A stretch of 64,000 bases of DNA. Source: Chitinophagaceae bacterium IBVUCB2. GTDB lineage: Bacteria; Bacteroidota; Bacteroidia; Chitinophagales; Chitinophagaceae. This document shows positions 1 to 64,000 of the stretch, in pieces. Positions within the stretch are counted from its first letter, which is position 1. Every line of letters begins with the position of its first letter. The position numbers and the translations under genes were made by a program. The notes beneath the pieces are model-generated. The model saw only the letters and a list, made by a program, of their open reading frames with translations. It searched no databases and had not been told where the DNA came from. The stretch covers positions 248,001-312,000 of the forward strand of contig NFUV01000003.1 of the NCBI GenBank assembly GCA_002127295.1. Reading direction: 5' to 3'.

Positions 1-1631
1 TCAGCCCGGAATGATTGCTGGTTAACCACTTTCTGATATTGTGCGATATAGTGGGTGGCTTTCATAAAGGTTAATGCATTGGGTGAGGGTAGGTATCTTC
101 TTTCCGGGTTTTGATAAAAAACTCCATAGGCTACGGATGCCTGGCTCCCTTTGCCCAGCTTATATGCAAGCGACAAACGGGGGGCAATATTGGCTTTATC
201 TAAAACAGAAGAATGTTCAGCTCTTAATCCAGCTTTTATTGCCAGGTCGTTCGTAGCATACACATCCCCTTCAACAAATATTGCTTTGATATGCTCTTTT
301 ATATTGTTAGGATACCGTTGCCCGTCAAATGCTGTATAAACTAATTTATCATCACTAAAATTATACTCAGCTCCGAAACGTATTGCACTCAAGCCCTTTA
401 ACTTTTTTTCTACTACTGTTTTGGCATTAAAATAATTTCCTTTAGTCTCAACAGTAAATTTTTTGAACTCGAGTCCTGTTAACTGTACATCAGCTTTATT
501 CATATCCTGCATCACACTATTAATGTCATCTTTATTATTAGTGTAGGAAGCACCGATATTTATTTTCCACCTGTTCGCCAAATTCTCTCTCCAGGTTAAA
601 TTATGATAGAAATTAGTGTTACTGATAGCAAATTTGTCGAGGTATCCAAGTGAATCAATGCTGTTGGTAGTAAAACCTAATTTATTGCTGCTGTAGTAGC
701 CATAATATTTCAGCATACCTGTTGCTGATGTTTTGATACGAAAGTTAGCATCTGCATTATGATAAGCAGGCACTTTTGAATAATCCTGTCGTTGTTTTAT
801 TACTTTAAATCCAAGGGTTAGATCAGTATAACCATAACTGGCTCCCCAGGACGATTTTTTATTTTTTGCCAGATGTTGAATTCCTGCATTGGCACTTAGT
901 ACTGTTATGCCTACACTGGCTGATGATTGTTCTGGCAAATCAATAGACTCTAATATTAAGGCGGAAGACAATGCTTGCCCGTATAATGCAGAATAACCAC
1001 CGGTACTAAAAACAGTTCCTTTAAAAATAAAGGGAGAGAATCTTCCAAACTGTGCAATATTGGGAACACTGCTGTAGAAAAAATTATTCACCAATGTGCC
1101 ATCAATAAATGTTTTTGTTTCCGCAGCTGTACCACCACGAACAAACAAACCTTCGCTTTCACCTACCTGCTGAGCACCTGGTAATGTTTTTAATGCACCG
1201 GTAATATCACCATTAGCACTGGCAGTAGTTACTATATCAATGGGATCTAAAACAATTGCAGCTCGTTTTCTATCACTAGCTTCAAAAGTTCCGGCAGATA
1301 ATACAACAGCAGTAAGTTCGCTAATTTCTTCCTTTAAAACAGCATCAACAACCAATGTAGTTCCTTCCAGTTTTACTTTTTGCTCAAATGGTTTAAAACC
1401 AATTGAACTAAATACTAATAACTGCTCTCCTTTTTCCGTGGTTTTAAAAGAATAGCTACCCGTTGAATCAGATGTGGCACCATCATAACTATCCTTAATA
1501 GAAATACTGACCCCGGTCAACGGTTTTTGCTTATTATCCTTAATTACTCCTTTAATAGTTACCTGGCCATTTACCAGGCAAAAAGAGATTCCAAAAAGTA
1601 ATACAAGCGGCAATTTTTTATACCAATTCAT
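1..1631 (-). CDS. TonB-dependent outer membrane receptor, N-terminal part (cut by window edge)
   Basis: The reading frame is open from ATG at 1631 to the left edge with no stop, so the C-terminus lies outside. A signal peptide (MNWYKKLPLVLLFGISFCLV, cleaved near NGQ) is followed by a carboxypeptidase-regulatory-like beta domain (VTIKGVIKDNKQKPLTGVSI, about residues 25-105). A plug domain follows (GALKTLPGAQQVGESEGLFV, RGG), then barrel strands; the last visible residues (IAQYQKVVNQQSFR) resemble the barrel half of catecholate-type receptors. It probably imports an unknown ligand using TonB energy. It stands alone, with its own perfect promoter just upstream and no SusD partner visible. Family assignment is firm; the substrate is unknown. 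Confidence 0.88.
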   Translation of the reverse strand, partial: MNWYKKLPLVLLFGISFCLVNGQVTIKGVIKDNKQKPLTGVSISIKDSYDGATSDSTGSYSFKTTEKGEQLLVFSSIGFKPFEQKVKLEGTTLVVDAVLKEEISELTAVVLSAGTFEASDRKRAAIVLDPIDIVTTASANGDITGALKTLPGAQQVGESEGLFVRGGTAAETKTFIDGTLVNNFFYSSVPNIAQFGRFSPFIFKGTVFSTGGYSALYGQALSSALILESIDLPEQSSASVGITVLSANAGIQHLAKNKKSSWGASYGYTDLTLGFKVIKQRQDYSKVPAYHNADANFRIKTSATGMLKYYGYYSSNKLGFTTNSIDSLGYLDKFAISNTNFYHNLTWRENLANRWKINIGASYTNNKDDINSVMQDMNKADVQLTGLEFKKFTVETKGNYFNAKTVVEKKLKGLSAIRFGAEYNFSDDKLVYTAFDGQRYPNNIKEHIKAIFVEGDVYATNDLAIKAGLRAEHSSVLDKANIAPRLSLAYKLGKGSQASVAYGVFYQNPERRYLPSPNALTFMKATHYIAQYQKVVNQQSFRA

Positions 1632-1655
1632 GCTAATCAGTTTCAAATTTCAGAA

Positions 1656-1687
1656 CAAACATAAAGTAGTTTATATTATAAACCAAA
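1656..1687 (-). promoter_or_regulatory. Bacteroidota-type promoter of the 1-1631 receptor
   Basis: On the minus strand, TTTG (1684-1687) is followed after 20 bp by TATGTTTG (1656-1663). This fits the Bacteroidota primary-sigma consensus TTTG-N19/20-TAnnTTTG exactly. Transcription would start about 18 nt before the ATG at 1631. Confidence 0.7.
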
Positions 1688-1698
1688 TTGTATTTAAA

Positions 1699-1730
1699 TA
1701 AAAAAAACCGCCTCGCTTGTGGCGAGACGG
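1699..1730 (-). terminator. Rho-independent terminator after the T9SS cargo gene
   Basis: CCGCCTCGC (1708-1716) and GCGAGACGG (1722-1730) form a hairpin with one mismatch. On the minus strand it is followed by a run of U residues (1700-1707). It lies 25 bp past the stop at 1756. Confidence 0.8.
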
Positions 1731-1755
1731 CTGTTGAACCCCTATCAAATGATTT

Positions 1756-3183
1756 TTAATTCTTTATAATCTTTTGTTGTGCCACCTGTCCTTCGCACAT
1801 TACACGTACAAAATAGAAACCAGGGGTAAGGCTGCTTGTATTTATAGTTTCTGTCTGGCTGCTGTTTGTAGCTACTGTTCTTTTAACCGGTTGCCCGTTT
1901 GCACTTACCAATTCATAAGAAACTTGCTTATTCTGCCAGTCAGCTGGTATAGTGATGCGAACTTCATTATTTACGGGGTTTGGATAAGCAACAATAGTAA
2001 TATTGTTTTCATTTTGCTTACCGATCCTGATGATTCTTGTTTCCGAAAGCTCATTCTTGCCATCGATATCCACTGAACGAAGTCTGTAATAAATTACAGC
2101 AGCACGGTTAGTATTTATATTATTATCTGAAAGCGTATAATTAGTTTTATCAGTTGCGTTACCATAAGCAAAGGCCATTCCTGCATCACTGTAACTAATA
2201 CCATCTGTACTCTTTTCAACTATAAAATGGCTAACATTTATTTCTGAAGCAGTTGTCCATTTTAAATCAACTTTGTTATTGTTCAAGGTGGCTGTAAAAG
2301 AGGTAAGTTTAACGGGTAAAGTGGAAAGAGGTGCTAGACTAAATTCACGGAACCAGGTAGAGTTCATGCGAACACCAGCAGAACTTGATAGCAATCCTGA
2401 TTTTGCACCATATCTGAATTTTATTTTTTGTACATTCTGATATTCGTACATCGTCATCACTTGCGTTGCTAATGTATCAATATTAAGGAAATTAAGAACC
2501 GGTCCATTTACTATGCTTCCCGAAATACCCTTAAAAGCATGATCGCACTGGTCATGTAGTTTACCACTACCCTGGCAATCACCACATTCATTACCAGTTC
2601 CTGATCCGCTGTTAGTATATCCATCTCCACCACAACTTGTACAACTAACTAATGGGCTGGCTATGTTATCTGCATCACATATATGGGTTTCGCCCAACAA
2701 CCCTGTTGGGATACTTGACAATAAAGTAATAAGTGAATAGCTAATCGAAGTGGGTCGGTCATAAGTTACATATTCCTTAATTGACAACGCATCTCCATCC
2801 ACATCGATAGCGGTCAATTTTACGGAATTCATTTTTTTTGTGTTGTTGGTACCGCCTTTATAAAAAATCATTTCAAAATCTACATACCAGTTTTGATTTG
2901 GTGCTACATTTCCTGTCAAACCAAATTCCGGTTGAAAGGCTTTATTAAAACCCATAGCACCATTGTCAATTGTGGACATAACAATATCATTCCTTGAAAA
3001 TTTACTGATTTTAACTTCAGCGTCAACATTGCTTGTTACATTGTTGAAACGGTAAACAGCTCCGGGTGTATTTGCTGTACCACTTACCAAAACCGGGTTC
3101 ATAAAAATCAATTCGGAACCTGACTGGCAAAATGCTGCGAGGTTAATTAATAATGCAGTAATAATGAGTAGAAATGTTTTCAT
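1756..3183 (-). CDS. Exported protein with DnaJ-type CxxCxGxG motifs and a T9SS sorting domain
   Basis: The open frame starts at 3261, but the signal peptide begins at ATG 3183 (MKTFLLIITALLINLAAFCQ), giving 475 aa. The N-terminal half is a beta-rich domain I do not recognise. It contains two CxxCxGxG repeats (CTSCGGDG and CGDCQGSG, residues 181-188 and 200-207), the zinc-ligand pattern of DnaJ, plus a further Cys and His just after. A fibronectin-like region (LPVKLTSFTATLNNNKVDLK) leads to a type A T9SS C-terminal domain (YPNPVNNEVRITIP to QQKIIKN). The protein is therefore predicted to cross the outer membrane by T9SS and be released or surface-anchored. Its function is unknown. It has its own promoter and terminator. 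Confidence 0.85.
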   Translation of the reverse strand: MKTFLLIITALLINLAAFCQSGSELIFMNPVLVSGTANTPGAVYRFNNVTSNVDAEVKISKFSRNDIVMSTIDNGAMGFNKAFQPEFGLTGNVAPNQNWYVDFEMIFYKGGTNNTKKMNSVKLTAIDVDGDALSIKEYVTYDRPTSISYSLITLLSSIPTGLLGETHICDADNIASPLVSCTSCGGDGYTNSGSGTGNECGDCQGSGKLHDQCDHAFKGISGSIVNGPVLNFLNIDTLATQVMTMYEYQNVQKIKFRYGAKSGLLSSSAGVRMNSTWFREFSLAPLSTLPVKLTSFTATLNNNKVDLKWTTASEINVSHFIVEKSTDGISYSDAGMAFAYGNATDKTNYTLSDNNINTNRAAVIYYRLRSVDIDGKNELSETRIIRIGKQNENNITIVAYPNPVNNEVRITIPADWQNKQVSYELVSANGQPVKRTVATNSSQTETINTSSLTPGFYFVRVMCEGQVAQQKIIKN

Positions 3184-3364
3184 CGTTTTCACTTTAGGGT
3201 TGAGATTAACTAGTACGGTTATGTTCTTTTGAACTTGCCTTAGATTGCTATGAAAAACCAACTTAAAGTGAGAGAAACAGACCGGGAGTATATTCCCTTG
3301 TAAGAGTAGTTTGTTTCAGGGGTCGGATTTACGTTGCTTTCTTAGGATTTGTTCGATTCTGAGA

Positions 3365-3396
3365 CAAACATAATACGCAGTTAATTTACTTGCAAG
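3365..3396 (-). promoter_or_regulatory. Promoter of the T9SS cargo gene
   Basis: On the minus strand, CTTG (3393-3396) is followed after 20 bp by a perfect TATGTTTG (3365-3372). One base of the -33 element differs from TTTG. It implies a 5' leader of about 175 nt before ATG 3183, which is unusually long beside the 8-20 nt leaders elsewhere in this window. Confidence 0.55.
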
Positions 3397-3611
3397 TTTT
3401 TTGAGTATTATTTCTTAACAAATACCGTATTTTCTGTAGTAATTTTACTTCTCATTTATGCCATTCGCTGATTTACATCCTTTTATAAAATGTGATTTTG
3501 CTATTTAATTTTTCAAATTTAGTAAGCATACAAGCCAGACAGGTACTATTTACGAGGTATGCATGGGAAAATAACTAACCCAGCTTTGATAAACAGGACA
3601 AATACCCCCAT

Positions 3612-3640
3612 AAAAAAAGCGACTGATTTCTCAGTCGCTT
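3612..3640 (-). terminator. Terminator closing the atp operon
   Basis: A perfect 10-bp stem (AAGCGACTGA at 3617-3626 with TCAGTCGCTT at 3631-3640) and a TTTC loop are followed on the minus strand by a U tract (3612-3618). It lies 25 bp past the atpA stop, so the operon ends at atpA. Confidence 0.9.
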
Positions 3641-3664
3641 AATAATATATAGTAATCTGCGAGA

Positions 3665-5245
3665 TTAGGCTTTGTAAGAAGGTATCAGGCCATTTGCCAG
3701 TTCTACCATCTTCTTAATGCCATCTTCAGGTAAGCTACCTTTCTTGAATTCAGCCATTACTTCCGGTAGTTTGTTATCCATTTCCATTAAGAAATGTTCT
3801 TCAAATTCTTTTACTCTTTTAACGGCTACTTCTTTTAATAAACCGTTTGTTCCAAGGTAAATAATAGCTACCTGCTTTTCTACTGCAAAAGGTGCATACT
3901 GTGGTTGCTTCAAGATCTCCACGTTACGGGCACCTTTGTCAATTACGTTTTTAGTAGCAGCATCCAGGTCACCACCAAACTTAGAGAAGGCTTCCAGCTC
4001 ACGGTATAGTGCCTGGTCCAATTTCAATGTACCAGCAACCTTCTTCATTGATTTGATCTGTGCATTACCACCCACACGACTTACAGAGATACCTACGTTA
4101 ATAGCGGGACGAATACCAGAAAGGAACAAGTTCGACTCCAGGAATATCTGACCGTCTGTAATTGAGATAACGTTTGTCGGGATATAAGCCGATACGTCAC
4201 CAGCTTGAGTTTCGATGATCGGCAAAGCGGTTAATGAACCACCACCTTTCACTAAATGCTTAATTGAATCCGGAAGGTCGTTCATGTTCTTAACGATCTC
4301 ATCGTTATTGATAACCTTAGCAGCTCTTTCCAGTAAACGACTGTGCAAATAGAATACGTCACCAGGATAAGCTTCACGGCCTGGCGGACGACGAAGCAAC
4401 AATGACACCTCCCGATAAGCTACCGCTTGTTTAGAAAGGTCATCATAAATGATCAATGCAGGACGACCGGTGTCACGGAAGAACTCACCAATAGCAGCAC
4501 CCGCAAATGGAGCGTAGAACTGTAAAGGCGCAGGATCAGATGCAGAGGCCGCAACAATTGTTGTGTACTGCATGGCACCAGCATCTTGTAATGTTTGCAT
4601 TACACCAGCAATGGTTGATGCTTTCTGACCAATTGCAACATATATACAATAAACAGGCTTACCTGCTGCAAAAAATTCTTTCTGATTAATGATCGTATCA
4701 ATACAGATCGCTGTTTTACCAGTTTGACGGTCACCGATAACCAACTCTCTTTGTCCACGACCTATCGGGATCATCGCATCAATCGCTTTGATACCTGTTT
4801 GCAATGGTTCTTTTACCGGCTCACGGAAAATAACACCAGGTGCTTTTCTTTCCAGTGGCATTTCATATAACTCGCCAGTAATTGGTCCTTTACCATCTAT
4901 TGGTTGACCCAACGTATTTACAACACGACCAACCATTCCCTCTCCTACTTTAATAGAAGCGATCTGGCCGGTACGTTTAACTTTCGCACCTTCTTTAATA
5001 GCGCCGCTGGCACCCATCAATACAACACCTACGTTATCTTCTTCCAGGTTCAAAGCGATTGCTCTTACACCATTTTCAAACTCCACAAGTTCACCATAGC
5101 GAACATTCCCTAATCCGTAAACACGGGCAATACCATCCCCCACCTGAAGTACAGTTCCTACTTCTTCAAGATCTGCGTGGGCATTAAAGTTGCTCAGCTG
5201 CTGACGCAGTATGGCACTTATTTCATCTGGTTTAATCTCTGGCAT
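3665..5245 (-). CDS. atpA: F1F0 ATP synthase subunit alpha
   Basis: Subunit alpha forms the non-catalytic nucleotide-binding sites of the F1 hexamer at the inner membrane. The protein is 526 aa, full length. The N-terminal beta-barrel domain (about residues 25-95) precedes the P-loop GDRQTGKT (171-178). The family segment [20 protein letters not shown] and the SVSRVGG segment carrying the arginine finger are intact. It is the last gene of atpB-atpE-atpF-atpH-atpA; atpH ends 25 bp upstream. A strong terminator follows directly, so the usual next gene, atpG, is not here, nor are atpD and atpC. Identification is certain. Confidence 0.98.
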
Positions 5246-5270
5246 ATCTGTTTCTTTTTATCTTTTTATA

Positions 5271-5834
5271 TTACTTGACTTTATAAATAAAGTCATTGTT
5301 CTCAAATTGCTTGGCAATAGCTCTAAGGTCATACGCAATACTTGCATCCACTAATTTATCTCCTATCTGCAATACGAATCCACCAATCAAACCAGCATCA
5401 ACTTTTTCTTCCACTTCTACATTTTGAAATCCTGCTGATTTTTTGACCTGCTCAACAATGCTGTTCTTTAATGCATCGCTGATTGGTGCAGCTGTGGTTA
5501 ACTTAATGGTCTGAATGTTTTTGTGTTCTTTATAAGAAGCAATAAAGGCATTCACTATTTCAGGCAAATTGCTTTCACGGCCTTTTGTAATAAGCAACGC
5601 ATTAAAAGATGCTGTTAACTCCCCGATATTGCCAGTAGTAATGGCAGTTAGGATTTTTTTCTTCGTATCCGATTTAATGATCGGGCTACGGAGCAGGTTT
5701 ACAAAATCAGGATTGCTTTTACAAACAGCCTGCAGCCATTGCATATCAGCAAATACTTTTTCTAATTGGTCCTTTTCAATGGAAAGGTCAATCAGTGATT
5801 TTGCGTATCGTGTTGCTAAACGTGGATTGGGCAT
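5271..5834 (-). CDS. atpH: F1F0 ATP synthase subunit delta
   Basis: Delta (OSCP) sits on top of F1 and anchors it to the peripheral stalk. The protein is 187 aa, normal for the family. The N-terminal helical domain starts at LATRYAKSLIDLSIEKDQLE and the C-terminal alpha/beta part contains VEEKVDAGLIGGFVLQIGDK, the conserved delta signature region. It lies between atpF (85 bp upstream) and atpA (25 bp downstream) on the same strand. The 85-bp spacer to atpF is longer than the others in the operon and carries a short palindrome (ACGAATTCAATTCGT, 5876-5890) of unknown meaning. Confidence 0.95.
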   Translation of the reverse strand: MPNPRLATRYAKSLIDLSIEKDQLEKVFADMQWLQAVCKSNPDFVNLLRSPIIKSDTKKKILTAITTGNIGELTASFNALLITKGRESNLPEIVNAFIASYKEHKNIQTIKLTTAAPISDALKNSIVEQVKKSAGFQNVEVEEKVDAGLIGGFVLQIGDKLVDASIAYDLRAIAKQFENNDFIYKVK

Positions 5835-5919
5835 AATTTATATCTTCTCGTTACTTACTTCTCGCTTCTCACTCAACGAATTCAATTCGTGGCTGGCAGC
5901 GAATAGCTTGTAGCTTTTC

Positions 5920-6414
5920 TTAATTCAATTTTACTTCGTCAACAAGACCTTTAATATGGGCTTCTTGTGCATCCTTATTTCCTAATTCTTTTCTTAATAC
6001 TTTTTCACTCACTTCAATTACCAATTTACCTACCTGGTTTTTTACTTCCGTTAATGCAGCCATCTTCTGTGCATTGATTGCAGCTTGTGCTTCAGTTACA
6101 ATTTTGTTTGCCTCTGTTTTAGCCTGCTCTTTAGCTTCGCTTACAATGCGGTCTTTTGTTTCTCTTGCTTCTTTCAGCATTTGAGCTCTTTCTTCACGGG
6201 CTTTTGCCAGCAAAGTTTCATTCTCACTTTTCATCAATGCCATTTCTTCTTTTACCCGCTGTGCAGTTGCCAGAGAATCGGTTATTGTGTTTTCACGGTC
6301 ACGCAGACCCTTTATAATTGCAGGCCAGGCCATTTTCTTCAACAGGAAGAAAACAATTAAGAAAGCTAAAAGGGTCCATACCAGTAACCCGAGTTTAGGG
6401 AGAAGCAATTCCAT
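5920..6414 (-). CDS. atpF: F1F0 ATP synthase subunit b
   Basis: Subunit b forms the peripheral stalk. The 164-aa protein has one N-terminal transmembrane helix (LLVWTLLAFLIVFFLLKKMA, about residues 10-29) and then a long charged helix rich in Lys, Glu and Ala that would form the coiled-coil dimer. The C-terminal part (VGKLVIEVSEKVLRKELG) is the delta-binding region. Only one b-type gene is present, so a homodimer is expected. It lies between atpE and atpH on the same strand. Confidence 0.95.
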   Translation of the reverse strand: MELLLPKLGLLVWTLLAFLIVFFLLKKMAWPAIIKGLRDRENTITDSLATAQRVKEEMALMKSENETLLAKAREERAQMLKEARETKDRIVSEAKEQAKTEANKIVTEAQAAINAQKMAALTEVKNQVGKLVIEVSEKVLRKELGNKDAQEAHIKGLVDEVKLN

Positions 6415-6499
6415 ATTATTCTAATTCAGTTTTTAATCAAGTTAAATACTGCATCCTCCGCCCTGTGCATCAGATGCAGTAATTTTTTTGGCAACGATA

Positions 6500-6766
<267 letters not shown>

Positions 6767-6781
6767 TTAAAAAATACATTT

Positions 6782-7918
6782 TTAGTGATGAGCAACATGT
6801 GCCTCATCGTGATGCTCACCTTCGAATGCCTGGCCGATAAATACTGCTGTTAACATTGTAAAGATGAAAGCTTGTAAGAAAGCCACCAGTACTTCGATCA
6901 GGTATATAAACACAGTAAATCCTATTGAAAGCGGAGAGGCTCCCCAACCCGCAATTGGATTTAATTGTCCGAAAATGAATATCAATGAAATCAAACAAAT
7001 GATAATAATGTGACCTGCCACCATGTTGGCAAACAACCTGATGATAAGGGCAAATGGTTTGATGAAAACACTCAAAAACTCAACAGGTACCAAAATGAAC
7101 TTTACACCTAGTGGAACTCCCGGCGGGTTGAAAATATGACCCCAGTAATGAGAGTTGGTACTGAACATAATAACTACAAAAGAAATCAAACCCAAAACCG
7201 CCGTGAAGGCAATATTACCTGTTACGTTCGCAGAACCAGGTATCAAACCAAATATGTTATTGATCAGAATAAAAAAGAAAACAGTTAGCAAATAGGGCAG
7301 ATACTTTTCGTACTTGTGACCAAGATTTGGTTTTGCTACTTCATCTCTTACAAATGTGATAACAGGCTCTAGTAAGCTTTGAGAACCTTTTGGAGCAGAA
7401 GTAACACCAACACCAGATTTATATCTTTTTGCTATCCGCAACATGATCACTACAAAAAGTGTAAGAGCAATTATCATTTGCACTACGTTCCGGGTAAGGG
7501 AGAAGTCGTACACTTTTACAGAAGGGTCAATATTACCAGCTGCATCTACTGCTACAATCGTTTCGGGTTTGAACTTTTTAGGATCTAAACCCATCTTTGC
7601 AATATTGTGCTTTGTCAGGATCACATATCCTTCATGTGCATGTTCGCCATGATGAAATGCAGATGACATAAAAGAAGTAAAGCCTTTTTGCGGAGAATAA
7701 AGTACAACAGGAAGCGGAATAGAAGCTCCAAAAAAGTGAAACTCATGCCCATCGAGTACATGCTCAAAAATCACCTCGCCTACGTTCAGTTTTTCATGTT
7801 CGCCGTCTTTTTTATCGCCTTCTCCCCCGTCTGCCAATGCAGATGTAGAAATTAGTACAAAAAATAAGCTGAAAACCGCTACAGCAAAGGATTTGAAACG
7901 ATGAACTACCATACCCAT
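6782..7918 (-). CDS. atpB: F1F0 ATP synthase subunit a, long form with signal peptide
   Basis: Subunit a forms the proton half-channels against the c ring. At 378 aa it is much longer than the enterobacterial protein. The extra N-terminus has a predicted signal peptide (about residues 1-29, ending TSALAD) and a His/Asp-rich periplasmic segment up to about residue 140. The membrane part follows, with the essential arginine at Arg294 (IIRLFANMVAGH). The C-terminus is a His/Glu tail (EGEHHDEAHVAHH). Long, signal-bearing a subunits occur in Bacteroidota. It is the first gene of the operon, with a perfect -7 element 15 bp upstream. No atpI is visible upstream. Confidence 0.95.
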   Translation of the reverse strand: MGMVVHRFKSFAVAVFSLFFVLISTSALADGGEGDKKDGEHEKLNVGEVIFEHVLDGHEFHFFGASIPLPVVLYSPQKGFTSFMSSAFHHGEHAHEGYVILTKHNIAKMGLDPKKFKPETIVAVDAAGNIDPSVKVYDFSLTRNVVQMIIALTLFVVIMLRIAKRYKSGVGVTSAPKGSQSLLEPVITFVRDEVAKPNLGHKYEKYLPYLLTVFFFILINNIFGLIPGSANVTGNIAFTAVLGLISFVVIMFSTNSHYWGHIFNPPGVPLGVKFILVPVEFLSVFIKPFALIIRLFANMVAGHIIIICLISLIFIFGQLNPIAGWGASPLSIGFTVFIYLIEVLVAFLQAFIFTMLTAVFIGQAFEGEHHDEAHVAHH

Positions 7919-7932
7919 TCCGAAATTTGGCG

Positions 7933-7940
7933 CAAAGATA
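7933..7940 (-). promoter_or_regulatory. -7 promoter element of the atp operon
   Basis: The minus-strand sequence TATCTTTG fits TAnnTTTG perfectly, 15 bp before the atpB ATG. The best -33 candidate is TTCG (7959-7962), 18 bp away and one base off. A leader of roughly 8 nt is implied. Confidence 0.55.
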
Positions 7941-8051
7941 AGGATGCAGGGGTGAAAACGAACTTTGAAAGAAAGGAATTTGGTGATTTACTGAAAAATG
8001 AAATCTACAGCGTTTTAACCCTGCTATAAAACCGACAAATTAATTTGATTA

Positions 8052-9821
8052 TCAGGAACTAACCTCCTCTTTTTTCTCAAATTGCAACTCATATAATTTG
8101 CTATAAAACCCAGCTTTTTTCAACAACTCCTGGTGAGTGCCTATTTCTTTTATTTCCCCCTTATCCAGCACTATTATTTTACTGGCTTTGCGGATAGTGG
8201 AAAGCCGATGTGCAATTACAATCGACGTTCTTCCTTTTATCAATGTATCGATGGCATGCTGAATCAGCATTTCGCTTTCGGTGTCAACAGAAGAAGTAGC
8301 TTCATCTAAAATGAGGATCGCCGGATTGTATAGCATGGCCCGGATAAAGGATAGCAATTGCCGCTGTCCCAACGATAAAGTAGCCCCTCTTTCCATTACA
8401 TTATAATCGTATCCACCCGGCAATCGCATAATGAAATCATGCATATCAATAAGCTTTGCGGCTTCAATGACTTTCTCACGGGTAATCTCCGGATTTCGCA
8501 ATGAAATATTATCTATTATTGAACCGGAGAAAAGAAACACATCCTGTAACACTACACCAACATTTTTGCGGAGCGATTCCACTTCAAATTCTTCAATATC
8601 CACATCATCGATTTTGATTTGCCCTTTTTTAATATGATATAATCGATTCAGCAAGCTGATAATTGTGGTTTTTCCGCTTCCCGTGTGACCAACAATAGCA
8701 ATCGTTTCTCCGGGATTTGCGGTGAAACTCAAATTCTTCAACACATAATTTTCGTCGTTATATGCAAACCACACTTTATCAAATTCAATTTTTCCCGCCA
8801 CTTTTTCAGGAGCATAAACTCCTTCTTTGTTAATAAAATCAGGATTGTCTAACACTTTAAAAACCCTTTCGCTGGCAATGATACCCATCTGGAGAACATT
8901 GAACTTATCGGCAATTACCCGAAGCGGACGAAACAACAAATTCAAACATAAAATAAATGCTACTACCGTTCCTTGCTGGCTTTGTTGCAGCTGCAACGCT
9001 TCTTTGGATGTCCACCAAACAATCAGGCCGATTGACAATGCCAGTACAATTTCTACTAGTGGAAAAAAAACAGAATAGGCAAATATGGCTTTGATATTGG
9101 CATTACGATGCTCCCTGTTAATAGTTTTGAATTTATTAAGTTCCTGTTCTTCTGCCGCAAAAGCTTGTACTACAGACATGCCTGTTAAATGCTCCTGTAC
9201 AAATGCGTTCAGACTGGCAACTGCATTTCGTACTTTAAAGAAAGATTTATTTATACTCTCTTTAAAATAATAAGTCGCTAAAACAATTATGGGAAAAGGA
9301 ATAAGTGCAATCAATGTTAATTGCCAGTCGCTCCAAAGCATAAAACCAAGAACAGCTACGATGGAAAGTAAATCGGCAATAATCGGGACTAACCCATCAG
9401 AAAAAATATCATTGATTGATTCAATATCATTAACCGTTCTTGTAGTTAGTGTTCCAATAGGTGTTTTATCAAATTGAGAAAGATTGAGTCCCATTATTTT
9501 TTTAAAGGTCGCCACCCGCAAATCTTTTACTACCGATTGACCAAGCACCGCTGTTGTAAATGTGAAAAGGAATCGCATGAGGGTTTCAATCACAATCAAT
9601 CCAATTTGAATAAGAGTGATCGTAACTACCATATGACCAATGGAGTTGGTTATATATTTATCAACAGTAAGCTGAATAAGGAAAGGCCTTACCGGCGTCA
9701 TAAAAGCCAGTAAAATAGCCAGTACTACAGAGAGGTAAAACTTTTTCTTATAGGGCGAGGCATACTGAAATACCCGGCGCAGTAAAGTAAAATTGAAAAA
9801 TTGTTTTTTAGGCGCTGACAA
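8052..9821 (-). CDS. ABC exporter, fused permease and ATPase (MsbA/LmrA-like)
   Basis: The 589-aa half-transporter would act as a homodimer in the inner membrane. Residues 25-310 form the six-helix permease. The ATPase domain has Walker A GHTGSGKTT (378-386), Q-loop Gln426, signature LSLGQ (482-486), Walker B ILILDE (502-507) and H-loop His538, all intact. The family exports lipids, drugs or peptides; the substrate cannot be told from sequence. It is monocistronic here, between the atp operon and a large exported protein on the same strand. A TACATTTG element lies 22 bp upstream. Confidence 0.9.
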   Translation of the reverse strand: MSAPKKQFFNFTLLRRVFQYASPYKKKFYLSVVLAILLAFMTPVRPFLIQLTVDKYITNSIGHMVVTITLIQIGLIVIETLMRFLFTFTTAVLGQSVVKDLRVATFKKIMGLNLSQFDKTPIGTLTTRTVNDIESINDIFSDGLVPIIADLLSIVAVLGFMLWSDWQLTLIALIPFPIIVLATYYFKESINKSFFKVRNAVASLNAFVQEHLTGMSVVQAFAAEEQELNKFKTINREHRNANIKAIFAYSVFFPLVEIVLALSIGLIVWWTSKEALQLQQSQQGTVVAFILCLNLLFRPLRVIADKFNVLQMGIIASERVFKVLDNPDFINKEGVYAPEKVAGKIEFDKVWFAYNDENYVLKNLSFTANPGETIAIVGHTGSGKTTIISLLNRLYHIKKGQIKIDDVDIEEFEVESLRKNVGVVLQDVFLFSGSIIDNISLRNPEITREKVIEAAKLIDMHDFIMRLPGGYDYNVMERGATLSLGQRQLLSFIRAMLYNPAILILDEATSSVDTESEMLIQHAIDTLIKGRTSIVIAHRLSTIRKASKIIVLDKGEIKEIGTHQELLKKAGFYSKLYELQFEKKEEVSS

Positions 9822-9842
9822 AGTGAGTAGTTAAAGAAGCAG

Positions 9843-9850
9843 CAAATGTA
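9843..9850 (-). promoter_or_regulatory. -7 element of the ABC exporter gene
   Basis: Minus-strand TACATTTG matches TAnnTTTG 22 bp before the ATG. No clear TTTG is seen at the -33 distance. Confidence 0.4.
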
Positions 9851-9865
9851 GAAAGAAGAAAGTTA

Positions 9866-12121
9866 TCAGAATGCCCGTTTATCCTCTTCTTCTCCCATCG
9901 CTATTTTATATGCTTTAATAAATAAAGCACCTAAGTTTTTGTATGGCGGAATATAATCTTCAAACTCTTTTGCCACTACCATTTTATCCAGCTCTTTCCA
10001 GAAAGGTATCCAATCAATATTACTACCTGTTCTTGCCTTATCGGTTAAAAGTTGAAAGAAGGGACGATTTACTTCTGTTGCCCCAATTTGTTTCGAAGCA
10101 ATAATGTGTGCATCCGGTGCCTTTTCCAGTACATCATGAATTAAATGATAACCTCCACATGAACCCAGGAACACAATTTTGGAGGAAGGAAACATTTGCG
10201 CAATGGTAGCATCTGCATAGTAACTATGGCCTCTATGAATTGTTATTGTAGGATATTCCTTTTTGGCTTCCATGTATTCGCACAAAGCTTTCTGAGCTTT
10301 TTCATCTTCTCCACCTTCTTCCGGCAAAGCTCTGTTGGCATAAATAGTAACTGGCTTCCCTTTAGCTGAATTAATAGTAACCCATTGCTTATTACTGTTA
10401 TCTATTCTCCAATTGGCATTGCTAAACATATTTACAAAGCCCCTGAAAATTCCTTGCCCGTCTTTATCACCATAAAAGAACACTTGCATAATTACTCTGC
10501 CACTATCATTTAATAATGATTTGTTAGGCACTTCATATACTGGTGGAATACCAAGCTCCTTTGTCAGATCTATTTTGTTTACTGTGTCAGCAGATAAAAA
10601 AAGATTATTGAGAATTTTATAAATAGCAATCCCTTTTTTATTATTCTGACTAAGGTTTCGTTGATAACATTCCTGCACATTTCGCAGCATCTCATTGGCA
10701 ATAGGTTTTAATGATTCTGCTATACTTGCATAAGAGTCTGCCACGTCTACTCCATCTTCCAAACCATCCGTTTTCTCCAGGTTTTTTACAAATGCTTTCA
10801 TCAATGTGTTCGCCGGGTCTTCTTCATTTGGATTGGTAGATTTAGGAAATGAGCCGAGGAAGTTGCCCAATGTATTGTAACCCGCCGCCATCTTGATCAG
10901 TTTGCGATATTTATCAAAGCTTACCAGTGTTAATAATGAATCGCCCCGGTTCCCAATTTTTTTCATCATCAACGGATATACACCTTTTGTAAAACTGGAG
11001 GTATAAATAGAACCGTCTGATGATACAATCAGGTAATACAACTCTTCTGCACTAAATGGTTGAATACTTCTGAACCGAACCTCGGCACCTTCATTATGTA
11101 AAGCGTTTATCGTTGTTATAAATACATACTTAGCTTTATCTTCTAATTTTTTACCCAGCGATTTATATTCAAATGCAGTATCCTTATTCAGCAACCGTTG
11201 ATAATAATCCATCTGGGTTTTCACCAGCAGTTTATAATATAAAACGGAATCGTCTTTTACATCATCAATTTCACGGATTGTTATTTTGCCATTTACAATG
11301 TTATCCAGGAAAGGAAAATAAAACTGGCCACTTTTGCTTCGGGCCATTGTAGCTATTGTTTTTACAAATACATCATCATTGATATTTCTTATTACAGCAC
11401 CCAACTTACTGTTAGAAGCAGCATAATCATATAATTGTTTGGGGTATTTTCTTGCTACAGCCCTAACAAGGCTATCCGCAAAAGGCATGTCCGGATTTTG
11501 ATACAAGGTCAGGAAAGTTCTCTCAGGATGCAACGCACAAAACTTCAAGACCAAATTGTTTTTTGATGATTTATAACCCGAGTTTTTATCAAATATATTA
11601 GCTCCGAGTAAATTGTTTCCGGCATCATACGACAACGAACTGACTACTTTTTCAATGGATTCGTTTTTTCTGTCCCTGGCAACTGCGGCTTCAAAAGCAT
11701 TAATTATTACCGGAAGATTTGCGGGGTTTACTTTTTTATCGGACTTTATTTTTAAGTTTTGTTTGAAATATTTTAATAGATTTTCCAGGCCTGATAAATA
11801 ATTAACCTTTAAGCGGTGATCCAACACTTTATCCGTTTCCAGCATGTATTGAATTACGTCGACCTTTTTTACCAGTGATTGGGTGATCAGGAAATTGACC
11901 TCTTCGTCTTTTGAAGGAGCAAAAAGCTTATCGGCTTTACCGTCAGATGCCAGAATTGATTTTTGTTCTGCATCGATCGCATCGTGTCGGAGAGTGCGGG
12001 AAAATGAAGGTGTAAAATTCGTCGGAATTTTTACGGTATCTGCCGCACTAACCCCTTGTGCCCTAACAGCCGCTGCACAAAAAATTAACGCTAAAAGGAA
12101 AAGGTATTTGCTCATTGTCAT
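9866..12121 (-). CDS. Large exported protein with a caspase-like (clan CD) His/Cys motif
   Basis: The 751-aa protein has a signal peptide (MSKYLFLLALIFCAAAVRAQ; ATG at 12121 or 12115). Most of it (residues 40-560) is a helical region I do not recognise. The C-terminal region looks like an alpha/beta fold. A hydrophobic strand ends in HRGHS (His629, His632), and a second (KIVFLGSCGG) places Cys655 directly after the strand. That is the arrangement of the catalytic His and Cys of clan CD peptidases (caspase, gingipain, CHAT). The spacing of 23-26 residues is a little short for the clan. Activity is therefore a hypothesis; the domain could be a degenerate relative. A TAACTTTG element lies upstream. 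Confidence 0.75.
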   Translation of the reverse strand: MTMSKYLFLLALIFCAAAVRAQGVSAADTVKIPTNFTPSFSRTLRHDAIDAEQKSILASDGKADKLFAPSKDEEVNFLITQSLVKKVDVIQYMLETDKVLDHRLKVNYLSGLENLLKYFKQNLKIKSDKKVNPANLPVIINAFEAAVARDRKNESIEKVVSSLSYDAGNNLLGANIFDKNSGYKSSKNNLVLKFCALHPERTFLTLYQNPDMPFADSLVRAVARKYPKQLYDYAASNSKLGAVIRNINDDVFVKTIATMARSKSGQFYFPFLDNIVNGKITIREIDDVKDDSVLYYKLLVKTQMDYYQRLLNKDTAFEYKSLGKKLEDKAKYVFITTINALHNEGAEVRFRSIQPFSAEELYYLIVSSDGSIYTSSFTKGVYPLMMKKIGNRGDSLLTLVSFDKYRKLIKMAAGYNTLGNFLGSFPKSTNPNEEDPANTLMKAFVKNLEKTDGLEDGVDVADSYASIAESLKPIANEMLRNVQECYQRNLSQNNKKGIAIYKILNNLFLSADTVNKIDLTKELGIPPVYEVPNKSLLNDSGRVIMQVFFYGDKDGQGIFRGFVNMFSNANWRIDNSNKQWVTINSAKGKPVTIYANRALPEEGGEDEKAQKALCEYMEAKKEYPTITIHRGHSYYADATIAQMFPSSKIVFLGSCGGYHLIHDVLEKAPDAHIIASKQIGATEVNRPFFQLLTDKARTGSNIDWIPFWKELDKMVVAKEFEDYIPPYKNLGALFIKAYKIAMGEEEDKRAF

Positions 12122-12134
12122 AAGGATAGAAAGT

Positions 12135-12142
12135 CAAAGTTA
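12135..12142 (-). promoter_or_regulatory. -7 element of the 751-aa exported protein gene
   Basis: Minus-strand TAACTTTG matches TAnnTTTG 14 bp before the ATG at 12121. No TTTG is visible at the -33 distance, so the promoter may need an activator. Confidence 0.45.
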
Positions 12143-12251
12143 CTAAGCCCGGCCGACATAGACCGTTTATCGGGTTTATTATTGATACAGACGCTTTTAT
12201 ATGGAATAAAGCTGTCTCAGGATCCAAAAACAGCCGCTTTAACGCCATATT

Positions 12252-12280
12252 TATTAAGTTATCATTAAGTCTGTGTAAAC
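12252..12280. promoter_or_regulatory. Possible PhoB-type box (three 11-bp-spaced units)
   Basis: TATTAAG (12252), CATTAAG (12263) and TGTAAAC (12274) start exactly 11 bp apart. They resemble the TGTTAAG units upstream of the receptor at 17718-20516. The site lies in the divergent region between the 751-aa gene and the response regulator gene, so it could serve either. The heptamers are AT-rich and there are only three, so chance is a real alternative. Confidence 0.35.
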
Positions 12281-12316
12281 TGATACCCGCAATTTCCCTG
12301 CCCGCCAAATTCCAGT

Positions 12317-12324
12317 TAGGTTTG
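12317..12324 (+). promoter_or_regulatory. -7 element of the two-component operon
   Basis: TAGGTTTG fits TAnnTTTG 17 bp before the response regulator ATG. No TTTG is visible at the -33 position. Confidence 0.5.
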
Positions 12325-12341
12325 CGAAAACTTTCCAAAAA

Positions 12342-13019
12342 ATGGACAATAAGCCCAGAAAGGTGCTAATTGCTGACGACGAGCCGGATATTTTAGAAAT
12401 ATTGAAATACAATCTTTCAAATGAAGGCTATGAGGTAATAACTGCTAAAGATGGAGATGAAGCCCTGGAAAAAGCCCGCCGTACCCAGCCTGATCTTATT
12501 GTACTAGATGTAATGATGCCTAAAAAAACAGGTGTTGAGGTTTGTCAATTACTACGGGCACAGACCATGTTCAAAGAGACGCTTATTATTTTTCTGACAG
12601 CTGTAAACGACGAAGGCACACAAATAAAAGGACTAGAAACCGGTGCCGATGATTACATAAGCAAACCCATCAGTCCAAAAGTTTTTTTAAGCCGGGTAAA
12701 TGCACTTTTTCGCAGGTTGAATAAAACGGATGCAAGAATTCTCACTATTGAAAATCTTACCATTGACCCGGAAAGGTTTGTTATTATGGTTGGAGAAAAT
12801 GAAATCATACTGGCCAAAAAAGAATTTGAATTGCTTTACCTGTTAGCGTTAAAACCAGGACGGGTTTTCCTGCGGAATGAAATACTGAACCAGGTATGGG
12901 GAAATGATGTAATTGTAGGCGACAGAACAATTGATGTACATATTCGTAAGATTCGGCAAAAACTGGGAATTGATTGTATTACTACGGTAAAGGGAGTTGG
13001 GTACAAATTTGAATTATAA
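12342..13019 (+). CDS. PhoB/OmpR-family response regulator
   Basis: The 225-aa protein is a two-domain transcription factor. The receiver domain (residues 5-120) has the acidic pair Asp12-Asp13, phospho-acceptor Asp56 (LIVLDVMMP), the FLTA threonine and the SKPIS lysine. The winged-helix domain (about 130-225) ends in IRQKLGIDCITTVKGVGYKF, typical of PhoB/OmpR DNA-binding domains. The partner kinase lies 88 bp downstream on the same strand. The nearby phosphate-transport genes with 11-bp tandem operators suggest this is the Pho regulator, but that is inference. A possible autoregulatory box lies at 12252-12280. Confidence 0.92.
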   Translation: MDNKPRKVLIADDEPDILEILKYNLSNEGYEVITAKDGDEALEKARRTQPDLIVLDVMMPKKTGVEVCQLLRAQTMFKETLIIFLTAVNDEGTQIKGLETGADDYISKPISPKVFLSRVNALFRRLNKTDARILTIENLTIDPERFVIMVGENEIILAKKEFELLYLLALKPGRVFLRNEILNQVWGNDVIVGDRTIDVHIRKIRQKLGIDCITTVKGVGYKFEL

Positions 13020-13107
13020 GGTAACGGATGTGGATACCGGGTGTACGGATTTATCCTTTTACCTTTGTCTCAACTGACAGCAGACAAGCTACACCCGACA
13101 GCAGATT

Positions 13108-14157
13108 ATGTTCTCCACAAAAAATATTTCTCCCCGTCAACTCTCGGCATTTACAGCATTAGTGTTGGCAATCCCTATCAGCTTATTGATCGGATATATA
13201 GAAAAAAGTTGGGAGATTGGAGCTATTTGCTTTGCTATCATTTTCGCAGGCAGTTACCTGCTTATATCTTTTATCTTGGAACGTTTTATTTATCGCAAAA
13301 TAAAACTCATCTACAAATTCATTCATCAAACCAAGGCAACCAAGAAAGAAGAAACATATTACAAATATGTATTACCGCAAAAAGATATTGCCCAGGTAAC
13401 AGATGAAGTAGAAGCCTGGGCCGCCGAGCATGAGGAAGAAGTAGAGATGCTACGGAGTATTGAGCAATTTAGAAAAGAGTTTTTGCAAAACCTTTCTCAT
13501 GAATTTAAAACTCCTGTTTTTGCAATTCAAGGATATATCGATACGCTGCTAGCTGGGGCTTTAGAAAACCCGGAAGTCAATAAAAAATTTTTAGAAAAGA
13601 CCGCCAAAAATGTGGAGCGGCTTACACACCTGCTGAATGATCTCGATGAGATTTCAAGCCTGGAAAGAGGGGAGTTGGTTTTATATAAAGAGAATTTTAT
13701 TATACAGGATCTGGTTAGAGAGGTATATGACAGCTTATCAGTAAAAGCAGAGGCAGCAAATATTTTTTGTTCCATTAAAAAAGGCTGCGAATCGCCCTTG
13801 ACTGTTTATGCCGATAAATCAAAAATCCGGCAGGTGCTTACTAATTTAATTGAGAACTCAATTAAATACGGTAAATATGATGGAACCATTACCGCCAGTA
13901 TGTATAAAACAGATGGCAAACATATTTTGATAGAAATAAGTGATGATGGAATAGGTATTAACGAAAAGAACCTGCCCCGGGTTTTTGAACGATTTTACCG
14001 CACCGAAGAAGGCCGCAGTATTGATGTAACAGGAAGTGGGCTGGGCCTTGCTATTTGCAAACACATTATAGAAGCACATCAACAAACCATTCATGTACGT
14101 AGCAGGGAAAATATTGGTACCACTATTGGCTTTACATTGGAAGTAAGGAAGGATTAA
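13108..14157 (+). CDS. Sensor histidine kinase (PhoR-like architecture)
   Basis: The 349-aa protein has two N-terminal transmembrane helices (about residues 14-30 and 38-56) with almost no periplasmic loop, and then a short linker. The dimerisation/phospho-acceptor domain has the H-box LSHEFKTP (His131). The HATPase domain has the N-box (NLIENSIKYG) and G boxes (DDGIGI, GSGLGLAI). The lack of an extracellular sensing domain fits PhoR-type kinases, which receive their signal through other proteins such as PhoU. It follows the response regulator and is probably co-transcribed with it. Confidence 0.92.
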   Translation: MFSTKNISPRQLSAFTALVLAIPISLLIGYIEKSWEIGAICFAIIFAGSYLLISFILERFIYRKIKLIYKFIHQTKATKKEETYYKYVLPQKDIAQVTDEVEAWAAEHEEEVEMLRSIEQFRKEFLQNLSHEFKTPVFAIQGYIDTLLAGALENPEVNKKFLEKTAKNVERLTHLLNDLDEISSLERGELVLYKENFIIQDLVREVYDSLSVKAEAANIFCSIKKGCESPLTVYADKSKIRQVLTNLIENSIKYGKYDGTITASMYKTDGKHILIEISDDGIGINEKNLPRVFERFYRTEEGRSIDVTGSGLGLAICKHIIEAHQQTIHVRSRENIGTTIGFTLEVRKD

Positions 14158-14310
14158 TACCAATCATTTTCAGTTATCAATTCTTTTAAAAACTTCTTGG
14201 GTTCATACTCATTGTATCACTTATTACTTAACCCTTTACATGTAATAAAAATGTTAGCATCCTGCTTCAGTATGCTTAAAATATTATGGGCAGTAAGAAA
14301 AATACAAGGG

Positions 14311-14346
14311 TATAAAAACCACCCCGTCCTGTCTGATACGGGGTGG
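14311..14346 (-). terminator. Orphan intrinsic terminator
   Basis: The stem arms are 14319-14327 and 14338-14346, with a 10-nt loop and the minus-strand U tract at 14311-14318. It faces away from the surrounding plus-strand genes. Confidence 0.6.
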
Positions 14347-14426
14347 CAACTGCTGAGAAAAACTGCATCAGGTATATTGCTTACACATGAGAGATGCAAT
14401 TCCGGACGATGGGTAAAGAACTGCTG
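14311..14426 (-). ncRNA. Candidate small RNA with intrinsic terminator
   Basis: On the minus strand, CATCTTTG (14427-14434, one base off the -7 consensus) could start a transcript of about 110 nt. It would end in a perfect 9-bp hairpin (CCACCCCGT with ACGGGGTGG) followed by UUUUUAUA. No minus-strand gene ends here, so the terminator is otherwise unexplained. A 70-codon frame exists in the region but looks random. No family was recognised. Confidence 0.35.
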
Positions 14427-14582
14427 CAAAGATGTTTATTGATTGTTACGCTATGATTACAGCAAGATTAAGGGAAGGTTATTAAACAGTTTGTTATAGA
14501 CGCCTTACGCATTTATACTGATGTTCTAAAAACTTAATATTACTTTATTGTTAAGTTTTGTAGCTTTAATGCAGTCGCCTCC

Positions 14583-15791
14583 ATGAAAACAAGGTGTTAT
14601 ATATTATCCCTGTTGCTTTTCGTAAGCTTTCTGCCAAAATATACTATTGGCCAGGACAACTATTCTATTATTTCATTTGATTTTTTCGGAAACCCTGTTA
14701 GTTTAAGCCTGGACAAATCCAATGAAATAAGCTTTGGCGAAATACTTAGCCCACAAACACTACAGACATTCCAAAAGACGATTTCTTCCGGGAACTCTGA
14801 TACATTTATTAAAGACCTGCTTGCCTACAAAAAAAAATATCAATTAGACGACTGGCTGTATTACCAGTTGATCAGAAAAACAGCACAACATATAAGTGCT
14901 AAAGCTGAGAACTATTACCGGTACACCCTATATAAGTGGTTTCTTCTTACTAAATCCGGTTATGATGCCACCATAAAAACCAATGGAGAAAAAATTCTTT
15001 TTTATGTGCACACAGAAGAAAGTATCTACAACATACCTTCTTACCTGAAAAATGGCAAGCAATATGTTTGTCTCAATTATCATGACTATGGAGGTTATAT
15101 AGATTTTGAAAAAGAAAAATTTATGGAAGTTGATCTTCCTGTTATCGGAGCGGAGAAAGGGTTCTCGTATAAAATAACCCGATTACCAGAATTTAACCCG
15201 GCTGATTACGAGGATAGAAAACTACAATTTAACTACAAAGAAACTGATTACCAGTTTAAGGTAAAATTGAATCCCCAGATAAAGACAATTTTCGCTAATT
15301 ATCCGGTGGTTGATTATGAATCTTACTTTAATATCCCTCTTAGCAAAGAAACCCATGAATCACTAATCCCTTTATTGAAAAAATATGTGCGGGGGATGAA
15401 TATAAAAAATGGTGTGGATTACCTGATGCATTTTACCCGTTATGCCTTCTTGTTTGAAAAAGACTCGGAAGTATATGGAAAAGAAAAAAGGCTTTCCCCA
15501 GAGCAAACCTTATTATACGAACAAAGCGATTGTGAAGATAGGGTGGCTTTGTTCTTTTCGCTGGTTAAAGAAATTTATAACCTGCCGATGATAGTACTGG
15601 CTTATCCCGAACATGTAACAATAGCCGTAAAGTTTAATAAACCAGTTGGCACCCCCATTATATATAACGGAATGAAATATTCTGTTTGTGAGCCTACGCC
15701 ACAAAAACAAGATCTTGCTGTTGGCCAGTTATCCCGTAATCTGAAAAAGGAACGATATGAAATTGTTTACGCATATGCTCCATCCCGCTAA
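14583..15791 (+). CDS. Exported transglutaminase-like (papain-fold) protein
   Basis: The 402-aa protein has a signal peptide (KTRCYILSLLLFVSFLPKYT, ending IGQ). The C-terminal third carries a transglutaminase-like core: Cys317 in SDCEDRVALFFSLVKEI, His344 in YPEHVTIAV and an acidic residue in VCEPT (Glu370). That is the order and spacing of the Cys-His-Asp/Glu triad. The N-terminal 300 residues are not recognised. It is probably a periplasmic cysteine peptidase or a related enzyme. It is transcribed towards a small lipoprotein gene on the other strand, 7 bp away. A weak TATTACT/TGTTAAG pair at 11-bp spacing precedes it (14538-14555). Confidence 0.75.
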   Translation: MKTRCYILSLLLFVSFLPKYTIGQDNYSIISFDFFGNPVSLSLDKSNEISFGEILSPQTLQTFQKTISSGNSDTFIKDLLAYKKKYQLDDWLYYQLIRKTAQHISAKAENYYRYTLYKWFLLTKSGYDATIKTNGEKILFYVHTEESIYNIPSYLKNGKQYVCLNYHDYGGYIDFEKEKFMEVDLPVIGAEKGFSYKITRLPEFNPADYEDRKLQFNYKETDYQFKVKLNPQIKTIFANYPVVDYESYFNIPLSKETHESLIPLLKKYVRGMNIKNGVDYLMHFTRYAFLFEKDSEVYGKEKRLSPEQTLLYEQSDCEDRVALFFSLVKEIYNLPMIVLAYPEHVTIAVKFNKPVGTPIIYNGMKYSVCEPTPQKQDLAVGQLSRNLKKERYEIVYAYAPSR

Positions 15792-15798
15792 AAGTTAA

Positions 15799-16236
15799 TT
15801 ACTCTTGCCGTCCGGGTAACACCGTCACATTTTTCTCCAGGCTGTTCAATAATTCTTTTGCATCATCACTCATGCAGGTAAAATATTTTTCACCAGTCTT
15901 AATAAAAGAAAGTGTCATGCAATCTTTGTTGCGGGAAAAATAAACCGTTTCAACAGTCCCGGCTTTGCCATAAAAATAAATTTTACCCTGTGTAACACAA
16001 GTATCTTTTGCTTTAATAACATTTCCATTAACATCATTCGCAATAACGGGTAAAGGATTCTTTAGAATCACCTTTGTCATATTAAAGAAACGTGGATCAC
16101 CGGGTGCATGATAGTACATTACAACAGCACTGTCACTTTCAGGCAATGCAGGAAGCATTTTAATCATATTTGTTTTATTCTTACACCCAATAACAAACAG
16201 ACTGCAGCAACAAACTAACAAGCTAACTATCTTCAT
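15799..16236 (-). CDS. Small lipoprotein of unknown function
   Basis: The 145-aa protein starts with a lipoprotein signal (MKIVSLLVCCCSLFVIGC, lipobox FVIG-Cys18). The mature part is beta-rich with no family I recognise. It contains several cysteines (CVTQGKIYF, NKDCMTLSF, TCMSDD) that could pair in the periplasm. It converges with the transglutaminase-like gene. The upstream spacer holds the terminator of the next minus-strand operon, so it should have its own promoter. Confidence 0.7.
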   Translation of the reverse strand: MKIVSLLVCCCSLFVIGCKNKTNMIKMLPALPESDSAVVMYYHAPGDPRFFNMTKVILKNPLPVIANDVNGNVIKAKDTCVTQGKIYFYGKAGTVETVYFSRNKDCMTLSFIKTGEKYFTCMSDDAKELLNSLEKNVTVLPGRQE

Positions 16237-16261
16237 AAACTATCCTTTTAATACTAAAATT

Positions 16262-16289
16262 AAAAACGTCCTGAAAAATTTCAGGACGT
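16262..16289 (-). terminator. Terminator of the receptor/beta-helix lipoprotein operon
   Basis: Arms ACGTCCTGAAA (16266-16276) and TTTCAGGACGT (16279-16289) form a perfect 11-bp stem. On the minus strand it is followed by UUUUUA. It lies 28 bp past the stop at 16317. Confidence 0.88.
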
Positions 16290-16316
16290 GGAAAATTATT
16301 TTAAATCACTTCTAAA

Positions 16317-17669
16317 TTAATAAGCAGCATTCTGAGGATCCCAGTTTGCCCAACCACTTGTCCAATTGGTTGCACCAAATGCACCACGATAAGCTGTGCT
16401 GGTAAAGAAAGCATTCATACCTGCGAAGCTTGAACCTGCTAATGCAGGTGACCCTACAGCTGGTAAGAAGTTTGGTGAAGTTGAATAAAAAGGATTGGTT
16501 AACATTATTGCAGCAGATGTTGCATACGTATTACATCCTTCAGCTTCTGCTTTAGTTTGTATTTGTGCATTAGTTGCTAAAGCTACGTTGGCAGTTTTAT
16601 AAGGAAGCGTTGTAGCATGTACCATGTTATTCTTAAACTCTGAGACACCAGTGGTATAATAATCATTAAGAGTGTTATCAGATTCCATAGAAAAACCAGC
16701 ATCTGGATGCCCCATTAAAATTGAATTTCGCAAAATAAACTGAGTTGATCTTCTCCACCTATTCGAAAAATTATGATTCCCTGCTGTTCCTGCTGCATCA
16801 TTTGGTCCAACAAAAGTAAAATTGCTTAGCTGTGGTTTAGTACGGGGAGACACTGTTGTACCAGCAGCATCGTTATCACACTCAATAGCATTACCAGCAT
16901 CACCGGCATCTACAAAATCAGGTTTGCGACAAGAAACTCCAAACTGTATTTTACCAGTGTAACCAAAGTCAAAATCAAAATCATCATCAGCCGTAGCAAA
17001 AGCAACCAGGTTTTTTGCATTCACGGTGCCTCCGAAAAATTCAAACGCATCATCATTACCAAACGATACTTGTATATTTTCCAAAATAGTACCTGAGCCT
17101 ACACCACCACAAGTCAATCCATTAATTTCAGAACCAGGCTCTGCAGCAATACCTGCATATTCAATACGAACAAAACGAAGGATACCGCTTTCATCTAACG
17201 GGTCTGTTCCGCCATATTGACGACCTACACCACCTTCAATAGTTGGAGCAGGGTCAAGGGGACGATTCGTTGGTGCTTTACCCAATAAAATAATTCCACC
17301 CCAATCACCAGGTGCTCTTGAGCCAACAGGCTTACCACTGGTAAACACAATTGGGTTAACGGCTGTGCCTGATGCTACTAACTTAGCTCCTCTTTCAATT
17401 ATCAAAGCTCCTTTTTCAGTTATATCACTTTTTACAATACATCCAGCCTCAAATGTAATAGTTGCGCCATCAGTTACATATACATACCCTTTCAATATCC
17501 AGGTGCCTTTAGCATAAAATTTACTAGATGAGATAACACCACTAATAATATTACTGGTAGGGTCGGGTGGTGCTATCACTGCATCGCCTTCATCAAAATT
17601 CACTTTTACACAAGAAGTGAAGCTGAAGGTTGTAGCCAGAATCAGCGTTCCCAAAAAAAACTTTTTCAT
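16317..17669 (-). CDS. Surface lipoprotein with beta-helix-like repeats, partner of the upstream receptor
   Basis: The 450-aa protein has a lipoprotein signal (MKKFFLGTLILATTFSFTSC, Cys20). The body has the short repeating beta strands of a right-handed parallel beta-helix (ITFEAGCIVKSDITEKGALI; GTILENIQVSFGNDDAFEFF; LRNSILMGHPDAGFSM). An acidic loop, ADDDFDFDFG, could bind metal. It starts 48 bp after the stop of the 932-aa TonB-dependent receptor and shares its terminator. Co-transcription suggests it takes the place SusD-type lipoproteins have next to SusC receptors. Given the surrounding phosphate genes it may bind a phosphorus compound; that is inference only. Confidence 0.82.
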   Translation of the reverse strand: MKKFFLGTLILATTFSFTSCVKVNFDEGDAVIAPPDPTSNIISGVISSSKFYAKGTWILKGYVYVTDGATITFEAGCIVKSDITEKGALIIERGAKLVASGTAVNPIVFTSGKPVGSRAPGDWGGIILLGKAPTNRPLDPAPTIEGGVGRQYGGTDPLDESGILRFVRIEYAGIAAEPGSEINGLTCGGVGSGTILENIQVSFGNDDAFEFFGGTVNAKNLVAFATADDDFDFDFGYTGKIQFGVSCRKPDFVDAGDAGNAIECDNDAAGTTVSPRTKPQLSNFTFVGPNDAAGTAGNHNFSNRWRRSTQFILRNSILMGHPDAGFSMESDNTLNDYYTTGVSEFKNNMVHATTLPYKTANVALATNAQIQTKAEAEGCNTYATSAAIMLTNPFYSTSPNFLPAVGSPALAGSSFAGMNAFFTSTAYRGAFGATNWTSGWANWDPQNAAY

Positions 17670-17717
17670 ATCAATTTTTGTTTTTGTTGTTTTTAATTTT
17701 ATAGTCAGTTCTGATAG

Positions 17718-20516
17718 TTATTTTTTCCCGATATTAAAATCGTAGGTAAATCCAATTGTAATAGTAGAGCCCGGTGTATATGAGTTGAACAATCTGTCGC
17801 TGCCGCTGTTAAATGCTTTTTTGCTGTCCACATTTTCATAGAAGTAAAAAGGATTGTTCAAAATATCAGCCCAGGTAAGTTTTACTTCGCCCCTGCTTTT
17901 CATTACTTTCTTTGCTAATTGAAAATCTACCTGGTCACGGGGTCTTTCATAGATGTCTGGAAAATCCAGGTTACCTACTAATGAAAGTCGCTGGCCAATT
18001 CTGTTATATAATAAGGAACCACTCCATTCGCCTTGCTTGCTATTGTATTGCAATCCAACGTTAGCCAAGTAAGGCGACTGTCCCTGCAATGGGCGATTTA
18101 CAGAAGTTGCTACACCACCTGCTGTAGTACCCGATAAAGTAACTTTTGAATAGCTGTAAGTAAGATTTGCAAACACACTAAAATTGTCAAGTGATTTAGC
18201 CAGGAAGTCCAGGTTCTTTCTTACTTCAAACTCGGCGCCAACTGTATATGCGTTATCAACATTGCTATAGCCGTAATTTCTTCTGTCCAATACACTCGAT
18301 GGATCAAGACGCAATTCAATCGGGTCATCAAAGTATTTGTAAAAAGCTCCTATAGTAATTGCTTCTCCTCCTTTAGGATAAAACTCATATCGAACATCCC
18401 CATTTAAAATAGAAGTTCTTTTCAAATTTAAATTCCCGTTTACTCCATAATTAGCTTCATAATCATAAAATGAGAATGGAGCAATTTCCCTGAACTCTGG
18501 TCTTGCAACAGTACGGCTACCAGATACCCGAATACTATTCTTTACATTAGGTGATAGTGTAAAGTTGAATGAAGGCAAGACATCCCATTTTTCAGTATCA
18601 ACAACTACTCTTTTAGATGTAACATCTTTTGTTGTCAGGAATTGCTGAAAATTTTCAACCCGTACGCCCCATACTAATCTTATTTTTTCGCCAAACTTGC
18701 TGTCAAACATTCCATACATACCATTAAGAATAGATACACCGAAGTATTTATCCTGGTTATTGGTAAAGTCATTTAATACAAATCCATCATTGGCAATATT
18801 AGAAGGTGCAAAAATCTGGTTGTAAGGCAACTCTGCTTTATTTGCATCGAACTGTGTAGGAGATGCTGGTTGGTATTGGAATATGCGGCTACGGAAGTCA
18901 CGGATACGAATCAATGTAGAACCGCCGGTTTTAAAAATTTGCTTACTGTTTTTTACAGTAAAAGGTATCGTAAGACTTCCATTGGCTCCATAGCTATAAT
19001 CTTGCAGGTTGCTGAAAAAGCGACGGGTATCATCATCATTATATTCAAAAGCACTAGTTGATCCTTTTGAACGGAAATAAGCCGACGTTCGTAAATCAGG
19101 TTGTGATTTTCCGTTGTAGGCAAAGTTGCCATTCCATTTTAATTTAATACCGCTTGTCGTCAATTGATGATCACCTTCTAACTGAGCACTGTATAATGAA
19201 CGTTGATTTAATACGGATGAACGAAAATTAATTTCCTGAATACGGTCATCATTGTATCCGCTTCTTACGTAATAATTATCTTCAAAAAGCTGGTTGAATA
19301 AGTTTTTAAAAGAGATTTTATGTCTTCCCTTTACATAAGAAATATTAGCAATGGCTCCTGTATTTACGCTGTACTTATTTTGATTATCATTTAGTACTAC
19401 AATTGCATCACCATCCTGCTCATGCAATCTTCTTTGCACATTGTATTGCAACATGCTGTTGCGATACTGCACAGAAAGAATTGTACCAAGCACTCCCCCG
19501 TTTTTAAACTTTGTACTCTTACCCCAGGTAAGGCTGTAGGTTTGAGTAGGAAGTGCTTTGTTGTTTACTTCACTGTACACATCGTTATTAAGTAATTGGC
19601 TCCAGGCTATTTTTTGTTGCGTGGTGCCAATACGATATTGTTGCTGAGTTTTTGGAAATCCTTCCGGCAAGCTTCTTGTTTTGTCATCAAAACCCAGCCA
19701 ATCCCTTCCATTTCTTTCATTGCTGGTAAAATCGTTGAATACTGATTGTGTATTAAAGCCCAATGCTACACTTACAGTTAATAGATCTCTTGTAGGTACA
19801 TCTTTTGTATTGATTTGTACCAGGCCCCCTGCAAACTCTCCCGGTAATTCCGGTGTAGCCGTTTTATTAATAATAATATTATCAATAAGCGAAGAAGGAA
19901 TTACATCAAATGAAAATGCTTTTTTATCAGGCTCTGTGCTGGGTAATTGTGCATTATTAATAACAGCAGAATTATAACGGTCGCTCAATCCACGAACCAC
20001 TACAAACTTGCCATCCTGGATACTGGCTCCACTAACTCTTTTTAAAACCTCTCCTGTATTTCTATCCGGTGTACGACGAATGAAGTCCGCAGCTAACCCA
20101 CTTGATAAAGCTGTGTTGCTTCGTTGAAAAGTAAGTAGAGCCGCGGTGTTCTCCTGCTTTCTGGATGTTGTTTTAATGACAACTCCTTCCAAATTGGATT
20201 TATCTTCCAGCACAATCTCCAGGTAATTTTCCTGGTTAATTGTTACATCAACATCTGAAATAGATTTGGTTTGATAGCCGGTGTTTGATACGGTAAGTGT
20301 GTACTTCTTTCCAGCCTCCAGAGAAATGTAAAATTTACCTTCAATGTCAGCCAGTACTTGTTTGCCGGCCCCATCAATGATAATTGTAGCTCCTGGCAAA
20401 GCTTCGTTCCGGGCATTTATTACTTTACCGGAAAGCTTAATAGTTTGAGCCTGGACTATTGCAAAAATGCCGATTGAAAGAAGCAAAGTAATGACGATTC
20501 GAAGCCTGAAGTACAT
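17718..20516 (-). CDS. TonB-dependent receptor, probably Pho-regulated
   Basis: The 932-aa protein has a signal peptide (RIVITLLLSIGIFAIVQAQ), a carboxypeptidase-regulatory-like domain (IKLSGKVINARNEALPGATI, residues 25-110), a plug (RRTPDRNTGEVLKRVSGASI and KFVVVRGLSDRYNSAVINNA, about 145-240), and then a 22-strand type barrel. It acts in the outer membrane and imports a ligand with TonB energy. Six 11-bp-spaced operator units and a -7 element stand directly upstream. The next gene encodes a surface lipoprotein. Upstream lies an OprP-type porin on the same strand, and then PiT on the other. The ligand is unknown; a phosphorus-containing compound is the contextual guess. Confidence 0.92.
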   Translation of the reverse strand: MYFRLRIVITLLLSIGIFAIVQAQTIKLSGKVINARNEALPGATIIIDGAGKQVLADIEGKFYISLEAGKKYTLTVSNTGYQTKSISDVDVTINQENYLEIVLEDKSNLEGVVIKTTSRKQENTAALLTFQRSNTALSSGLAADFIRRTPDRNTGEVLKRVSGASIQDGKFVVVRGLSDRYNSAVINNAQLPSTEPDKKAFSFDVIPSSLIDNIIINKTATPELPGEFAGGLVQINTKDVPTRDLLTVSVALGFNTQSVFNDFTSNERNGRDWLGFDDKTRSLPEGFPKTQQQYRIGTTQQKIAWSQLLNNDVYSEVNNKALPTQTYSLTWGKSTKFKNGGVLGTILSVQYRNSMLQYNVQRRLHEQDGDAIVVLNDNQNKYSVNTGAIANISYVKGRHKISFKNLFNQLFEDNYYVRSGYNDDRIQEINFRSSVLNQRSLYSAQLEGDHQLTTSGIKLKWNGNFAYNGKSQPDLRTSAYFRSKGSTSAFEYNDDDTRRFFSNLQDYSYGANGSLTIPFTVKNSKQIFKTGGSTLIRIRDFRSRIFQYQPASPTQFDANKAELPYNQIFAPSNIANDGFVLNDFTNNQDKYFGVSILNGMYGMFDSKFGEKIRLVWGVRVENFQQFLTTKDVTSKRVVVDTEKWDVLPSFNFTLSPNVKNSIRVSGSRTVARPEFREIAPFSFYDYEANYGVNGNLNLKRTSILNGDVRYEFYPKGGEAITIGAFYKYFDDPIELRLDPSSVLDRRNYGYSNVDNAYTVGAEFEVRKNLDFLAKSLDNFSVFANLTYSYSKVTLSGTTAGGVATSVNRPLQGQSPYLANVGLQYNSKQGEWSGSLLYNRIGQRLSLVGNLDFPDIYERPRDQVDFQLAKKVMKSRGEVKLTWADILNNPFYFYENVDSKKAFNSGSDRLFNSYTPGSTITIGFTYDFNIGKK

Positions 20517-20532
20517 ACCTGGTTATTTCCGG

Positions 20533-20540
20533 CAAAGGTG
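20533..20540 (-). promoter_or_regulatory. -7 element of the 932-aa receptor gene
   Basis: Minus-strand CACCTTTG is one base off TAnnTTTG, 17 bp before the ATG at 20516. The region where TTTG (-33) should be is occupied by the tandem operator array. That is the usual arrangement for a promoter that depends on an activator. Confidence 0.5.
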
Positions 20541-20549
20541 TGCTCAGGA

Positions 20550-20611
20550 GGTTACCGGCAGGTTACCTACATGTTAAGCAATTATAACCTCAATGTTACC
20601 GTAATGTTAAG
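20550..20611 (-). promoter_or_regulatory. Six-unit tandem operator, PhoB/PhoP-box-like
   Basis: Read on the plus strand, heptamers start at 20550 (GGTTACC), 20561 (GGTTACC), 20572 (TGTTAAG), 20583 (TATAACC), 20594 (TGTTACC) and 20605 (TGTTAAG). All five steps are exactly 11 bp, leaving 4-bp spacers. In the direction of the receptor gene the units read CTTAACA, GGTAACA, GGTTATA, CTTAACA, GGTAACC, GGTAACC. PhoB and PhoP bind 7-bp or 6-bp repeats at 11-bp spacing (E. coli CTGTCAT; B. subtilis TTAACA). The last unit ends 9 bp from the -7 element. The array fills the gap between the porin stop (20619) and the receptor promoter. Confidence 0.7.
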
Positions 20612-20618
20612 CAGGAAA

Positions 20619-21956
20619 TTAAAAGCGAAATTGAAGGCGGCACGTAAAAATATCGTCCTTCAGGTCGGCAGTATTACCAGCCATTTGAGTGCTTTTATTC
20701 TTTACAATATCATAATATAAGATAAGCTTGGTTTGAGGGTTTAAATGATAAGCATACCCTAACCCTAGTGTTGAAAATTTTATATCTGCTACGGTAAGAT
20801 TAGTCCCGGAACTTCCGATTTCTGCTTCTTTTACTTTTATATTAGGATCATACCAATCATACTTTATCATTAACTGGTGGTTTGTATTAACTATGTTTTG
20901 TAAAAAAAGCAAGAAGGCCCCATCAAAATGCCGAACATACGTGGGGACAGCATTCCCGTTCGAAGTTGGTAAGGTTCCGGGATTACTGGTAGAAGCCGAT
21001 GTTCCTGGCTGCGTGCCAAACCAATACTCAGCTCTCCACTCCGTTTCTCCCCAGCCATGTTTTAATTTAACCTGTGCATCAGCCCCATAATAATGGCGGG
21101 GTGAAGATTTTCCTAGATTAGATACTGCTGAATCAACAAGGTAAATATTTTCCCCATTGATGCCTTTTCCCATTTCATAAACATATTTAGTCCCATTCTT
21201 CCAACCACCTCTAAGAAAAGATAAACCGCCTGTCAGTTCAATATGATCAAATAAATAAGGCTTAATAAACAACCTTGAGATAAGGTCTTTGTGGCTATCA
21301 AAATCTGTGGTACCAGAAAGACCCTGACCATTAAAAAAACCCACATCAAACTTGATATGTGATAACTTATGATTTTTATTTTGCGGTTCAAAAGAAACCA
21401 TCATTCCAATATCTCTTTCAGACGGCATTAGTATTTGCGACATCCGCCCCCTCTCCGGGGTTTCCCGAAATGCAGAAGAAAGATTTACCTCATAGCCAAA
21501 TGGACGGGCAAACAAGCCTGCCGTCAATGAAAAAATGTTCTTCCTGGTTTCAAAAAGTTTTAGAAACATATCTCTTACAATCACTCCTCTTTCTGTGGCA
21601 TCAATTTGAAAAGAGAAAAGAGCTTTTGGATATCGTGTTGCAGAAGGTAGCAAATAGTCAATCTTCACTCTTGCCCGGCGGAGCATAAACCGGCTGCTGG
21701 AAAACTGAGAAAAATTTCCCCCTCCGTAGGCCGGTGCACCATCAGACTGTGCTTTTTGAAATTGTGGCTGGATGTAACCGGTAATCCGCAAGTTTTCAAA
21801 ACGCTTTATCACTGGTCTCACGGTATCTTTAATAAAAAATAAAGAGTCGATATCTGACAAATATCTTTGAGAATAGGACTTTACGCAAAAAATGCTTGTA
21901 AAAAGAATGACTAAAAGACCTTTTATCCTCAACTGTTTTGCCCAAAACATGTTCAA
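20619..21956 (-). CDS. Phosphate-selective porin O/P family (OprP-like)
   Basis: The 445-aa protein has a signal peptide (LLVILFTSIFCVKSYSQ) and alternating beta strands ending in ...CRLQFRF, with the C-terminal Phe used by outer membrane barrels. Segments such as LRITGYIQPQFQKAQSDGAP, RARVKIDYLLPSA and LTAGLFARPFGYEV are typical of the OprP/OprO family. Pseudomonas OprP passes phosphate, but many family members have other substrates. Here the divergent neighbours are a PhoU-like protein and a PiT phosphate transporter, which supports the phosphate role. An 11-bp-phased operator array lies 29 bp upstream of the ATG, next to TATATTGC, a possible -7 element (21970-21977). Confidence 0.88.
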   Translation of the reverse strand: MNMFWAKQLRIKGLLVILFTSIFCVKSYSQRYLSDIDSLFFIKDTVRPVIKRFENLRITGYIQPQFQKAQSDGAPAYGGGNFSQFSSSRFMLRRARVKIDYLLPSATRYPKALFSFQIDATERGVIVRDMFLKLFETRKNIFSLTAGLFARPFGYEVNLSSAFRETPERGRMSQILMPSERDIGMMVSFEPQNKNHKLSHIKFDVGFFNGQGLSGTTDFDSHKDLISRLFIKPYLFDHIELTGGLSFLRGGWKNGTKYVYEMGKGINGENIYLVDSAVSNLGKSSPRHYYGADAQVKLKHGWGETEWRAEYWFGTQPGTSASTSNPGTLPTSNGNAVPTYVRHFDGAFLLFLQNIVNTNHQLMIKYDWYDPNIKVKEAEIGSSGTNLTVADIKFSTLGLGYAYHLNPQTKLILYYDIVKNKSTQMAGNTADLKDDIFTCRLQFRF

Positions 21957-21984
21957 TTTTTAAATTGATGCAATATAAAATCTT

Positions 21985-22046
21985 TGTTATTGAAACGTTA
22001 CCTTAATTTTATTTCTATATTAACAAATTATTAATTCTCCTTACCC
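21985..22046. promoter_or_regulatory. Second 11-bp-phased array between porin and DUF47/PiT genes
   Basis: On the plus strand TGTTATT (21985), CGTTACC (21996), TTTTATT (22007), TATTAAC (22018) and TATTAAT (22029) start 11 bp apart. CTTACCC follows at 22040, also in phase but shifted by one base in pattern. A perfect CTTAACA lies at 22046-22052, out of phase. The first two units match the receptor array best; the others are looser. The array lies 7 bp from a possible porin -7 element, and TATTTTCG (22074-22081) may be the -7 element of the DUF47 gene. Confidence 0.5.
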
Positions 22047-22120
22047 TTAACACCCTTCATTAATTCTACCCGGTATTTTCGCACATCATTCGGCAGCAGC
22101 CGATATAAAAACTACGAAAT

Positions 22121-22768
22121 ATGGCACTACAATCGTTTTTGAAAATCTTCATGCCGAAGAACAAAATTTTTTATGAGCTTTTTGAAAAGGTAGCAGATAA
22201 TGCTGCCAAAATGGGTTCTATCCTACGGGATATTGTGGCGGAGCCTGATTTCGATAAAAGAGGTGCTTTAATATTACAAGTAGAAGATCTGGAACATGCG
22301 AATGATGAGTTGACACATAATATTTTTACAGAGCTTGGCAGAAATTTTATTACCCCGTTCGATAGAGAAGATATTCACTACCTCGCTACATCACTGGATG
22401 ATATTGCAGATTATATTTACGCTGCTGCAAAAAAAATAAACTTCTACCGGGTTAATCCCAATGATACAGGTATGCAAAAATTTGCTGAGCTGATTGAACA
22501 AGGAGCCCAGCAGGTTAAGATTGCTGTTACAGAGTTGCGTGATATGAAAAATATGCGGAACATCACGGAAGCTTTGGTAAAGATCAACAGTATCGAAAAC
22601 CAGGCAGACGATGTGTTTGATTTCAGCATTGAAAAATTATTTGCTACCGAACCGGATGCAAAAGAAGTAATTAAGAAAAGGGAAATTTACCAGGTAATGG
22701 AAATTGTTACCGATAAATGTGAAGATGCAAGTAATGTGATAGAATCTATAATTATTAAATACGCTTAA
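22121..22768 (+). CDS. DUF47 / PhoU-like protein, PiT partner
   Basis: The 215-aa all-helical cytoplasmic protein belongs to the DUF47 (PhoU_div) family. It has the acidic helix motifs that hold metal in PhoU relatives (LEDLEHANDELTH-like stretch near residue 58, DREDIHYLATSLDDIADYIY near 86-105, NSIENQADDVFDF near 157). Members of this family are usually encoded next to PiT transporters and are thought to modulate them. Here the PiT gene follows 78 bp later on the same strand. A short stem (AGTTT-TCGG-AAACT, 22791-22804) lies in the spacer and may affect relative expression. Confidence 0.9.
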   Translation: MALQSFLKIFMPKNKIFYELFEKVADNAAKMGSILRDIVAEPDFDKRGALILQVEDLEHANDELTHNIFTELGRNFITPFDREDIHYLATSLDDIADYIYAAAKKINFYRVNPNDTGMQKFAELIEQGAQQVKIAVTELRDMKNMRNITEALVKINSIENQADDVFDFSIEKLFATEPDAKEVIKKREIYQVMEIVTDKCEDASNVIESIIIKYA

Positions 22769-22846
22769 TAATTGTAAATGTGCAAATGTTAGTTTTCGGA
22801 AACTGTATTTAAATTTCACATTCACACATTTTCTAACTGACTTCTT

Positions 22847-24049
22847 ATGACAACTTTCCTAATAGTAATTATAGCATTAGCCCTGATATTTGATTATATC
22901 AATGGTTTTCATGATGCTGCTAATTCCATAGCAACTATCGTTTCTACCAAGGTCCTTACTCCTTTCCAGGCGGTATTATGGGCAGCTTTGTTTAATTCAG
23001 TTGCCTTCTTCATTTTTAAAGATCATGGTGTAGCCGATACAGTGGCTAAGACAGTTAAGCCGGACTGGGTTGGCCCCAATATGATGGTGGTTATTTTTTC
23101 GGGACTGATAGCTGCTATTCTCTGGAATTTATTGACCTGGTGGTTGGGCATTCCTTCTTCTTCTTCACACACATTAATAGGAGGGTTTGCTGGTGCGGCT
23201 GTTGCAGCGGGTGGATTTGGTGCAGTAAACTCGCCAATCATTCTTAAAACGGCGGCCTTTATATTTATTGCTCCTGTAGTCGGGATGCTAATGGCATTTT
23301 TCATGTCGCTTTGGTTTCTTAGTTCCTTTAAAAAAGGGTGGACCTCAAAAATATTTTCCATACTGGTACTCATTTTTGTAGCAGTATTTCTTTACGTTAG
23401 CCTGCAAACAGACCCGGCTAAACTTAAATCTGATTACGATTCGCATATTATGAATGTGATCATGTATTCTAAGAATTTTAAATGGATACTGCTTTCATTT
23501 ATTCTAGTTACAATGGCTGTATTTGCATTATATCTCAGTAATATGAATGCACACAAAGCCAATGTATGGTTTAAAAAACTGCAGCTGATCTCATCTGCCG
23601 CCTTTAGTATAGGTCATGGCGGTAATGATGCGCAAAAAGTAATGGGTATTATAACAGCCGCTTTGATAGCAGGTGGAAGTATTACAAATATCAGTGAAAT
23701 GCCCAACTGGGTGCCTATTTCATGTTATGCGGCAATAGGTTTGGGAACCATGAGTGGTGGTTGGAAGATTGTAAAAACCATGGGAACCAAGATCACAAAA
23801 GTTACCCCTTTTGAAGGTGTGGCAGCAGAAACAGCCGGTGCTCTTACTTTGTTTATTACAGAGGCTCTAAAAATTCCTGTAAGCACCACTCACACTATTA
23901 CGGGTGCTATTATGGGTGTGGGTGCCACCAAAAGATTATCAGCTGTAAGATGGGGAGTAACGGTTAGTCTTTTATGGGCCTGGATACTTACTATACCGAT
24001 TAGCGGTTTGCTGGCAGCAGGTATTTATAATATTGCCATCCTCTTTTAA
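22847..24049 (+). CDS. PiT-family inorganic phosphate transporter
   Basis: The 400-aa protein has about ten transmembrane helices. Two inverted-repeat signatures of the PiT family are intact: NGFHDAANSIATIVSTKVLT (about residues 20-40) and GHGGNDAQKVMGIITAALIA (about 258-277), each with its Asn-Asp or His-Asp core. It would take up phosphate with H+ or Na+ across the inner membrane. It follows the DUF47 gene in one operon and is closed by a terminator 20 bp after its stop. The divergent porin gives a complete outer-to-inner membrane route. Confidence 0.93.
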   Translation: MTTFLIVIIALALIFDYINGFHDAANSIATIVSTKVLTPFQAVLWAALFNSVAFFIFKDHGVADTVAKTVKPDWVGPNMMVVIFSGLIAAILWNLLTWWLGIPSSSSHTLIGGFAGAAVAAGGFGAVNSPIILKTAAFIFIAPVVGMLMAFFMSLWFLSSFKKGWTSKIFSILVLIFVAVFLYVSLQTDPAKLKSDYDSHIMNVIMYSKNFKWILLSFILVTMAVFALYLSNMNAHKANVWFKKLQLISSAAFSIGHGGNDAQKVMGIITAALIAGGSITNISEMPNWVPISCYAAIGLGTMSGGWKIVKTMGTKITKVTPFEGVAAETAGALTLFITEALKIPVSTTHTITGAIMGVGATKRLSAVRWGVTVSLLWAWILTIPISGLLAAGIYNIAILF

Positions 24050-24070
24050 TTCAATCCAATTTATTAAAAT

Positions 24071-24098
24071 AAAAATCCTGACTTTTGTCGGGATTTTT
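24071..24098 (+). terminator. Terminator of the DUF47-PiT operon
   Basis: Arms AAAAATCCTGAC (24071-24082) and GTCGGGATTTTT (24087-24098) pair fully with one G-U, around a TTTT loop. A U run follows. Confidence 0.88.
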
Positions 24099-24199
24099 TA
24101 TGAAATGAGGTATAAAAATTATCGAGCAATTTATTTTAACTGCGATGATAATTTTTATACCGAATTGCATGTGGCAAATCCACATTGTCAAATAGACAC

Positions 24200-25255
24200 A
24201 TGAACAAAATATTAGTAACAGGTGGCTGCGGCTACATCGGATCACACACCATCGTAGATTTAATTGAACATGGATATGATGTTATTTCAGTTGATAATAA
24301 CTCCCGGTCAAATCCCGTCATATTAAAAGGTGTTGAACAAATAACCGGTAAAAAGATAAAAACCTACAAAGTAGACCTCTGTAACTTTGATGATACGTTT
24401 GCTATTTTCCAGGAGAATACAGATATAAGCGGCGTAATACACTTTGCAGCTTATAAAGCGGTGGGTGAATCAGTAGAAAATCCATTGCTTTATTTTGAGA
24501 ATAACCTTACTTCTTTAATTAACCTGCTAAAATGTGTGCAGGAATTTCATACACCCCATTTTGTTTTTTCCTCCTCCTGCACTGTATATGGCAACCCCGA
24601 TGAAGTACCGGTTACAGAAAACACTCCATTAAAAATGGCTGAATCGCCTTATGGTTATACCAAGCAAATGAGTGAGCAGATCATTGGTGAGTTTTCAAAA
24701 AGTGCTGGCACGCAATGTATATTATTACGATATTTCAATCCTGCCGGAGCACATCCTTCATCTATTATTGGAGAAATGCCTTTAGGAAAACCTCAAAACC
24801 TTGTTCCGGGAATCACACAGACAGCCATAGGCCGGCTTGCCAAAATGATGGTGCATGGCAATGATTATGATACAAGGGATGGCTCCTGTATAAGAGACTA
24901 TATTCATGTATGTGATTTGGCAAATGCACACACACTTTCATTGCAATATTTAGAAGAAGCAAAAAATAGCAAGCAATGTGAGGTCTTTAACCTCGGCAGC
25001 GGTAATGGAATTTCGGTACTTGAAGCTATTAATGCATTTGAAAAAATTAGTGGCGTTAAATTGAATTATGAAATCGGACCCCGTAGACCTGGCGATGTAA
25101 TAGCTACTTACGCAAATAACAATCTGGCCAAACAAGTCCTTGGATGGGCTCCAAAATTTTCGTTGGAAGATATTATGGCCACTGCCTGGAAATGGGAACA
25201 ACGGTTAAAGGCGGATGAAACGGTTTTTGGAAGCCAATATGGTGAGTTGAATTAG
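24200..25255 (+). CDS. galE: UDP-glucose 4-epimerase
   Basis: GalE interconverts UDP-glucose and UDP-galactose for the Leloir pathway and for surface polysaccharides. ATG 24200 is chosen because the NAD-binding Rossmann motif (ILVTGGCGYIGSH, GxxGxxG) must begin right at the N-terminus; the open frame itself reaches back to TTG 24185. The 351-aa protein has the SSSCTVYG segment with the catalytic Ser/Thr and the SPYGYTK segment with the Tyr-x-x-x-Lys pair. Length and C-terminal substrate domain (RRPGDVIATYAN) are normal. It lies between the phosphate operon and a transketolase gene, with no obvious functional link. Confidence 0.95.
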   Translation: MNKILVTGGCGYIGSHTIVDLIEHGYDVISVDNNSRSNPVILKGVEQITGKKIKTYKVDLCNFDDTFAIFQENTDISGVIHFAAYKAVGESVENPLLYFENNLTSLINLLKCVQEFHTPHFVFSSSCTVYGNPDEVPVTENTPLKMAESPYGYTKQMSEQIIGEFSKSAGTQCILLRYFNPAGAHPSSIIGEMPLGKPQNLVPGITQTAIGRLAKMMVHGNDYDTRDGSCIRDYIHVCDLANAHTLSLQYLEEAKNSKQCEVFNLGSGNGISVLEAINAFEKISGVKLNYEIGPRRPGDVIATYANNNLAKQVLGWAPKFSLEDIMATAWKWEQRLKADETVFGSQYGELN

Positions 25256-25317
25256 CGGAGTCGTTAGTCTTTAATCCGGAGTTTTTCATTTCGTTTGGAA
25301 TATTTCCAAATGGTGAG

Positions 25318-25380
25318 TAGTGGAAAGAACGTACAAGAGTGCGACGCAACTGGGTTGAAAGTTGCAATGCTGCCGGGCTA
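25318..25380. repeat. Structured intergenic element of unknown type
   Basis: In the 233-bp gap after galE the block from about 25318 to 25380 is more GC-rich than its surroundings. It contains a small inverted repeat (GCAAC 25346-25350, GTTGC 25361-25365). The phrase GTACAAGAGTGCGACGCAAC looks like a dispersed intergenic element rather than coding sequence. Only one copy lies in the window, so the repeat status is a guess. Confidence 0.25.
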
Positions 25381-25436
25381 ATATATTTCTCTTCTCTGCT
25401 GTCTCGGCGACCTCCTGTGATTTACTCTTTTTATCA

Positions 25437-25468
25437 TTTGCCTCTTTTATCCTCTTAGCTTACATTTG
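25437..25468 (+). promoter_or_regulatory. Promoter of the transketolase half gene
   Basis: TTTG (25437-25440), a 20-bp spacer and TACATTTG (25461-25468) match the Bacteroidota consensus fully. The ATG follows 20 bp later. Confidence 0.72.
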
Positions 25469-25488
25469 CCGCACTTAAATAAAGAGGC

Positions 25489-26451
25489 ATGCTAAAGGAA
25501 ATTCAATCAACAGGAAATAAAGACACCCGCAGTGGTTTTGGAGACGGTATTGTGGAAGCTGCCCGCAAAAACTCAAACATAGTTGCCCTTACTGCTGACC
25601 TTGCTGGTTCATTGAAACTGAACCAGTTTATGAAAGAATTTCCTGAACGTTTTATACAAGTGGGGATTGCTGAAGCCAATATGATCGGTATTGCAGCTGG
25701 CTTGACCATCGGTGGAAAAATTCCTTTCACTACTACTTTTGCTAACTTTTCTACAGGGAGGGTGTATGACCAAATTCGCCAATCTGTTGCTTATAGTGGC
25801 AAGAATGTAAAAATCTGTGCATCACATGCCGGACTTACATTAGGTGAGGATGGAGCCACACACCAGATCTTAGAAGATATTGGCTTAATGAAGATGCTTC
25901 CAGGCATGACAGTAATAGTGCCATGCGATTATGCACAAACTAAAGCCGCTACTGAAGCTATTGCAGAATTTGAAGGACCGGTTTATCTGCGTTTTGGCCG
26001 TCCTGTTTGGCCAATATTTACTTCAGACAGACCATTTGAAATTGGCAAAGCACAACAATTTTCTGAAGGCACTGATGTTTCCTTTTTTGCCTGTGGTCAC
26101 CTGGTATGGAATGCTATACAAGCTGGTGCCATTTTGCAGGAAAAAGGAATTAGTGTGGAAGTAATAAATATTCATACGATAAAACCATTGGATGAGGAAG
26201 CGGTACTTAAATCTATTCGCAAAACAAAAGCTGTGGTAACTGCTGAAGAACATAATATCATTGGCGGATTGGGCGATGCCATTGCACAATGTGCTGCTAA
26301 AAACTTCCCGGTGCCCATCGAATATGTTGGTACAAAAGATACATTTGGAGAAAGTGGTAAGCCAACTGAATTGTTGAAAAAATATGGTTTGGATATTCCG
26401 GATATTGTAGCGGCAGCGGAAAAAGTAATAGCAAGAAAAAACAAGGGTTAA
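25489..26451 (+). CDS. Transketolase, C-terminal (pyrimidine-binding) subunit
   Basis: The 320-aa protein corresponds to the C-terminal half of transketolase. The pyrimidine-binding domain spans about residues 10-170 (VALTADLAGS, with Glu in QVGIAEANMIGIAAGL as the cofactor-activating acid). The C-terminal domain spans about 190-310 (VEVINIHTIKPLDEEAVLKS). Split transketolases need an N-terminal subunit that binds the diphosphate of thiamine diphosphate. No such gene lies within 25 kb on either side. The gene has its own promoter and terminator. It serves the pentose phosphate pathway, or possibly another transketolase-like reaction if the partner differs. Confidence 0.9.
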   Translation: MLKEIQSTGNKDTRSGFGDGIVEAARKNSNIVALTADLAGSLKLNQFMKEFPERFIQVGIAEANMIGIAAGLTIGGKIPFTTTFANFSTGRVYDQIRQSVAYSGKNVKICASHAGLTLGEDGATHQILEDIGLMKMLPGMTVIVPCDYAQTKAATEAIAEFEGPVYLRFGRPVWPIFTSDRPFEIGKAQQFSEGTDVSFFACGHLVWNAIQAGAILQEKGISVEVINIHTIKPLDEEAVLKSIRKTKAVVTAEEHNIIGGLGDAIAQCAAKNFPVPIEYVGTKDTFGESGKPTELLKKYGLDIPDIVAAAEKVIARKNKG

Positions 26452-26472
26452 TAGATTGTTTTAAAGTATTTG

Positions 26473-26510
26473 AGCAGGTTCTTCTATTATTGAACCTGCT
26501 TTTTTATTTT
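26473..26510 (+). terminator. Terminator of the transketolase half gene
   Basis: AGCAGGTTC (26473-26481) pairs with GAACCTGCT (26492-26500) around a 10-nt loop, followed by a long U tract. Confidence 0.88.
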
Positions 26511-26578
26511 TAATAATTGAAAATCGTTTTAAACAATTGGACTTCGCCACATTCTAACCGAACCAAACCCCGGCATTA

Positions 26579-27133
26579 ATGTCCCTGACTATAACAAGTG
26601 ATAGTGAGTTACTCGTTCAATTTCGTAACCCTGATACGAAGGAGAAAGCTTATACCAGTCTCATTAAAAAATACCAGGAAAAGCTATACTGGCATATAAG
26701 AAGAATGGTGGTTGATCATGATGATGCGAATGATGTACTTCAAAATGTATTGATACGGGTGTGGAATGGCCTGCAAAATTTTAGAGAAGACAGCCAACTA
26801 TATACTTGGCTTTACAGGATTGCCACCAATGAATGCCTCACCTTCCTGGAACAACAAAAAAAGAAAAGTGCCGTAAGCTTTAGTGATGTAGAAAGTGGCC
26901 TGAGTAATAAAATAAAGGCCGACCAGCATTTTGACCCTAATAAGTTAGAGTGGAAACTGCAATTAGCCATACAGCAACTTCCTGATAAACAGCGAATAGT
27001 ATTTGGCTTACGATATTATGATGAGATGCCATATGAGGAAATGAGCCGTGTGTTGGAAACCAGCGAAGGGGCTTTAAAGGCCAGTTACCACCATGCTGTC
27101 AAAAAAATTGAGGATTATATGCTAAATCATTAA
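26579..27133 (+). CDS. ECF-type RNA polymerase sigma factor
   Basis: The 184-aa protein has region 2 (YQEKLYWHIRRMVVDHDDAN, DVLQNVLIRVWNGL, then YTWLYRIATNECLTFL) and region 4 (LPDKQRIVFGLRYYDEMPYE, then SEGALKASYHHAVKKIE). The conserved regions 1 and 3 of housekeeping sigma factors are absent, as expected for ECF factors. A membrane protein with a short helical N-terminus and a small periplasmic protein follow on the same strand, at 37 and 11 bp. This suggests a sigma / anti-sigma / periplasmic-modulator operon responding to an envelope signal. No standard promoter was seen upstream. Confidence 0.92.
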   Translation: MSLTITSDSELLVQFRNPDTKEKAYTSLIKKYQEKLYWHIRRMVVDHDDANDVLQNVLIRVWNGLQNFREDSQLYTWLYRIATNECLTFLEQQKKKSAVSFSDVESGLSNKIKADQHFDPNKLEWKLQLAIQQLPDKQRIVFGLRYYDEMPYEEMSRVLETSEGALKASYHHAVKKIEDYMLNH

Positions 27134-27170
27134 ACTTTTAAAGGCTAAATCCATCTTAGTTAGGCATCAA

Positions 27171-27953
27171 ATGAACAACAGAGACAACATATTACAAGAA
27201 CTGCAGGAATTGGAAAGCATGTTAGCTAATTCTGCTCCTCAAAACACTTATGCTGTTCCGGCCGGGTATTTTGAAGGGTTGGCAGAACAGGTGCTGAACA
27301 AGATCAAAGTAATGGAGGCAGGTAATGCTGCAGATGAATTGAATGTATTATCTCCTAGCATGGCTAATTTCTCTAAAGCGATGCCTTACAAAGTATCGGA
27401 AGGATATTTTGAAGGGCTGGCTGAAAAAATGTTGACCATAGTACAAGAAAAGAAGCAGCAATCAGCAAAAGAAGAATTGGAAAGCATTTCGCCACTATTA
27501 AGTGGTTTGAAAAAAGAAATGCCATACAGCATACCACAAGATTATTTTGAAAATACAATCCAGGTATCTGCTAAACCCCAAATAAAAGTAATTTCTATCA
27601 GCAGTAGAAAATGGTTCCGTTATGCAGCAGCAGCTGTGGTAGTAGGAGTAATTGCGATGGCAGGGTTTCTTTATTTAAACCAATCAGGTGATATTACTGC
27701 CAGATCTTTGGCCAAATTTGAAAAAAGACTAAACAAAGAAATTAAAAAGACCAGCGATAAAGAATTAGATGAGTTCATACAACAATTTTCAGAAGCGGGA
27801 TTAACCGGAGAAGAGAAAGTTTCTACTGCGGATGATAAAGAAGTAAAAGAGTTGCTGAAAGATATTCCAGAAACCGAGTTGAAAGAATTTTTAGAAGAAA
27901 CTTCAGAGACTGGAACTACCACTTCTACTGAAGACCCTTCAATAATGAATTAA
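27171..27953 (+). CDS. Putative anti-sigma-like membrane protein with three YFE repeats
   Basis: The 260-aa protein has one transmembrane helix (about residues 149-168). The N-terminal, probably cytoplasmic, part has three copies of a motif: YAVPAGYFEGLAEQVLNKI (27-45), YKVSEGYFEGLAEKMLTIV (73-91) and YSIPQDYFENTIQ (119-131), about 46 residues apart. The C-terminal part is acidic and helical (KELLKDIPETELKEFLEE). Position behind an ECF sigma gene suggests sigma binding, with the repeats as possible sigma-contact segments; this is inference. It has no zinc-binding HxxxCxxC motif of classical anti-sigma factors. Confidence 0.72.
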   Translation: MNNRDNILQELQELESMLANSAPQNTYAVPAGYFEGLAEQVLNKIKVMEAGNAADELNVLSPSMANFSKAMPYKVSEGYFEGLAEKMLTIVQEKKQQSAKEELESISPLLSGLKKEMPYSIPQDYFENTIQVSAKPQIKVISISSRKWFRYAAAAVVVGVIAMAGFLYLNQSGDITARSLAKFEKRLNKEIKKTSDKELDEFIQQFSEAGLTGEEKVSTADDKEVKELLKDIPETELKEFLEETSETGTTTSTEDPSIMN

Positions 27954-27964
27954 GCCTATTAACA

Positions 27965-28384
27965 ATGAAACGATTTTTACTCATATTGACCTTATTCATT
28001 TCTACCACTTTGGTGGCTTTTGCACAGGATGATGAGCCAGAAGACCGTATGGGAAAGTTGCAGGAAAAAATGCAGCAGTACATACAAAAAAGGCTGAACA
28101 TGTCTAAATCCGAATCAGAAAAATTCAGTCCTATATTTCTCCGTTATATTGTTGAGCTCAGAAAAACTCACCGGGAAAATAAAGCAGACCGCCCTATGTT
28201 ACAATTAAAAGTGGCTGAGTTAAGAATACGTTTCAGGGATGAATTTCGACAAGTAGTAGATGAGCAAAGAGCTAATAAAGTATTCCAGCACCAAAAAGAA
28301 TTTGAAGATAAGATACGGCAGGAAATACTTGAAAGAAGGATGAACAAGCCCGGAGGGACAAGAAGAAATAAAGCTTTATTATAA
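27965..28384 (+). CDS. Small periplasmic helical protein of the ECF operon
   Basis: The 139-aa protein has a signal peptide (MKRFLLILTLFISTTLVAFA, then QDD). The mature part is highly charged and predicted fully helical (LQEKMQQYIQKRLNMSKSES, then RFRDEFRQVVDEQRANKVFQ). The size and style recall Spy/CpxP-type periplasmic sensors, but I see no clear LTxxQ motif, so that relation is only a resemblance. It follows the anti-sigma-like gene by 11 bp and is probably co-transcribed. Its role may be to sense misfolded protein or envelope damage for the sigma system. Confidence 0.7.
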   Translation: MKRFLLILTLFISTTLVAFAQDDEPEDRMGKLQEKMQQYIQKRLNMSKSESEKFSPIFLRYIVELRKTHRENKADRPMLQLKVAELRIRFRDEFRQVVDEQRANKVFQHQKEFEDKIRQEILERRMNKPGGTRRNKALL

Positions 28385-28422
28385 TTCACCTTATTTGAAC
28401 GAGGTGTTTTTCATAGGTTAGC

Positions 28423-28452
28423 AAAGGCCGGTTCTATTAAGAGCCGGCCTTT
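28423..28452. terminator. Bidirectional terminator between ECF operon and metallo-hydrolase gene
   Basis: AAAGGCCGGTTC (28423-28434) pairs with GAGCCGGCCTTT (28441-28452), with one G-U. It separates convergent genes. A weaker hairpin (CACCT/AGGTG, 28387-28406) followed by five T residues precedes it. Confidence 0.8.
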
Positions 28453-28456
28453 ATTA

Positions 28457-29197
28457 TTAGGAAAATTTCCAAACGGGATTTTTTACGTCATGATAAAAAA
28501 GAAAAGTCCATTTTTCCTGTTCTCCTCTTTCCCACCACTCTTGCCTGAGTTCCATTGCTTTTTTCCCATCAAAATCATATTTGGCTGCAAAGCGGTGTTT
28601 CATCTGCTGTAATTGTGGCGCATCATCAGCACCAAAGAAAATTGTTTCTTCCTTCTCTTTTATCCAAAATACCTGGTGCTGGGGTGAATGAGCTCCTGTT
28701 ATTTCATAATGAATGTAATCGTCAAGTATTCCTTTACCTTCCAATAAGGTTACTTGTTCAGAATTCTGGAGACAAACTAATTCTTCCGGTATATAAGAAG
28801 GAAATCCTTTTTTAAATGCAAAAGCAAGTTCAGATTGTTGAATATAATAAGTGGCATTGGGCAATGAAAGCCTCCCACCCAGTCCATCTCTTTCTACTCC
28901 TACACCTCCTGCATGATCTTTATGCAAATGGCTCATCAATACTTTGGTTACTTCTGAAGGATTTATACCAGCATCCATCAGGTTTTGGTGAAGTTGCAAG
29001 GTTCCATTCTTCTCAAAACCAAGTCCGGCATCCAACAGCAAAATGTCTTTAGAAGTAATGACGACAAAGGGCTGAACTTCTACCAGCAAGCTACCAACTG
29101 GTCTTGATTGTATATCATCCTTTGTATCATCAAACGGAACAAAGAGTTTTGTTTTATCAATAGTGAATGTGCCTTCGGAGAGTGGAATAATTTTCAT
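28457..29197 (-). CDS. Metallo-beta-lactamase fold hydrolase
   Basis: The 246-aa protein has the MBL metal motif HLHKDH (HxHxDH, residues 90-95, in LMSHLHKDHAGG), a leading strand LLLDAGLGF, the later ligands His174 region (ITGAHSPQHQ) and FFGADDA, and a C-terminal His (LFYHDVK). This is a complete dinuclear zinc site. There is no signal peptide, so it is cytoplasmic. The substrate cannot be predicted; relatives include lactonases and general hydrolases. It stands alone between convergent ECF genes and the rod operon on the same strand. Confidence 0.88.
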   Translation of the reverse strand: MKIIPLSEGTFTIDKTKLFVPFDDTKDDIQSRPVGSLLVEVQPFVVITSKDILLLDAGLGFEKNGTLQLHQNLMDAGINPSEVTKVLMSHLHKDHAGGVGVERDGLGGRLSLPNATYYIQQSELAFAFKKGFPSYIPEELVCLQNSEQVTLLEGKGILDDYIHYEITGAHSPQHQVFWIKEKEETIFFGADDAPQLQQMKHRFAAKYDFDGKKAMELRQEWWERGEQEKWTFLFYHDVKNPVWKFS

Positions 29198-29287
29198 TAG
29201 ATATTTTTATTGATTTTGGCCACATGGAATTCGCAGCAAGTAAAAATTCCTTGCCATGTCTTCTCGCTGCTCATTTCATACTGCAAA

Positions 29288-30634
29288 TTACCGTAAAACC
29301 ATTTGCCGGTCAGCATCCAGCCGTATCAAAATAAAAAGCATAATCGTAAAAGTGAGTAAGGATGTTCCCCCATAACTAATAAATGGAAGTGGGATACCGA
29401 TTACAGGAGCCAATCCAACTGTCATTGCTACGTTGATAGCTATATGAAAAAAGAATACTGCTGCTACGCCGTAAGCATAACAACGGCTAAAAGTGCTTCG
29501 CTGTCGTTCCGCTATCGTAACAATCCTGAAAAGCAGGATAAGGTATAAACCCAATAATACAAAACTCCCTGCAAAACCAAAACCTTCACCAACGGTGCAG
29601 AAAATAAAATCCGTTCGCTGCTCAGGCACAAAATCATACCTTGTTTGTGTTGCATTTAAAATGCCTTTACCCCAAACTCTTCCGCTACCAATAGCAATTT
29701 TTGATTGACGCACATTATAGCTGCTACCACTCTCCTTTTTCTTTTTTGATTCTGCAGCCGTCAGTATTTCTCCTTGTCCGGGTTCGAGGTAAGGATTATC
29801 TTTTCCAAATAAATCATAAATACGTTCCACCTGGTGGCGTTGTAATACGTTTTTAAAAATGAAAGGAACAGCAAACCGCTGAACACCTACACAAAGAGCC
29901 CATATAAGAACAATGGCAATAAAGATTCCCCGGTCTCTTTTGATCTGTCTTCTAAATATATAAATGATAATGGCCGCCATAGCGGTTAGAATAATTGCCA
30001 ATGTATTGGGATCCACCACTATCGTTGCTACCACTAAAGCTGCTATCGCAAATCCGATGAGAAGAATAATAGAAGGAAGACCTTCCCTGTACATCACAAT
30101 AAAAAAAGAGAAAAACACCAAGGCCAAACCAGTCTCACTCTGAAGTAAAGTAAGTGCGGCGGGAAAAAGTGCTATACCAGCAGCAATTAATTGAGATCGG
30201 ACTTTGGTAAAATCCGTTTCAGGTCGTGAAAGATATTTAGCTAATGCCAGTGCTACGAATATTTTACAAAATTCTGCCGGCTGAAAATTAAAGGCTCCCA
30301 GTTTAATAATAGATTCTGTCCCTTTTATATTAGAGTGAAAGGGGAATACCAGCAACAACATAAATATTCCCACCGCATAACCCAGGTTCGCTGTAGCAGA
30401 AAAAAACTTACTGTCAGTTAGCAGAATAAATAAAGCCAGCACTGCTCCAATACCAAAAAAATAAAACTGCTTGCTGTAATCCGTTTTAAATGCTAGGAAA
30501 CTTCTTACTAAAGGTTCGCCTTCTTTATAAGTTGCAGCAAAAATGGCCGTCAACCCGATGGCAACTAAAAGCAGGTAGATCCACACCAGGCTCCAATCTA
30601 TTCCTTTCGATATAGCAGGGTTTCGCTGACTCAT
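29288..30634 (-). CDS. rodA: Rod-shape peptidoglycan glycosyltransferase RodA
   Basis: RodA polymerises lipid II during cell elongation, working with PBP2. The 448-aa protein has about ten transmembrane helices and SEDS-family segments: FQPAEFCKIFVALALAKYLS, IGSGRVWGKGILNATQTRYD, PEQRTDFIFCTVGEGFGF and GIPLPFISYGGTSLLTF. Its start overlaps the mrdA stop by 4 bp (ATGA), so translation is coupled. It is the last gene of mreB-mreC-mreD-mrdA-rodA. A soluble insert (residues 280-300, KESGSSYNV) interrupts the family core, as in other Bacteroidota versions. Confidence 0.95.
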   Translation of the reverse strand: MSQRNPAISKGIDWSLVWIYLLLVAIGLTAIFAATYKEGEPLVRSFLAFKTDYSKQFYFFGIGAVLALFILLTDSKFFSATANLGYAVGIFMLLLVFPFHSNIKGTESIIKLGAFNFQPAEFCKIFVALALAKYLSRPETDFTKVRSQLIAAGIALFPAALTLLQSETGLALVFFSFFIVMYREGLPSIILLIGFAIAALVVATIVVDPNTLAIILTAMAAIIIYIFRRQIKRDRGIFIAIVLIWALCVGVQRFAVPFIFKNVLQRHQVERIYDLFGKDNPYLEPGQGEILTAAESKKKKESGSSYNVRQSKIAIGSGRVWGKGILNATQTRYDFVPEQRTDFIFCTVGEGFGFAGSFVLLGLYLILLFRIVTIAERQRSTFSRCYAYGVAAVFFFHIAINVAMTVGLAPVIGIPLPFISYGGTSLLTFTIMLFILIRLDADRQMVLR

Positions 30635-32727
30635 GCAATTTTTACAGTGCGGGGTTTGCGAAAATATTTTTCATCCGGCAACATGGCAACTGCTTTTTTA
30701 TGTTCCTTTTGTGAACCGGGAGTTTCTCTTTTTATTGGCGAGACAGGTTCATTTTTTTCTATAGTAAATCGTTCCAGGTAGGAACTGTCTTTTGTTTTTT
30801 GAAACCAATCCATTGCCCTTACCGAATCTGTTTTGTATTGTAATCGTTTAAAATAAGCCGGCATAAGGTTCGCTTTTGAAATACGTTCTACATCAGCTAC
30901 ACTTTTTTTCTGAATGGTATCGTTCAAATATTTTTCAATTAATATCCTGGCTATGGGACCGCCCCAGGTGGCACCAAAGCCTGCATTTTGTACGCAAACA
31001 GCAATGGCGATTCTTGGATTATCTTTTGGTGCAAAACAAACAAACATAGAGTTGTTGGGCAATTTAATCCTGCGGTTATCCAACACCGTATACGTTTCCG
31101 CGGTACCGGTTTTTGCACACACTTCAATACCTGGTATTTGCGCTACTCTTGCAGTACCAAATTTTACCACATCACTCATTCCTTCTATTACTGCCCTGAA
31201 TGATGAATCATCAATATGAGTCAGCACATTATGCTTAACCCTGAACTTATTCATGATAGTGGAATCATCAGCCGTTTCATCTTCAATTTTGTCAACAAAA
31301 TGCGGCGTATAAAAATATCCTTTATTTGCAATAAGAGCCATTGCATTGGCCAGCTGTAATGGTGTCGCCTGCATTTTATCCTGACCTATACCCAATGTAA
31401 GATTAGTACAAGAATTCCAGCGACCGGCATTCTCTTTATTATAAACTGATGTATCCGGAATATTACCTTTGTTTTCGCTGGGCAGATCAATACCGAGTTT
31501 TACTCCCAATCCAAACTTATTCATATACTCTCTCCACTTCAGGTAACCAAGTTTTGGATTACCATATTTAGGATTATCTGCTTCTAATCTATACAAATGT
31601 GTGAAATAGGAGTTACATGAATAAGCGATAGCGGCTCTTAAATTTGCCGAGTGGCCACCACCCGAGTGAGTGCAGGCTGGTTTTCCGGAACCACATCCTA
31701 CATAGCGACCGCCACAAGGATAGCCATATGCTGGGGTGATAAGGCCTTCATCCAATGCAACTAAAGCACCGATGGGTTTAAAAGTTGAACCAGGCTCATA
31801 TAACCCATTGATAGCTCGGTTCAACATTGGTCCCGTAACATCCAGTACCATCTTACTGTAGTTTTTACTCTTCTCAGGACCAGTCAAATCATTGGGGTTA
31901 AAATTAGGACCCGAGACCATTGCTAGTATGCCTCCTGTTTTTGGGTCAATAGCAACAAGACCACCTACTTTATTACTCATTAATTTTTCTGCCAGTTGTT
32001 GCAGTTCTATATCTATATAGGTCTTTAACCCACGACCCGCTATAGCTGATGTATCAAAAGCTCCTTTCTCAAATTGTCCAACTAACCTGTTTTTATTATC
32101 CTTAATAAGATACTGCACCCCCCGCTGTCCCATCAACACATTTTCATAATAAGATTCCAATCCGTTTTGTCCTTTATAGTCTCCCATCCTGTAAAAATTG
32201 CCGGACGCTTCAATTTGTTTTGGATTTACCTCGCTGATATAACCTAATATATGGGCAGCCGCATTAAACGGATATGACCTTACTGGTCTTTCAACCATAG
32301 CAAAACCGGGGAACTGCCAGCTGTTTTCTTCAAACCGGGCTTGTTGTTCGGGAGTTAGTAGATCTTCAAATATGGAAGGACGAACAGAAGTATTTTTAAA
32401 CCGGGCATCGTTGATCCTTTTTTTAAATTCTGTAATATCCATCTTCATCAACCGGCAAAATTCCAACGTATCAATATTTTTTACCTCCGCTGGAGTTACC
32501 AACAAATCAAATATGAGAGTATTGTTTAGAATGGCTTTACCCTTTCTATCGTAGATAATTCCTCTCTCCGGATAAATTATTTTCTGAAATACAGCATTAT
32601 CCATCGCCAGCTGCCGGTACTTACCTTCTACTACCTGCAGGTAAAATAATTGCACGATGATAATAACAAACGCAACAAGAAAAATAAGGCGGATGATTCG
32701 GCTTCTTGATTGGTTAAACACAGACAT
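30631..32727 (-). CDS. mrdA: Penicillin-binding protein 2 (transpeptidase of rod elongation)
   Basis: PBP2 cross-links peptidoglycan with RodA. The 698-aa protein has an N-terminal membrane anchor (residues 12-32), a dimerisation/pedestal domain (55-240) and the transpeptidase domain with SxxK Ser314-Lys317 (GSTFKP), SCN (370-372) and KTG (539-541). Between the first two motifs lies a Cys/His-rich loop (Cys338, Cys345, Cys352, His354, His359). E. coli PBP2 binds zinc in this area, so a metal site is likely. It overlaps rodA by 4 bp and is separated from mreD by a 244-bp gap. Confidence 0.95.
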   Translation of the reverse strand: MSVFNQSRSRIIRLIFLVAFVIIIVQLFYLQVVEGKYRQLAMDNAVFQKIIYPERGIIYDRKGKAILNNTLIFDLLVTPAEVKNIDTLEFCRLMKMDITEFKKRINDARFKNTSVRPSIFEDLLTPEQQARFEENSWQFPGFAMVERPVRSYPFNAAAHILGYISEVNPKQIEASGNFYRMGDYKGQNGLESYYENVLMGQRGVQYLIKDNKNRLVGQFEKGAFDTSAIAGRGLKTYIDIELQQLAEKLMSNKVGGLVAIDPKTGGILAMVSGPNFNPNDLTGPEKSKNYSKMVLDVTGPMLNRAINGLYEPGSTFKPIGALVALDEGLITPAYGYPCGGRYVGCGSGKPACTHSGGGHSANLRAAIAYSCNSYFTHLYRLEADNPKYGNPKLGYLKWREYMNKFGLGVKLGIDLPSENKGNIPDTSVYNKENAGRWNSCTNLTLGIGQDKMQATPLQLANAMALIANKGYFYTPHFVDKIEDETADDSTIMNKFRVKHNVLTHIDDSSFRAVIEGMSDVVKFGTARVAQIPGIEVCAKTGTAETYTVLDNRRIKLPNNSMFVCFAPKDNPRIAIAVCVQNAGFGATWGGPIARILIEKYLNDTIQKKSVADVERISKANLMPAYFKRLQYKTDSVRAMDWFQKTKDSSYLERFTIEKNEPVSPIKRETPGSQKEHKKAVAMLPDEKYFRKPRTVKIA

Positions 32728-32971
32728 GGATCGAAGTACGAAGTACGAGTTATTGACTAGGAGGTGAAGAAATAATAATGAAATACAAAGTACGAATTAC
32801 CTGAGGCGGTTTCCAAATCTATTTAGCAATAAAAAATATAAAATTTAGTACCAACCTATGTATTCAGAAATCTCACCCGAATCTCCAATATGAAAAATAA
32901 ATTACTCCTTAGACACTAGTGTGGACTTGCAAGAAATAATCTTTGTTAATAGAATAATATGTAGCAGAAAT
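32728..32971. other. 244-bp gap inside the rod-shape operon with short repeats
   Basis: No gene is seen. Near 32735-32752 the phrase GAAGTACGAAGTACGAG is a short tandem repeat, and AAAGTACGAATTAC at about 32785 repeats it. The rest is AT-rich. A promoter for mrdA-rodA could lie here, but no strong element was found. Confidence 0.4.
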
Positions 32972-33505
32972 CTACGCCGTATTTGTACGGAATTTCAGTT
33001 TTCTTGGAACAAGTAATTCGGTTGTAAAGATCAGCAACATACTGATGGCGGTAGTAGATATTACTTTAATGATGAAGTCGAGGAAATTCCCCACATCTAG
33101 CCATTGAAGAAACACCATATAACCATGATGGAGAAGTGTTAGGATAAACACATATACCGCATAAGGCGTCCACTGCATTGCTTTGGGAGATGGCTCCCTG
33201 TAGTTGAACTCAGAAGTATCTTTTGGTGTAAGAATATTGATAACGAAAGGACGTACATAAGCAACGAGTACGCAGGCAGCGGCGTGTAAGCCCGGTGTCA
33301 TTGTAAAATAATCAAGCACCAGCCCTGTAATAAACCCAATAACCAACAACCACTGCCGGGAAACGGAGAAAGGCAACCAAAGAATGAACAGGTAGTATAT
33401 ATATGGAGTAATGTACCGGTGCAGGTGTGGGATCTTGTTTAAGATGTATACCTGTATCAGTATGAACAAAGCAAACCGTATTATATTTCTTACGAGGTCA
33501 CTCAC
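32972..33505 (-). CDS. mreD: Rod-shape-determining protein MreD
   Basis: MreD is an integral membrane scaffold of the elongasome. The 177-aa protein is almost entirely hydrophobic, with five or six transmembrane helices (for example FALFILIQVYILNKIPHL and YLFILWLPFSVSRQWLLVIG). Sequence conservation in MreD is low, so the assignment rests on size, topology and position between mreC (4-bp overlap) and mrdA. Nothing is unusual in the frame. Confidence 0.88.
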   Translation of the reverse strand: MSDLVRNIIRFALFILIQVYILNKIPHLHRYITPYIYYLFILWLPFSVSRQWLLVIGFITGLVLDYFTMTPGLHAAACVLVAYVRPFVINILTPKDTSEFNYREPSPKAMQWTPYAVYVFILTLLHHGYMVFLQWLDVGNFLDFIIKVISTTAISMLLIFTTELLVPRKLKFRTNTA

Positions 33506-34380
33506 TTAACTGTTTTTTTGGGATCCTCAATTTTCTTTTTAGTCTCCTGGTTTAGCTTTACCTGCTCATCGTATTCTAAATTCATAATAATATGCACTTG
33601 CTGCAGGTTATAAAAATTAGCGGCGGTTTTTACTTTTAATATGTACATACCAGTAGCATTATCAAGCTTTTTATCTGCAACAGTGCCTACAATATAACCG
33701 GGAGGAAAATTGAAAGACACTTTGCTGGTAAGTACTGTGTCACCTAATTTAATATCTACTGTTTTGGGAATTCGTTTCAATACTAAGAATTGCGGATCTT
33801 TTCCATCCCACTCTACCGTACCTATTTCGCCGGTTTTTTTCAACGAAGCGCTGACTGTACTTTGTACATGCAACAGACTCATTACCTGGGAAAAGTTGGG
33901 ACTTACATTTACCACTTTGCCTACTACACTTCCATCAGAACTAATAACGGCCATATTATCCGAAACTCCCTGCGCAGAGCCACGGTTTAATTGAATATAG
34001 TTTTTTTGTGCATTGATAGTATTATATACTACGGTAGCTGGTCTTGAAGTGTATCGGCGATAATTACCTAATGTATCATATGGAATAGAATCCTGGATGA
34101 TTCCCATGATAGTATCCCGATGCATAAAATTTCGGGACTGGAGGTTTAACAAAGAATCGTTGAGGCGGTGCACTCTCTTGTTTTCTTCTTTCAACGTAAA
34201 ATAATCTTCTACCTTATTATATTGAGAGTTAATACGGCCGGTCATCTCATTGGCTACACCCAAAAATTTTGCCCGGTGGAATTTATTGTAACTGTATAAA
34301 AACCATAGTGCCACTATCTGCAATAGCAGGAAAGTGAAGAATGTAAAATAGCGGCGGATAAACAGGAATACGTTACGCAT
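33502..34380 (-). CDS. mreC: Rod-shape-determining protein MreC
   Basis: MreC is a periplasmic filament-forming scaffold that activates PBP2-RodA. The 292-aa protein has one N-terminal transmembrane helix (FTFLLLQIVALWFLYSY), a coiled coil (about residues 45-85) and the two-barrel MreC core (TVVYNTINAQKNYIQLNRGS, then VVGKVVNVSPNFSQVMSLLH). It overlaps mreD by 4 bp and starts 78 bp after mreB. A short basic tail (KKKIEDPKKTVK) follows the core. Confidence 0.94.
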   Translation of the reverse strand: MRNVFLFIRRYFTFFTFLLLQIVALWFLYSYNKFHRAKFLGVANEMTGRINSQYNKVEDYFTLKEENKRVHRLNDSLLNLQSRNFMHRDTIMGIIQDSIPYDTLGNYRRYTSRPATVVYNTINAQKNYIQLNRGSAQGVSDNMAVISSDGSVVGKVVNVSPNFSQVMSLLHVQSTVSASLKKTGEIGTVEWDGKDPQFLVLKRIPKTVDIKLGDTVLTSKVSFNFPPGYIVGTVADKKLDNATGMYILKVKTAANFYNLQQVHIIMNLEYDEQVKLNQETKKKIEDPKKTVK

Positions 34381-34458
34381 ATGCTAAGGAACGAAGTAAA
34401 TATAGGATGGTTATAAAGCCACTTCAATTCCCGTGCCTTAAACCTTATACCTTTGAAT

Positions 34459-35484
34459 TTATCTCATTACAAAGGGATATCTATCGTAATGCTTCAAGGC
34501 GATGCCAGTTCCTCTTACCACACTTTTCAGCGGGTCGTCGGCAATATGCACCGGTAACTTGATTTTATTGGCCAATCTTTTATCAAGCCCCCGCAGAAGG
34601 GCCCCACCTCCGGTTATATATAAACCACGGCGATAAATATCAGCAGCCAGTTCGGGTGGTGTTTGTTCCAGGGCTTTCAGAATCGCCTCTTCAATCTTAA
34701 AAATGCTTTTATCAAGTGCTTCTGCAATTTCCTGGTAGCTTACCATAATTTGTTTGGGAATACCTGTAACAAGGTCACGGCCATTCACTGCAAAATCATC
34801 TGGCGGATTGTCGATCTCCTTCATAGCTGCTCCTACCTGTATTTTGATCTGTTCGGCAGTACGTTCACCAATCAGCAAACTATGATAACGACGAAGAGCC
34901 TCCATTATATCAGCAGTAAACTCATCCCCCGCAATACGGATTGATTGGTCGCAGACAATACCAGCCAGGGCTATCACTGTAATGCCAGTAGTTCCACCTC
35001 CTATATCAATGATCATGTTACCCACGGGTTCTTCCACATCAATACCAATACCCAACGCAGCTGCCATAGGCTCATGCAGCAGGTACACTTCTTTGGCACC
35101 AGCCTGCTCTGCACTATCTCTAACTGCTCTCTTTTCTACTTCGGTAATGGAAGAAGGAATGCAGATCATCATTCTCCAACTTGGCGGAAAAAGTCTTTTT
35201 TTAGGATTTACGAGCTTGATAAGCTCTCTTATCATCAACTCCGCTGCGTTGAAATCGGCTATCACACCGTCTTTCAGCGGACGAACGGTACGGATACTCT
35301 CATGCGTTTTTTCATGCATCATCAACGCCTTTTTGCCAACCGCTAATACCTCTTTGGGATTATTACGATTTAAGGCAACAATGCTAGGTTCATTAACTAC
35401 TACTTCGTCGTTGTGTATGATGAGGGTATTTGCAGTACCCAGGTCGATGGCTATTTCTTGTGTAAAGAAGCTAAAAAGTCCCAT
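34459..35484 (-). CDS. mreB: Rod-shape-determining protein MreB (actin homologue)
   Basis: MreB polymerises under the inner membrane and directs lateral wall synthesis. The 341-aa protein has the actin-fold phosphate loops DLGTANT (residues 14-20) and DIGGGTTGIT, the membrane-binding hydrophobic N-terminus (MGLFSFFTQ), and the adenosine motif (YITGGGALLRGLD). Length and motifs are complete. It is the first gene of the rod operon and has a promoter 26 bp upstream. A divergent MFS gene lies on its other side. Confidence 0.97.
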   Translation of the reverse strand: MGLFSFFTQEIAIDLGTANTLIIHNDEVVVNEPSIVALNRNNPKEVLAVGKKALMMHEKTHESIRTVRPLKDGVIADFNAAELMIRELIKLVNPKKRLFPPSWRMMICIPSSITEVEKRAVRDSAEQAGAKEVYLLHEPMAAALGIGIDVEEPVGNMIIDIGGGTTGITVIALAGIVCDQSIRIAGDEFTADIMEALRRYHSLLIGERTAEQIKIQVGAAMKEIDNPPDDFAVNGRDLVTGIPKQIMVSYQEIAEALDKSIFKIEEAILKALEQTPPELAADIYRRGLYITGGGALLRGLDKRLANKIKLPVHIADDPLKSVVRGTGIALKHYDRYPFVMR

Positions 35485-35509
35485 TAATTTATATCGGATT
35501 TAATGACAG

Positions 35510-35541
35510 CAAAGGTGGAGGAAATAATTCGAATTATCAAG
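35510..35541 (-). promoter_or_regulatory. Promoter of the mreB operon
   Basis: On the minus strand CTTG (35538-35541), a 20-bp spacer and CACCTTTG (35510-35517) each differ by one base from consensus. The ATG follows 26 bp later. Confidence 0.5.
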
Positions 35542-35675
35542 GTAAAACCTTGCCAGATAAGGATTTTTTTTAAATACGTCGTTCTGCGAAATTGCAGTTA
35601 AAAGAACTTTTACCATTGCATTGTTGGCATTTTTTCGGTAAATAAAGTACTTTCTTTTTCTGCTAACTTCACTGC

Positions 35676-36875
35676 ATGCGAATCATTACAAAAACAGTAT
35701 TGATTTTGTCGGTGGTTAGTTTGCTGGCAGATATTGCAAGTGAAATGCTGTATCCTGTTATTCCGGTTTACTTAAAAGAAATTGGCTTTAGTGTTTTTTT
35801 GATCGGTGTATTAGAAGGTGTGGTAAATTTTACGGCCGGAATCAGCAAAGGTTACTTTGGAAAATTAAGTGATGAAAAAGGACTTCGACTGCCTTTTGTA
35901 AAACTTGGTTATTTACTTAGCACTATTTCAAAACCACTGATTGCAACATTTACCTACCCGCTTTGGATATTTTTTGTACGTACTGTCGACCGATTAGGAA
36001 AAGGTGTTCGCACTGCTGCAAGAGATGCTTTGCTATCACAGGAAGCAACTAAAGAAACTAAAGCAAGGGTGTTTGGATTTCATCGCAGCCTCGATACAGT
36101 TGGTGCAGCAATAGGACCTTTACTTGCTTTAGTATTTTTATTTTTTTACCCGGGACAATATAAAACACTTTTTTATCTCGCTTTTATTCCGGGTATTCTT
36201 TCCATACTATTTATTTTTCTGCTGAAAGAAAAAAAACAACCTTCTTCTACATTACAAAAAGGTAATTTTTTTTCATTTTTCAAGTATTGGAAAGTTGCTA
36301 CACCTGAATATAGAAAAGTGGTAGCAGGGTTATCCTTCTTTGCTATGTTTAATAGTTCTGATATTTTTTTGCTGCTCATTACAAAAGAAACCATTGGAGA
36401 AAATGTGCTTATATTATTTGGCACCACATTTAATGCTGATACAATTACAATTGCAGCTTACGTTTTTTACAATCTAGTTTATGCTGCTATGTCGTATCCA
36501 TTAGGAGCATTAGCCGATAAATTAAGTTTCCGTACTATAATTATTTTTGGTTTTTCAATTTTTGCTATCGTATATGCCGGCTTTGCTTTCAACCCATCTA
36601 TTCCCGTAATTTTTATTTTGTTTTTTTTATATGGTATTTATGCCGCCGCTACTGAAGGTGTAATAAAAGCCTGGGTCACTAATTTAGCGCATCAGCAAAA
36701 TACAGCTACTGCTATCGGTCTTTATACGTCTTGCGAAAGTATTAGCGCATTGCTGGCCAGCATTATTGCTGGTGCAATATGGATGAACTGGGGAAGTTTA
36801 TATACGTTTCTTATTCCCGCTATTATTGCAGTACTTACAATTATATACTTTTCATTGATTCCCAGCAGAAAATAA
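35676..36875 (+). CDS. Major facilitator superfamily transporter
   Basis: The 399-aa protein has about twelve transmembrane helices in two halves with a central cytoplasmic loop (KEKKQPSSTLQKG, near residue 185). The family loop after helix 2 reads GYFGKLSDEKGLRLPFVKLG, and RLGKGVRTAARDALLSQEA follows helix 4, which resembles transporters of small metabolites or drugs. The substrate is unknown. It is transcribed divergently from mreB and stands 91 bp before a small barrel gene. Its codon use looks like its neighbours. Confidence 0.88.
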   Translation: MRIITKTVLILSVVSLLADIASEMLYPVIPVYLKEIGFSVFLIGVLEGVVNFTAGISKGYFGKLSDEKGLRLPFVKLGYLLSTISKPLIATFTYPLWIFFVRTVDRLGKGVRTAARDALLSQEATKETKARVFGFHRSLDTVGAAIGPLLALVFLFFYPGQYKTLFYLAFIPGILSILFIFLLKEKKQPSSTLQKGNFFSFFKYWKVATPEYRKVVAGLSFFAMFNSSDIFLLLITKETIGENVLILFGTTFNADTITIAAYVFYNLVYAAMSYPLGALADKLSFRTIIIFGFSIFAIVYAGFAFNPSIPVIFILFFLYGIYAAATEGVIKAWVTNLAHQQNTATAIGLYTSCESISALLASIIAGAIWMNWGSLYTFLIPAIIAVLTIIYFSLIPSRK

Positions 36876-36966
36876 CTGATTCAATCTTGTTTCGTAGCAA
36901 CTATTTTCATTTTGGCACGAAAATGGGAAAAGTATAACAAATCATAATCCACTAAAAACAATTCTA

Positions 36967-37422
36967 ATGAGAAGAGTATTCTTACTGGTATTTATTTTAT
37001 CAGTTATTTCTATCACATCACAAGCTCAAAGCTCTGGTTACAAAACTGCATTAGGTGTAAAAGTCTGGGACGGGGGCGGTATCTCTTTCAAACATTTTGT
37101 AAATGGCAATAACGCATTAGAGCTTATTGGTTATTTCTGGAACAGGGGTACAAGAATTACAGGCTTATATGAAATACACGGACCTATATCTGGTGCTACG
37201 GGTTTGCAATGGTACATTGGTCCTGGTGCCCACGTAGGTTTTTATAACACAAAATATGGCGACGGGGCTTTTATTGGTCTTGATGGTGTACTTGGATTAG
37301 ATTATAAATTTAAAGGCGCACCCATTAATATGTCGCTTGACTGGCAACCTTCGTTTGAATTTGGAGATAATCGTGGGTTTGTCGGTAGCTGGGGTGGTCT
37401 TGGAATCCGTTACACCTTCTAA
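36967..37422 (+). CDS. Small exported beta-barrel-like protein
   Basis: The 151-aa protein has a signal peptide (RVFLLVFILSVISITSQA, then QSS). The mature 130 residues alternate polar and hydrophobic positions with many Gly and aromatic residues (ALGVKVWDGGGISFKHFVNG, GLQWYIGPGAHVGFYNT), and end in GIRYTF with a terminal Phe. These are marks of a small outer membrane barrel of 6-8 strands. No family is recognised beyond that. It has its own terminator. Confidence 0.75.
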   Translation: MRRVFLLVFILSVISITSQAQSSGYKTALGVKVWDGGGISFKHFVNGNNALELIGYFWNRGTRITGLYEIHGPISGATGLQWYIGPGAHVGFYNTKYGDGAFIGLDGVLGLDYKFKGAPINMSLDWQPSFEFGDNRGFVGSWGGLGIRYTF

Positions 37423-37451
37423 TATATATCCTCTCTTTTATCAGGTAAAAG

Positions 37452-37480
37452 GAGCCGTATTTAGTATGGCTCTTTTTTTT
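37452..37480 (+). terminator. Terminator of the small barrel gene
   Basis: GAGCCGTA (37452-37459) pairs with TATGGCTC (37465-37472), then eight T residues. The tail touches the 3' end of kynA (37479), so the two convergent genes share 2 bp of sequence. Confidence 0.85.
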
Positions 37481-38477
37481 ATGAAACGAAGCCTAATCTT
37501 TTTTCTGTTTCATGATTTAGCGCAGGCAATTTTCTTCGTTCAATTAAAAAACTATTCAGCTGTGCAATCTCTCTGAATATATAATGTTTGTCTGCTGCTG
37601 CTTTTAAATAATCTTTTCCAGTACTTCCGCCTGTTCCTATTCTTGTGCCGATCATACGGTGCACCATATTCATATGCCGGTAACGCCAGGAACTAAGTTG
37701 TTCGTCTATTTCCAGCAATCCATTTAATAATTGAAATGGTAATTGCAATAAAGGATAGCCACGATATAACATGATGAATAAGGCTGCCCTACAAGCTGCT
37801 GGTGAAAGTGTATTATCTTTTGATGCAGTGCTACCAAAGATCTCATCAAAACCCGACAGGTTATTTTTTTCTGCTTCAGCAAGGCTGGAACGATAGCTTT
37901 CCTTATAATTATTCCAGAAAGTTTCATCCGCTCCTTCTTTTAAAAAAGGCATTCTTTCTAACCAGCTATTTACTAATTGTAATAATGACTGACTATTTTC
38001 TGCTTGCTTAATTATATCAACATGTGCAGGACAAAGTTGTGCGGTATAATATTCTTTTCCATGACGGGCTTCGAATTTCAATCCCAACTTTGCTTCGAGT
38101 TCTTTAAACTGCCAGCTTTGAAAACCGGATGCCGGACGAAGCATATCCCGGAAATCGAGAAAATCCATTGGCGTCATCGTTTCCATAATATCAATCTGGT
38201 GAACCAATACTCTTAATATTGTTACTATACGACTGATACGATGCACCACTGTTTGTAATTCCGGTGAATTATCATTCAACGCCGGTTTACTCATTATAGC
38301 AACGATAGAATCTGCTTCGTAATGTAATTGTTTAAACCAAAGCTCATATGCCTGGTGGATAACAATGAAAAGCATTTCATCATGGGCCGCTATACTTAAT
38401 TTATCACTCTCAGGATGTTGTGCATTCAGAATTTTTTCTAATTGCAAATAGTCGTGATAATTAACCTCGCTGGCCAT
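37479..38477 (-). CDS. kynA: Tryptophan 2,3-dioxygenase
   Basis: The enzyme opens the indole ring of L-tryptophan to N-formylkynurenine using haem, the first step of the kynurenine pathway. The 332-aa protein has the active-site helix FIVIHQAYELWFKQ (His41 as the likely substrate-contact residue), WRYRHMNMVHRMIG (His268 as probable haem ligand) and the RIGTGGSTGKDYLK loop that binds substrate carboxylate. It is longer than the xanthomonad enzyme by a C-terminal stretch. No other kynurenine gene is in the window. It has a promoter that overlaps the 3' end of purD. Confidence 0.93.
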   Translation of the reverse strand: MASEVNYHDYLQLEKILNAQHPESDKLSIAAHDEMLFIVIHQAYELWFKQLHYEADSIVAIMSKPALNDNSPELQTVVHRISRIVTILRVLVHQIDIMETMTPMDFLDFRDMLRPASGFQSWQFKELEAKLGLKFEARHGKEYYTAQLCPAHVDIIKQAENSQSLLQLVNSWLERMPFLKEGADETFWNNYKESYRSSLAEAEKNNLSGFDEIFGSTASKDNTLSPAACRAALFIMLYRGYPLLQLPFQLLNGLLEIDEQLSSWRYRHMNMVHRMIGTRIGTGGSTGKDYLKAAADKHYIFREIAQLNSFLIERRKLPALNHETEKRLGFVS

Positions 38478-38491
38478 AGAAAGTATTTCTG

Positions 38492-38525
38492 CAAAGGTAA
38501 CCTTACTTCATAATAATTACTCAAA
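38492..38525 (-). promoter_or_regulatory. Promoter of kynA
   Basis: Minus-strand TACCTTTG (38492-38499) is a perfect -7 element 15 bp before the ATG. TTTG (38522-38525) lies 22 bp further, slightly beyond the usual spacing and inside purD. Confidence 0.5.
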
Positions 38526-39797
38526 CTCGTATCCAATATCACTGCGATACTCCATACCTGTAAAATATACTTTTTGCATTTCTTCTTTTGAAATTTCTAC
38601 AGCATCAAAAATGGAAAGGCCATAAGAAGTAATACAAAAAACCCGGCCGCCATTAGTAACCACTTTATCCTTTACAGTAGTAGTTCCCATATGGAATAAT
38701 ATACTGTCTTCAGGATTGATATCATTGAGACCTTCAATCTCAATACCTTTTTTATAATCACCTGGATAACCTCCGCTTACGGCCACTACGGTACAAACTG
38801 TTCTTGGATCAGTTTCAATTTTCACTTTATCTAACTGTTGATTGGATGCGGCTGCTAATAATTCAACTAGGTCATTTTTTAAACGTGGTATCACCACTTC
38901 AGTTTCCGGGTCGCCCATGCGGCAATTATACTCAATCATGTAGGGCTCATCATTCACAATCATGAATCCAAAAAAGATAAAGCCCCGGTATTCTAATCCT
39001 TCTTTTTTCAATCCTTCAACTGTGGGTTTAATAACTTTCTCTTCAATTTTTTTCATTAGCTCGGGTGTAGCAAAAGGAACAGGACTTACCGCTCCCATAC
39101 CACCGGTATTGGGGCCGGTATCTTTTTCTCCTATTCTTTTATAATCCTTCGCTTCCGGCAGTATCACATAATTTTTCCCGTCCATCAACACAAAAACTGA
39201 CATTTCTACACCTTTCAAAAATTGTTCAACCACTACTCTCTTACCGGCGTCCCCAAATTTTGCCCGTTGTATCATTAATTCAAATTCGGCAACTGCTTCC
39301 AGGTGATTTTCACAAATAACTACTCCTTTGCCGGCAGCCAAACCATCCGCTTTCATTACAATGGGTAATTCATGCTGTTTCAAATAATCTACTCCCTCAT
39401 GATAATTTTCTAAAGTAAATTCTTTGTATGCAGCGGTAGGAATATTATGTCGCATCATGAAAGCTTTTGCAAAAGCCTTGCTGCCTTCTAACTGTGCTCC
39501 TGTTTTATCTGGCCCAATTACATCCAGGTCTTTTAACGCCGGGTCATTGATCAAAAAATCCGTAATCCCTTTTACTAACGGTTCTTCAGGACCAACTATA
39601 ACGAGGTCAATTTTTTTATCAATACATGCTTTTTTAATGGCGTCAAAGTCATTGATACCAAACTGCAGGTTGGTGCCGCATTGAGAGGTGCCTGCATTTC
39701 CGGGAGCAATAAAAAGATTTTCGCAAAGAGGACTTTGAGAAATTTTTAGCGCAAGTGCATGTTCTCTGCCGCCTGAGCCTAATAAAAGGATACGCAT
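38517..39797 (-). CDS. purD: Phosphoribosylamine-glycine ligase (GAR synthetase)
   Basis: PurD joins glycine to phosphoribosylamine with ATP, the second step of de novo purine synthesis. The 426-aa protein has the N-terminal domain (MRILLLGSGGREHALALKIS), the ATP-grasp region (VMKADGLAAGKGVVICENHL, then DYKRIGEKDTGPNTGGMGAV) and the metal-binding MIEYNCRMGDPETEVVIPRL. All key segments are intact. It stands 39 bp upstream of kynA on the same strand, but kynA has its own promoter. No other pur genes are near. Confidence 0.97.
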   Translation of the reverse strand: MRILLLGSGGREHALALKISQSPLCENLFIAPGNAGTSQCGTNLQFGINDFDAIKKACIDKKIDLVIVGPEEPLVKGITDFLINDPALKDLDVIGPDKTGAQLEGSKAFAKAFMMRHNIPTAAYKEFTLENYHEGVDYLKQHELPIVMKADGLAAGKGVVICENHLEAVAEFELMIQRAKFGDAGKRVVVEQFLKGVEMSVFVLMDGKNYVILPEAKDYKRIGEKDTGPNTGGMGAVSPVPFATPELMKKIEEKVIKPTVEGLKKEGLEYRGFIFFGFMIVNDEPYMIEYNCRMGDPETEVVIPRLKNDLVELLAAASNQQLDKVKIETDPRTVCTVVAVSGGYPGDYKKGIEIEGLNDINPEDSILFHMGTTTVKDKVVTNGGRVFCITSYGLSIFDAVEISKEEMQKVYFTGMEYRSDIGYEFE

Positions 39798-39868
39798 AGT
39801 TCAGTTAATTGCTGGATTTTAAGGTGTTGCGAATATCGGGTATGTCGGCTAAAGATAATCCGAAAAAA

Positions 39869-39898
39869 TTTGCAGGTGGTTAAATTTATGTATTTTGG
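39869..39898 (+). promoter_or_regulatory. Promoter of the first POT transporter gene
   Basis: TTTG (39869-39872), an 18-bp spacer and TATTTTGG (39891-39898, one base off TAnnTTTG) lie about 50 bp before the ATG. Confidence 0.45.
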
Positions 39899-39947
39899 TT
39901 GCTTCTAACGATTAAGGATTCTGATTTAAAAATTAAAAAAAATTAGC

Positions 39948-41606
39948 ATGAATCAAGTTGCAAAAACCGGCAAACATCCTAAAGGGTTAATGGTATTGTT
40001 TTTTACAGAAATGTGGGAACGATTTGGATACTACCTCATGGTTGGAATTTTGTTCTTGTACTTAACCGATACTACTACCGGAGGTAAAGAATTTTCAAGA
40101 GGAATGGGGGCTGATGTTGTGGGTAGCTTTATTGCACTAGTTTATCTGACTCCATTTATTGGCGGACTTATCGCTGACAGATATCTTGGTTATCTAAAAT
40201 CAATTTTTATTGGCGGTACATTGATGGCAGCTGGATACTTCGGGCTTGCAATACCGGGTGATACTGCTATGTATGTTTCCCTTGGATTAATAATCGTAGG
40301 TAATGGTTTTTTTAAACCAAACATTTCTGTATTGCTTGGCAACCTATACAACAAAGAAGAACTAAAGCCTTTAAAAGATAATGCCTATAACATTTTCTAT
40401 ATGGGTATTAATATCGGAGCCCTGGTTTGCAATTTTGTAGCTGCTTATTTACGCAACAATTATGGATGGGGATATGCTTTTGCAGCAGCAGGTGTCGGCC
40501 TTGTTATTGGATTAATCTGGCTTGCTTTGCAAGTAAAGCATGTAAAAGAAGCAGATGTTAAAAAGCCAATGCAGGCAGGAGATATGCCAATTTCAAAAAT
40601 ATTTGGTTCAGTATTTCTTCCGATGATTGTTTTTGGAATTGTAGGCTGGATAATACCAGGTAATATCATGAACTCGGATTCTAATGATGCTTTCATCTTT
40701 GCATGTATACCTGTAATTTATTTCTACGTAAACTTATGGCGTAAAGGTAATGCAGAAGACAAAAAAGGAATCGGTGCATTATTATTCATTTTCACTGTAT
40801 CAATTATTTTCTGGACTATCTATAATCAAAACTCAACAGGACTTACTATCTGGGCAGAAACACATACGGACAGACAAATTTCTTCTGTATTAGAAGGTCC
40901 GGCAAGTAGTGTAGACATGGTACAAAGAATAACTTCGGAACCTAGAGAAGTAGGCCAGGTTGATGAATATCTCAGAGCCGTAACAGATAGTGCCGGTAAT
41001 CCCGTGAAGGTAATGGGGCCAGACCCATATCTAAATAATTTACAAAAGGATAAATGGCCTGCAGCAGGACAAGAGCTTAAACTAATGAACGCAGAGCTTT
41101 ACCAATCAATTAATCCATTTTTTATAGTAATACTTACTCCCATACTCATTGGCATTTTTGCTTTCTTAAGGAAAAGAGGTAAAGAACCGTCCACGATGAG
41201 CAAATTTGGATATGCTTTAATTATATCAGGATTAAGTGCATTAGTAATGGTTTTCGCTGTAATGTCTGTTCCTAGCATATACCTTTATAAAACAGCTGGT
41301 ATATGGCTAGTCATGACTTATTTTGTTTTCACTATCAGTGAAATTTGCTTGAGTCCAATTGGATTATCATTGGTATCAAAACTGGCTCCTCCCCGATTAA
41401 CAGCATTAATGATGGGAGGTTGGTTCCTTTCTACTTCCTTAGGTGGAAAAGTTGCAGGTGTAATGGCCAGCTTCTGGGACAAAATACCTGATAAAAAAAT
41501 GTTCTTTGGTATCATTACCATCGCTGCTATATTAGGAGGCTTCTGGATCTTCTCTAAGATCAAATCTTTGAATCAAATAGTGAAAGAAAAAACTGGATCT
41601 GTTTAA
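39948..41606 (+). CDS. POT-family proton-dependent oligopeptide transporter
   Basis: The 552-aa protein has about fourteen transmembrane helices. The POT signature ExxERFxYY is at EMWERFGYY (residues 23-31), and FFKPNISVLLGNLY and FYMGINIGAL are also family motifs. It imports di- and tripeptides with protons across the inner membrane. A soluble insertion of about 75 residues (near 300-375, HTDRQISSVLEGPASSVDM) sits between helices, as in other Bacteroidota members. The next gene is a 543-aa paralogue and the third is an OPT transporter, all in the same direction but each with a terminator. Confidence 0.95.
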   Translation: MNQVAKTGKHPKGLMVLFFTEMWERFGYYLMVGILFLYLTDTTTGGKEFSRGMGADVVGSFIALVYLTPFIGGLIADRYLGYLKSIFIGGTLMAAGYFGLAIPGDTAMYVSLGLIIVGNGFFKPNISVLLGNLYNKEELKPLKDNAYNIFYMGINIGALVCNFVAAYLRNNYGWGYAFAAAGVGLVIGLIWLALQVKHVKEADVKKPMQAGDMPISKIFGSVFLPMIVFGIVGWIIPGNIMNSDSNDAFIFACIPVIYFYVNLWRKGNAEDKKGIGALLFIFTVSIIFWTIYNQNSTGLTIWAETHTDRQISSVLEGPASSVDMVQRITSEPREVGQVDEYLRAVTDSAGNPVKVMGPDPYLNNLQKDKWPAAGQELKLMNAELYQSINPFFIVILTPILIGIFAFLRKRGKEPSTMSKFGYALIISGLSALVMVFAVMSVPSIYLYKTAGIWLVMTYFVFTISEICLSPIGLSLVSKLAPPRLTALMMGGWFLSTSLGGKVAGVMASFWDKIPDKKMFFGIITIAAILGGFWIFSKIKSLNQIVKEKTGSV

Positions 41607-41621
41607 TTAAATACTTACGAT

Positions 41622-41651
41622 AAAAAAGGTGGCTATGCGGCCACCTTTTTT
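41622..41651 (+). terminator. Terminator after the first POT gene
   Basis: AAAAAAGGTGGC (41622-41633) pairs with GCCACCTTTTTT (41640-41651), a perfect 12-bp stem that includes the U tract. Confidence 0.9.
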
Positions 41652-41701
41652 ATTTCCACTAACTCCAATTTTATTATCTTAACTGCTTAAATCCTCTGAT
41701 T

Positions 41702-43333
41702 ATGTGGAAGAAACATCCGAAAGCATTGCCCTTTTTGTTTTTCTCCGAAATGTGGGAACGATTTGGTTATTACCTGATGATCGGAATTTTTACCTTGTAT
41801 TTAAAAGATGTAAAAGCAGGATATGCTATGACCGAAGCAGAATCTGCTGATCTGTATGGCACTTTTATCGCTCTTGTATTTCTCACTCCCTTCATTGGTG
41901 GATTATTAGCTGACCGCTACTTAGGTTATCGCAAATCAATTATCATTGGTGGCCTGATGATGGGTATTGGCTACTGTCTTATGTCTGTTCACAACATTGC
42001 CATGCTTTATCTTTCTATGACATTGGTGATCGTTGGTAATGGTTTTTTCAAACCCAATATTTCCACATTACTCGGTAATGTTTATACCACCCCTCAATAC
42101 ATAAAACAAAAAGATGATGGATACAACATCTTTTACATGGGTATCAACATTGGTGCATTTATTTGCAACTTCTTTGGAGCCGCATTATATATTGTATATG
42201 GATGGGGAGCTGCTTTCATTGCTGCAGGAGTAGGAATGTTTATTGGTGTTGTAATCTTTTTAATAGGCACTAAACATTATATAGCATTTGATGTAAAAAA
42301 AGGAGTGACAGAAAAAGATATGTCGATGACCCGCATCGTCCTAACCATTTTTGTTCCTTCAGTAATTGCCGGCATATTAGGTTGGATGATACCGGGCACC
42401 TTAGTGGGCTCCGACTCTACTGATGCATTTATTTTTGCTTGTCTTCCCGTAATTTATTTTTATGGCTCATTATTTTTTAGCGCAAAGCCCGATGAGAAAA
42501 GACCGATCGCCGCTTTGCTTGCCATCTTTGCAGTAGTTATTTTATTCTGGGCGGTATTCAAACAAAATGGTACAGCACTAAATACCTGGGCCGATAGGTA
42601 TACTAACAGAGAAGTGACGGGCACAGCACAAAAGATATTCGACAAATTCAACTTTGCCCAATCGATTACTTACAAGCAAGATTCAGTTGCGAAATATGAT
42701 GCGCAATTCAGATTACAGAAAGAAGATGGTAAAGTAATAAAAGAAGTAAACTATCCTGTTTATTTTAAAAATATTCCTGAAAATAAAAAGCCTGATGATG
42801 GTGAAACAGTAAGTCTGTGGGCCACTAACTTAAGCCAGTCAATAAATCCTGGTTGGGTAATCTTATTAACTCCTTTGATCGTAGCATTCTTTACCTGGCT
42901 TCGCAGAAAAAACAAAGAACCATCCACTGCAACCAAAATTGCTTTTGGTCTTTTTATTTCTGGCCTTTCTGCATTAGTAATGGTTGGAGCAGTTTATGCA
43001 AGTAACAATGGCGGCGAAAAAGCAAGTGTATTATGGTTAATAACCAGCTATGGAGTTGTGACAATTGGAGAACTTTTGCTTAGCCCTATGGGACTATCAT
43101 TGGTCTCTAAACTTAGCCCAGTACGAATAACTTCTTTAATGATGGGAGGTTGGTTTTTGGCTACTTCCATAGGCAACAAGTTATCAGGAGTGCTTTCAAC
43201 CATGTGGGATAACTATAGCCACAAGGCTGGTTTTTTCTGGCTAAACTTTGGCTTACTGATGGTAGCTACTATTATGTGTTTTGCAATGCTAAAATGGTTG
43301 AATAAAATTATGAAAGAGAAAGGCCTAAGCTAA
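41702..43333 (+). CDS. POT-family oligopeptide transporter, paralogue of the preceding gene
   Basis: The 543-aa protein has the POT signature EMWERFGYY (residues 17-25) and the motifs FFKPNISTLLGNVY and FYMGINIGAF. It is clearly a tandem duplicate of the 552-aa transporter 95 bp upstream; the membrane parts align closely, while the soluble insertion (about 295-365, TNREVTGTAQKIFDK) has diverged. Different insertions may give different substrate or regulatory behaviour. A terminator separates the two genes, so the copies can be expressed independently. Confidence 0.95.
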   Translation: MWKKHPKALPFLFFSEMWERFGYYLMIGIFTLYLKDVKAGYAMTEAESADLYGTFIALVFLTPFIGGLLADRYLGYRKSIIIGGLMMGIGYCLMSVHNIAMLYLSMTLVIVGNGFFKPNISTLLGNVYTTPQYIKQKDDGYNIFYMGINIGAFICNFFGAALYIVYGWGAAFIAAGVGMFIGVVIFLIGTKHYIAFDVKKGVTEKDMSMTRIVLTIFVPSVIAGILGWMIPGTLVGSDSTDAFIFACLPVIYFYGSLFFSAKPDEKRPIAALLAIFAVVILFWAVFKQNGTALNTWADRYTNREVTGTAQKIFDKFNFAQSITYKQDSVAKYDAQFRLQKEDGKVIKEVNYPVYFKNIPENKKPDDGETVSLWATNLSQSINPGWVILLTPLIVAFFTWLRRKNKEPSTATKIAFGLFISGLSALVMVGAVYASNNGGEKASVLWLITSYGVVTIGELLLSPMGLSLVSKLSPVRITSLMMGGWFLATSIGNKLSGVLSTMWDNYSHKAGFFWLNFGLLMVATIMCFAMLKWLNKIMKEKGLS

Positions 43334-43354
43334 CTATCATTTTACGCACAGGAG

Positions 43355-43386
43355 AAAGGTGATGAATATTATTCGTCACCTTTTTT
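43355..43386 (+). terminator. Terminator after the second POT gene
   Basis: AAAGGTGATGAAT (43355-43367) pairs with ATTCGTCACCTTT (43371-43383) with one G-U, and a T run continues to 43386. Confidence 0.88.
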
Positions 43387-43417
43387 CATATCTTCCCTTT
43401 AACAAAACTCAATTGCT

Positions 43418-45484
43418 ATGTCTGAGCAAACTAAGTTTAAACCTTTTGTACCGGCTGAAACGAAGATGGCGGAGCTAACCATCAAGTCAATGATCACCGG
43501 GGCAATATTTGGAATCATTTTCGGGGCCTCCACAGTTTACCTGGCTTTGAAAGCCGGTTTAACTGTTTCTGCATCCATTCCAATTGCTGTTATCGCAATT
43601 ACATTGGGAAGAAGATTTTTGAAAACTACCATTCTTGAAAACAATATCATACAGACTACTGGCTCCGCAGGAGAAAGTATAGCTGCGGGTGTTGTATTTA
43701 CTTTGCCTGGATTTTTATTTTTAAGTGATCCAAACAGTGCTAATTTCTTTAACTACTTTACAATTCTTGTCCTCGCAATTTTTGGTGGTATACTTGGAAC
43801 ATTAATGATGATTCCGCTTCGCCGTTCATTGATAGTTCAGGAACATGGAACCTTACCCTATCCGGAAGGTACCGCTTGTGCATCTGTATTAAAGGCAGGA
43901 GAAAAAGGGGGCGATTTTGCTAAAACAGCTTTCATGGGATTGGGATTTGCTTTTGCTTATGCGATGTTGCAAAAAATATTTCATGTAATTAAAGAAGTGC
44001 CGGAGTTTGCAACGAGGCAAGCCAATAAAGTATTTCCCTCAGCAAGAGTAAGTGGTGAAATTACCCCCGAATACCTGGGTGTTGGTTATATCATCGGACC
44101 AAAGATTGCCGGTGTGCTTGTGGCAGGCGGTGTTCTAAGTTGGTTTGTGTTAATTCCTCTTTTATCATCATTAATTAGTCCTGATGTAATTGCAGCGCAA
44201 CTACATAAACTTGGTTATATAACAGATCTAACTAAACCTGGTCCCGGCAGTGCAGGATCATGGGATCCTGTTACACATGATTTTGCAGATTGGTCATCGG
44301 CTATTTATAGAGCTTATATAAGACAAATAGGTGCCGGCGCCGTTGCTGCAGGTGGGTTTATTACATTAATAAAAACAATTCCTACTATCATTTCTTCTTT
44401 TAGGGGAAGTATTGGCTCTCTAAAGAAAGATGGTACTGGAGTTGCCGCTAATGTTCCAAGAACTGAAAGAGATCTATCCATGAAAGTAGTGGGAATAGGA
44501 AGTCTTGTGCTGTTATTGGTAATTGCATTGATGCCCGGCACACTTATTCCCGGCAGCAACATTGGAAGCAAACTATTATTAGGTCTCCTGATCATAATCT
44601 TCGGTGCTTTCTTTGTTACGGTATCCTCTCGCATCGTTGGTTTGATTGGCTCTTCTAATAATCCCATAAGTGGTATGACTATCGCTACATTAATGGGAAC
44701 ATGTTTAATTTTTATTGCTGTTAAATGGACCGGTCATTTCTATGAGCCGATGGCACTTGTAGTTGGTGGAATGATTTGTATTGCTGCGGCTAATGCGGGA
44801 GCAACTTCGCAAGATCTAAAAACTGGTTACCTGGTTGGTGCCACACCTAAGAATCAGCAAATCGCTTTATTTGTAGGAGCAATTGTTTCATCGTTAGCCA
44901 TTGGCGCAACTATTAAAATATTAGATACTCCTACTGCTGCTATGGCAGCACAGGGCATTGAGCATGCAATCGGCACTGATCTTTATCCGGCACCACAAGG
45001 AACATTAATGGCCACTTTGATCAAAGGAATTCTCTCCTTCAATCTTGATTGGCAGTTTGTTTTAGTGGGTGTGTTTATCGCTATTGTCATGGAATTATGT
45101 GGTATAAAAGCATTGAGTTTTGCAATTGGGATTTATCTCCCCTTATCAACAACGCTTCCAATCTTTATTGGTGGTGCTATCAGAGGTATTGTGGAATGGA
45201 GACAGAAAAAGAAAAACATCCAGGTATCAGCAGATGAAGAAGATTTAGGAAAAGGAAATTTGTTTGCAACTGGATTGGTAGCTGGTGGTGCATTAGCAGG
45301 TGTGTTAGTTGCAATCTTATCTTCTATTCCAAGTGTAAACAGTAAACTTGGCAGTGTAAATGCAGAACATGGTCTCACAAATACTCTGGGTGGCCAGGGA
45401 TACACCTGGCTCGGAGTTGCGTTCTTTGCATTGATGGGATATATCCTTTATAAAATTGGAGTAAGCAAGCGAAAAGAAATATAA
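43418..45484 (+). CDS. OPT-family oligopeptide transporter
   Basis: The 688-aa protein has about fifteen transmembrane helices of the OPT superfamily. N-terminal segments such as SMITGAIFGIIFGASTVYLA and the following NNIIQTTGSAGESIAAGVVF are characteristic, with QEHGTLPYPEGTACASVLKA further on. Family members import oligopeptides or metal chelates. Placement after two POT genes suggests a peptide-uptake cluster, covering longer peptides than POT can. A terminator lies 27 bp after its stop. Confidence 0.93.
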   Translation: MSEQTKFKPFVPAETKMAELTIKSMITGAIFGIIFGASTVYLALKAGLTVSASIPIAVIAITLGRRFLKTTILENNIIQTTGSAGESIAAGVVFTLPGFLFLSDPNSANFFNYFTILVLAIFGGILGTLMMIPLRRSLIVQEHGTLPYPEGTACASVLKAGEKGGDFAKTAFMGLGFAFAYAMLQKIFHVIKEVPEFATRQANKVFPSARVSGEITPEYLGVGYIIGPKIAGVLVAGGVLSWFVLIPLLSSLISPDVIAAQLHKLGYITDLTKPGPGSAGSWDPVTHDFADWSSAIYRAYIRQIGAGAVAAGGFITLIKTIPTIISSFRGSIGSLKKDGTGVAANVPRTERDLSMKVVGIGSLVLLLVIALMPGTLIPGSNIGSKLLLGLLIIIFGAFFVTVSSRIVGLIGSSNNPISGMTIATLMGTCLIFIAVKWTGHFYEPMALVVGGMICIAAANAGATSQDLKTGYLVGATPKNQQIALFVGAIVSSLAIGATIKILDTPTAAMAAQGIEHAIGTDLYPAPQGTLMATLIKGILSFNLDWQFVLVGVFIAIVMELCGIKALSFAIGIYLPLSTTLPIFIGGAIRGIVEWRQKKKNIQVSADEEDLGKGNLFATGLVAGGALAGVLVAILSSIPSVNSKLGSVNAEHGLTNTLGGQGYTWLGVAFFALMGYILYKIGVSKRKEI

Positions 45485-45510
45485 TCACATGCTTTAAAGT
45501 TGAAAAATCA

Positions 45511-45550
45511 AAAAGCCACGAGGAGAAAATTTTCTTCGTGGCTTTTTTTT
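45511..45550. terminator. Bidirectional terminator between OPT and DUF1501 genes
   Basis: AAAAGCCACGA (45511-45521) pairs with TCGTGGCTTTT (45536-45546), and inner bases extend the stem. It is flanked by A and T runs on the two sides, so it can serve both convergent genes. Confidence 0.85.
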
Positions 45551-45565
45551 GATATGTAAGAATCG

Positions 45566-46765
45566 CTAAATAAAATTCATATAATCATATTGCTTAGTCA
45601 ATATTGATTTATCATCTGCTTTCAGCCATTTGTTTAAAATGGTAGCATACACATTTTTAAAATCAACATTGTGTTTCAAATCACCTTCATTCAAATCGGC
45701 CAGGTCAGGCATGGCATTCAACATTCCTTTTTGTTTTAAACCACCACTTACCAGGAACATATTATTAGCTGTACCATGGTCCGTACCATTGCTGGCATTT
45801 TGATTTACTCTTCTGCCAAATTCTGAGAAAGTAAACAACATTACATCTTCAAAACGGTGCTGTTGTTTCAAATCTTTTACAAATGCTTTTACGGCATCAT
45901 TCATTTCAGTAAACAAACGCTGTTGCTGTGCATCCTGGTTAATATGTGTATCAAAGCTTCCTAACGAAACATAATACACTTTTGTATTGATCTCCGAATA
46001 TATTAGTGAAGCAATTGTTTTCAAGCTATTGCCCAAATCAGTTTTTGGATATTCTGCATTAGTAGGATGCATTCTGCTTTGCTTAAAAATATAATCTGCA
46101 CTAGATAATGTTTCCGCCATTGTTTTATATAAATAATCCACAGGTTGTTCTCCCGCCTCATCTTTATGATTTTTCATCACCTCTCTAAAGAACTTTTCGT
46201 TAGCTGTTCCATACAATCTTCTTGGGTCTTTAACGGCAATACCTTTTATATCTTCTCCTTTCAATGCAAGACTCAATACATCATCTAACTCAATTGCCTG
46301 TGTTGGTTTATCACAACCTTTACATTGCGAATCGAGATATCTACCTACCCAACCATTGGTCCAATATTCAGTACTCTGGCTGGCGGTATGCCAAATGTCC
46401 ATACTGCGAAAATGAGAACGGTCTGGATTGGGATAACCCACATTATTTAAAATTGCAAGGCTGCCATCATCGTATAATTCTTTGAAGCCTGATAAAGCGG
46501 GGTGCAAACTCACTTCATCAGTTACCGATAATGCTTTATCTTTTGCAATGCCCAATTTTGGTCTTGCTTTATAATACAAATCGTTTCTTACAGGAATAAC
46601 GGTGTTGAGTCCATCGTTACCGCCACTAAGCTGTAATATCACTACCACCTTATTTCCTGGCAGCACCATGCTCTGGTTTTCAAAAGCTTTTAAAAACTTG
46701 GGCACCATCAATGAGGCTGTGGCGAGTGAACCGAGTTGAATAAATTCTTTACGTTTTATATGCAT
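45566..46765 (-). CDS. DUF1501 family protein (sulfatase-like, exported)
   Basis: The 399-aa protein belongs to the DUF1501 family, which has an alkaline-phosphatase/sulfatase-like fold. The N-terminus (MHIKRKEFIQLGSLATASLM) resembles a twin-arginine-style or general export signal but lacks the paired arginines. Family segments are VVILQLSGGNDGLNTVIPV, DRSHFRSMDIWHTAS, YYVSLGSFDTHINQ, FTFSEFGRRVNQNASNGTDH and GTANNMFLVSGG. The function is not established. It lies 82 bp after a DUF1800 gene on the same strand, the usual partner of this family. Confidence 0.9.
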   Translation of the reverse strand: MHIKRKEFIQLGSLATASLMVPKFLKAFENQSMVLPGNKVVVILQLSGGNDGLNTVIPVRNDLYYKARPKLGIAKDKALSVTDEVSLHPALSGFKELYDDGSLAILNNVGYPNPDRSHFRSMDIWHTASQSTEYWTNGWVGRYLDSQCKGCDKPTQAIELDDVLSLALKGEDIKGIAVKDPRRLYGTANEKFFREVMKNHKDEAGEQPVDYLYKTMAETLSSADYIFKQSRMHPTNAEYPKTDLGNSLKTIASLIYSEINTKVYYVSLGSFDTHINQDAQQQRLFTEMNDAVKAFVKDLKQQHRFEDVMLFTFSEFGRRVNQNASNGTDHGTANNMFLVSGGLKQKGMLNAMPDLADLNEGDLKHNVDFKNVYATILNKWLKADDKSILTKQYDYMNFI

Positions 46766-46847
46766 ATGAAAAACTTTGAGCTATTAGCTGTAAGCTAGAG
46801 CAGAAGGGTTTAAGATCTTGCCCATAACTCACGGCTCGTAGCAGGAT

Positions 46848-48341
46848 TTAACACAATTGATATTCAGGTGTACTCATTATTTGCAGGGTAGCGGTTTTAA
46901 TAAAATTCTCTCTTCCTGTTTGGTCTGCATGTTGCTTAATAATATCCATACTCACTCTGCTCTTTGTTTGCAGCAATACTTTTGAAATCGTTTCTGCCAA
47001 TGCTTCCCGTGCTGTGCTCTCATAATACTTCACATAATCTTTCCAATCTACATCAGCATTCAATTGCTGTCGTTTCATTCCTGCATAAGCACCGCCTGCC
47101 TGCTGCCCTCCTGCTTTTTTAGGCATCTTCATTTGTCCATCCGCATCTTTCATTCCCATCATCGTATCATCATCATCTTTCGGCGTTACATTCATTTCAT
47201 CTACATCATTGATCAATTTCGGAATACGCATCCGCATCATTAAGGAGGAACTGTCTATCCAGGCTTTACCTCCCGGCCATCCTGCTACATTTGGGGGATA
47301 AAACAGTAATTGCCCGAGCACCCGTTGCAAAACCATCAATGCTTCTTCATTCTCCAATTTCATGGGTAGCATACGTTGTATACCTACTAATAATTCTACG
47401 GGTGATTTTATTTGTGCACCAATATTTTTCTCCTCATAAAACCAATCGCTGGTAAAAATATCTTCCAGCAGTTTACTTATTTCATAATTGTTTTTATAGA
47501 ATCTTTCTGCCAGCCAATCTATCTTAGCATTATCAACTTTCTCATTCACCAAAAACTTGTAGAGCTTTTGTGTTACATATTTAGCTGTTTGTTTTTCTTC
47601 CAATAATATATCCAGCACTTCACCACCATCAAAATTTCCGGTACGGCCTAAAACTGTTTTGCTACCAAAGTCGTGTTGAAACCGGCGGAACTGAAACTCA
47701 CCTTTAAGATTAGCACTCCAACCGGTAAATGCTCTTGCAGCTTCTTTTACATCATTCTCTGTATAATTACCACGGCCCAATGTAAAGAGCTCCATCACTT
47801 CCCGTGCAAAGTTTTCGTTGGGATGGTCTTTTTTGTTTTGTTGATTATTTAGAAAGTTCAGCATGGCAGCTGTTTTGGAAACTTCTTTTAGCATGGTCCC
47901 AAAATTGCCCAACGCATTTCTTCTTATTACATCTAATAATCCCTGTTGGTAAAAAACATTAAGATTTCGGCAGGCAAAATGTCCATGAAAGAAAAATGCG
48001 ATTTTCTCCCGTAGCTGGGCAGAACTATTTACCATTTCATGCATCCAGAACATATTTAGGTTACGAACACCTTCCCTGTTTTTTTGTTGCACTTTTTTTC
48101 GTTCGTCTTTATCCATTTCCTTTTTCTGCTGACGTCCTGCTTCTTCAATACCCATCCATAATCCTTTCAGATAGTCATCTGCTACATCTATATAATCTGG
48201 TTTTTTGGAAGAAGCTTTTACAAGGGCTGTAAAAAACTGTTTGGGAGAAAACCTGGACAGGTCTTCTAGCTGTTCTACGGCCGGGCCAAAACCGGCACGC
48301 CACATTAAGTGCTGGTTTTTCATCTGATTAGTCAATGACAT
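46848..48341 (-). CDS. DUF1800 family protein
   Basis: The 497-aa protein is a DUF1800 member. Helical segments of the family are seen: QNQKKDHPNENFAREVMELF-like stretch (NENFAREVMELFTLGRGNYT), EAARAFTGWSANLKGEFQFR, HDFGSKTVLGRTGNFDGGEV, FYPPNVAGWPGGKAWIDSSS. There is no clear signal peptide at the chosen ATG, and the first 15 residues are not hydrophobic. A Met/Lys/Asp-rich insert (about 388-420, DDDTMMGMKDADGQ) is unusual. Pairing with DUF1501 is common in Bacteroidota and Planctomycetota. The joint function is unknown. Confidence 0.9.
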   Translation of the reverse strand: MSLTNQMKNQHLMWRAGFGPAVEQLEDLSRFSPKQFFTALVKASSKKPDYIDVADDYLKGLWMGIEEAGRQQKKEMDKDERKKVQQKNREGVRNLNMFWMHEMVNSSAQLREKIAFFFHGHFACRNLNVFYQQGLLDVIRRNALGNFGTMLKEVSKTAAMLNFLNNQQNKKDHPNENFAREVMELFTLGRGNYTENDVKEAARAFTGWSANLKGEFQFRRFQHDFGSKTVLGRTGNFDGGEVLDILLEEKQTAKYVTQKLYKFLVNEKVDNAKIDWLAERFYKNNYEISKLLEDIFTSDWFYEEKNIGAQIKSPVELLVGIQRMLPMKLENEEALMVLQRVLGQLLFYPPNVAGWPGGKAWIDSSSLMMRMRIPKLINDVDEMNVTPKDDDDTMMGMKDADGQMKMPKKAGGQQAGGAYAGMKRQQLNADVDWKDYVKYYESTAREALAETISKVLLQTKSRVSMDIIKQHADQTGRENFIKTATLQIMSTPEYQLC

Positions 48342-48492
48342 GTGTGCACATTTAGGTTTGAGACTAGTATAATAGTATCAGGTTTAATGGGTAACGAAAG
48401 CTTTCTAATCTAAAACGAAGAATCTTCAGTCTTATTTCCGGAATGAATGATTGTTATTATAAATACGAATTTGATTCCCTTAAATTTTACAT

Positions 48493-48831
48493 TTATTTAG
48501 CTGCATTTGCTTTAATATAAGCCGCTAAATGTATTTTTTGTGCTTCATCAAGTCTTGCTCGTGGCATCATATAAGAAAGAATTCCATCCCATCTTTCGGT
48601 TGTAAATTGAATGGGGTCCGGTAATCCGTGACACTTACCGCAGCGACTTACAAAAACAGTTTTGCCGATTGCGGTATCGGGATTTATTGTTCCGGGTGGT
48701 GGGAAAGTGGTTACACCTTTGGGGGGATCGTATTTTCTTTCTGTAATTACAGGAACAGCTTTCTTTTGACAAGCTGATACAACAAATAACACAATAATCA
48801 GTAAAAACGCCTGGTTCATTAAGTAATGCAA
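48493..48831 (-). CDS. Monohaem cytochrome c-like lipoprotein
   Basis: The 112-aa protein has a lipoprotein signal (LLIIVLFVVSAC; Cys21 from ATG 48831, or start at the internal ATG 48819). The mature part carries one haem-attachment motif CGKCH (Cys64, Cys67, His68), and Met88 or Met89 (YMMPRA) as likely sixth ligand. It is a short class I cytochrome c. It lies 151 bp upstream of the DUF1800 gene on the same strand, so a link to that pair is possible but unproven. Confidence 0.85.
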   Translation of the reverse strand: MHYLMNQAFLLIIVLFVVSACQKKAVPVITERKYDPPKGVTTFPPPGTINPDTAIGKTVFVSRCGKCHGLPDPIQFTTERWDGILSYMMPRARLDEAQKIHLAAYIKANAAK

Positions 48832-48965
48832 TCTTGTGTAAAATAAAGATAAACCGATTTTAGTAACCTTGTTGCAATAATAACAGTCGTTAGTATATTA
48901 GAAATATAAATAATCCAATAAATTTATTGGTCATTATTTTTTACACACAAACCAAATTCGTTTTT

Positions 48966-49931
48966 ATGAAGAAATCATTCGTGTTAATTGCCAGCGGATT
49001 TTTATTGATTGTAGGATGTAATAAATCTACATCTGAAAATGAAATTACTGAAGGAGAACAACCTCTGGCAACAGAACGCCGCTGTTCAGCTGATGATGTA
49101 CTAAAACAACAGCTTGCTGCTGACCCATCACTGCGTAACCGCATGGATGAAATCGAAGAATTTACCCGTCGTTTTAGAGATAATCCTCAACCAGAAACTT
49201 TACTGCCCAATGGTACCATTCAAATTCCTGTAGTATTCAATGTACTTTATAGAACAGCGGCGCAAAATGTATCACAGGCCCAGCTTCAATCGCAACTGGA
49301 TGTATTAAACGAAGATTTTGCAGCTTTAAATACTGATTACAATGCAGGCAACCCTTATAATAATGTAACGGCCGGAAATGTAGGAGTTACATTTGTGCTT
49401 GACCAGGTAAAACGCAGAAGCACCAATACTGTAAGTTGGAGCACTAATGATGCTATGAAAAAAAATGCTAAAGGAATTGCGCCAACAAGCCCAACTACTA
49501 AACTCAACATCTGGGTTTGTAATATGGGTGGTGGCATACTTGGTTATGCTCAATTTCCTGGTGGAAGTTCCTCTACCGACGGTATAGTATTAGATGATAA
49601 TGCAACAGGAAGAACAGGCACTGCTGCCGCACCCTTTAATAAAGGAAGAACAGCTACCCATGAAGTAGGCCACTGGATGAACCTTCGTCATATATGGGGA
49701 GATGCTACTTGCGGTAATGACCAGGTGGGTGATACCCCTCTTCATAATACTGCAAACTATGGTTGTCCTTCGGCTACTCATAGAAGCACTTGTACAGGCA
49801 CTCCTCTTGAAATGACTATGAACTATATGGATTATACGGATGACGCTTGTATGTATATGTTCAGCGCTGGTCAAAAATCAAGAATGCAAGCTGTGTTTGC
49901 AGTTGGTGGACCAAGAGCAAGTTTTAGATAA
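48966..49931 (+). CDS. M43-family zinc metalloprotease lipoprotein (pappalysin-like)
   Basis: ATG 48966 starts a lipoprotein signal (MKKSFVLIASGFLLIVGC); the open frame itself extends to 48927. The 321-aa protein has the metzincin zinc motif HEVGHWMNLRH (about residues 232-242) and a Met-turn (MNYMDYTDD, about 285). These are the marks of the M43 family with the extended HExxHxxxLxH pattern. Cysteine pairs near the active site (TCGND, GCPSA, STCTG) probably form disulfides. The lipid anchor suggests a cell-surface or periplasmic protease. It stands alone with its own terminator. Confidence 0.93.
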   Translation: MKKSFVLIASGFLLIVGCNKSTSENEITEGEQPLATERRCSADDVLKQQLAADPSLRNRMDEIEEFTRRFRDNPQPETLLPNGTIQIPVVFNVLYRTAAQNVSQAQLQSQLDVLNEDFAALNTDYNAGNPYNNVTAGNVGVTFVLDQVKRRSTNTVSWSTNDAMKKNAKGIAPTSPTTKLNIWVCNMGGGILGYAQFPGGSSSTDGIVLDDNATGRTGTAAAPFNKGRTATHEVGHWMNLRHIWGDATCGNDQVGDTPLHNTANYGCPSATHRSTCTGTPLEMTMNYMDYTDDACMYMFSAGQKSRMQAVFAVGGPRASFR

Positions 49932-49963
49932 TAGCAATAAGTTTTTTTGTTGAATATTTCAAT

Positions 49964-49997
49964 AAAATGCCGGCTACTTCTGTAACCGGCATTTTTT
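49964..49997. terminator. Bidirectional terminator between metalloprotease and serS
   Basis: AAAATGCCGG (49964-49973) pairs with CCGGCATTTT (49986-49995), a perfect 10-bp stem with a 12-nt loop. U tracts are present in both directions. Confidence 0.88.
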
Positions 49998-50011
49998 ATA
50001 TGTCAATATAA

Positions 50012-51283
50012 TCATGAAATTTTATCGAACCCCGTGTACTTACTTACTATTGCAGGCAAACTAATTCCTGCTGACGTTTGATTATTTTCCAGTAAACAAG
50101 CAATTATTCTTGGCAATGCTAATGAGCTACCATTCAACGTATGAACCAATTGCGTTTTACCATTATCATCTTTAAACCGAATTTTCATTCTATTACTCTG
50201 GTAGGTTTCAAAATTAGAAACAGAGCTTACTTCTAACCATTTTTCCTGAGCAGCACTGTACACTTCAAAATCGTATGTAATGGCGGAGGCGAATCCCATA
50301 TCGCCACCACACAAACGTAAAATACGATAGGGCAGTTCCAGTGATTGTAATAATTTTTCGATATGAAGCACCATTTCATCCAGTACATCAAAACTTTTAT
50401 CCGGATGAACAATTTGTACCACTTCTACTTTTTCAAATTGATGAACCCGGTTCAACCCACGAACATCTTTGCCAAAACTTCCGGCTTCTCTTCTAAAACA
50501 AGGAGAATAACCTGTCATCTTAATGGGTAAATCTGTTGCTTTCACAATTTCATCCCTGTAAATATTAGTGATGGGAACCTCTGAAGTAGGGATCATATAA
50601 TATTTATCTTCCGGCATATGATACATCTGCCCTTCTTTATCGGGCAGTTGTCCTGTACCAAAGGCCGATGCTTCATTTACCATAAATGGCGGATGATATT
50701 CTGTATATCCAGCAGCAGTGTTATAATCCAAAAAATATTGAATGAGTGCCCGCTGCAATTTTGCACCTTGTCCTTTAAACAATGCAAAACCACTGCCTGT
50801 AATTTTTGCCCCGGTTTCAAAATCTACAATATCATATTTCTTAATTAAATCCCAATGCGGAACTGCGCCTGCAAATAATTGAGGTTTGCTTCCTCCTTCC
50901 CTAACTACAATGTTTTCAGCAGGAGTTTTTCCCGGAGGGACTATATCTGCAGGCAGATTAGGAAGTTTTACCAACTCATCATGCAGTTGCTTTTCTACTA
51001 CGTCTAGTTTTTCTGAAATAGGTTGCAGCGCTACTTTTAATGTAGCAACTTCCTGTTTTTTTGTCTCGGCTTCTTCTTTTTGCCCTTTTGCCATCAATGC
51101 GCCGATCTCTTTAGAAGTGCTGTTTACCTTTGCCTGGTTAGAATCAAAATCCTGCTGTAGCTTTTTTCTTTCTTCATCTAATGCTATAATTTGATCCACC
51201 AATTGAGGTTCGGCGAAATTTTTTATACCCAATTTATCTTTTGCTTTTTGAGGGTCTTGCCGTAATACCTGTAGCTGCAACAT
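50012..51283 (-). CDS. serS: Seryl-tRNA synthetase
   Basis: SerRS charges tRNA-Ser and tRNA-Sec. ATG 51283 (MLQLQVLRQDPQKAKDKLGI) is chosen because it matches the family N-terminus and the promoter lies just upstream; the open frame extends to 51319. The 423-aa protein has the N-terminal coiled-coil arm (residues 28-105) and class II motifs 2 (FRREAGSFGKDVRGLNRVHQ) and 3 (NGSSLALPRIIACLLEN). All are intact. Confidence 0.97.
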   Translation of the reverse strand: MLQLQVLRQDPQKAKDKLGIKNFAEPQLVDQIIALDEERKKLQQDFDSNQAKVNSTSKEIGALMAKGQKEEAETKKQEVATLKVALQPISEKLDVVEKQLHDELVKLPNLPADIVPPGKTPAENIVVREGGSKPQLFAGAVPHWDLIKKYDIVDFETGAKITGSGFALFKGQGAKLQRALIQYFLDYNTAAGYTEYHPPFMVNEASAFGTGQLPDKEGQMYHMPEDKYYMIPTSEVPITNIYRDEIVKATDLPIKMTGYSPCFRREAGSFGKDVRGLNRVHQFEKVEVVQIVHPDKSFDVLDEMVLHIEKLLQSLELPYRILRLCGGDMGFASAITYDFEVYSAAQEKWLEVSSVSNFETYQSNRMKIRFKDDNGKTQLVHTLNGSSLALPRIIACLLENNQTSAGISLPAIVSKYTGFDKIS

Positions 51284-51299
51284 TTTAATTCTTTTGCGG

Positions 51300-51330
51300 C
51301 AAAGATAAAGGAGAAGCAAGTAGGGGCAAA
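51300..51330 (-). promoter_or_regulatory. Promoter of serS
   Basis: Minus-strand TTTG (51327-51330), a 19-bp spacer and TATCTTTG (51300-51307) fit the consensus fully. It supports the start at 51283, giving a leader of about 10 nt. Confidence 0.75.
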
Positions 51331-51349
51331 CTACAAAGAGCCGCTGTCT

Positions 51350-51357
51350 TATCTTTG
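51350..51357 (+). promoter_or_regulatory. -7 element of the 116-aa gene, nearly leaderless
   Basis: TATCTTTG is a perfect -7 element only 4 bp before the ATG at 51362. If used, transcription starts at or next to the start codon. No -33 TTTG is visible on this strand. Confidence 0.4.
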
Positions 51358-51361
51358 TACG

Positions 51362-51712
51362 ATGTTTACAAATGATGATTTACAACAACGTTGGTGGAAC
51401 CTGGAGGCAAGCCTGGTAGAAAGATTTGGTAAAAAACCTGATATGGAAACAATTCTGTTTCTTATCGGGATTCAGGAGTTTGGCGATATCAAAGAAAAAT
51501 TTACTAAAGAACAGAAACAGGACTTGATGCATATTGCAATTTGCAGCCTGCTTTCTAAAAGTGGGTATTATGAATTAGAAAGAGTGGATGATGATGGTTG
51601 GCCACATTTTAAACAACTGAAAGTAATGCCCGATATGTCAGCTCCGGAACAGGAAAATTTTTTAAAAGATCATGTATTGCTTTATTTTGAAGAACATGGT
51701 TTAAATGACTAA
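51362..51712 (+). CDS. Conserved hypothetical protein, 116 aa
   Basis: I do not recognise a named family. The 116-aa protein is acidic, mostly helical and cytoplasmic (QQRWWNLEASLVERFGKKPD, KFTKEQKQDLMHIAICSLLS, then GYYELERVDDDGWPHFKQLK). There is no signal peptide or membrane segment. It lies 9 bp before an exported cyclophilin and is probably co-transcribed with it. Coding looks genuine: the frame is complete and codon use matches its neighbours. Confidence 0.75.
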   Translation: MFTNDDLQQRWWNLEASLVERFGKKPDMETILFLIGIQEFGDIKEKFTKEQKQDLMHIAICSLLSKSGYYELERVDDDGWPHFKQLKVMPDMSAPEQENFLKDHVLLYFEEHGLND

Positions 51713-51721
51713 TTAATTTGC

Positions 51722-52411
51722 ATGAAAAAAATTACGCTATTCTTTTGCTTCTTTGCTCTATGTATTTCATTGTTTGCACAAAAAGATTCTACCGTTCGAA
51801 AAAAAGACCGGAAGAAAGATGTTTTACTGCAAACTACAATGGGAGATATTGTTATCCGTTTGTCGGATTCAACACCCTTACACCGGGATAATTTTTTAAA
51901 ACTGGTGAAAGTTCATTTTTACGACAGCTTGTTATTTCACCGTGTCATTAAAGATTTTATGATGCAGGGCGGCGACCCGGATAGTAAACGAGCCGCTGCT
52001 GGTGCAAGATTGGGAGGGGGTGGTCCTGCAGCCAGAATTCCTGCAGAATTCAGAACATCTTTGTTTCATAAAAAAGGGGTGATTGCTGCGGCAAGAAGTG
52101 AAAACCCCGAAAAAGCAAGCAGCGGAAGTCAATTTTATATTGTACAGGGAAAAATTTGGACAGACGGAGGCTTGGATTCAACCGAAACATACCGGTTAAA
52201 AAGAAAAATTCCTTTGGCACATAGGGAAGTTTATAAAAAAATTGGCGGCACTCCGCATCTTGACCAGGGTTATACTGTTTATGGCGAAGTAGTAAAAGGA
52301 ATTGAGGTAGTAGATAAAATTTGTGCGATCCCAACTACTAAAGGAACGGATAGGCCGCTTGAGGATGTAAGAATTATTAAAGCGAAATTGATAAAAAGAA
52401 AAAGACGTTAA
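51722..52411 (+). CDS. Exported cyclophilin-type peptidyl-prolyl isomerase
   Basis: The 229-aa protein has a signal peptide (KKITLFFCFFALCISLFAQ) and one cyclophilin domain. Signature segments are DNFLKLVKVHFYDSLLFHRV, IKDFMMQGGDP, SQFYIVQGK and TVYGEVVKGIEVVDKI. A Lys/Arg-rich stretch follows the signal (RKKDRKKDV). Two insertions (GARLGGGGPAARI and SENPEKASSG) are typical of Bacteroidota cyclophilins. It would help fold proline-containing proteins in the periplasm. It follows the 116-aa gene by 9 bp. Confidence 0.93.
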   Translation: MKKITLFFCFFALCISLFAQKDSTVRKKDRKKDVLLQTTMGDIVIRLSDSTPLHRDNFLKLVKVHFYDSLLFHRVIKDFMMQGGDPDSKRAAAGARLGGGGPAARIPAEFRTSLFHKKGVIAAARSENPEKASSGSQFYIVQGKIWTDGGLDSTETYRLKRKIPLAHREVYKKIGGTPHLDQGYTVYGEVVKGIEVVDKICAIPTTKGTDRPLEDVRIIKAKLIKRKRR

Positions 52412-52430
52412 AGATTTAAATCTTAGTAAA

Positions 52431-52463
52431 AAAAAAGCCCCGCAATATTGCAGGGCTTTTTTT
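52431..52463. terminator. Bidirectional terminator between cyclophilin and receptor genes
   Basis: AAAAAGCCC (52432-52440) pairs with GGGCTTTTT (52453-52461), and the inner GCAATATTGC palindrome (52442-52451) extends the stem after one mismatch. A and T runs lie on both sides. Confidence 0.85.
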
Positions 52464-52481
52464 ACTTTATATCTTATATGA

Positions 52482-54944
52482 TTATTGATTTCCTATTCCG
52501 CCTTGTCCACCACCTTCTGTACGTTTTGTTTCTTCTTCAATAGCTGATTTACGCTGACGGGCAGCTTTTACCTGGTTGTTACCAAAACGATAGTTGAAGT
52601 TTAATTTGAACTGAGGCATCTCCCCTTGTCCACTAAATGTACTGTTTACTCCAGTAAAATCAGATGATCCACCCCATTTCATTGTTTGGAAAACATCACT
52701 CACCGCCATTTTAACATTGGCCTTTCCTTTAAACAAAGTTTTTCCTAAGCCAAGATCAACAGTACCCATTGCTTTTGACTTAATGATTCCCTGCCATACA
52801 GATGGAGAAATATATAATCCACTTATCTCTCCTGTCCACCCTTTCCCAAGGTTGAAACTATTTTGCATAAAATATGTCCATGAAAATACTTTCAAATCAA
52901 CTTTACGATTGCCGCCACCATAGTCTGCCTGGTAATGTGAGTAGTTTGCATTGGCAGTTGCAAAGAAACTATACCATTTTTTCTGGAACGGATAGCTAAC
53001 ATTCAAACTCCATACATCTTGTTTAGCCAGGTTTCTTTTTTGCAAGAATCCTTTGGTGCTTTCACCAGCGGCAGTATCTGGTATCTGTGCAAAAATATCT
53101 TTTACATGGCTATAGTTCAGTTTAGTAGTAAGCCTGTATTTATAAATATTAGTAATACTGAAACTGTTGGTGTATTGTGGCCTCAGGTCGATATTACCTT
53201 TCATGTAGGTATATTCGTTCAACTTAAATTCAAATGGATTTAAATCCTGGTAGGCTGGCCGGTCAATACGACGGCTGTACGCTACCGTCCATTGCTTCAT
53301 TGGATTTTTGTTGAACGTTAACGCAGCACTTGGGAACAGATCTGTGTAGTTTCTTTTAAAAGAAGAATCATAATCTGCCCAGTTACTTCCTGATTTTTTA
53401 AATCCAGTTGAGGTTCCGGTTAAGTTGGTGTTTTCTGCACGCAAGCCCAACTGAAACATGATGCCTGTTTTTAATTGCTTATTATAGTTTACATATAATG
53501 CATTGATGTTTTCTTTGTATTGGAAACGGTTGCTCTTTGCTGTATCCAGCACTTTGCTATTTGTATATACATCATAACGCTGAAAATCATTATCCGTATT
53601 TACAATACCGATTTTTCCACCTAAAGCAAGGCGGCCGCCTTTAAAATTTTGTTCATAATCTGTTTTCAAAGAAAACAAATCTATATCTGTAGGCGAAAGC
53701 ATGTTGTAAATAACCCGGCTGGTCTCAGTTACACCATCTGCCAGGTAATAATAGTTGGGCTGGTATTGGTTAGATCTGATCTTAAAGAAACCATAGTCGG
53801 CATCAATATTCAAATCTGTACCGCCTACTACAGAATAACGATAGTTAAGGTTAGTGTTTATATTATTCCTCGTCATATCATTACTGTTGGTAGCTTTCAA
53901 CACTTTTACCAATTGGTTGGTCGGTATATAATAGAAATTCAATGGACCTGAAGTAGTAAAATCATTATTAGCGATATTACCCGTTACTACTGCCCCGATA
54001 GTGCTCTTATTATTAATAAAATAATCAAGCCCGCCTTTAAAGCCATGAGTATTATTAGTAAACAGCATCCTGTTCTTCTGATCAAACAATGTATCCAGTT
54101 GTTCCCTTACTGAATTCATTTTCATAAGGTGCTTACCATTATTATAGTTATAACTACCAAAAACGTTGATACTTTTATTACGATAGTTAAGGTTTAAACC
54201 TCCATTGTATTTTGGATAAGTACCCTGAACATAGCCAAGGTTTACAGAACCGTTTGTACCGAAAGTTTTATTTTTCTTCAACCTGATATTAATAATACCC
54301 GCATTACCTGCTGCTTCGTATTTAGCAGAAGGGTTGGTAATAATTTCTATCGCTTCAATTTGTGCAGACTGCAGGCTCTTTAAAAAGTTGGCCAGATCAG
54401 TACCGGAAAGTGGTGATGGCTTACCATCAATGAATACCTGTACGCCATTTTTACCAGCAAGGCTTACATTATCATCTTTATCGATCATTACTCCCGGGCT
54501 TCTGCGTAGTAACTCAAGCGCATCATAACCTACAGCATTGATGGTGCCTTCTACATTTAAAATTGTCTTATCGGCTTTTACTTCTATTATAGGTTTTTGT
54601 GCTGTAACAGTAACACCTGCCAGCTCAGCTGACATTTTTGCCATATTTATTTCCGGCACCGTTACATCGCCGGCGGCTATTTCAAATACTTTTGAATATG
54701 TATTTGTATATCCAACATGGGATGTGCTTAACAGATATGCTCCCGGAACGGATTGAAATGAATATAATCCGTCGTTATTAGTAACAGATAATTTTATAAC
54801 AGATGAATCTTTTGCACGCAGCAACGAAACGGTAGTTTTCTCCAACCCCTTTCCCTTTTCGTCTTTTACAATTCCTGAAATTTTTTGTGCCTGGGTAGCA
54901 GTAAAAAGGCCCAAACTCACAAATAAAACGGCTAACTTTCTCAT
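52482..54944 (-). CDS. TonB-dependent receptor-like outer membrane protein
   Basis: ATG 54944 opens a signal peptide (MRKLAVLFVSLGLFTATQAQ); the open frame runs further to 54992. The 820-aa protein has a carboxypeptidase-regulatory-like domain (ISGIVKDEKGKGLEKTTVSL), a plug (TINAVGYDALELLRRSPGVM, then NGVQVFIDGKPSPLSG) and a beta-barrel of the OMP_b-brl_3 type. The C-terminus ends with a polar tail (KSAIEEETKRTEGGGQGGIG) after the last strand NFNYRFG, which is unlike the terminal aromatic residue of many barrels. It stands alone without SusD. The ligand is unknown. Confidence 0.9.
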   Translation of the reverse strand: MRKLAVLFVSLGLFTATQAQKISGIVKDEKGKGLEKTTVSLLRAKDSSVIKLSVTNNDGLYSFQSVPGAYLLSTSHVGYTNTYSKVFEIAAGDVTVPEINMAKMSAELAGVTVTAQKPIIEVKADKTILNVEGTINAVGYDALELLRRSPGVMIDKDDNVSLAGKNGVQVFIDGKPSPLSGTDLANFLKSLQSAQIEAIEIITNPSAKYEAAGNAGIINIRLKKNKTFGTNGSVNLGYVQGTYPKYNGGLNLNYRNKSINVFGSYNYNNGKHLMKMNSVREQLDTLFDQKNRMLFTNNTHGFKGGLDYFINNKSTIGAVVTGNIANNDFTTSGPLNFYYIPTNQLVKVLKATNSNDMTRNNINTNLNYRYSVVGGTDLNIDADYGFFKIRSNQYQPNYYYLADGVTETSRVIYNMLSPTDIDLFSLKTDYEQNFKGGRLALGGKIGIVNTDNDFQRYDVYTNSKVLDTAKSNRFQYKENINALYVNYNKQLKTGIMFQLGLRAENTNLTGTSTGFKKSGSNWADYDSSFKRNYTDLFPSAALTFNKNPMKQWTVAYSRRIDRPAYQDLNPFEFKLNEYTYMKGNIDLRPQYTNSFSITNIYKYRLTTKLNYSHVKDIFAQIPDTAAGESTKGFLQKRNLAKQDVWSLNVSYPFQKKWYSFFATANANYSHYQADYGGGNRKVDLKVFSWTYFMQNSFNLGKGWTGEISGLYISPSVWQGIIKSKAMGTVDLGLGKTLFKGKANVKMAVSDVFQTMKWGGSSDFTGVNSTFSGQGEMPQFKLNFNYRFGNNQVKAARQRKSAIEEETKRTEGGGQGGIGNQ

Positions 54945-54972
54945 TATTAATGCTTTTTTTGATTTACAGCTG

Positions 54973-54980
54973 CAAAGATA
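54973..54980 (-). promoter_or_regulatory. -7 element of the 820-aa receptor gene
   Basis: Minus-strand TATCTTTG matches the consensus 29 bp before ATG 54944, which supports that start rather than 54992. No TTTG is found at the -33 distance. Confidence 0.5.
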
Positions 54981-55132
54981 CCGCTGTGTCACCCAATTGT
55001 AAAAGGGTTAACCGACCAAAGGCGCAAATCTTGCCATGAACGGCGTAAAATCTTCGGCGAAAAGTCCAAAAGAAGTTTTTGCCTACTGTAAAACAAGCTT
55101 TTACGTTTAAGCCGTTTATCCTCATTTTCCCT

Positions 55133-55140
55133 TAGGTTTG
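55133..55140 (+). promoter_or_regulatory. -7 element of gcvH
   Basis: TAGGTTTG matches TAnnTTTG 19 bp before ATG 55159. It argues against the TTG at 55138, which lies within the element. Confidence 0.5.
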
Positions 55141-55158
55141 CAGGCAAAATCATCGATT

Positions 55159-55536
55159 ATGAATTTTCCTGCCGAACTCCGATACACAAAAGACCACGAA
55201 TGGGTAAGTATTGAAGGTAATGTTGCCACTATAGGCATTACTGACTTTGCCCAACGGGAATTAGGAGATATAGTATATGTAGAAGTAGATACTATTGGCA
55301 AACCACTGGAAGCCGGTGCTGTATTTGGAACAGTAGAAGCTGTAAAAACAGTATCCGATCTTTTTTTACCAGTTAGCGGAACTATAATCGAATTAAACCC
55401 AGCATTAGCCAACTCTCCAGAGTCAGTAAACACTGATCCTTATGGCGAAGGGTGGATGGTAAAAATGACGGTAAACAACCCGGCAGATGTTGAAGCATTG
55501 TTAGATGCTGCAGCATACGAGGCGGTAGCCGGATAA
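55159..55536 (+). CDS. gcvH: Glycine cleavage system H protein
   Basis: GcvH carries the aminomethyl group between GcvP and GcvT on a lipoyl arm. ATG 55159 gives 125 aa ([20 protein letters not shown]), the family norm. The lipoyl lysine is Lys63 in [12 protein letters not shown]. The C-terminal [10 protein letters not shown] is also conserved. Other glycine cleavage genes are absent from the window. An ECF sigma pair and then VanZ follow on the same strand. Confidence 0.96.
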
Positions 55537-55610
55537 AATCTGAACTTCTTTAATCTCCGTATGTAATACGATACGATTATTCTATTAATCATTGTATCTT
55601 AACCAACTAG

Positions 55611-56150
55611 TTGAATACCCAAATCACATACAGCGAACAAGAGCTGGTGTCATTATTGCGACAGCGTAATGAACAGGGCTTTGCTTACCTATACGATAAT
55701 TATTCCGGTGCTCTTTACGGGATTGTGAATGGTATAGTTACCGATAAAGAAATAGCTAATGATGTTTTGCAAAATGTATTCGTAAACATTTGGAGAAAAA
55801 TAGACTCGTATGATGCATCCAAGGGAAGACTTTTTACATGGATGCTTAATATAGCCCGAAATGCCTCCATTGATGAAATAAGGTCAAAGGGTTTCAGGGA
55901 CTCTCAAAAAAACCAATCATTAGAAGAAAACGTAGATTTAGCTGGCTCATCGATAGGGCCAACTGTTGACGATGTTGGTTTAAAAAAAGTATTGAGTAAG
56001 TTAAAAGGTGAATTAAGAGTGTTGATAGACATGTCCTATTTTCAGGGTTTTACACATGAAGAAATTGCAAAAGCATTAGATATTCCTCTGGGAACTGTAA
56101 AAACGAGAATTCGAAGTGCTTTGATACAATTAAGAACAATGATTCAATAA
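55611..56150 (+). CDS. ECF-type sigma factor with TTG start
   Basis: The 179-aa protein has ECF region 2 (GFAYLYDNYSGALYGIVNGI, DVLQNVFVNIWRKIDSYDAS, FTWMLNIARNASIDEIR) and region 4 (LRVLIDMSYFQGFTHEEIAK, then PLGTVKTRIRSALIQLRTM). No ATG exists upstream of region 2, so the TTG at 55611 is the likely start. The following anti-sigma gene begins with GTG 4 bp after its stop. The close spacing implies coupled expression. This type (SigK-like, with an RskA partner) often controls envelope stress responses. Confidence 0.9.
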   Translation: MNTQITYSEQELVSLLRQRNEQGFAYLYDNYSGALYGIVNGIVTDKEIANDVLQNVFVNIWRKIDSYDASKGRLFTWMLNIARNASIDEIRSKGFRDSQKNQSLEENVDLAGSSIGPTVDDVGLKKVLSKLKGELRVLIDMSYFQGFTHEEIAKALDIPLGTVKTRIRSALIQLRTMIQ

Positions 56151-56154
56151 CAAA

Positions 56155-56913
56155 GTGAGTATACAAGAATACATATCAAGCGGAATTGTAGAGAGCTATG
56201 TGCTCGGACTTACCTCAGAAGATGAGGGAAGAGAGTTCGAGCAGATGTGTACTAAACATCCCGAAGTGCTGGCAGCAAGAACTGCGTTTGAATTGGCATT
56301 GGAAAAACAAGCTATGGAAAATGCCATTGCACCTTCATTAGATGTAAGAAATAAAATTTTTGAAGAAATAAATAGTACAGGTAAAGTAGTTACGATGCAA
56401 CCTGCTATTGCCCGTAAAACAAACTGGTTTAAATATGCTGCCGCTGCTTCTGTTATTTTATTAGCGGGAAGTATTTATTGGAATATTATGCTTTCTAATA
56501 AAAACAAAGACCTGCAAAATAATTACAATAACTCTGTAGCGGAATTGAGCGATATTAAAAAAGACATACAAGTACTACAAGCAAACCCAACAGTTAAAAT
56601 GGCAGCAATGGGTGGACAGGCAGCTTCCCCAACTTCTTTTGCCACCGTGTATTGGGATACAACTTCTCATGATGTTTACCTGATGGTTAACAATATGCCC
56701 AAGCCTGCATCTGATAAACAATATCAACTATGGGCTTTCCTGGATGGCCAGCCAGTGGATATGGGTTTAATTGAAATAACAGAAAAACCTTTACAGTTGT
56801 ACCGGCTTAAAAAAGCACAAGCGGCACAGGCATTCGCTATTACGTTGGAACAGAAAAACCGGCCTGACATTTCCAAGCCTGCCGGAACCCTTTATGTAAT
56901 GGGCAAACTCTAA
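56155..56913 (+). CDS. Anti-sigma factor, RskA/anti-sigma-K type, GTG start
   Basis: The 252-aa protein has an N-terminal helical sigma-binding part (SGIVESYVLGLTSEDEGREF, then EQMCTKHPEVLAART), one transmembrane helix (FKYAAAASVILLAGSIYWNI, about residues 94-113) and a periplasmic RskA C-terminal domain (FATVYWDTTSHDVYLMVNN, YQLWAFLDGQPVDMGLIEI, FAITLEQKNRPDISKPAGT). The gene starts with GTG 4 bp after the sigma gene. It should hold the sigma factor at the membrane until a signal releases it. Confidence 0.9.
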   Translation: MSIQEYISSGIVESYVLGLTSEDEGREFEQMCTKHPEVLAARTAFELALEKQAMENAIAPSLDVRNKIFEEINSTGKVVTMQPAIARKTNWFKYAAAASVILLAGSIYWNIMLSNKNKDLQNNYNNSVAELSDIKKDIQVLQANPTVKMAAMGGQAASPTSFATVYWDTTSHDVYLMVNNMPKPASDKQYQLWAFLDGQPVDMGLIEITEKPLQLYRLKKAQAAQAFAITLEQKNRPDISKPAGTLYVMGKL

Positions 56914-57015
56914 TTCTCTTTCCCTACTTATCAATCTATTTAAGTCCTTCTTTCGTAACTGAAAGAACTATATAATTATTGCTATAGTAATTTTGGTTCT
57001 ATAGTTGGTTAAAAC

Positions 57016-57048
57016 AAGGGGCTTCTTTTGGGGCCCCTTTTATATTTA
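57016..57048 (+). terminator. Terminator after the ECF/anti-sigma genes
   Basis: AAGGGGC (57016-57022) pairs with GCCCCTT (57033-57039), followed by a T-rich tail. It lies 100 bp past the anti-sigma stop and just before the VanZ gene. Confidence 0.75.
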
Positions 57049-57060
57049 TCTTGTTTAATA

Positions 57061-57462
57061 TTGTGGAAATATTTTTTTCTGAAAAAGATCAAACCCACGT
57101 TTATCCCGGCAATTGTCTGGCTGTTTATTTCAACTATATTATTGACGATCCCTGGCTCAGCATTTCCAAAAGAAAACTGGTTAAGTAAAATATGGTTTGA
57201 CAAATGGGTGCACATTGGCATGTTCGCCCTAATGGTATTTCTCTGGTGCTGGGCCATTCATAATAAACAAACCGTGCAATTAAAACTTTCAAATACTTTT
57301 TTATGGATTGGAATATTTTGTTTGCTGTACGGTGTTGTCATGGAGTTTGTGCAAGAGTATGTTGTTATAAACCGATCTTTTGACGTAGGGGATATAATTG
57401 CAGATGCTGCAGGATGTTTGATTGGTGTGGTATATAGTCTTAAAAGGTATAAAAAAAATTGA
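57061..57462 (+). CDS. VanZ family membrane protein
   Basis: The protein is about 133 aa from TTG 57061; the frame is open to 57028, but that part is inside the terminator. No ATG is available, so the start is uncertain. Four transmembrane helices are visible (PTFIPAIVWLFISTILLTIP, WVHIGMFALMVFLWCWAIHN, NTFLWIGIFCLLYGVVMEFV, IIADAAGCLIGVVYSL) with the VanZ motif FDKWVHIGMFA and the MEFVQEYVVINRSFDVGDII segment. VanZ gives teicoplanin resistance in enterococci; its role in Bacteroidota is unknown. Its stop codon overlaps the arm of a minus-strand hairpin. Confidence 0.82.
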   Translation: MWKYFFLKKIKPTFIPAIVWLFISTILLTIPGSAFPKENWLSKIWFDKWVHIGMFALMVFLWCWAIHNKQTVQLKLSNTFLWIGIFCLLYGVVMEFVQEYVVINRSFDVGDIIADAAGCLIGVVYSLKRYKKN

Positions 57463-57557
57463 CCCCTGTGGAAACAGGGGTCGCAACCAAAACTAACTGC
57501 TTATGAGAAAATTGAGTTCGTTTATATAATGTTTTAAATAATCTCTCTTTGATAAGT
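57451..57557 (-). ncRNA. Candidate small RNA antisense-oriented to VanZ, with terminator
   Basis: On the minus strand a perfect -7 element TAAATTTG (57564-57571) is followed, after about 100 nt, by a perfect 9-bp hairpin (GACCCCTGT 57461-57469 with ACAGGGGTC 57474-57482, loop GGAA) and eight U residues (57451-57458). No minus-strand gene ends here. The region has no good open frame. On the plus strand the same stretch contains an 8-codon frame (57503-57529) right after CAACCAAAACTAACTGCTT, which looks like the leader of an outer-membrane receptor gene, so a decayed leader is the alternative. Confidence 0.4.
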
Positions 57558-57837
57558 ATAACGCAAATTTACTGCCGATAGTATCAATTTTGCTGTTAAC
57601 GAAAGTTTAAAAGAAAAATATTCAGTAGTAACACTCTCCTCCTTTTTAGTAAAGCCTCTGTACAACGACTGTAACCTTACGATGTTTCAAAATCTTAAAA
57701 TTACAACCTGTCTTATTCATCTTTACATTGATAAACTTGATAATCAGCAAACAAAGAACTTATACTGTATTTGACGTTTTACTTCAACTATACCTTCAAA
57801 ATTTCATGCCAAAAAATGTTTTTTCCTGGAAAATATA
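57463..57837. other. Intergenic region between VanZ and the DUF937-like gene
   Basis: This AT-rich stretch of about 370 bp holds the small-RNA candidate and its promoter (57451-57571). From 57572 to 57837 I see no open frame, hairpin or promoter that I would support. Confidence 0.5.
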
Positions 57838-57870
57838 AAGGCCGTACTAAAACAATTTTAGTACGGCCTT
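57838..57870 (-). terminator. Terminator of the DUF937-like gene
   Basis: AAGGCCGTACTAAAA (57838-57852) pairs perfectly over 15 bp with TTTTAGTACGGCCTT (57856-57870) around a 3-nt loop. It lies 18 bp past the stop at 57889. Confidence 0.88.
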
Positions 57871-57888
57871 CAATTATAAGTGATTATG

Positions 57889-58542
57889 TTATCTTGAAAT
57901 AAATCCTTTTATCAAATCCATTAAACCTCCCGAGGAACCCGCCTGCTGTTCCTGGTTTTGTTGGGTGCCTTTTGTTACCTGACTGATAATATCCTGCAGG
58001 TTAAAGCCACCCCCATCTCCATTGTTTCCACCACCAGTGAGTTGATTTAATAACCCCTGGAAATTGAAGCCGCCAGAATTAGATTCGGATGTTGCCACCT
58101 TGCCCCCTGTTAATGAACCAATAAGATCATTAAAGTCAAAGGCGTCATTTTCCGGCTCGTTACTGGTTGTACGGGATATAAGGCCGTTAAGTACATTGGG
58201 TATAAGATTGTTTGATACATTACTGGCTGCTGAGGGGCTCATTTTATATTTACTAACCAGTTTATTCATAAAATAACCCACCATCATGGTAACAATAGGA
58301 TTCTTTAAAAGCCCGCCAATTCCGGAACCCGAGGAATTACTGTTACCCGAATTTCCACCACCCTTAAAAAGATCAAGGATATTTTGAAATCCTCCTCCTG
58401 CCATTATATTTTGAAACCCACTGGCAATTGTTTTTGTGGCATCCGCCATAACATGTTCATTTTCCTCGTTAGGAACCTCGGGATTATTTACTACCGTATC
58501 CTGCCCTACTTGCTTTACGAGGTTAAAAAGTTGATCTAACAT
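57889..58542 (-). CDS. DUF937-like cytoplasmic protein
   Basis: The 217-aa protein has Gly/Asn-rich linkers separating short hydrophobic helices (GFQNIMAGGGFQNILDLFKG, KNPIVTMMVGYFMNKLVSKY, SPSAASNVSNNLIPNVLNGL). The two halves have a DUF937/YidB-like look. There is no signal peptide. Three related segments at the C-terminus (FDFNDLIGSLTGG, FNFQGLLNQLTGGG, FNLQDIISQVTKG) form a degenerate repeat. The function is unknown. It is a single gene on the same strand as prfA, 60 bp downstream of it. Confidence 0.72.
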   Translation of the reverse strand: MLDQLFNLVKQVGQDTVVNNPEVPNEENEHVMADATKTIASGFQNIMAGGGFQNILDLFKGGGNSGNSNSSGSGIGGLLKNPIVTMMVGYFMNKLVSKYKMSPSAASNVSNNLIPNVLNGLISRTTSNEPENDAFDFNDLIGSLTGGKVATSESNSGGFNFQGLLNQLTGGGNNGDGGGFNLQDIISQVTKGTQQNQEQQAGSSGGLMDLIKGFISR

Positions 58543-58602
58543 TGTTTTTAGTTTTTAGCAAATCAAGGTAGAATATTTAAGCGAAAAATGCTATAAAATA
58601 TT

Positions 58603-59667
58603 TTATTGCTGTTTGGTCAGTTTCTCAGAATTTTCGGCAAACTGCAATGCGTCAATTAATTCTTGAATATCTCCATTCAGCACCGCATCAAGATTATAAA
58701 GAGTTAGCCCTATTCTATGATCAGTTACACGACCTTGTGGAAAATTATAGGTGCGGATTTTTGCACTTCTATCTCCGGTACTAACAAGGCTTTTGCGATG
58801 TCGTGAAATCTCATCTTCCTGCTTTCTGACCTGTTCTTCGTATAATTTTGTTCGGAGCATTCCCATTGCTTTTTCCCGGTTGCCTAATTGTGACCGTTCG
58901 GTCTGGCAAACTACTACTGTACCTGTGGGTATGTGGGTCAACAATACTTTTGTTTCTACTTTGTTTACATTTTGACCACCGGCACCGCCGCTTCGGGCAG
59001 TTTCCATTTTTACATCGGCGGGATTTAATTCAAAATCTACTTCTTCTGCTTCCGGCATTACGGCAATAGTGGCAGCAGAGGTATGCACTCTTCCACTTGT
59101 TTCTGTATCAGGCACCCGTTGCACCCGGTGTACTCCACTTTCAAATTTCAGCACTCCATAAACATCATCACCAGTTACTTCTAATTGCACTTCTTTATAA
59201 CCACCTACGGTTCCTTCATTCTCACTCAGTACAGCTGTTTTCCACCCTCTTTTTTCGCAATAGCGCATATACATCCGTAACAAATCGCCGGCAAATAAAC
59301 TGGCTTCATCACCACCCGTCCCTGCTCTAATTTCCATGATGGCATTTTTTTCATCCTGTGGATCCTTAGGGATTAATAACTGGCGGATATATGCTTCAGA
59401 CTGAGTTTTCTTTTCTTCCAGCCCCGGAGATTCCATTTTGGCCAATTCCCGCATTTCCTCATCATCGCCTTCTATTGCTTCTTTATAAAAGTCAATATCC
59501 TCTAATATTTTTTTGTACTCATTGTAGGCTACCACAATCTTTTCAAGGCTTCGGTACTCTTTACTTGTTTCTGCAAATTTTTTATTGTTACCAACTATTT
59601 CCGGGTTAGTTAAAGCTACACCCAGCTGGTCAAATCTTGCTTTTATGGCTTCTAATCTGTCTAACAT
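58603..59667 (-). CDS. prfA: Peptide chain release factor 1
   Basis: RF1 recognises UAA and UAG stop codons and triggers peptide release. The 354-aa protein has the GGQ motif ([16 protein letters not shown], about residue 230), and the codon-recognition motif PDT (P-x-T, in [20 protein letters not shown]), which marks RF1 and not RF2. Domain 1 ([20 protein letters not shown]) is intact. A -7 element lies 20 bp upstream. No prmC or hemA is adjacent. Confidence 0.97.
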
Positions 59668-59687
59668 ATTTATAATTCTCAGGGCCG

Positions 59688-59695
59688 CAAATTTA
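59688..59695 (-). promoter_or_regulatory. -7 element of prfA
   Basis: Minus-strand TAAATTTG fits the consensus 21 bp before the ATG. The -33 candidate is TTAG (59716-59719), one base off. Confidence 0.45.
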
Positions 59696-59776
59696 GCGAT
59701 TTAGCACCCAACACCCTAAATGCAATGAATATTGCTAAAATCAAAAAGTTAGGCAGGAGCTTTCTATTTTTACAAG

Positions 59777-60970
59777 ATGGGATATCTAAAGTTCAAGGCT
59801 GATAAACTCTTTAATGGTTTTCAATTTCTAGAAGAGAACAAAGTTTTGATAACAGATGAGGAGGGAGTGATAAAAGACATTGTTGCTATTGAAAATGCAG
59901 GCGATGCCATTCAAACATTTAAAGGAATTCTTTTACCAGGTTTAATTAATTGCCATTGCCATCTTGAATTAAGTCATTTGAAAAATGTGATCCCACCCCA
60001 TACCGGGTTAATAGATTTTCTTTGTTCTGTTGTTACTAAAAGAGATTTTGCCCCCGAAATAATTGAGAAAGAAATTATAAAAGCGGAAAATGAAATGTAC
60101 GCCAATGGTATTGTTGCCGTTGGCGATATTGGAAACACAGCCGATACTGCTGCTGTGAAAAGCAAAAGCAAGATCTACTGGCAAAATTTTGTAGAAGTAC
60201 TAAATTTTACTGATGAAAAAGCAGACGAAAATTTCAACCATTTTAAAAAAGTGGCGCAGAATCTGGCAGCTTCATTAACAGCATCTGCACTTAACCACCG
60301 GACAACACTTGTACCTCATGCGCCCTATAGCATTAGTCCCAAAACATTTGAATTGATTAATACTGCAACAAAAGGTGCAATCATTTCTATACATAACCAG
60401 GAGAACGAAGCGGAAAATGAATTGTATAAAACTGGAGGTGGAGATTACCTGAGATTCTTTAAAATTTTTGGCTTTGATAAATCTCCTTTTCCTGTAACCG
60501 GTAAAAGTAGCTTGCGCTCAGTGCTTCCTTACTTTACCAACGGACAAACTATTTTTCTTATTCATAACACCTGCATGGCGGAAGAAGATGTGATATGGGC
60601 CAATGATTATGCTGCTACACATGGATTGAAGCTGGTGTATTGTATATGCATCAATGCCAACCTGTACATAGAAAACAAAGTACCCCCAATCGATCTGTTT
60701 ATAAAACACAACTGTACTATTGTGCTAGGTACTGATAGTTATAGCAGCAACTGGCAACTAAGTATTGCCAGTGAAATAGGAGCCGTAAAAAAACATTTTC
60801 CACATGTACCACTTGCAAATGTTTTGCAATGGGCAACTGGTAATGGTGCACAAGCTTTACAAGTGGACTCTTTCCTGGGAAGCTTTGTTGGTGCAGGTTC
60901 CGAAAACCGCAGAAAGCCTGGCATAGTGCTACTTAAACAAGACTTAAGTTTTGCTGAACGCATTCTCTGA
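59777..60970 (+). CDS. Amidohydrolase-superfamily deaminase
   Basis: The 397-aa protein has the metal motif HxH in INCHCHLELSH (His60, His62), a later His181 (PHAPYSIS), His206 (SIHNQENEAE) and the catalytic Asp near 321 (VLGTDSYSSN). This is the TrzN/cytosine-deaminase branch of the amidohydrolase superfamily, where NxHxHLE is common in aminofutalosine and guanine-type deaminases. The true substrate is unclear; no menaquinone genes are nearby. It is transcribed divergently from prfA. Confidence 0.9.
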   Translation: MGYLKFKADKLFNGFQFLEENKVLITDEEGVIKDIVAIENAGDAIQTFKGILLPGLINCHCHLELSHLKNVIPPHTGLIDFLCSVVTKRDFAPEIIEKEIIKAENEMYANGIVAVGDIGNTADTAAVKSKSKIYWQNFVEVLNFTDEKADENFNHFKKVAQNLAASLTASALNHRTTLVPHAPYSISPKTFELINTATKGAIISIHNQENEAENELYKTGGGDYLRFFKIFGFDKSPFPVTGKSSLRSVLPYFTNGQTIFLIHNTCMAEEDVIWANDYAATHGLKLVYCICINANLYIENKVPPIDLFIKHNCTIVLGTDSYSSNWQLSIASEIGAVKKHFPHVPLANVLQWATGNGAQALQVDSFLGSFVGAGSENRRKPGIVLLKQDLSFAERIL

Positions 60971-61223
60971 TAGCCGTAGTTTGTTATTCGAACGGCAAAA
61001 ACTATTTGAGTATTATAGTGGATTGCGGATTGTCTATCGAACAACTCCCTACCAGCGGCCTGCACTAAATTTATTAAATCACACTATTGATTTCGAGAGT
61101 TTTTTTTGTGAACATACATCTTATCATAAATTAACTATGGGACTGCTGGCTCTAATCCTAAACAACAAACTCCCACTATAAACTTCCCCACACCCTTTTT
61201 TTTAAAAAATATTTTACGAAATA
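60971..61223. other. Intergenic region with a possible ORF remnant
   Basis: Within the roughly 320-bp gap before the ArsR gene, a 76-codon frame (60951-61181) overlaps the amidohydrolase end. Its latter part (LFERQKLFEYYSGLRIVYRT) reads like a protein, but has no family I recognise and no promoter. It may be a decayed gene or chance. The ArsR promoter and operator follow at 61224-61270. Confidence 0.3.
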
Positions 61224-61270
61224 TTTGAGAAACCGAATAGTTGCACATATATTTGCAACCGAATAGCTGC
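61224..61270 (+). promoter_or_regulatory. Promoter and putative operator of the ArsR-SRPBCC operon
   Basis: TTTG (61224-61227), a 20-bp spacer and TATATTTG (61248-61255) match the consensus fully. Two direct repeats, AACCGAATAGTTGC (61231-61244) and AACCGAATAGCTGC (61257-61270), start 26 bp apart. Between them GTTGCA (61240-61245) and TGCAAC (61254-61259) form an inverted repeat that covers the -7 element. An ArsR dimer bound there would block transcription. Confidence 0.65.
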
Positions 61271-61289
61271 GCAACTAAATTTAATTAAA

Positions 61290-61610
61290 ATGAGACGAGA
61301 TATTTTCCAGGCAATAGCAGATCCCACAAGAAGAGCAATCATTACCCTAATTGCCTTACAAGCAATGACACCAAATGCCATTGCCGAAAATTTCCACACT
61401 ACCCGCCAGTCGGTTTCTAAACATCTTCGTATTCTCACCGAATGCGAACTGTTAAAACAGGAACAAAAAGGAAGAGAAATTTACTACTCACTACAAGTTG
61501 AAAAGATGAAAGAGATCGATAAATGGATGGACCAATTCAGAAAAATTTGGGAGACCAGTTTTGATCAACTCGACAAAGTATTATTAACAATGAAAAAACA
61601 AAAAAAATGA
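61290..61610 (+). CDS. ArsR-family transcriptional regulator
   Basis: The 106-aa winged-helix protein has the ArsR HTH ([20 protein letters not shown], then [20 protein letters not shown]). No metal-binding CxC motif of arsenic sensors is present, so it is a non-metal type. It overlaps the next gene by 4 bp (ATGA). The pair ArsR + SRPBCC/AHSA1 is frequent and the sensor probably responds to a small hydrophobic ligand. A palindromic site over its promoter suggests autoregulation. Confidence 0.92.
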
Positions 61611-62104
61611 ACAACTTACTATTTGACTTTACCGTTGATAAAGCAGCAAAAAAGGTATACATAAACAGGGAATTTGATGCCGAACTCGATCTGGTGTGGG
61701 ATGCATTTACCAAAGCAGAACTCCTTGACCAATGGGTAGCACCTAAACCCTGGTCATCAAAAACAAAATTTATGGATTTTAAAGTGGGTGGACGAAGATT
61801 TTATGCAATGGTAAGCCCGGAAGGACAAGAACGTTGGTCAATTCAGGAATATACTTCCATTACCCCAAAAACCAATTTCAAAATGTTTAACGCTTTTGCA
61901 GACGCAGCTGAAAACCCTGAATTGCCCGGTTCTGATTGGGATTACACTTTTAGCGAACAAAATGGAAAAACAAAAGTGAGTATTACTATTTATAATAAAT
62001 CTCTTACCCGTTTGGAAAAAATGATTGAAATGGGCTTCACAGAAGGATTTAAAATGTCAATGAACAATTTGGAAAATCTATTGGCAACTTTATCTCAGAG
62101 GTGA
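61607..62104 (+). CDS. SRPBCC/AHSA1 domain protein
   Basis: The 165-aa protein has the AHSA1 (START-like) fold: [40 protein letters not shown], then [18 protein letters not shown] and [20 protein letters not shown]. It has a hydrophobic-ligand cavity fold but no known ligand. It starts within the ArsR stop codon (4-bp overlap), so expression is coupled to that regulator. It may bind or transform the effector of the regulator. Confidence 0.92.
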
Positions 62105-62149
62105 TGAGGCCTGCATGTTACTGTTAAAATAAAAGTAATGTCATAAAAA

Positions 62150-62359
62150 ATGGTTGAGATTTTTAAAACAGATGTTCAGAAAAAGTCACAAAGTAAAATG
62201 CTGAATTGTATTTTGTCTGAAGCATTCCCATCGTTTAAAATAAATTTTGACTTATCGGATTGTGATAAAGTGCTCAGGGTTGAAGGAGAAAATGTAACAG
62301 CCCAAAGAATAATGATACTTGTAAAACAGCAGGGATTTACCTGCGAAGTATTAGATTAA
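62150..62359 (+). CDS. Small HMA-like conserved protein
   Basis: The 69-aa protein reads like a beta-alpha-beta ferredoxin-like fold (MVEIFKTDVQKKSQSKMLNC, NFDLSDCDKVLRVEGEN, KQQGFTCEVLD). This resembles heavy-metal-associated domains, but no CxxC copper motif is present. Similar small proteins occur in Bacteroidota. It follows the SRPBCC gene by 45 bp and may be in the same operon. It ends 14 bp from the convergent recO stop. Confidence 0.65.
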   Translation: MVEIFKTDVQKKSQSKMLNCILSEAFPSFKINFDLSDCDKVLRVEGENVTAQRIMILVKQQGFTCEVLD

Positions 62360-62373
62360 TAACGATTGTATAG

Positions 62374-63120
62374 CTACCCGAGAATTTCCCTTAAGATGGG
62401 CAGGGTTTTCATTTTTCCAAAATCTGGTATATGTAAAGTATAATACGCTTCATAAACAAAGAGCAAGTTTCTTCTAAAATCGTGATGTAGTTTTATTTCT
62501 TCTAACTCGGCCGGATGCTGTGCTTTTAATAGTTGTGAAGTAACAAAGGCCTGTCTTCCTTCGAGGAAATTCGGATGATATGGTTGCTCGCTTACAAAAC
62601 TTCCTTCCTGTAAATCGAGAAAAGGGTGTTGTTCATCATACTCATCTGTAAAACGAAAACCAAAAAAGTGAGTAAGATGCAATGCAAAAAATAAAGGCAG
62701 ATTCGCCATTACCGTTCCTTTACAAGTATCTAATTGCAAAAAACAATCTTCCGCAAATTGAAAAAGTTCCGGATTGCCTTCGGGTTGTTTTAAACATTTG
62801 GTAAGTAACTCTACCATGAAAAGCGCCACGGCATTTTTTTGTACATCTGACAAAATATACTGGTAGATTCTTGCCCACTTAAATTCTTTAATTCGATTGA
62901 GTTGTTTTAATTCGTTGTGATAAACTACCAGATCGAGTATAGCTGTAGGTTGAAAAAGATTAGCCTTACCTGTGCCTTTTTTGGTTGATGTTCTTACCCC
63001 ATTTACCAGGTATGATTGAACTCCGAACAGTTCGGTAAAAATGATGACGATAACACTTGTTTCGCCATACTTTACCGTACGCAATACAATGCCTTTTGTT
63101 TTATAAAGTTTATCGGGCAT
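62374..63120 (-). CDS. recO: DNA repair protein RecO
   Basis: RecO works with RecR to load RecA at gaps. ATG 63120 (MPDKLYKTKGIVLRTVKYGE) is the family start; the open frame reaches 63177. The 248-aa protein has the N-terminal OB fold (IVIIFTELFGVQSYLVNGVR) and the helical C-terminal domain (HLTHFFGFRF). The zinc-binding cysteines of some RecO proteins are absent. The gene begins right after the stop of the porZ gene, an arrangement I regard as typical of the phylum. Confidence 0.94.
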   Translation of the reverse strand: MPDKLYKTKGIVLRTVKYGETSVIVIIFTELFGVQSYLVNGVRTSTKKGTGKANLFQPTAILDLVVYHNELKQLNRIKEFKWARIYQYILSDVQKNAVALFMVELLTKCLKQPEGNPELFQFAEDCFLQLDTCKGTVMANLPLFFALHLTHFFGFRFTDEYDEQHPFLDLQEGSFVSEQPYHPNFLEGRQAFVTSQLLKAQHPAELEEIKLHHDFRRNLLFVYEAYYTLHIPDFGKMKTLPILREILG

Positions 63121-63121
63121 T

Positions 63122-64000
63122 TTACTTTTGAATAAAGAAAATTTTTGTTGCGGCTGTTTCTTTCCGGCCATCATCACTCACCAATACCAAATAAACGCCG
63201 GTAGAAATTTTTTGCCCCCGGTAATTTTGCCCGTTCCATACTGCCTGGCCCCCCAATGCTCTTGTCTGATACACTAATTTTCCATCTAACTCTGTAATTT
63301 TTACAATGGCATTATCTACCAGGCCCCTAATTGCTATAGTGCCCGTAAAACCAGGTGGAACAGGATTAGGAAAAACTAACACTTCTTTATTTGTTTCCTC
63401 GCTAGCTGTAGCTGTGCTGCGAAATGAACAGATGCCATTTAGTGTTGCAAAATAGACTTCGCCTGTTTTGCCATCAATAGTTATCCTTTTTACATCACTG
63501 CTTAACAAAGGGCTATTATCCTCTGTAAAACGATAAATAACCTTTTCCCCATCTGCACTTACCAGGAACACACCGTTTTTTGTAGCTACCCATTTTCTAT
63601 CTGCACCATCTACTGCGATACTCTTTACCTCCTGACCTTTAAATAAATAGCCTGCAAAATTCCCATTGGGCACTATCGGCCATACTGCATCACATGCAGG
63701 GGTCGTAAATATTTCGCCGGGGCATTGAAAGACAGCAATCCCATCTGCGGTGCCCACCCATATATAACCGTTCTTATCTTTTGCTACGCATAACACTTCA
63801 TTGTTTGGTAAGTTTCCATTTCCTCCACCTGCTCCTAATCTTCTCCATTTATCATCGTTTGAATTTTCTATGGATGCACCATGGTCAAAACAAATCAACC
63901 CATTCCCTTTTGGAGATACGATCCATTTATAATTAAAATCATCCACTAATATTTGTGATAAAGCATTTTCGCCAATTGAGAATGGCAATGAAAAGTTTTG
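63122..64000 (-). CDS. porZ: Type IX secretion protein PorZ, C-terminal part (cut by window edge)
   Basis: The frame stays open to the right edge; the first ATG or TTG inside is only an artefact of the cut. The visible 290 residues hold a two-component-regulator propeller (LCVAKDKNGYIWVGTADGIA, VKSIAVDGADRKWVATKNGV, VKRITIDGKTGEVYFATLNG) and a T9SS C-terminal domain (VFPNPVPPGFTGTIAIRGLV, then ITELDGKLVYQTRALGGQAV, WNGQNYRG, ATKIFFIQK). PorZ is a surface component of the T9SS attachment complex, where it delivers anionic LPS. Assignment rests on the propeller plus this sorting domain and the recO neighbour. Confidence 0.85.
   Translation of the reverse strand, partial: QNFSLPFSIGENALSQILVDDFNYKWIVSPKGNGLICFDHGASIENSNDDKWRRLGAGGGNGNLPNNEVLCVAKDKNGYIWVGTADGIAVFQCPGEIFTTPACDAVWPIVPNGNFAGYLFKGQEVKSIAVDGADRKWVATKNGVFLVSADGEKVIYRFTEDNSPLLSSDVKRITIDGKTGEVYFATLNGICSFRSTATASEETNKEVLVFPNPVPPGFTGTIAIRGLVDNAIVKITELDGKLVYQTRALGGQAVWNGQNYRGQKISTGVYLVLVSDDGRKETAATKIFFIQK

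Follow-up and report, generated by a model that had tools for sequence, protein, structure and literature searches.

The question raised by this locus is whether a run of 11-bp repeats in front of a TonB-dependent receptor gene is an operator and, if so, which regulator reads it. The repeats lie in a window of 64,000 nucleotides (the whole stretch of DNA analysed here, positions 248001-312000 of contig 3) from the 4.0-Mb genome of Chitinophagaceae bacterium IBVUCB2, where 102 bp separate the stop codon of a porin gene at 20619 from the receptor start at 20516 (Table 1). A sequence-only reading had described six heptamers at exact 11-bp steps, and when we re-read the coordinates the units indeed started at 20550, 20561, 20572, 20583, 20594 and 20605. 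On the receptor strand, from 20611 to 20546, they are CTTAACATTAC GGTAACATTGA GGTTATAATTG CTTAACATGTA GGTAACCTGCC GGTAACCTCCT, of which the third deviates from the core and the sixth scores lowest on the unit matrix (1.9). We argue that the array is very probably a PHO box, whose 11-bp head-to-tail half-sites ([G/T]TAACAT) would receive a PhoB/PhoP-type response regulator in its phosphorylated form; the product of 12342-13019 is the most likely candidate.

Table 1. Features of the receptor locus within the window, with strand and basis of each assignment.
Feature	Coordinates	Strand	Basis
OmpR/PhoB-family response regulator, proposed binder	12342..13019	+	domains, NCBIfam, PDB search
PhoR-like histidine kinase, below PhoR cut-offs	13108..14157	+	domains, NCBIfam
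Candidate array-driven small RNA, predicted ends	14312..14422	-	behind phoR, opposite strand; hairpin, T-run
Third array, four units, score 23.2; TTTG at 14430-14427, 19 bp off	14440..14483	-	promoter of candidate small RNA
450-aa partner behind receptor, predicted beta-helix, no Pfam match	16317..17669	-	structure model, neighbourhoods
TonB-dependent receptor (CarbopepD_reg_2, Plug, beta-barrel)	17718..20516	-	domain search
-7 element CACCTTTG, Bacteroidota TAnnTTTG type	20540-20533	-	5/6 fixed letters of TAnnTTTG
Proposed PHO operator of receptor operon, six 11-bp direct-repeat units, consensus KTAACAT	20546..20611	-	sequence reading, self-match, matrix
Porin, weak Porin_O_P match (E 0.011, below cut-off)	20619..21956	-	Pfam
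Second, weaker array before porin, best four units 21.6	21970..22035	-	matrix scan
PhoU-like protein (PhoU_div, DUF47), without array	22121..22768	+	domain search, matrix scan
PiT-type phosphate transporter (PHO4), without array	22847..24049	+	domain search, matrix scan

Phase and position of the receptor array

The repeat stands out from its surroundings: the self-match at a lag of 11 (33/55, at 20544) is the maximum of the window over lags of 7 to 15, and none of 100,000 shuffles of 20546-20611 equalled that segment's own lag-11 count of 32/55. Scored with a unit matrix built from the promoters of 29 relatives, with the window's own site left out, the array reached 38.6, compared with a maximum of 9.9 in 6,000 shuffles. 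In the manner of a PHO box, it consists of 11-nt direct repeats with about seven conserved letters each and occupies a fixed spot beside the core promoter, where it replaces the -35/-33 element. The last 11-mer ends nine bases ahead of the TTTG of the -7 element, placing position 2 of the last unit 19 bp from the start of TTTG; TAnnTTTG is the -7 consensus given for flavobacterial sigma-A promoters in the text available to us (PMC9723704).

The sequence-only reading had named loss of the 11-bp phase in orthologous promoters as one result that would count against it. A receptor homolog was found in 146 of 147 genomes of the family, and we compared the promoters of the 30 best receptor loci, the window's own included, which range from 100 to about 40% identity; the phase is kept in all 30. 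When units were extended freely, TTTG lay 19 bp from the last unit in 28 of the 30 loci, L011 and L022 being missed through a weak fifth unit. When the search was anchored on TTTG, an in-phase array was found in 30/30, with six units in 17 loci and four in 13, one of the latter (L008) showing an isolated sixth position scoring 3.5 with no fifth. At 11 bp the best scores averaged 37.9, and every other spacing from 7 to 16 gave a mean under -14, a contrast that is partly circular given a matrix trained at 11 bp. Likewise, all 30 loci scored at least 21.3 against a shuffle maximum of 9.9, but receptor promoters also supplied the training set of the matrix, and scores on such promoters are therefore partly circular.

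Under the TTTG-anchored rule, a unit number of four or six, never five, holds across the 30 receptors. As a strict rule for other arrays it was abandoned: among 41 other arrays scoring at least 18 in the PhoR loci described below, 37 are in runs of four or six and four are exceptions, namely the receptor arrays of L142 and L146 (five units, with sixth units of -0.9 and -0.1), the array L149:15308 (five units) and the receptor array of L172 (seven units).

Arrays in front of other genes

Two further arrays lie in the window. The one before the porin lacks TTTG at the usual 19 bp, with ATTG nearby, and the other stands before a candidate small RNA. Homologs of the porin straddle the Porin_O_P cut-off (L115 and L131 above, L120 just below, L132 without a match). 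The porin and PiT promoters had been suggested for a motif check, which was answered for the porin by its own weaker array and went against PiT, with no array in 21 loci. The 450-aa protein adjoins the receptor in all 20 neighbourhoods taken; its beta-helix model is confident, but a PDB search found nothing at or below E 0.001, so its identity with the Flavobacterium johnsoniae lipoprotein FII is only suggested. Matches to a four-unit pattern in the window's own genome (28, compared with 25 for backward controls) show no excess, and what sets the three arrays of the window apart is therefore their matrix score and position alone. Elsewhere in this genome two array-like sites scored above 20, each a single case. 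One (24.5; C1:1944.7 kb, L103 about 1499-1542) precedes a choice-of-anchor-I lipoprotein gene (PF22494), possibly the counterpart of the Pi-induced Fjoh_3414; the other (23.8; C1:986.3 kb, L095) precedes a deaminase-like gene, named by reading, and shows no TTTG at the expected spacing.

A family pattern of three units with up to two mismatches, written after the receptor promoters had been inspected, matched 53 places (overlaps counted apart) in 42 of 147 genomes, compared with four for the backward control; it had no match in the window's own genome. By N-terminus reading, 30 of these loci comprise 21 before TonB receptors, six before porins, two before a dnaB-like gene and one before nothing clear, and some coincide with receptors among the 30 best homologs. 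The dnaB-like gene, named in the same way, has the upstream pattern in L053 and L063 (the L215 site), at about 1500-1700, in two genera. Behind the pattern array, 1.4 to 1.6 kb away on the same strand, a PF12849 (PstS-like) gene was found in G018, G030, G035, G062, G065, G105, G112, G127 and G144, and in six of these nine genomes a porin-like ORF, identified by reading, lies between the two.

Genes of phosphate acquisition were also approached from the gene side. The family yielded 20 PhoX matches, of which 16 were kept after a further fragment of a gene already counted and three matches lacking a visible 5' end had been removed; nine of the 16 attain 10.3, the highest score among 400 shuffled loci, L077 doing no more than equal it at one decimal. 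In the 1.56 kb or so upstream of PstS, 10 of the 30 best loci reach a score of 18 and 12 reach 12; all ten arrays scoring at least 18 lie about 1.4 kb upstream. Of the 18 loci scoring below 12, four (L253, L255, L257 and L264) have a family-pattern array just beyond the DNA examined. Several genes of phosphate acquisition (PhoX, PstS, PlcP-like and phosphatases) share the array, as is expected of a PHO box. Class-wide, 28 PhoX loci were taken, five without a visible 5' end, and 4 of the other 23 beat 200 shuffles; because this extension mostly failed, we confine the PhoX operator to the family and claim none outside it.

Arrays were also frequent around phoR itself. A PhoR-centred sample of 80 Chitinophagaceae loci (1.38 Mb) held 56 arrays scoring at least 18, compared with one in three block-shuffled copies; one of these loci, L154 (Terrimonas ferruginea DSM 30193), is also in the matrix training set. 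By tally, 13 stand before the receptor, four before the partner, three before the porin, nine before PlcP-like genes, six before PF01663/PF01676 phosphatase genes, three before other outer-membrane receptors and 15 before small RNAs, with three unclear; 36 of the 56 precede no homolog of a window gene. Proteins run against Pfam included four of the nine PlcP-like ones (all PF12850), all six of the PF01663/PF01676 group and all three other receptors (OMP_b-brl_4 with PF13620). Where a PhoR locus has a receptor homolog, the receptor has an array in 13 of 22 cases; in eight of the nine misses no more than 150 bp lie between the gene and the edge of the examined DNA, and the ninth miss is L193 (a partial, 28% match). 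At a threshold of 15, arrays precede the partner in 5/18 and the porin in 3/4 cases. None was found directly before the kinase (0/80), the regulator (0/77), PhoU (0/28), PiT (0/21), galE (0/19), the ABC transporter (0/41) or p145 (0/3) in these loci, and two uncharacterised neighbours have arrays in 1/70 and 1/13 cases, both below 18. A 751-aa protein encoded at 9866-12121 of the window (minus strand) has a homolog in 70 of the 80 loci.

A wider pattern, of four units with one mismatch, matched 64 places in 49 of 395 genomes of the phylum, compared with eight backward. A single simple repeat (G148) accounts for six of the 64, and among genomes of the same class or order but of other families the pattern matches only in this one, G173 and G433. 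Among 30 phylum loci, TTTG lies at 19 bp in 18, at 18 bp in one and at neither distance in 11. Ten proteins encoded downstream of these arrays were assigned by Pfam to three receptors, four Porin_O_P porins, one Porin_5, one PstS-like PF12849 protein and one phosphonate-binding PF12974 protein, the last with TTTG at 24 rather than 19.

A candidate small RNA near phoR

The transcript proposed behind the third array would end in a terminator hairpin (14346-14319) followed by a T-run, and has a fold z-score of -3.1; no Rfam 15 match was found for 14100-14600, up to E 5. We compared 19 sites, namely the window and 18 of 22 array sites from phoR neighbourhoods (L149, L190, L194 and L201:16610 were left out). 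None has a positive unit flanking the four, and the inner units are weak in some. At 19 bp from the array, 13 of the 19 have TTTG (8) or TTTA (5), and TTCTCA follows downstream in 15. All except L151 lie on the strand opposite to phoR (18/19), and the distance from phoR is about 0.1 to 8 kb. A MAFFT alignment and covariance model gave no consensus pairs, so the case for conservation is drawn from promoter geometry, TTCTCA and terminators judged by eye, not from covariation.

A primary-sequence model of the transcript returned 21 matches, of which four were already in the training set (L123 and L154 are one site) and 17 are others. Six of the latter have E <0.01 (L165, L189, L182, L163, L148 and L118), each with an array-like stretch 64-98 nt upstream; these stretches score 4.3 to 17.2, values matched in 0 to 8 of 300 windows drawn at random from the same locus. 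For the remaining 11, weaker matches the upstream evidence is mixed.

Taken together, these results make it reasonably probable that the Chitinophagaceae PHO operator also drives a conserved phosphate-starvation RNA near phoR, mostly downstream of it and on the opposite strand, with four units, a -7 element, a length mostly of about 70-120 nt and a conserved UUCUCA stretch just ahead of an intrinsic terminator. To act as antisense on phoR, the RNA would require read-through, because the window terminator precedes the phoR stop codon, and a search of the window's own genome for long complementarity to the RNA returned only the RNA itself. We speculate that it silences targets by pairing through the UUCUCA stretch. 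At L201:16610 (minus strand) and L149:15308 (plus strand), a short stretch with terminator-like hairpins comes after the array; it does not resemble the main small RNA, and both sites may encode additional RNAs under array control. Our literature search found no such small RNA described in Bacteroidota; if real, it would add a post-transcriptional layer to the phosphate response.

Regulator, rival readings and known PHO boxes

The proposed binder carries the receiver and winged-helix Trans_reg_C domains of a PhoB-type protein. The sequence-only reading had called the two genes a PhoB/PhoR-like pair, which holds insofar as the two best NCBIfam families of the regulator are both PhoB (TIGR02154, 226.5 against a cut-off of 296.2; NF053854, 218.7 against 270), but both proteins fall below the curated cut-offs. 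A PDB search with the whole regulator ranks MtrA first; the DNA-binding domain alone matches E. coli PhoB best (E 8.7e-20), and its recognition helix, which we take to be the helix that contacts DNA, is very similar to that of E. coli PhoB (DRTIDVHIRKIRQKL and DRTVDVHIRRLRKAL, respectively). The nearest named relatives of the kinase are from Chitinophagaceae, the closest record being L135 (94%). Among 20 neighbourhoods taken around the receptor, each 20 kb at most, the kinase is present in 10 and both genes in nine.

At low phosphate, the kinase would phosphorylate the regulator, and regulator dimers would settle on pairs of units, two on a four-unit operator and three on a six-unit one; such pairwise occupancy agrees with unit numbers being mostly even. 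Positioned 19 bp from TTTG, the last dimer would cover the -33 region, and its contact with sigma-A would substitute for the missing -33 box, so that the receptor and the partner encoded behind it would be switched on. Besides receptors, the regulon set by this operator may take in porins with PstS, phosphatases, lipid remodelling through PlcP and the small RNA. The phosphate link put forward for this locus gains support from the array-bearing genes elsewhere (PhoX, the porin with PstS behind it, PlcP-like genes, PF01676 phosphatases and the receptor operon) and from the corresponding families of F. johnsoniae. As far as the accessible text of that study goes, Pi depletion strongly induces the phoBR-linked receptor Fjoh_0545, the lipoprotein FII Fjoh_0546, the pf13620 receptor Fjoh_3841, PhoX Fjoh_2478, the PlcP (pf12850) Fjoh_4577, the pf01676 phosphatase Fjoh_2225 and the lipoprotein Fjoh_3414 (PMC8115612). 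Against the PHO-box reading, phoB, phoR, PhoU and PiT have no array, PhoX of the class mostly has none, and OprP of F. johnsoniae (Fjoh_0542) is given in the same text as not induced at Pi depletion (PMC8115612), yet the porin of the window has an array. Also against it are the sub-threshold scores of regulator and kinase, the full-length match to MtrA, the few pattern matches in the class outside the family, the background-level matches in the window's own genome, the 18 PstS loci scoring below 12 and the TTTG at 24 before the phosphonate-binding gene.

One alternative is that the array is a true OmpR/PhoB-type phosphate operator bound by a regulator encoded elsewhere, the neighbouring pair doing otherwise. 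We consider this unlikely: the sub-threshold PhoB/PhoR scores and the array-free promoters of the pair (0/77 and 0/80 loci) would suit it, but the recurrence of kinase and regulator near the receptor and the PhoB-like DNA-binding domain and recognition helix argue for the neighbour, as does the phoBR pair that adjoins the Pi-induced receptor in F. johnsoniae (PMC8115612). It is also conceivable, at a distinctly lower probability, that the signal read through the array is a different one from the envelope or from nutrition, such as ArcA-like redox, iron or carbon, since TTAACA-like repeats at 11 bp could be used by several regulators of the OmpR family and TonB receptors are diverse in function. 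The pattern does match mostly before TonB receptors, and the motif of Riemerella anatipestifer PhoP is likened to that of ArcA by its authors in the text at hand (PMC9603813). However, the array is shared by PhoX, PstS, PlcP-like and phosphatase genes, several of the matching F. johnsoniae families are Pi-induced, and P-responsive loci without known function in that species are, according to the authors, tightly repressed at N and Fe limitation (PMC8115612).

The remaining two accounts deny the array any role as an operator. In the first, a sigma-70 type promoter, TTAACA-18-TATAAT (an 11/12 match to the E. coli type), lies within the array and the periodicity is incidental. This stretch (20610-20581) is the best promoter-like match within 12100-24200, but flavobacterial sigma-A promoters carry TAnnTTTG (PMC9723704, in its available text), and the TATAAT of unit 3 is lost in homologs, which keep the 11-bp phase and the TTTG distance; we rejected the candidate because its match is not conserved, and regard it as very improbable. 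That the array is a functionless chance or low-complexity repeat is harder still to credit: unit 3 is off-core and pattern matches in the window's own genome are at background, but the geometry is fixed in 30/30 homologs and 56 arrays were found against one in three shuffled copies.

A PHO box remains our preferred reading. Its rule (KTAACAT units at 11 bp, usually four or six, 19 bp from TTTG) would make the Chitinophagaceae phosphate regulon readable from sequence, and the mostly even unit number would offer a clean handle on dimer-wise occupancy of an operator. The PHO box of E. coli PhoB adjoins the core promoter; its unit is CTGTCAT, whereas that of the array is KTAACAT, and the array, unlike the E. 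coli box, has as a rule four or six units and a fixed distance to a -7 TAnnTTTG. The PhoP box of B. subtilis has TTAACA repeats with an 11-bp period, four repeats for two dimers. The array resembles it in unit sequence and period, but the B. subtilis box belongs to another phylum, sigma factor and promoter, and the array has up to six units, or seven in L172.

Within the Bacteroidota, we found no definition of a PHO box in the open-licence PMC literature that we searched. The DAP-seq motif of R. anatipestifer PhoP is TTTAACA, a similar core bound by a Bacteroidota regulator of the same family; the tandem 11-bp layout and a phosphate regulon were not found in the available part of that report (PMC9603813). 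Bacteroides fragilis PhoB shifts a pstC promoter fragment in gels, and we found no binding site defined in the portion of the paper at our disposal (PMC3547664). The F. johnsoniae regulon, compared here by gene families and not by sequences or promoters, is alike in its phoBR-linked TonB receptor and lipoprotein, pf13620 receptor, PhoX, pf12850 PlcP and pf01676 phosphatase; in the accessible text we found no operator described for it, whereas here the array would supply one (PMC8115612). On our best reading, the array is a form of PHO box fitted to the promoter type of the Bacteroidota, and the neighbouring regulator would bind it to induce the receptor operon.
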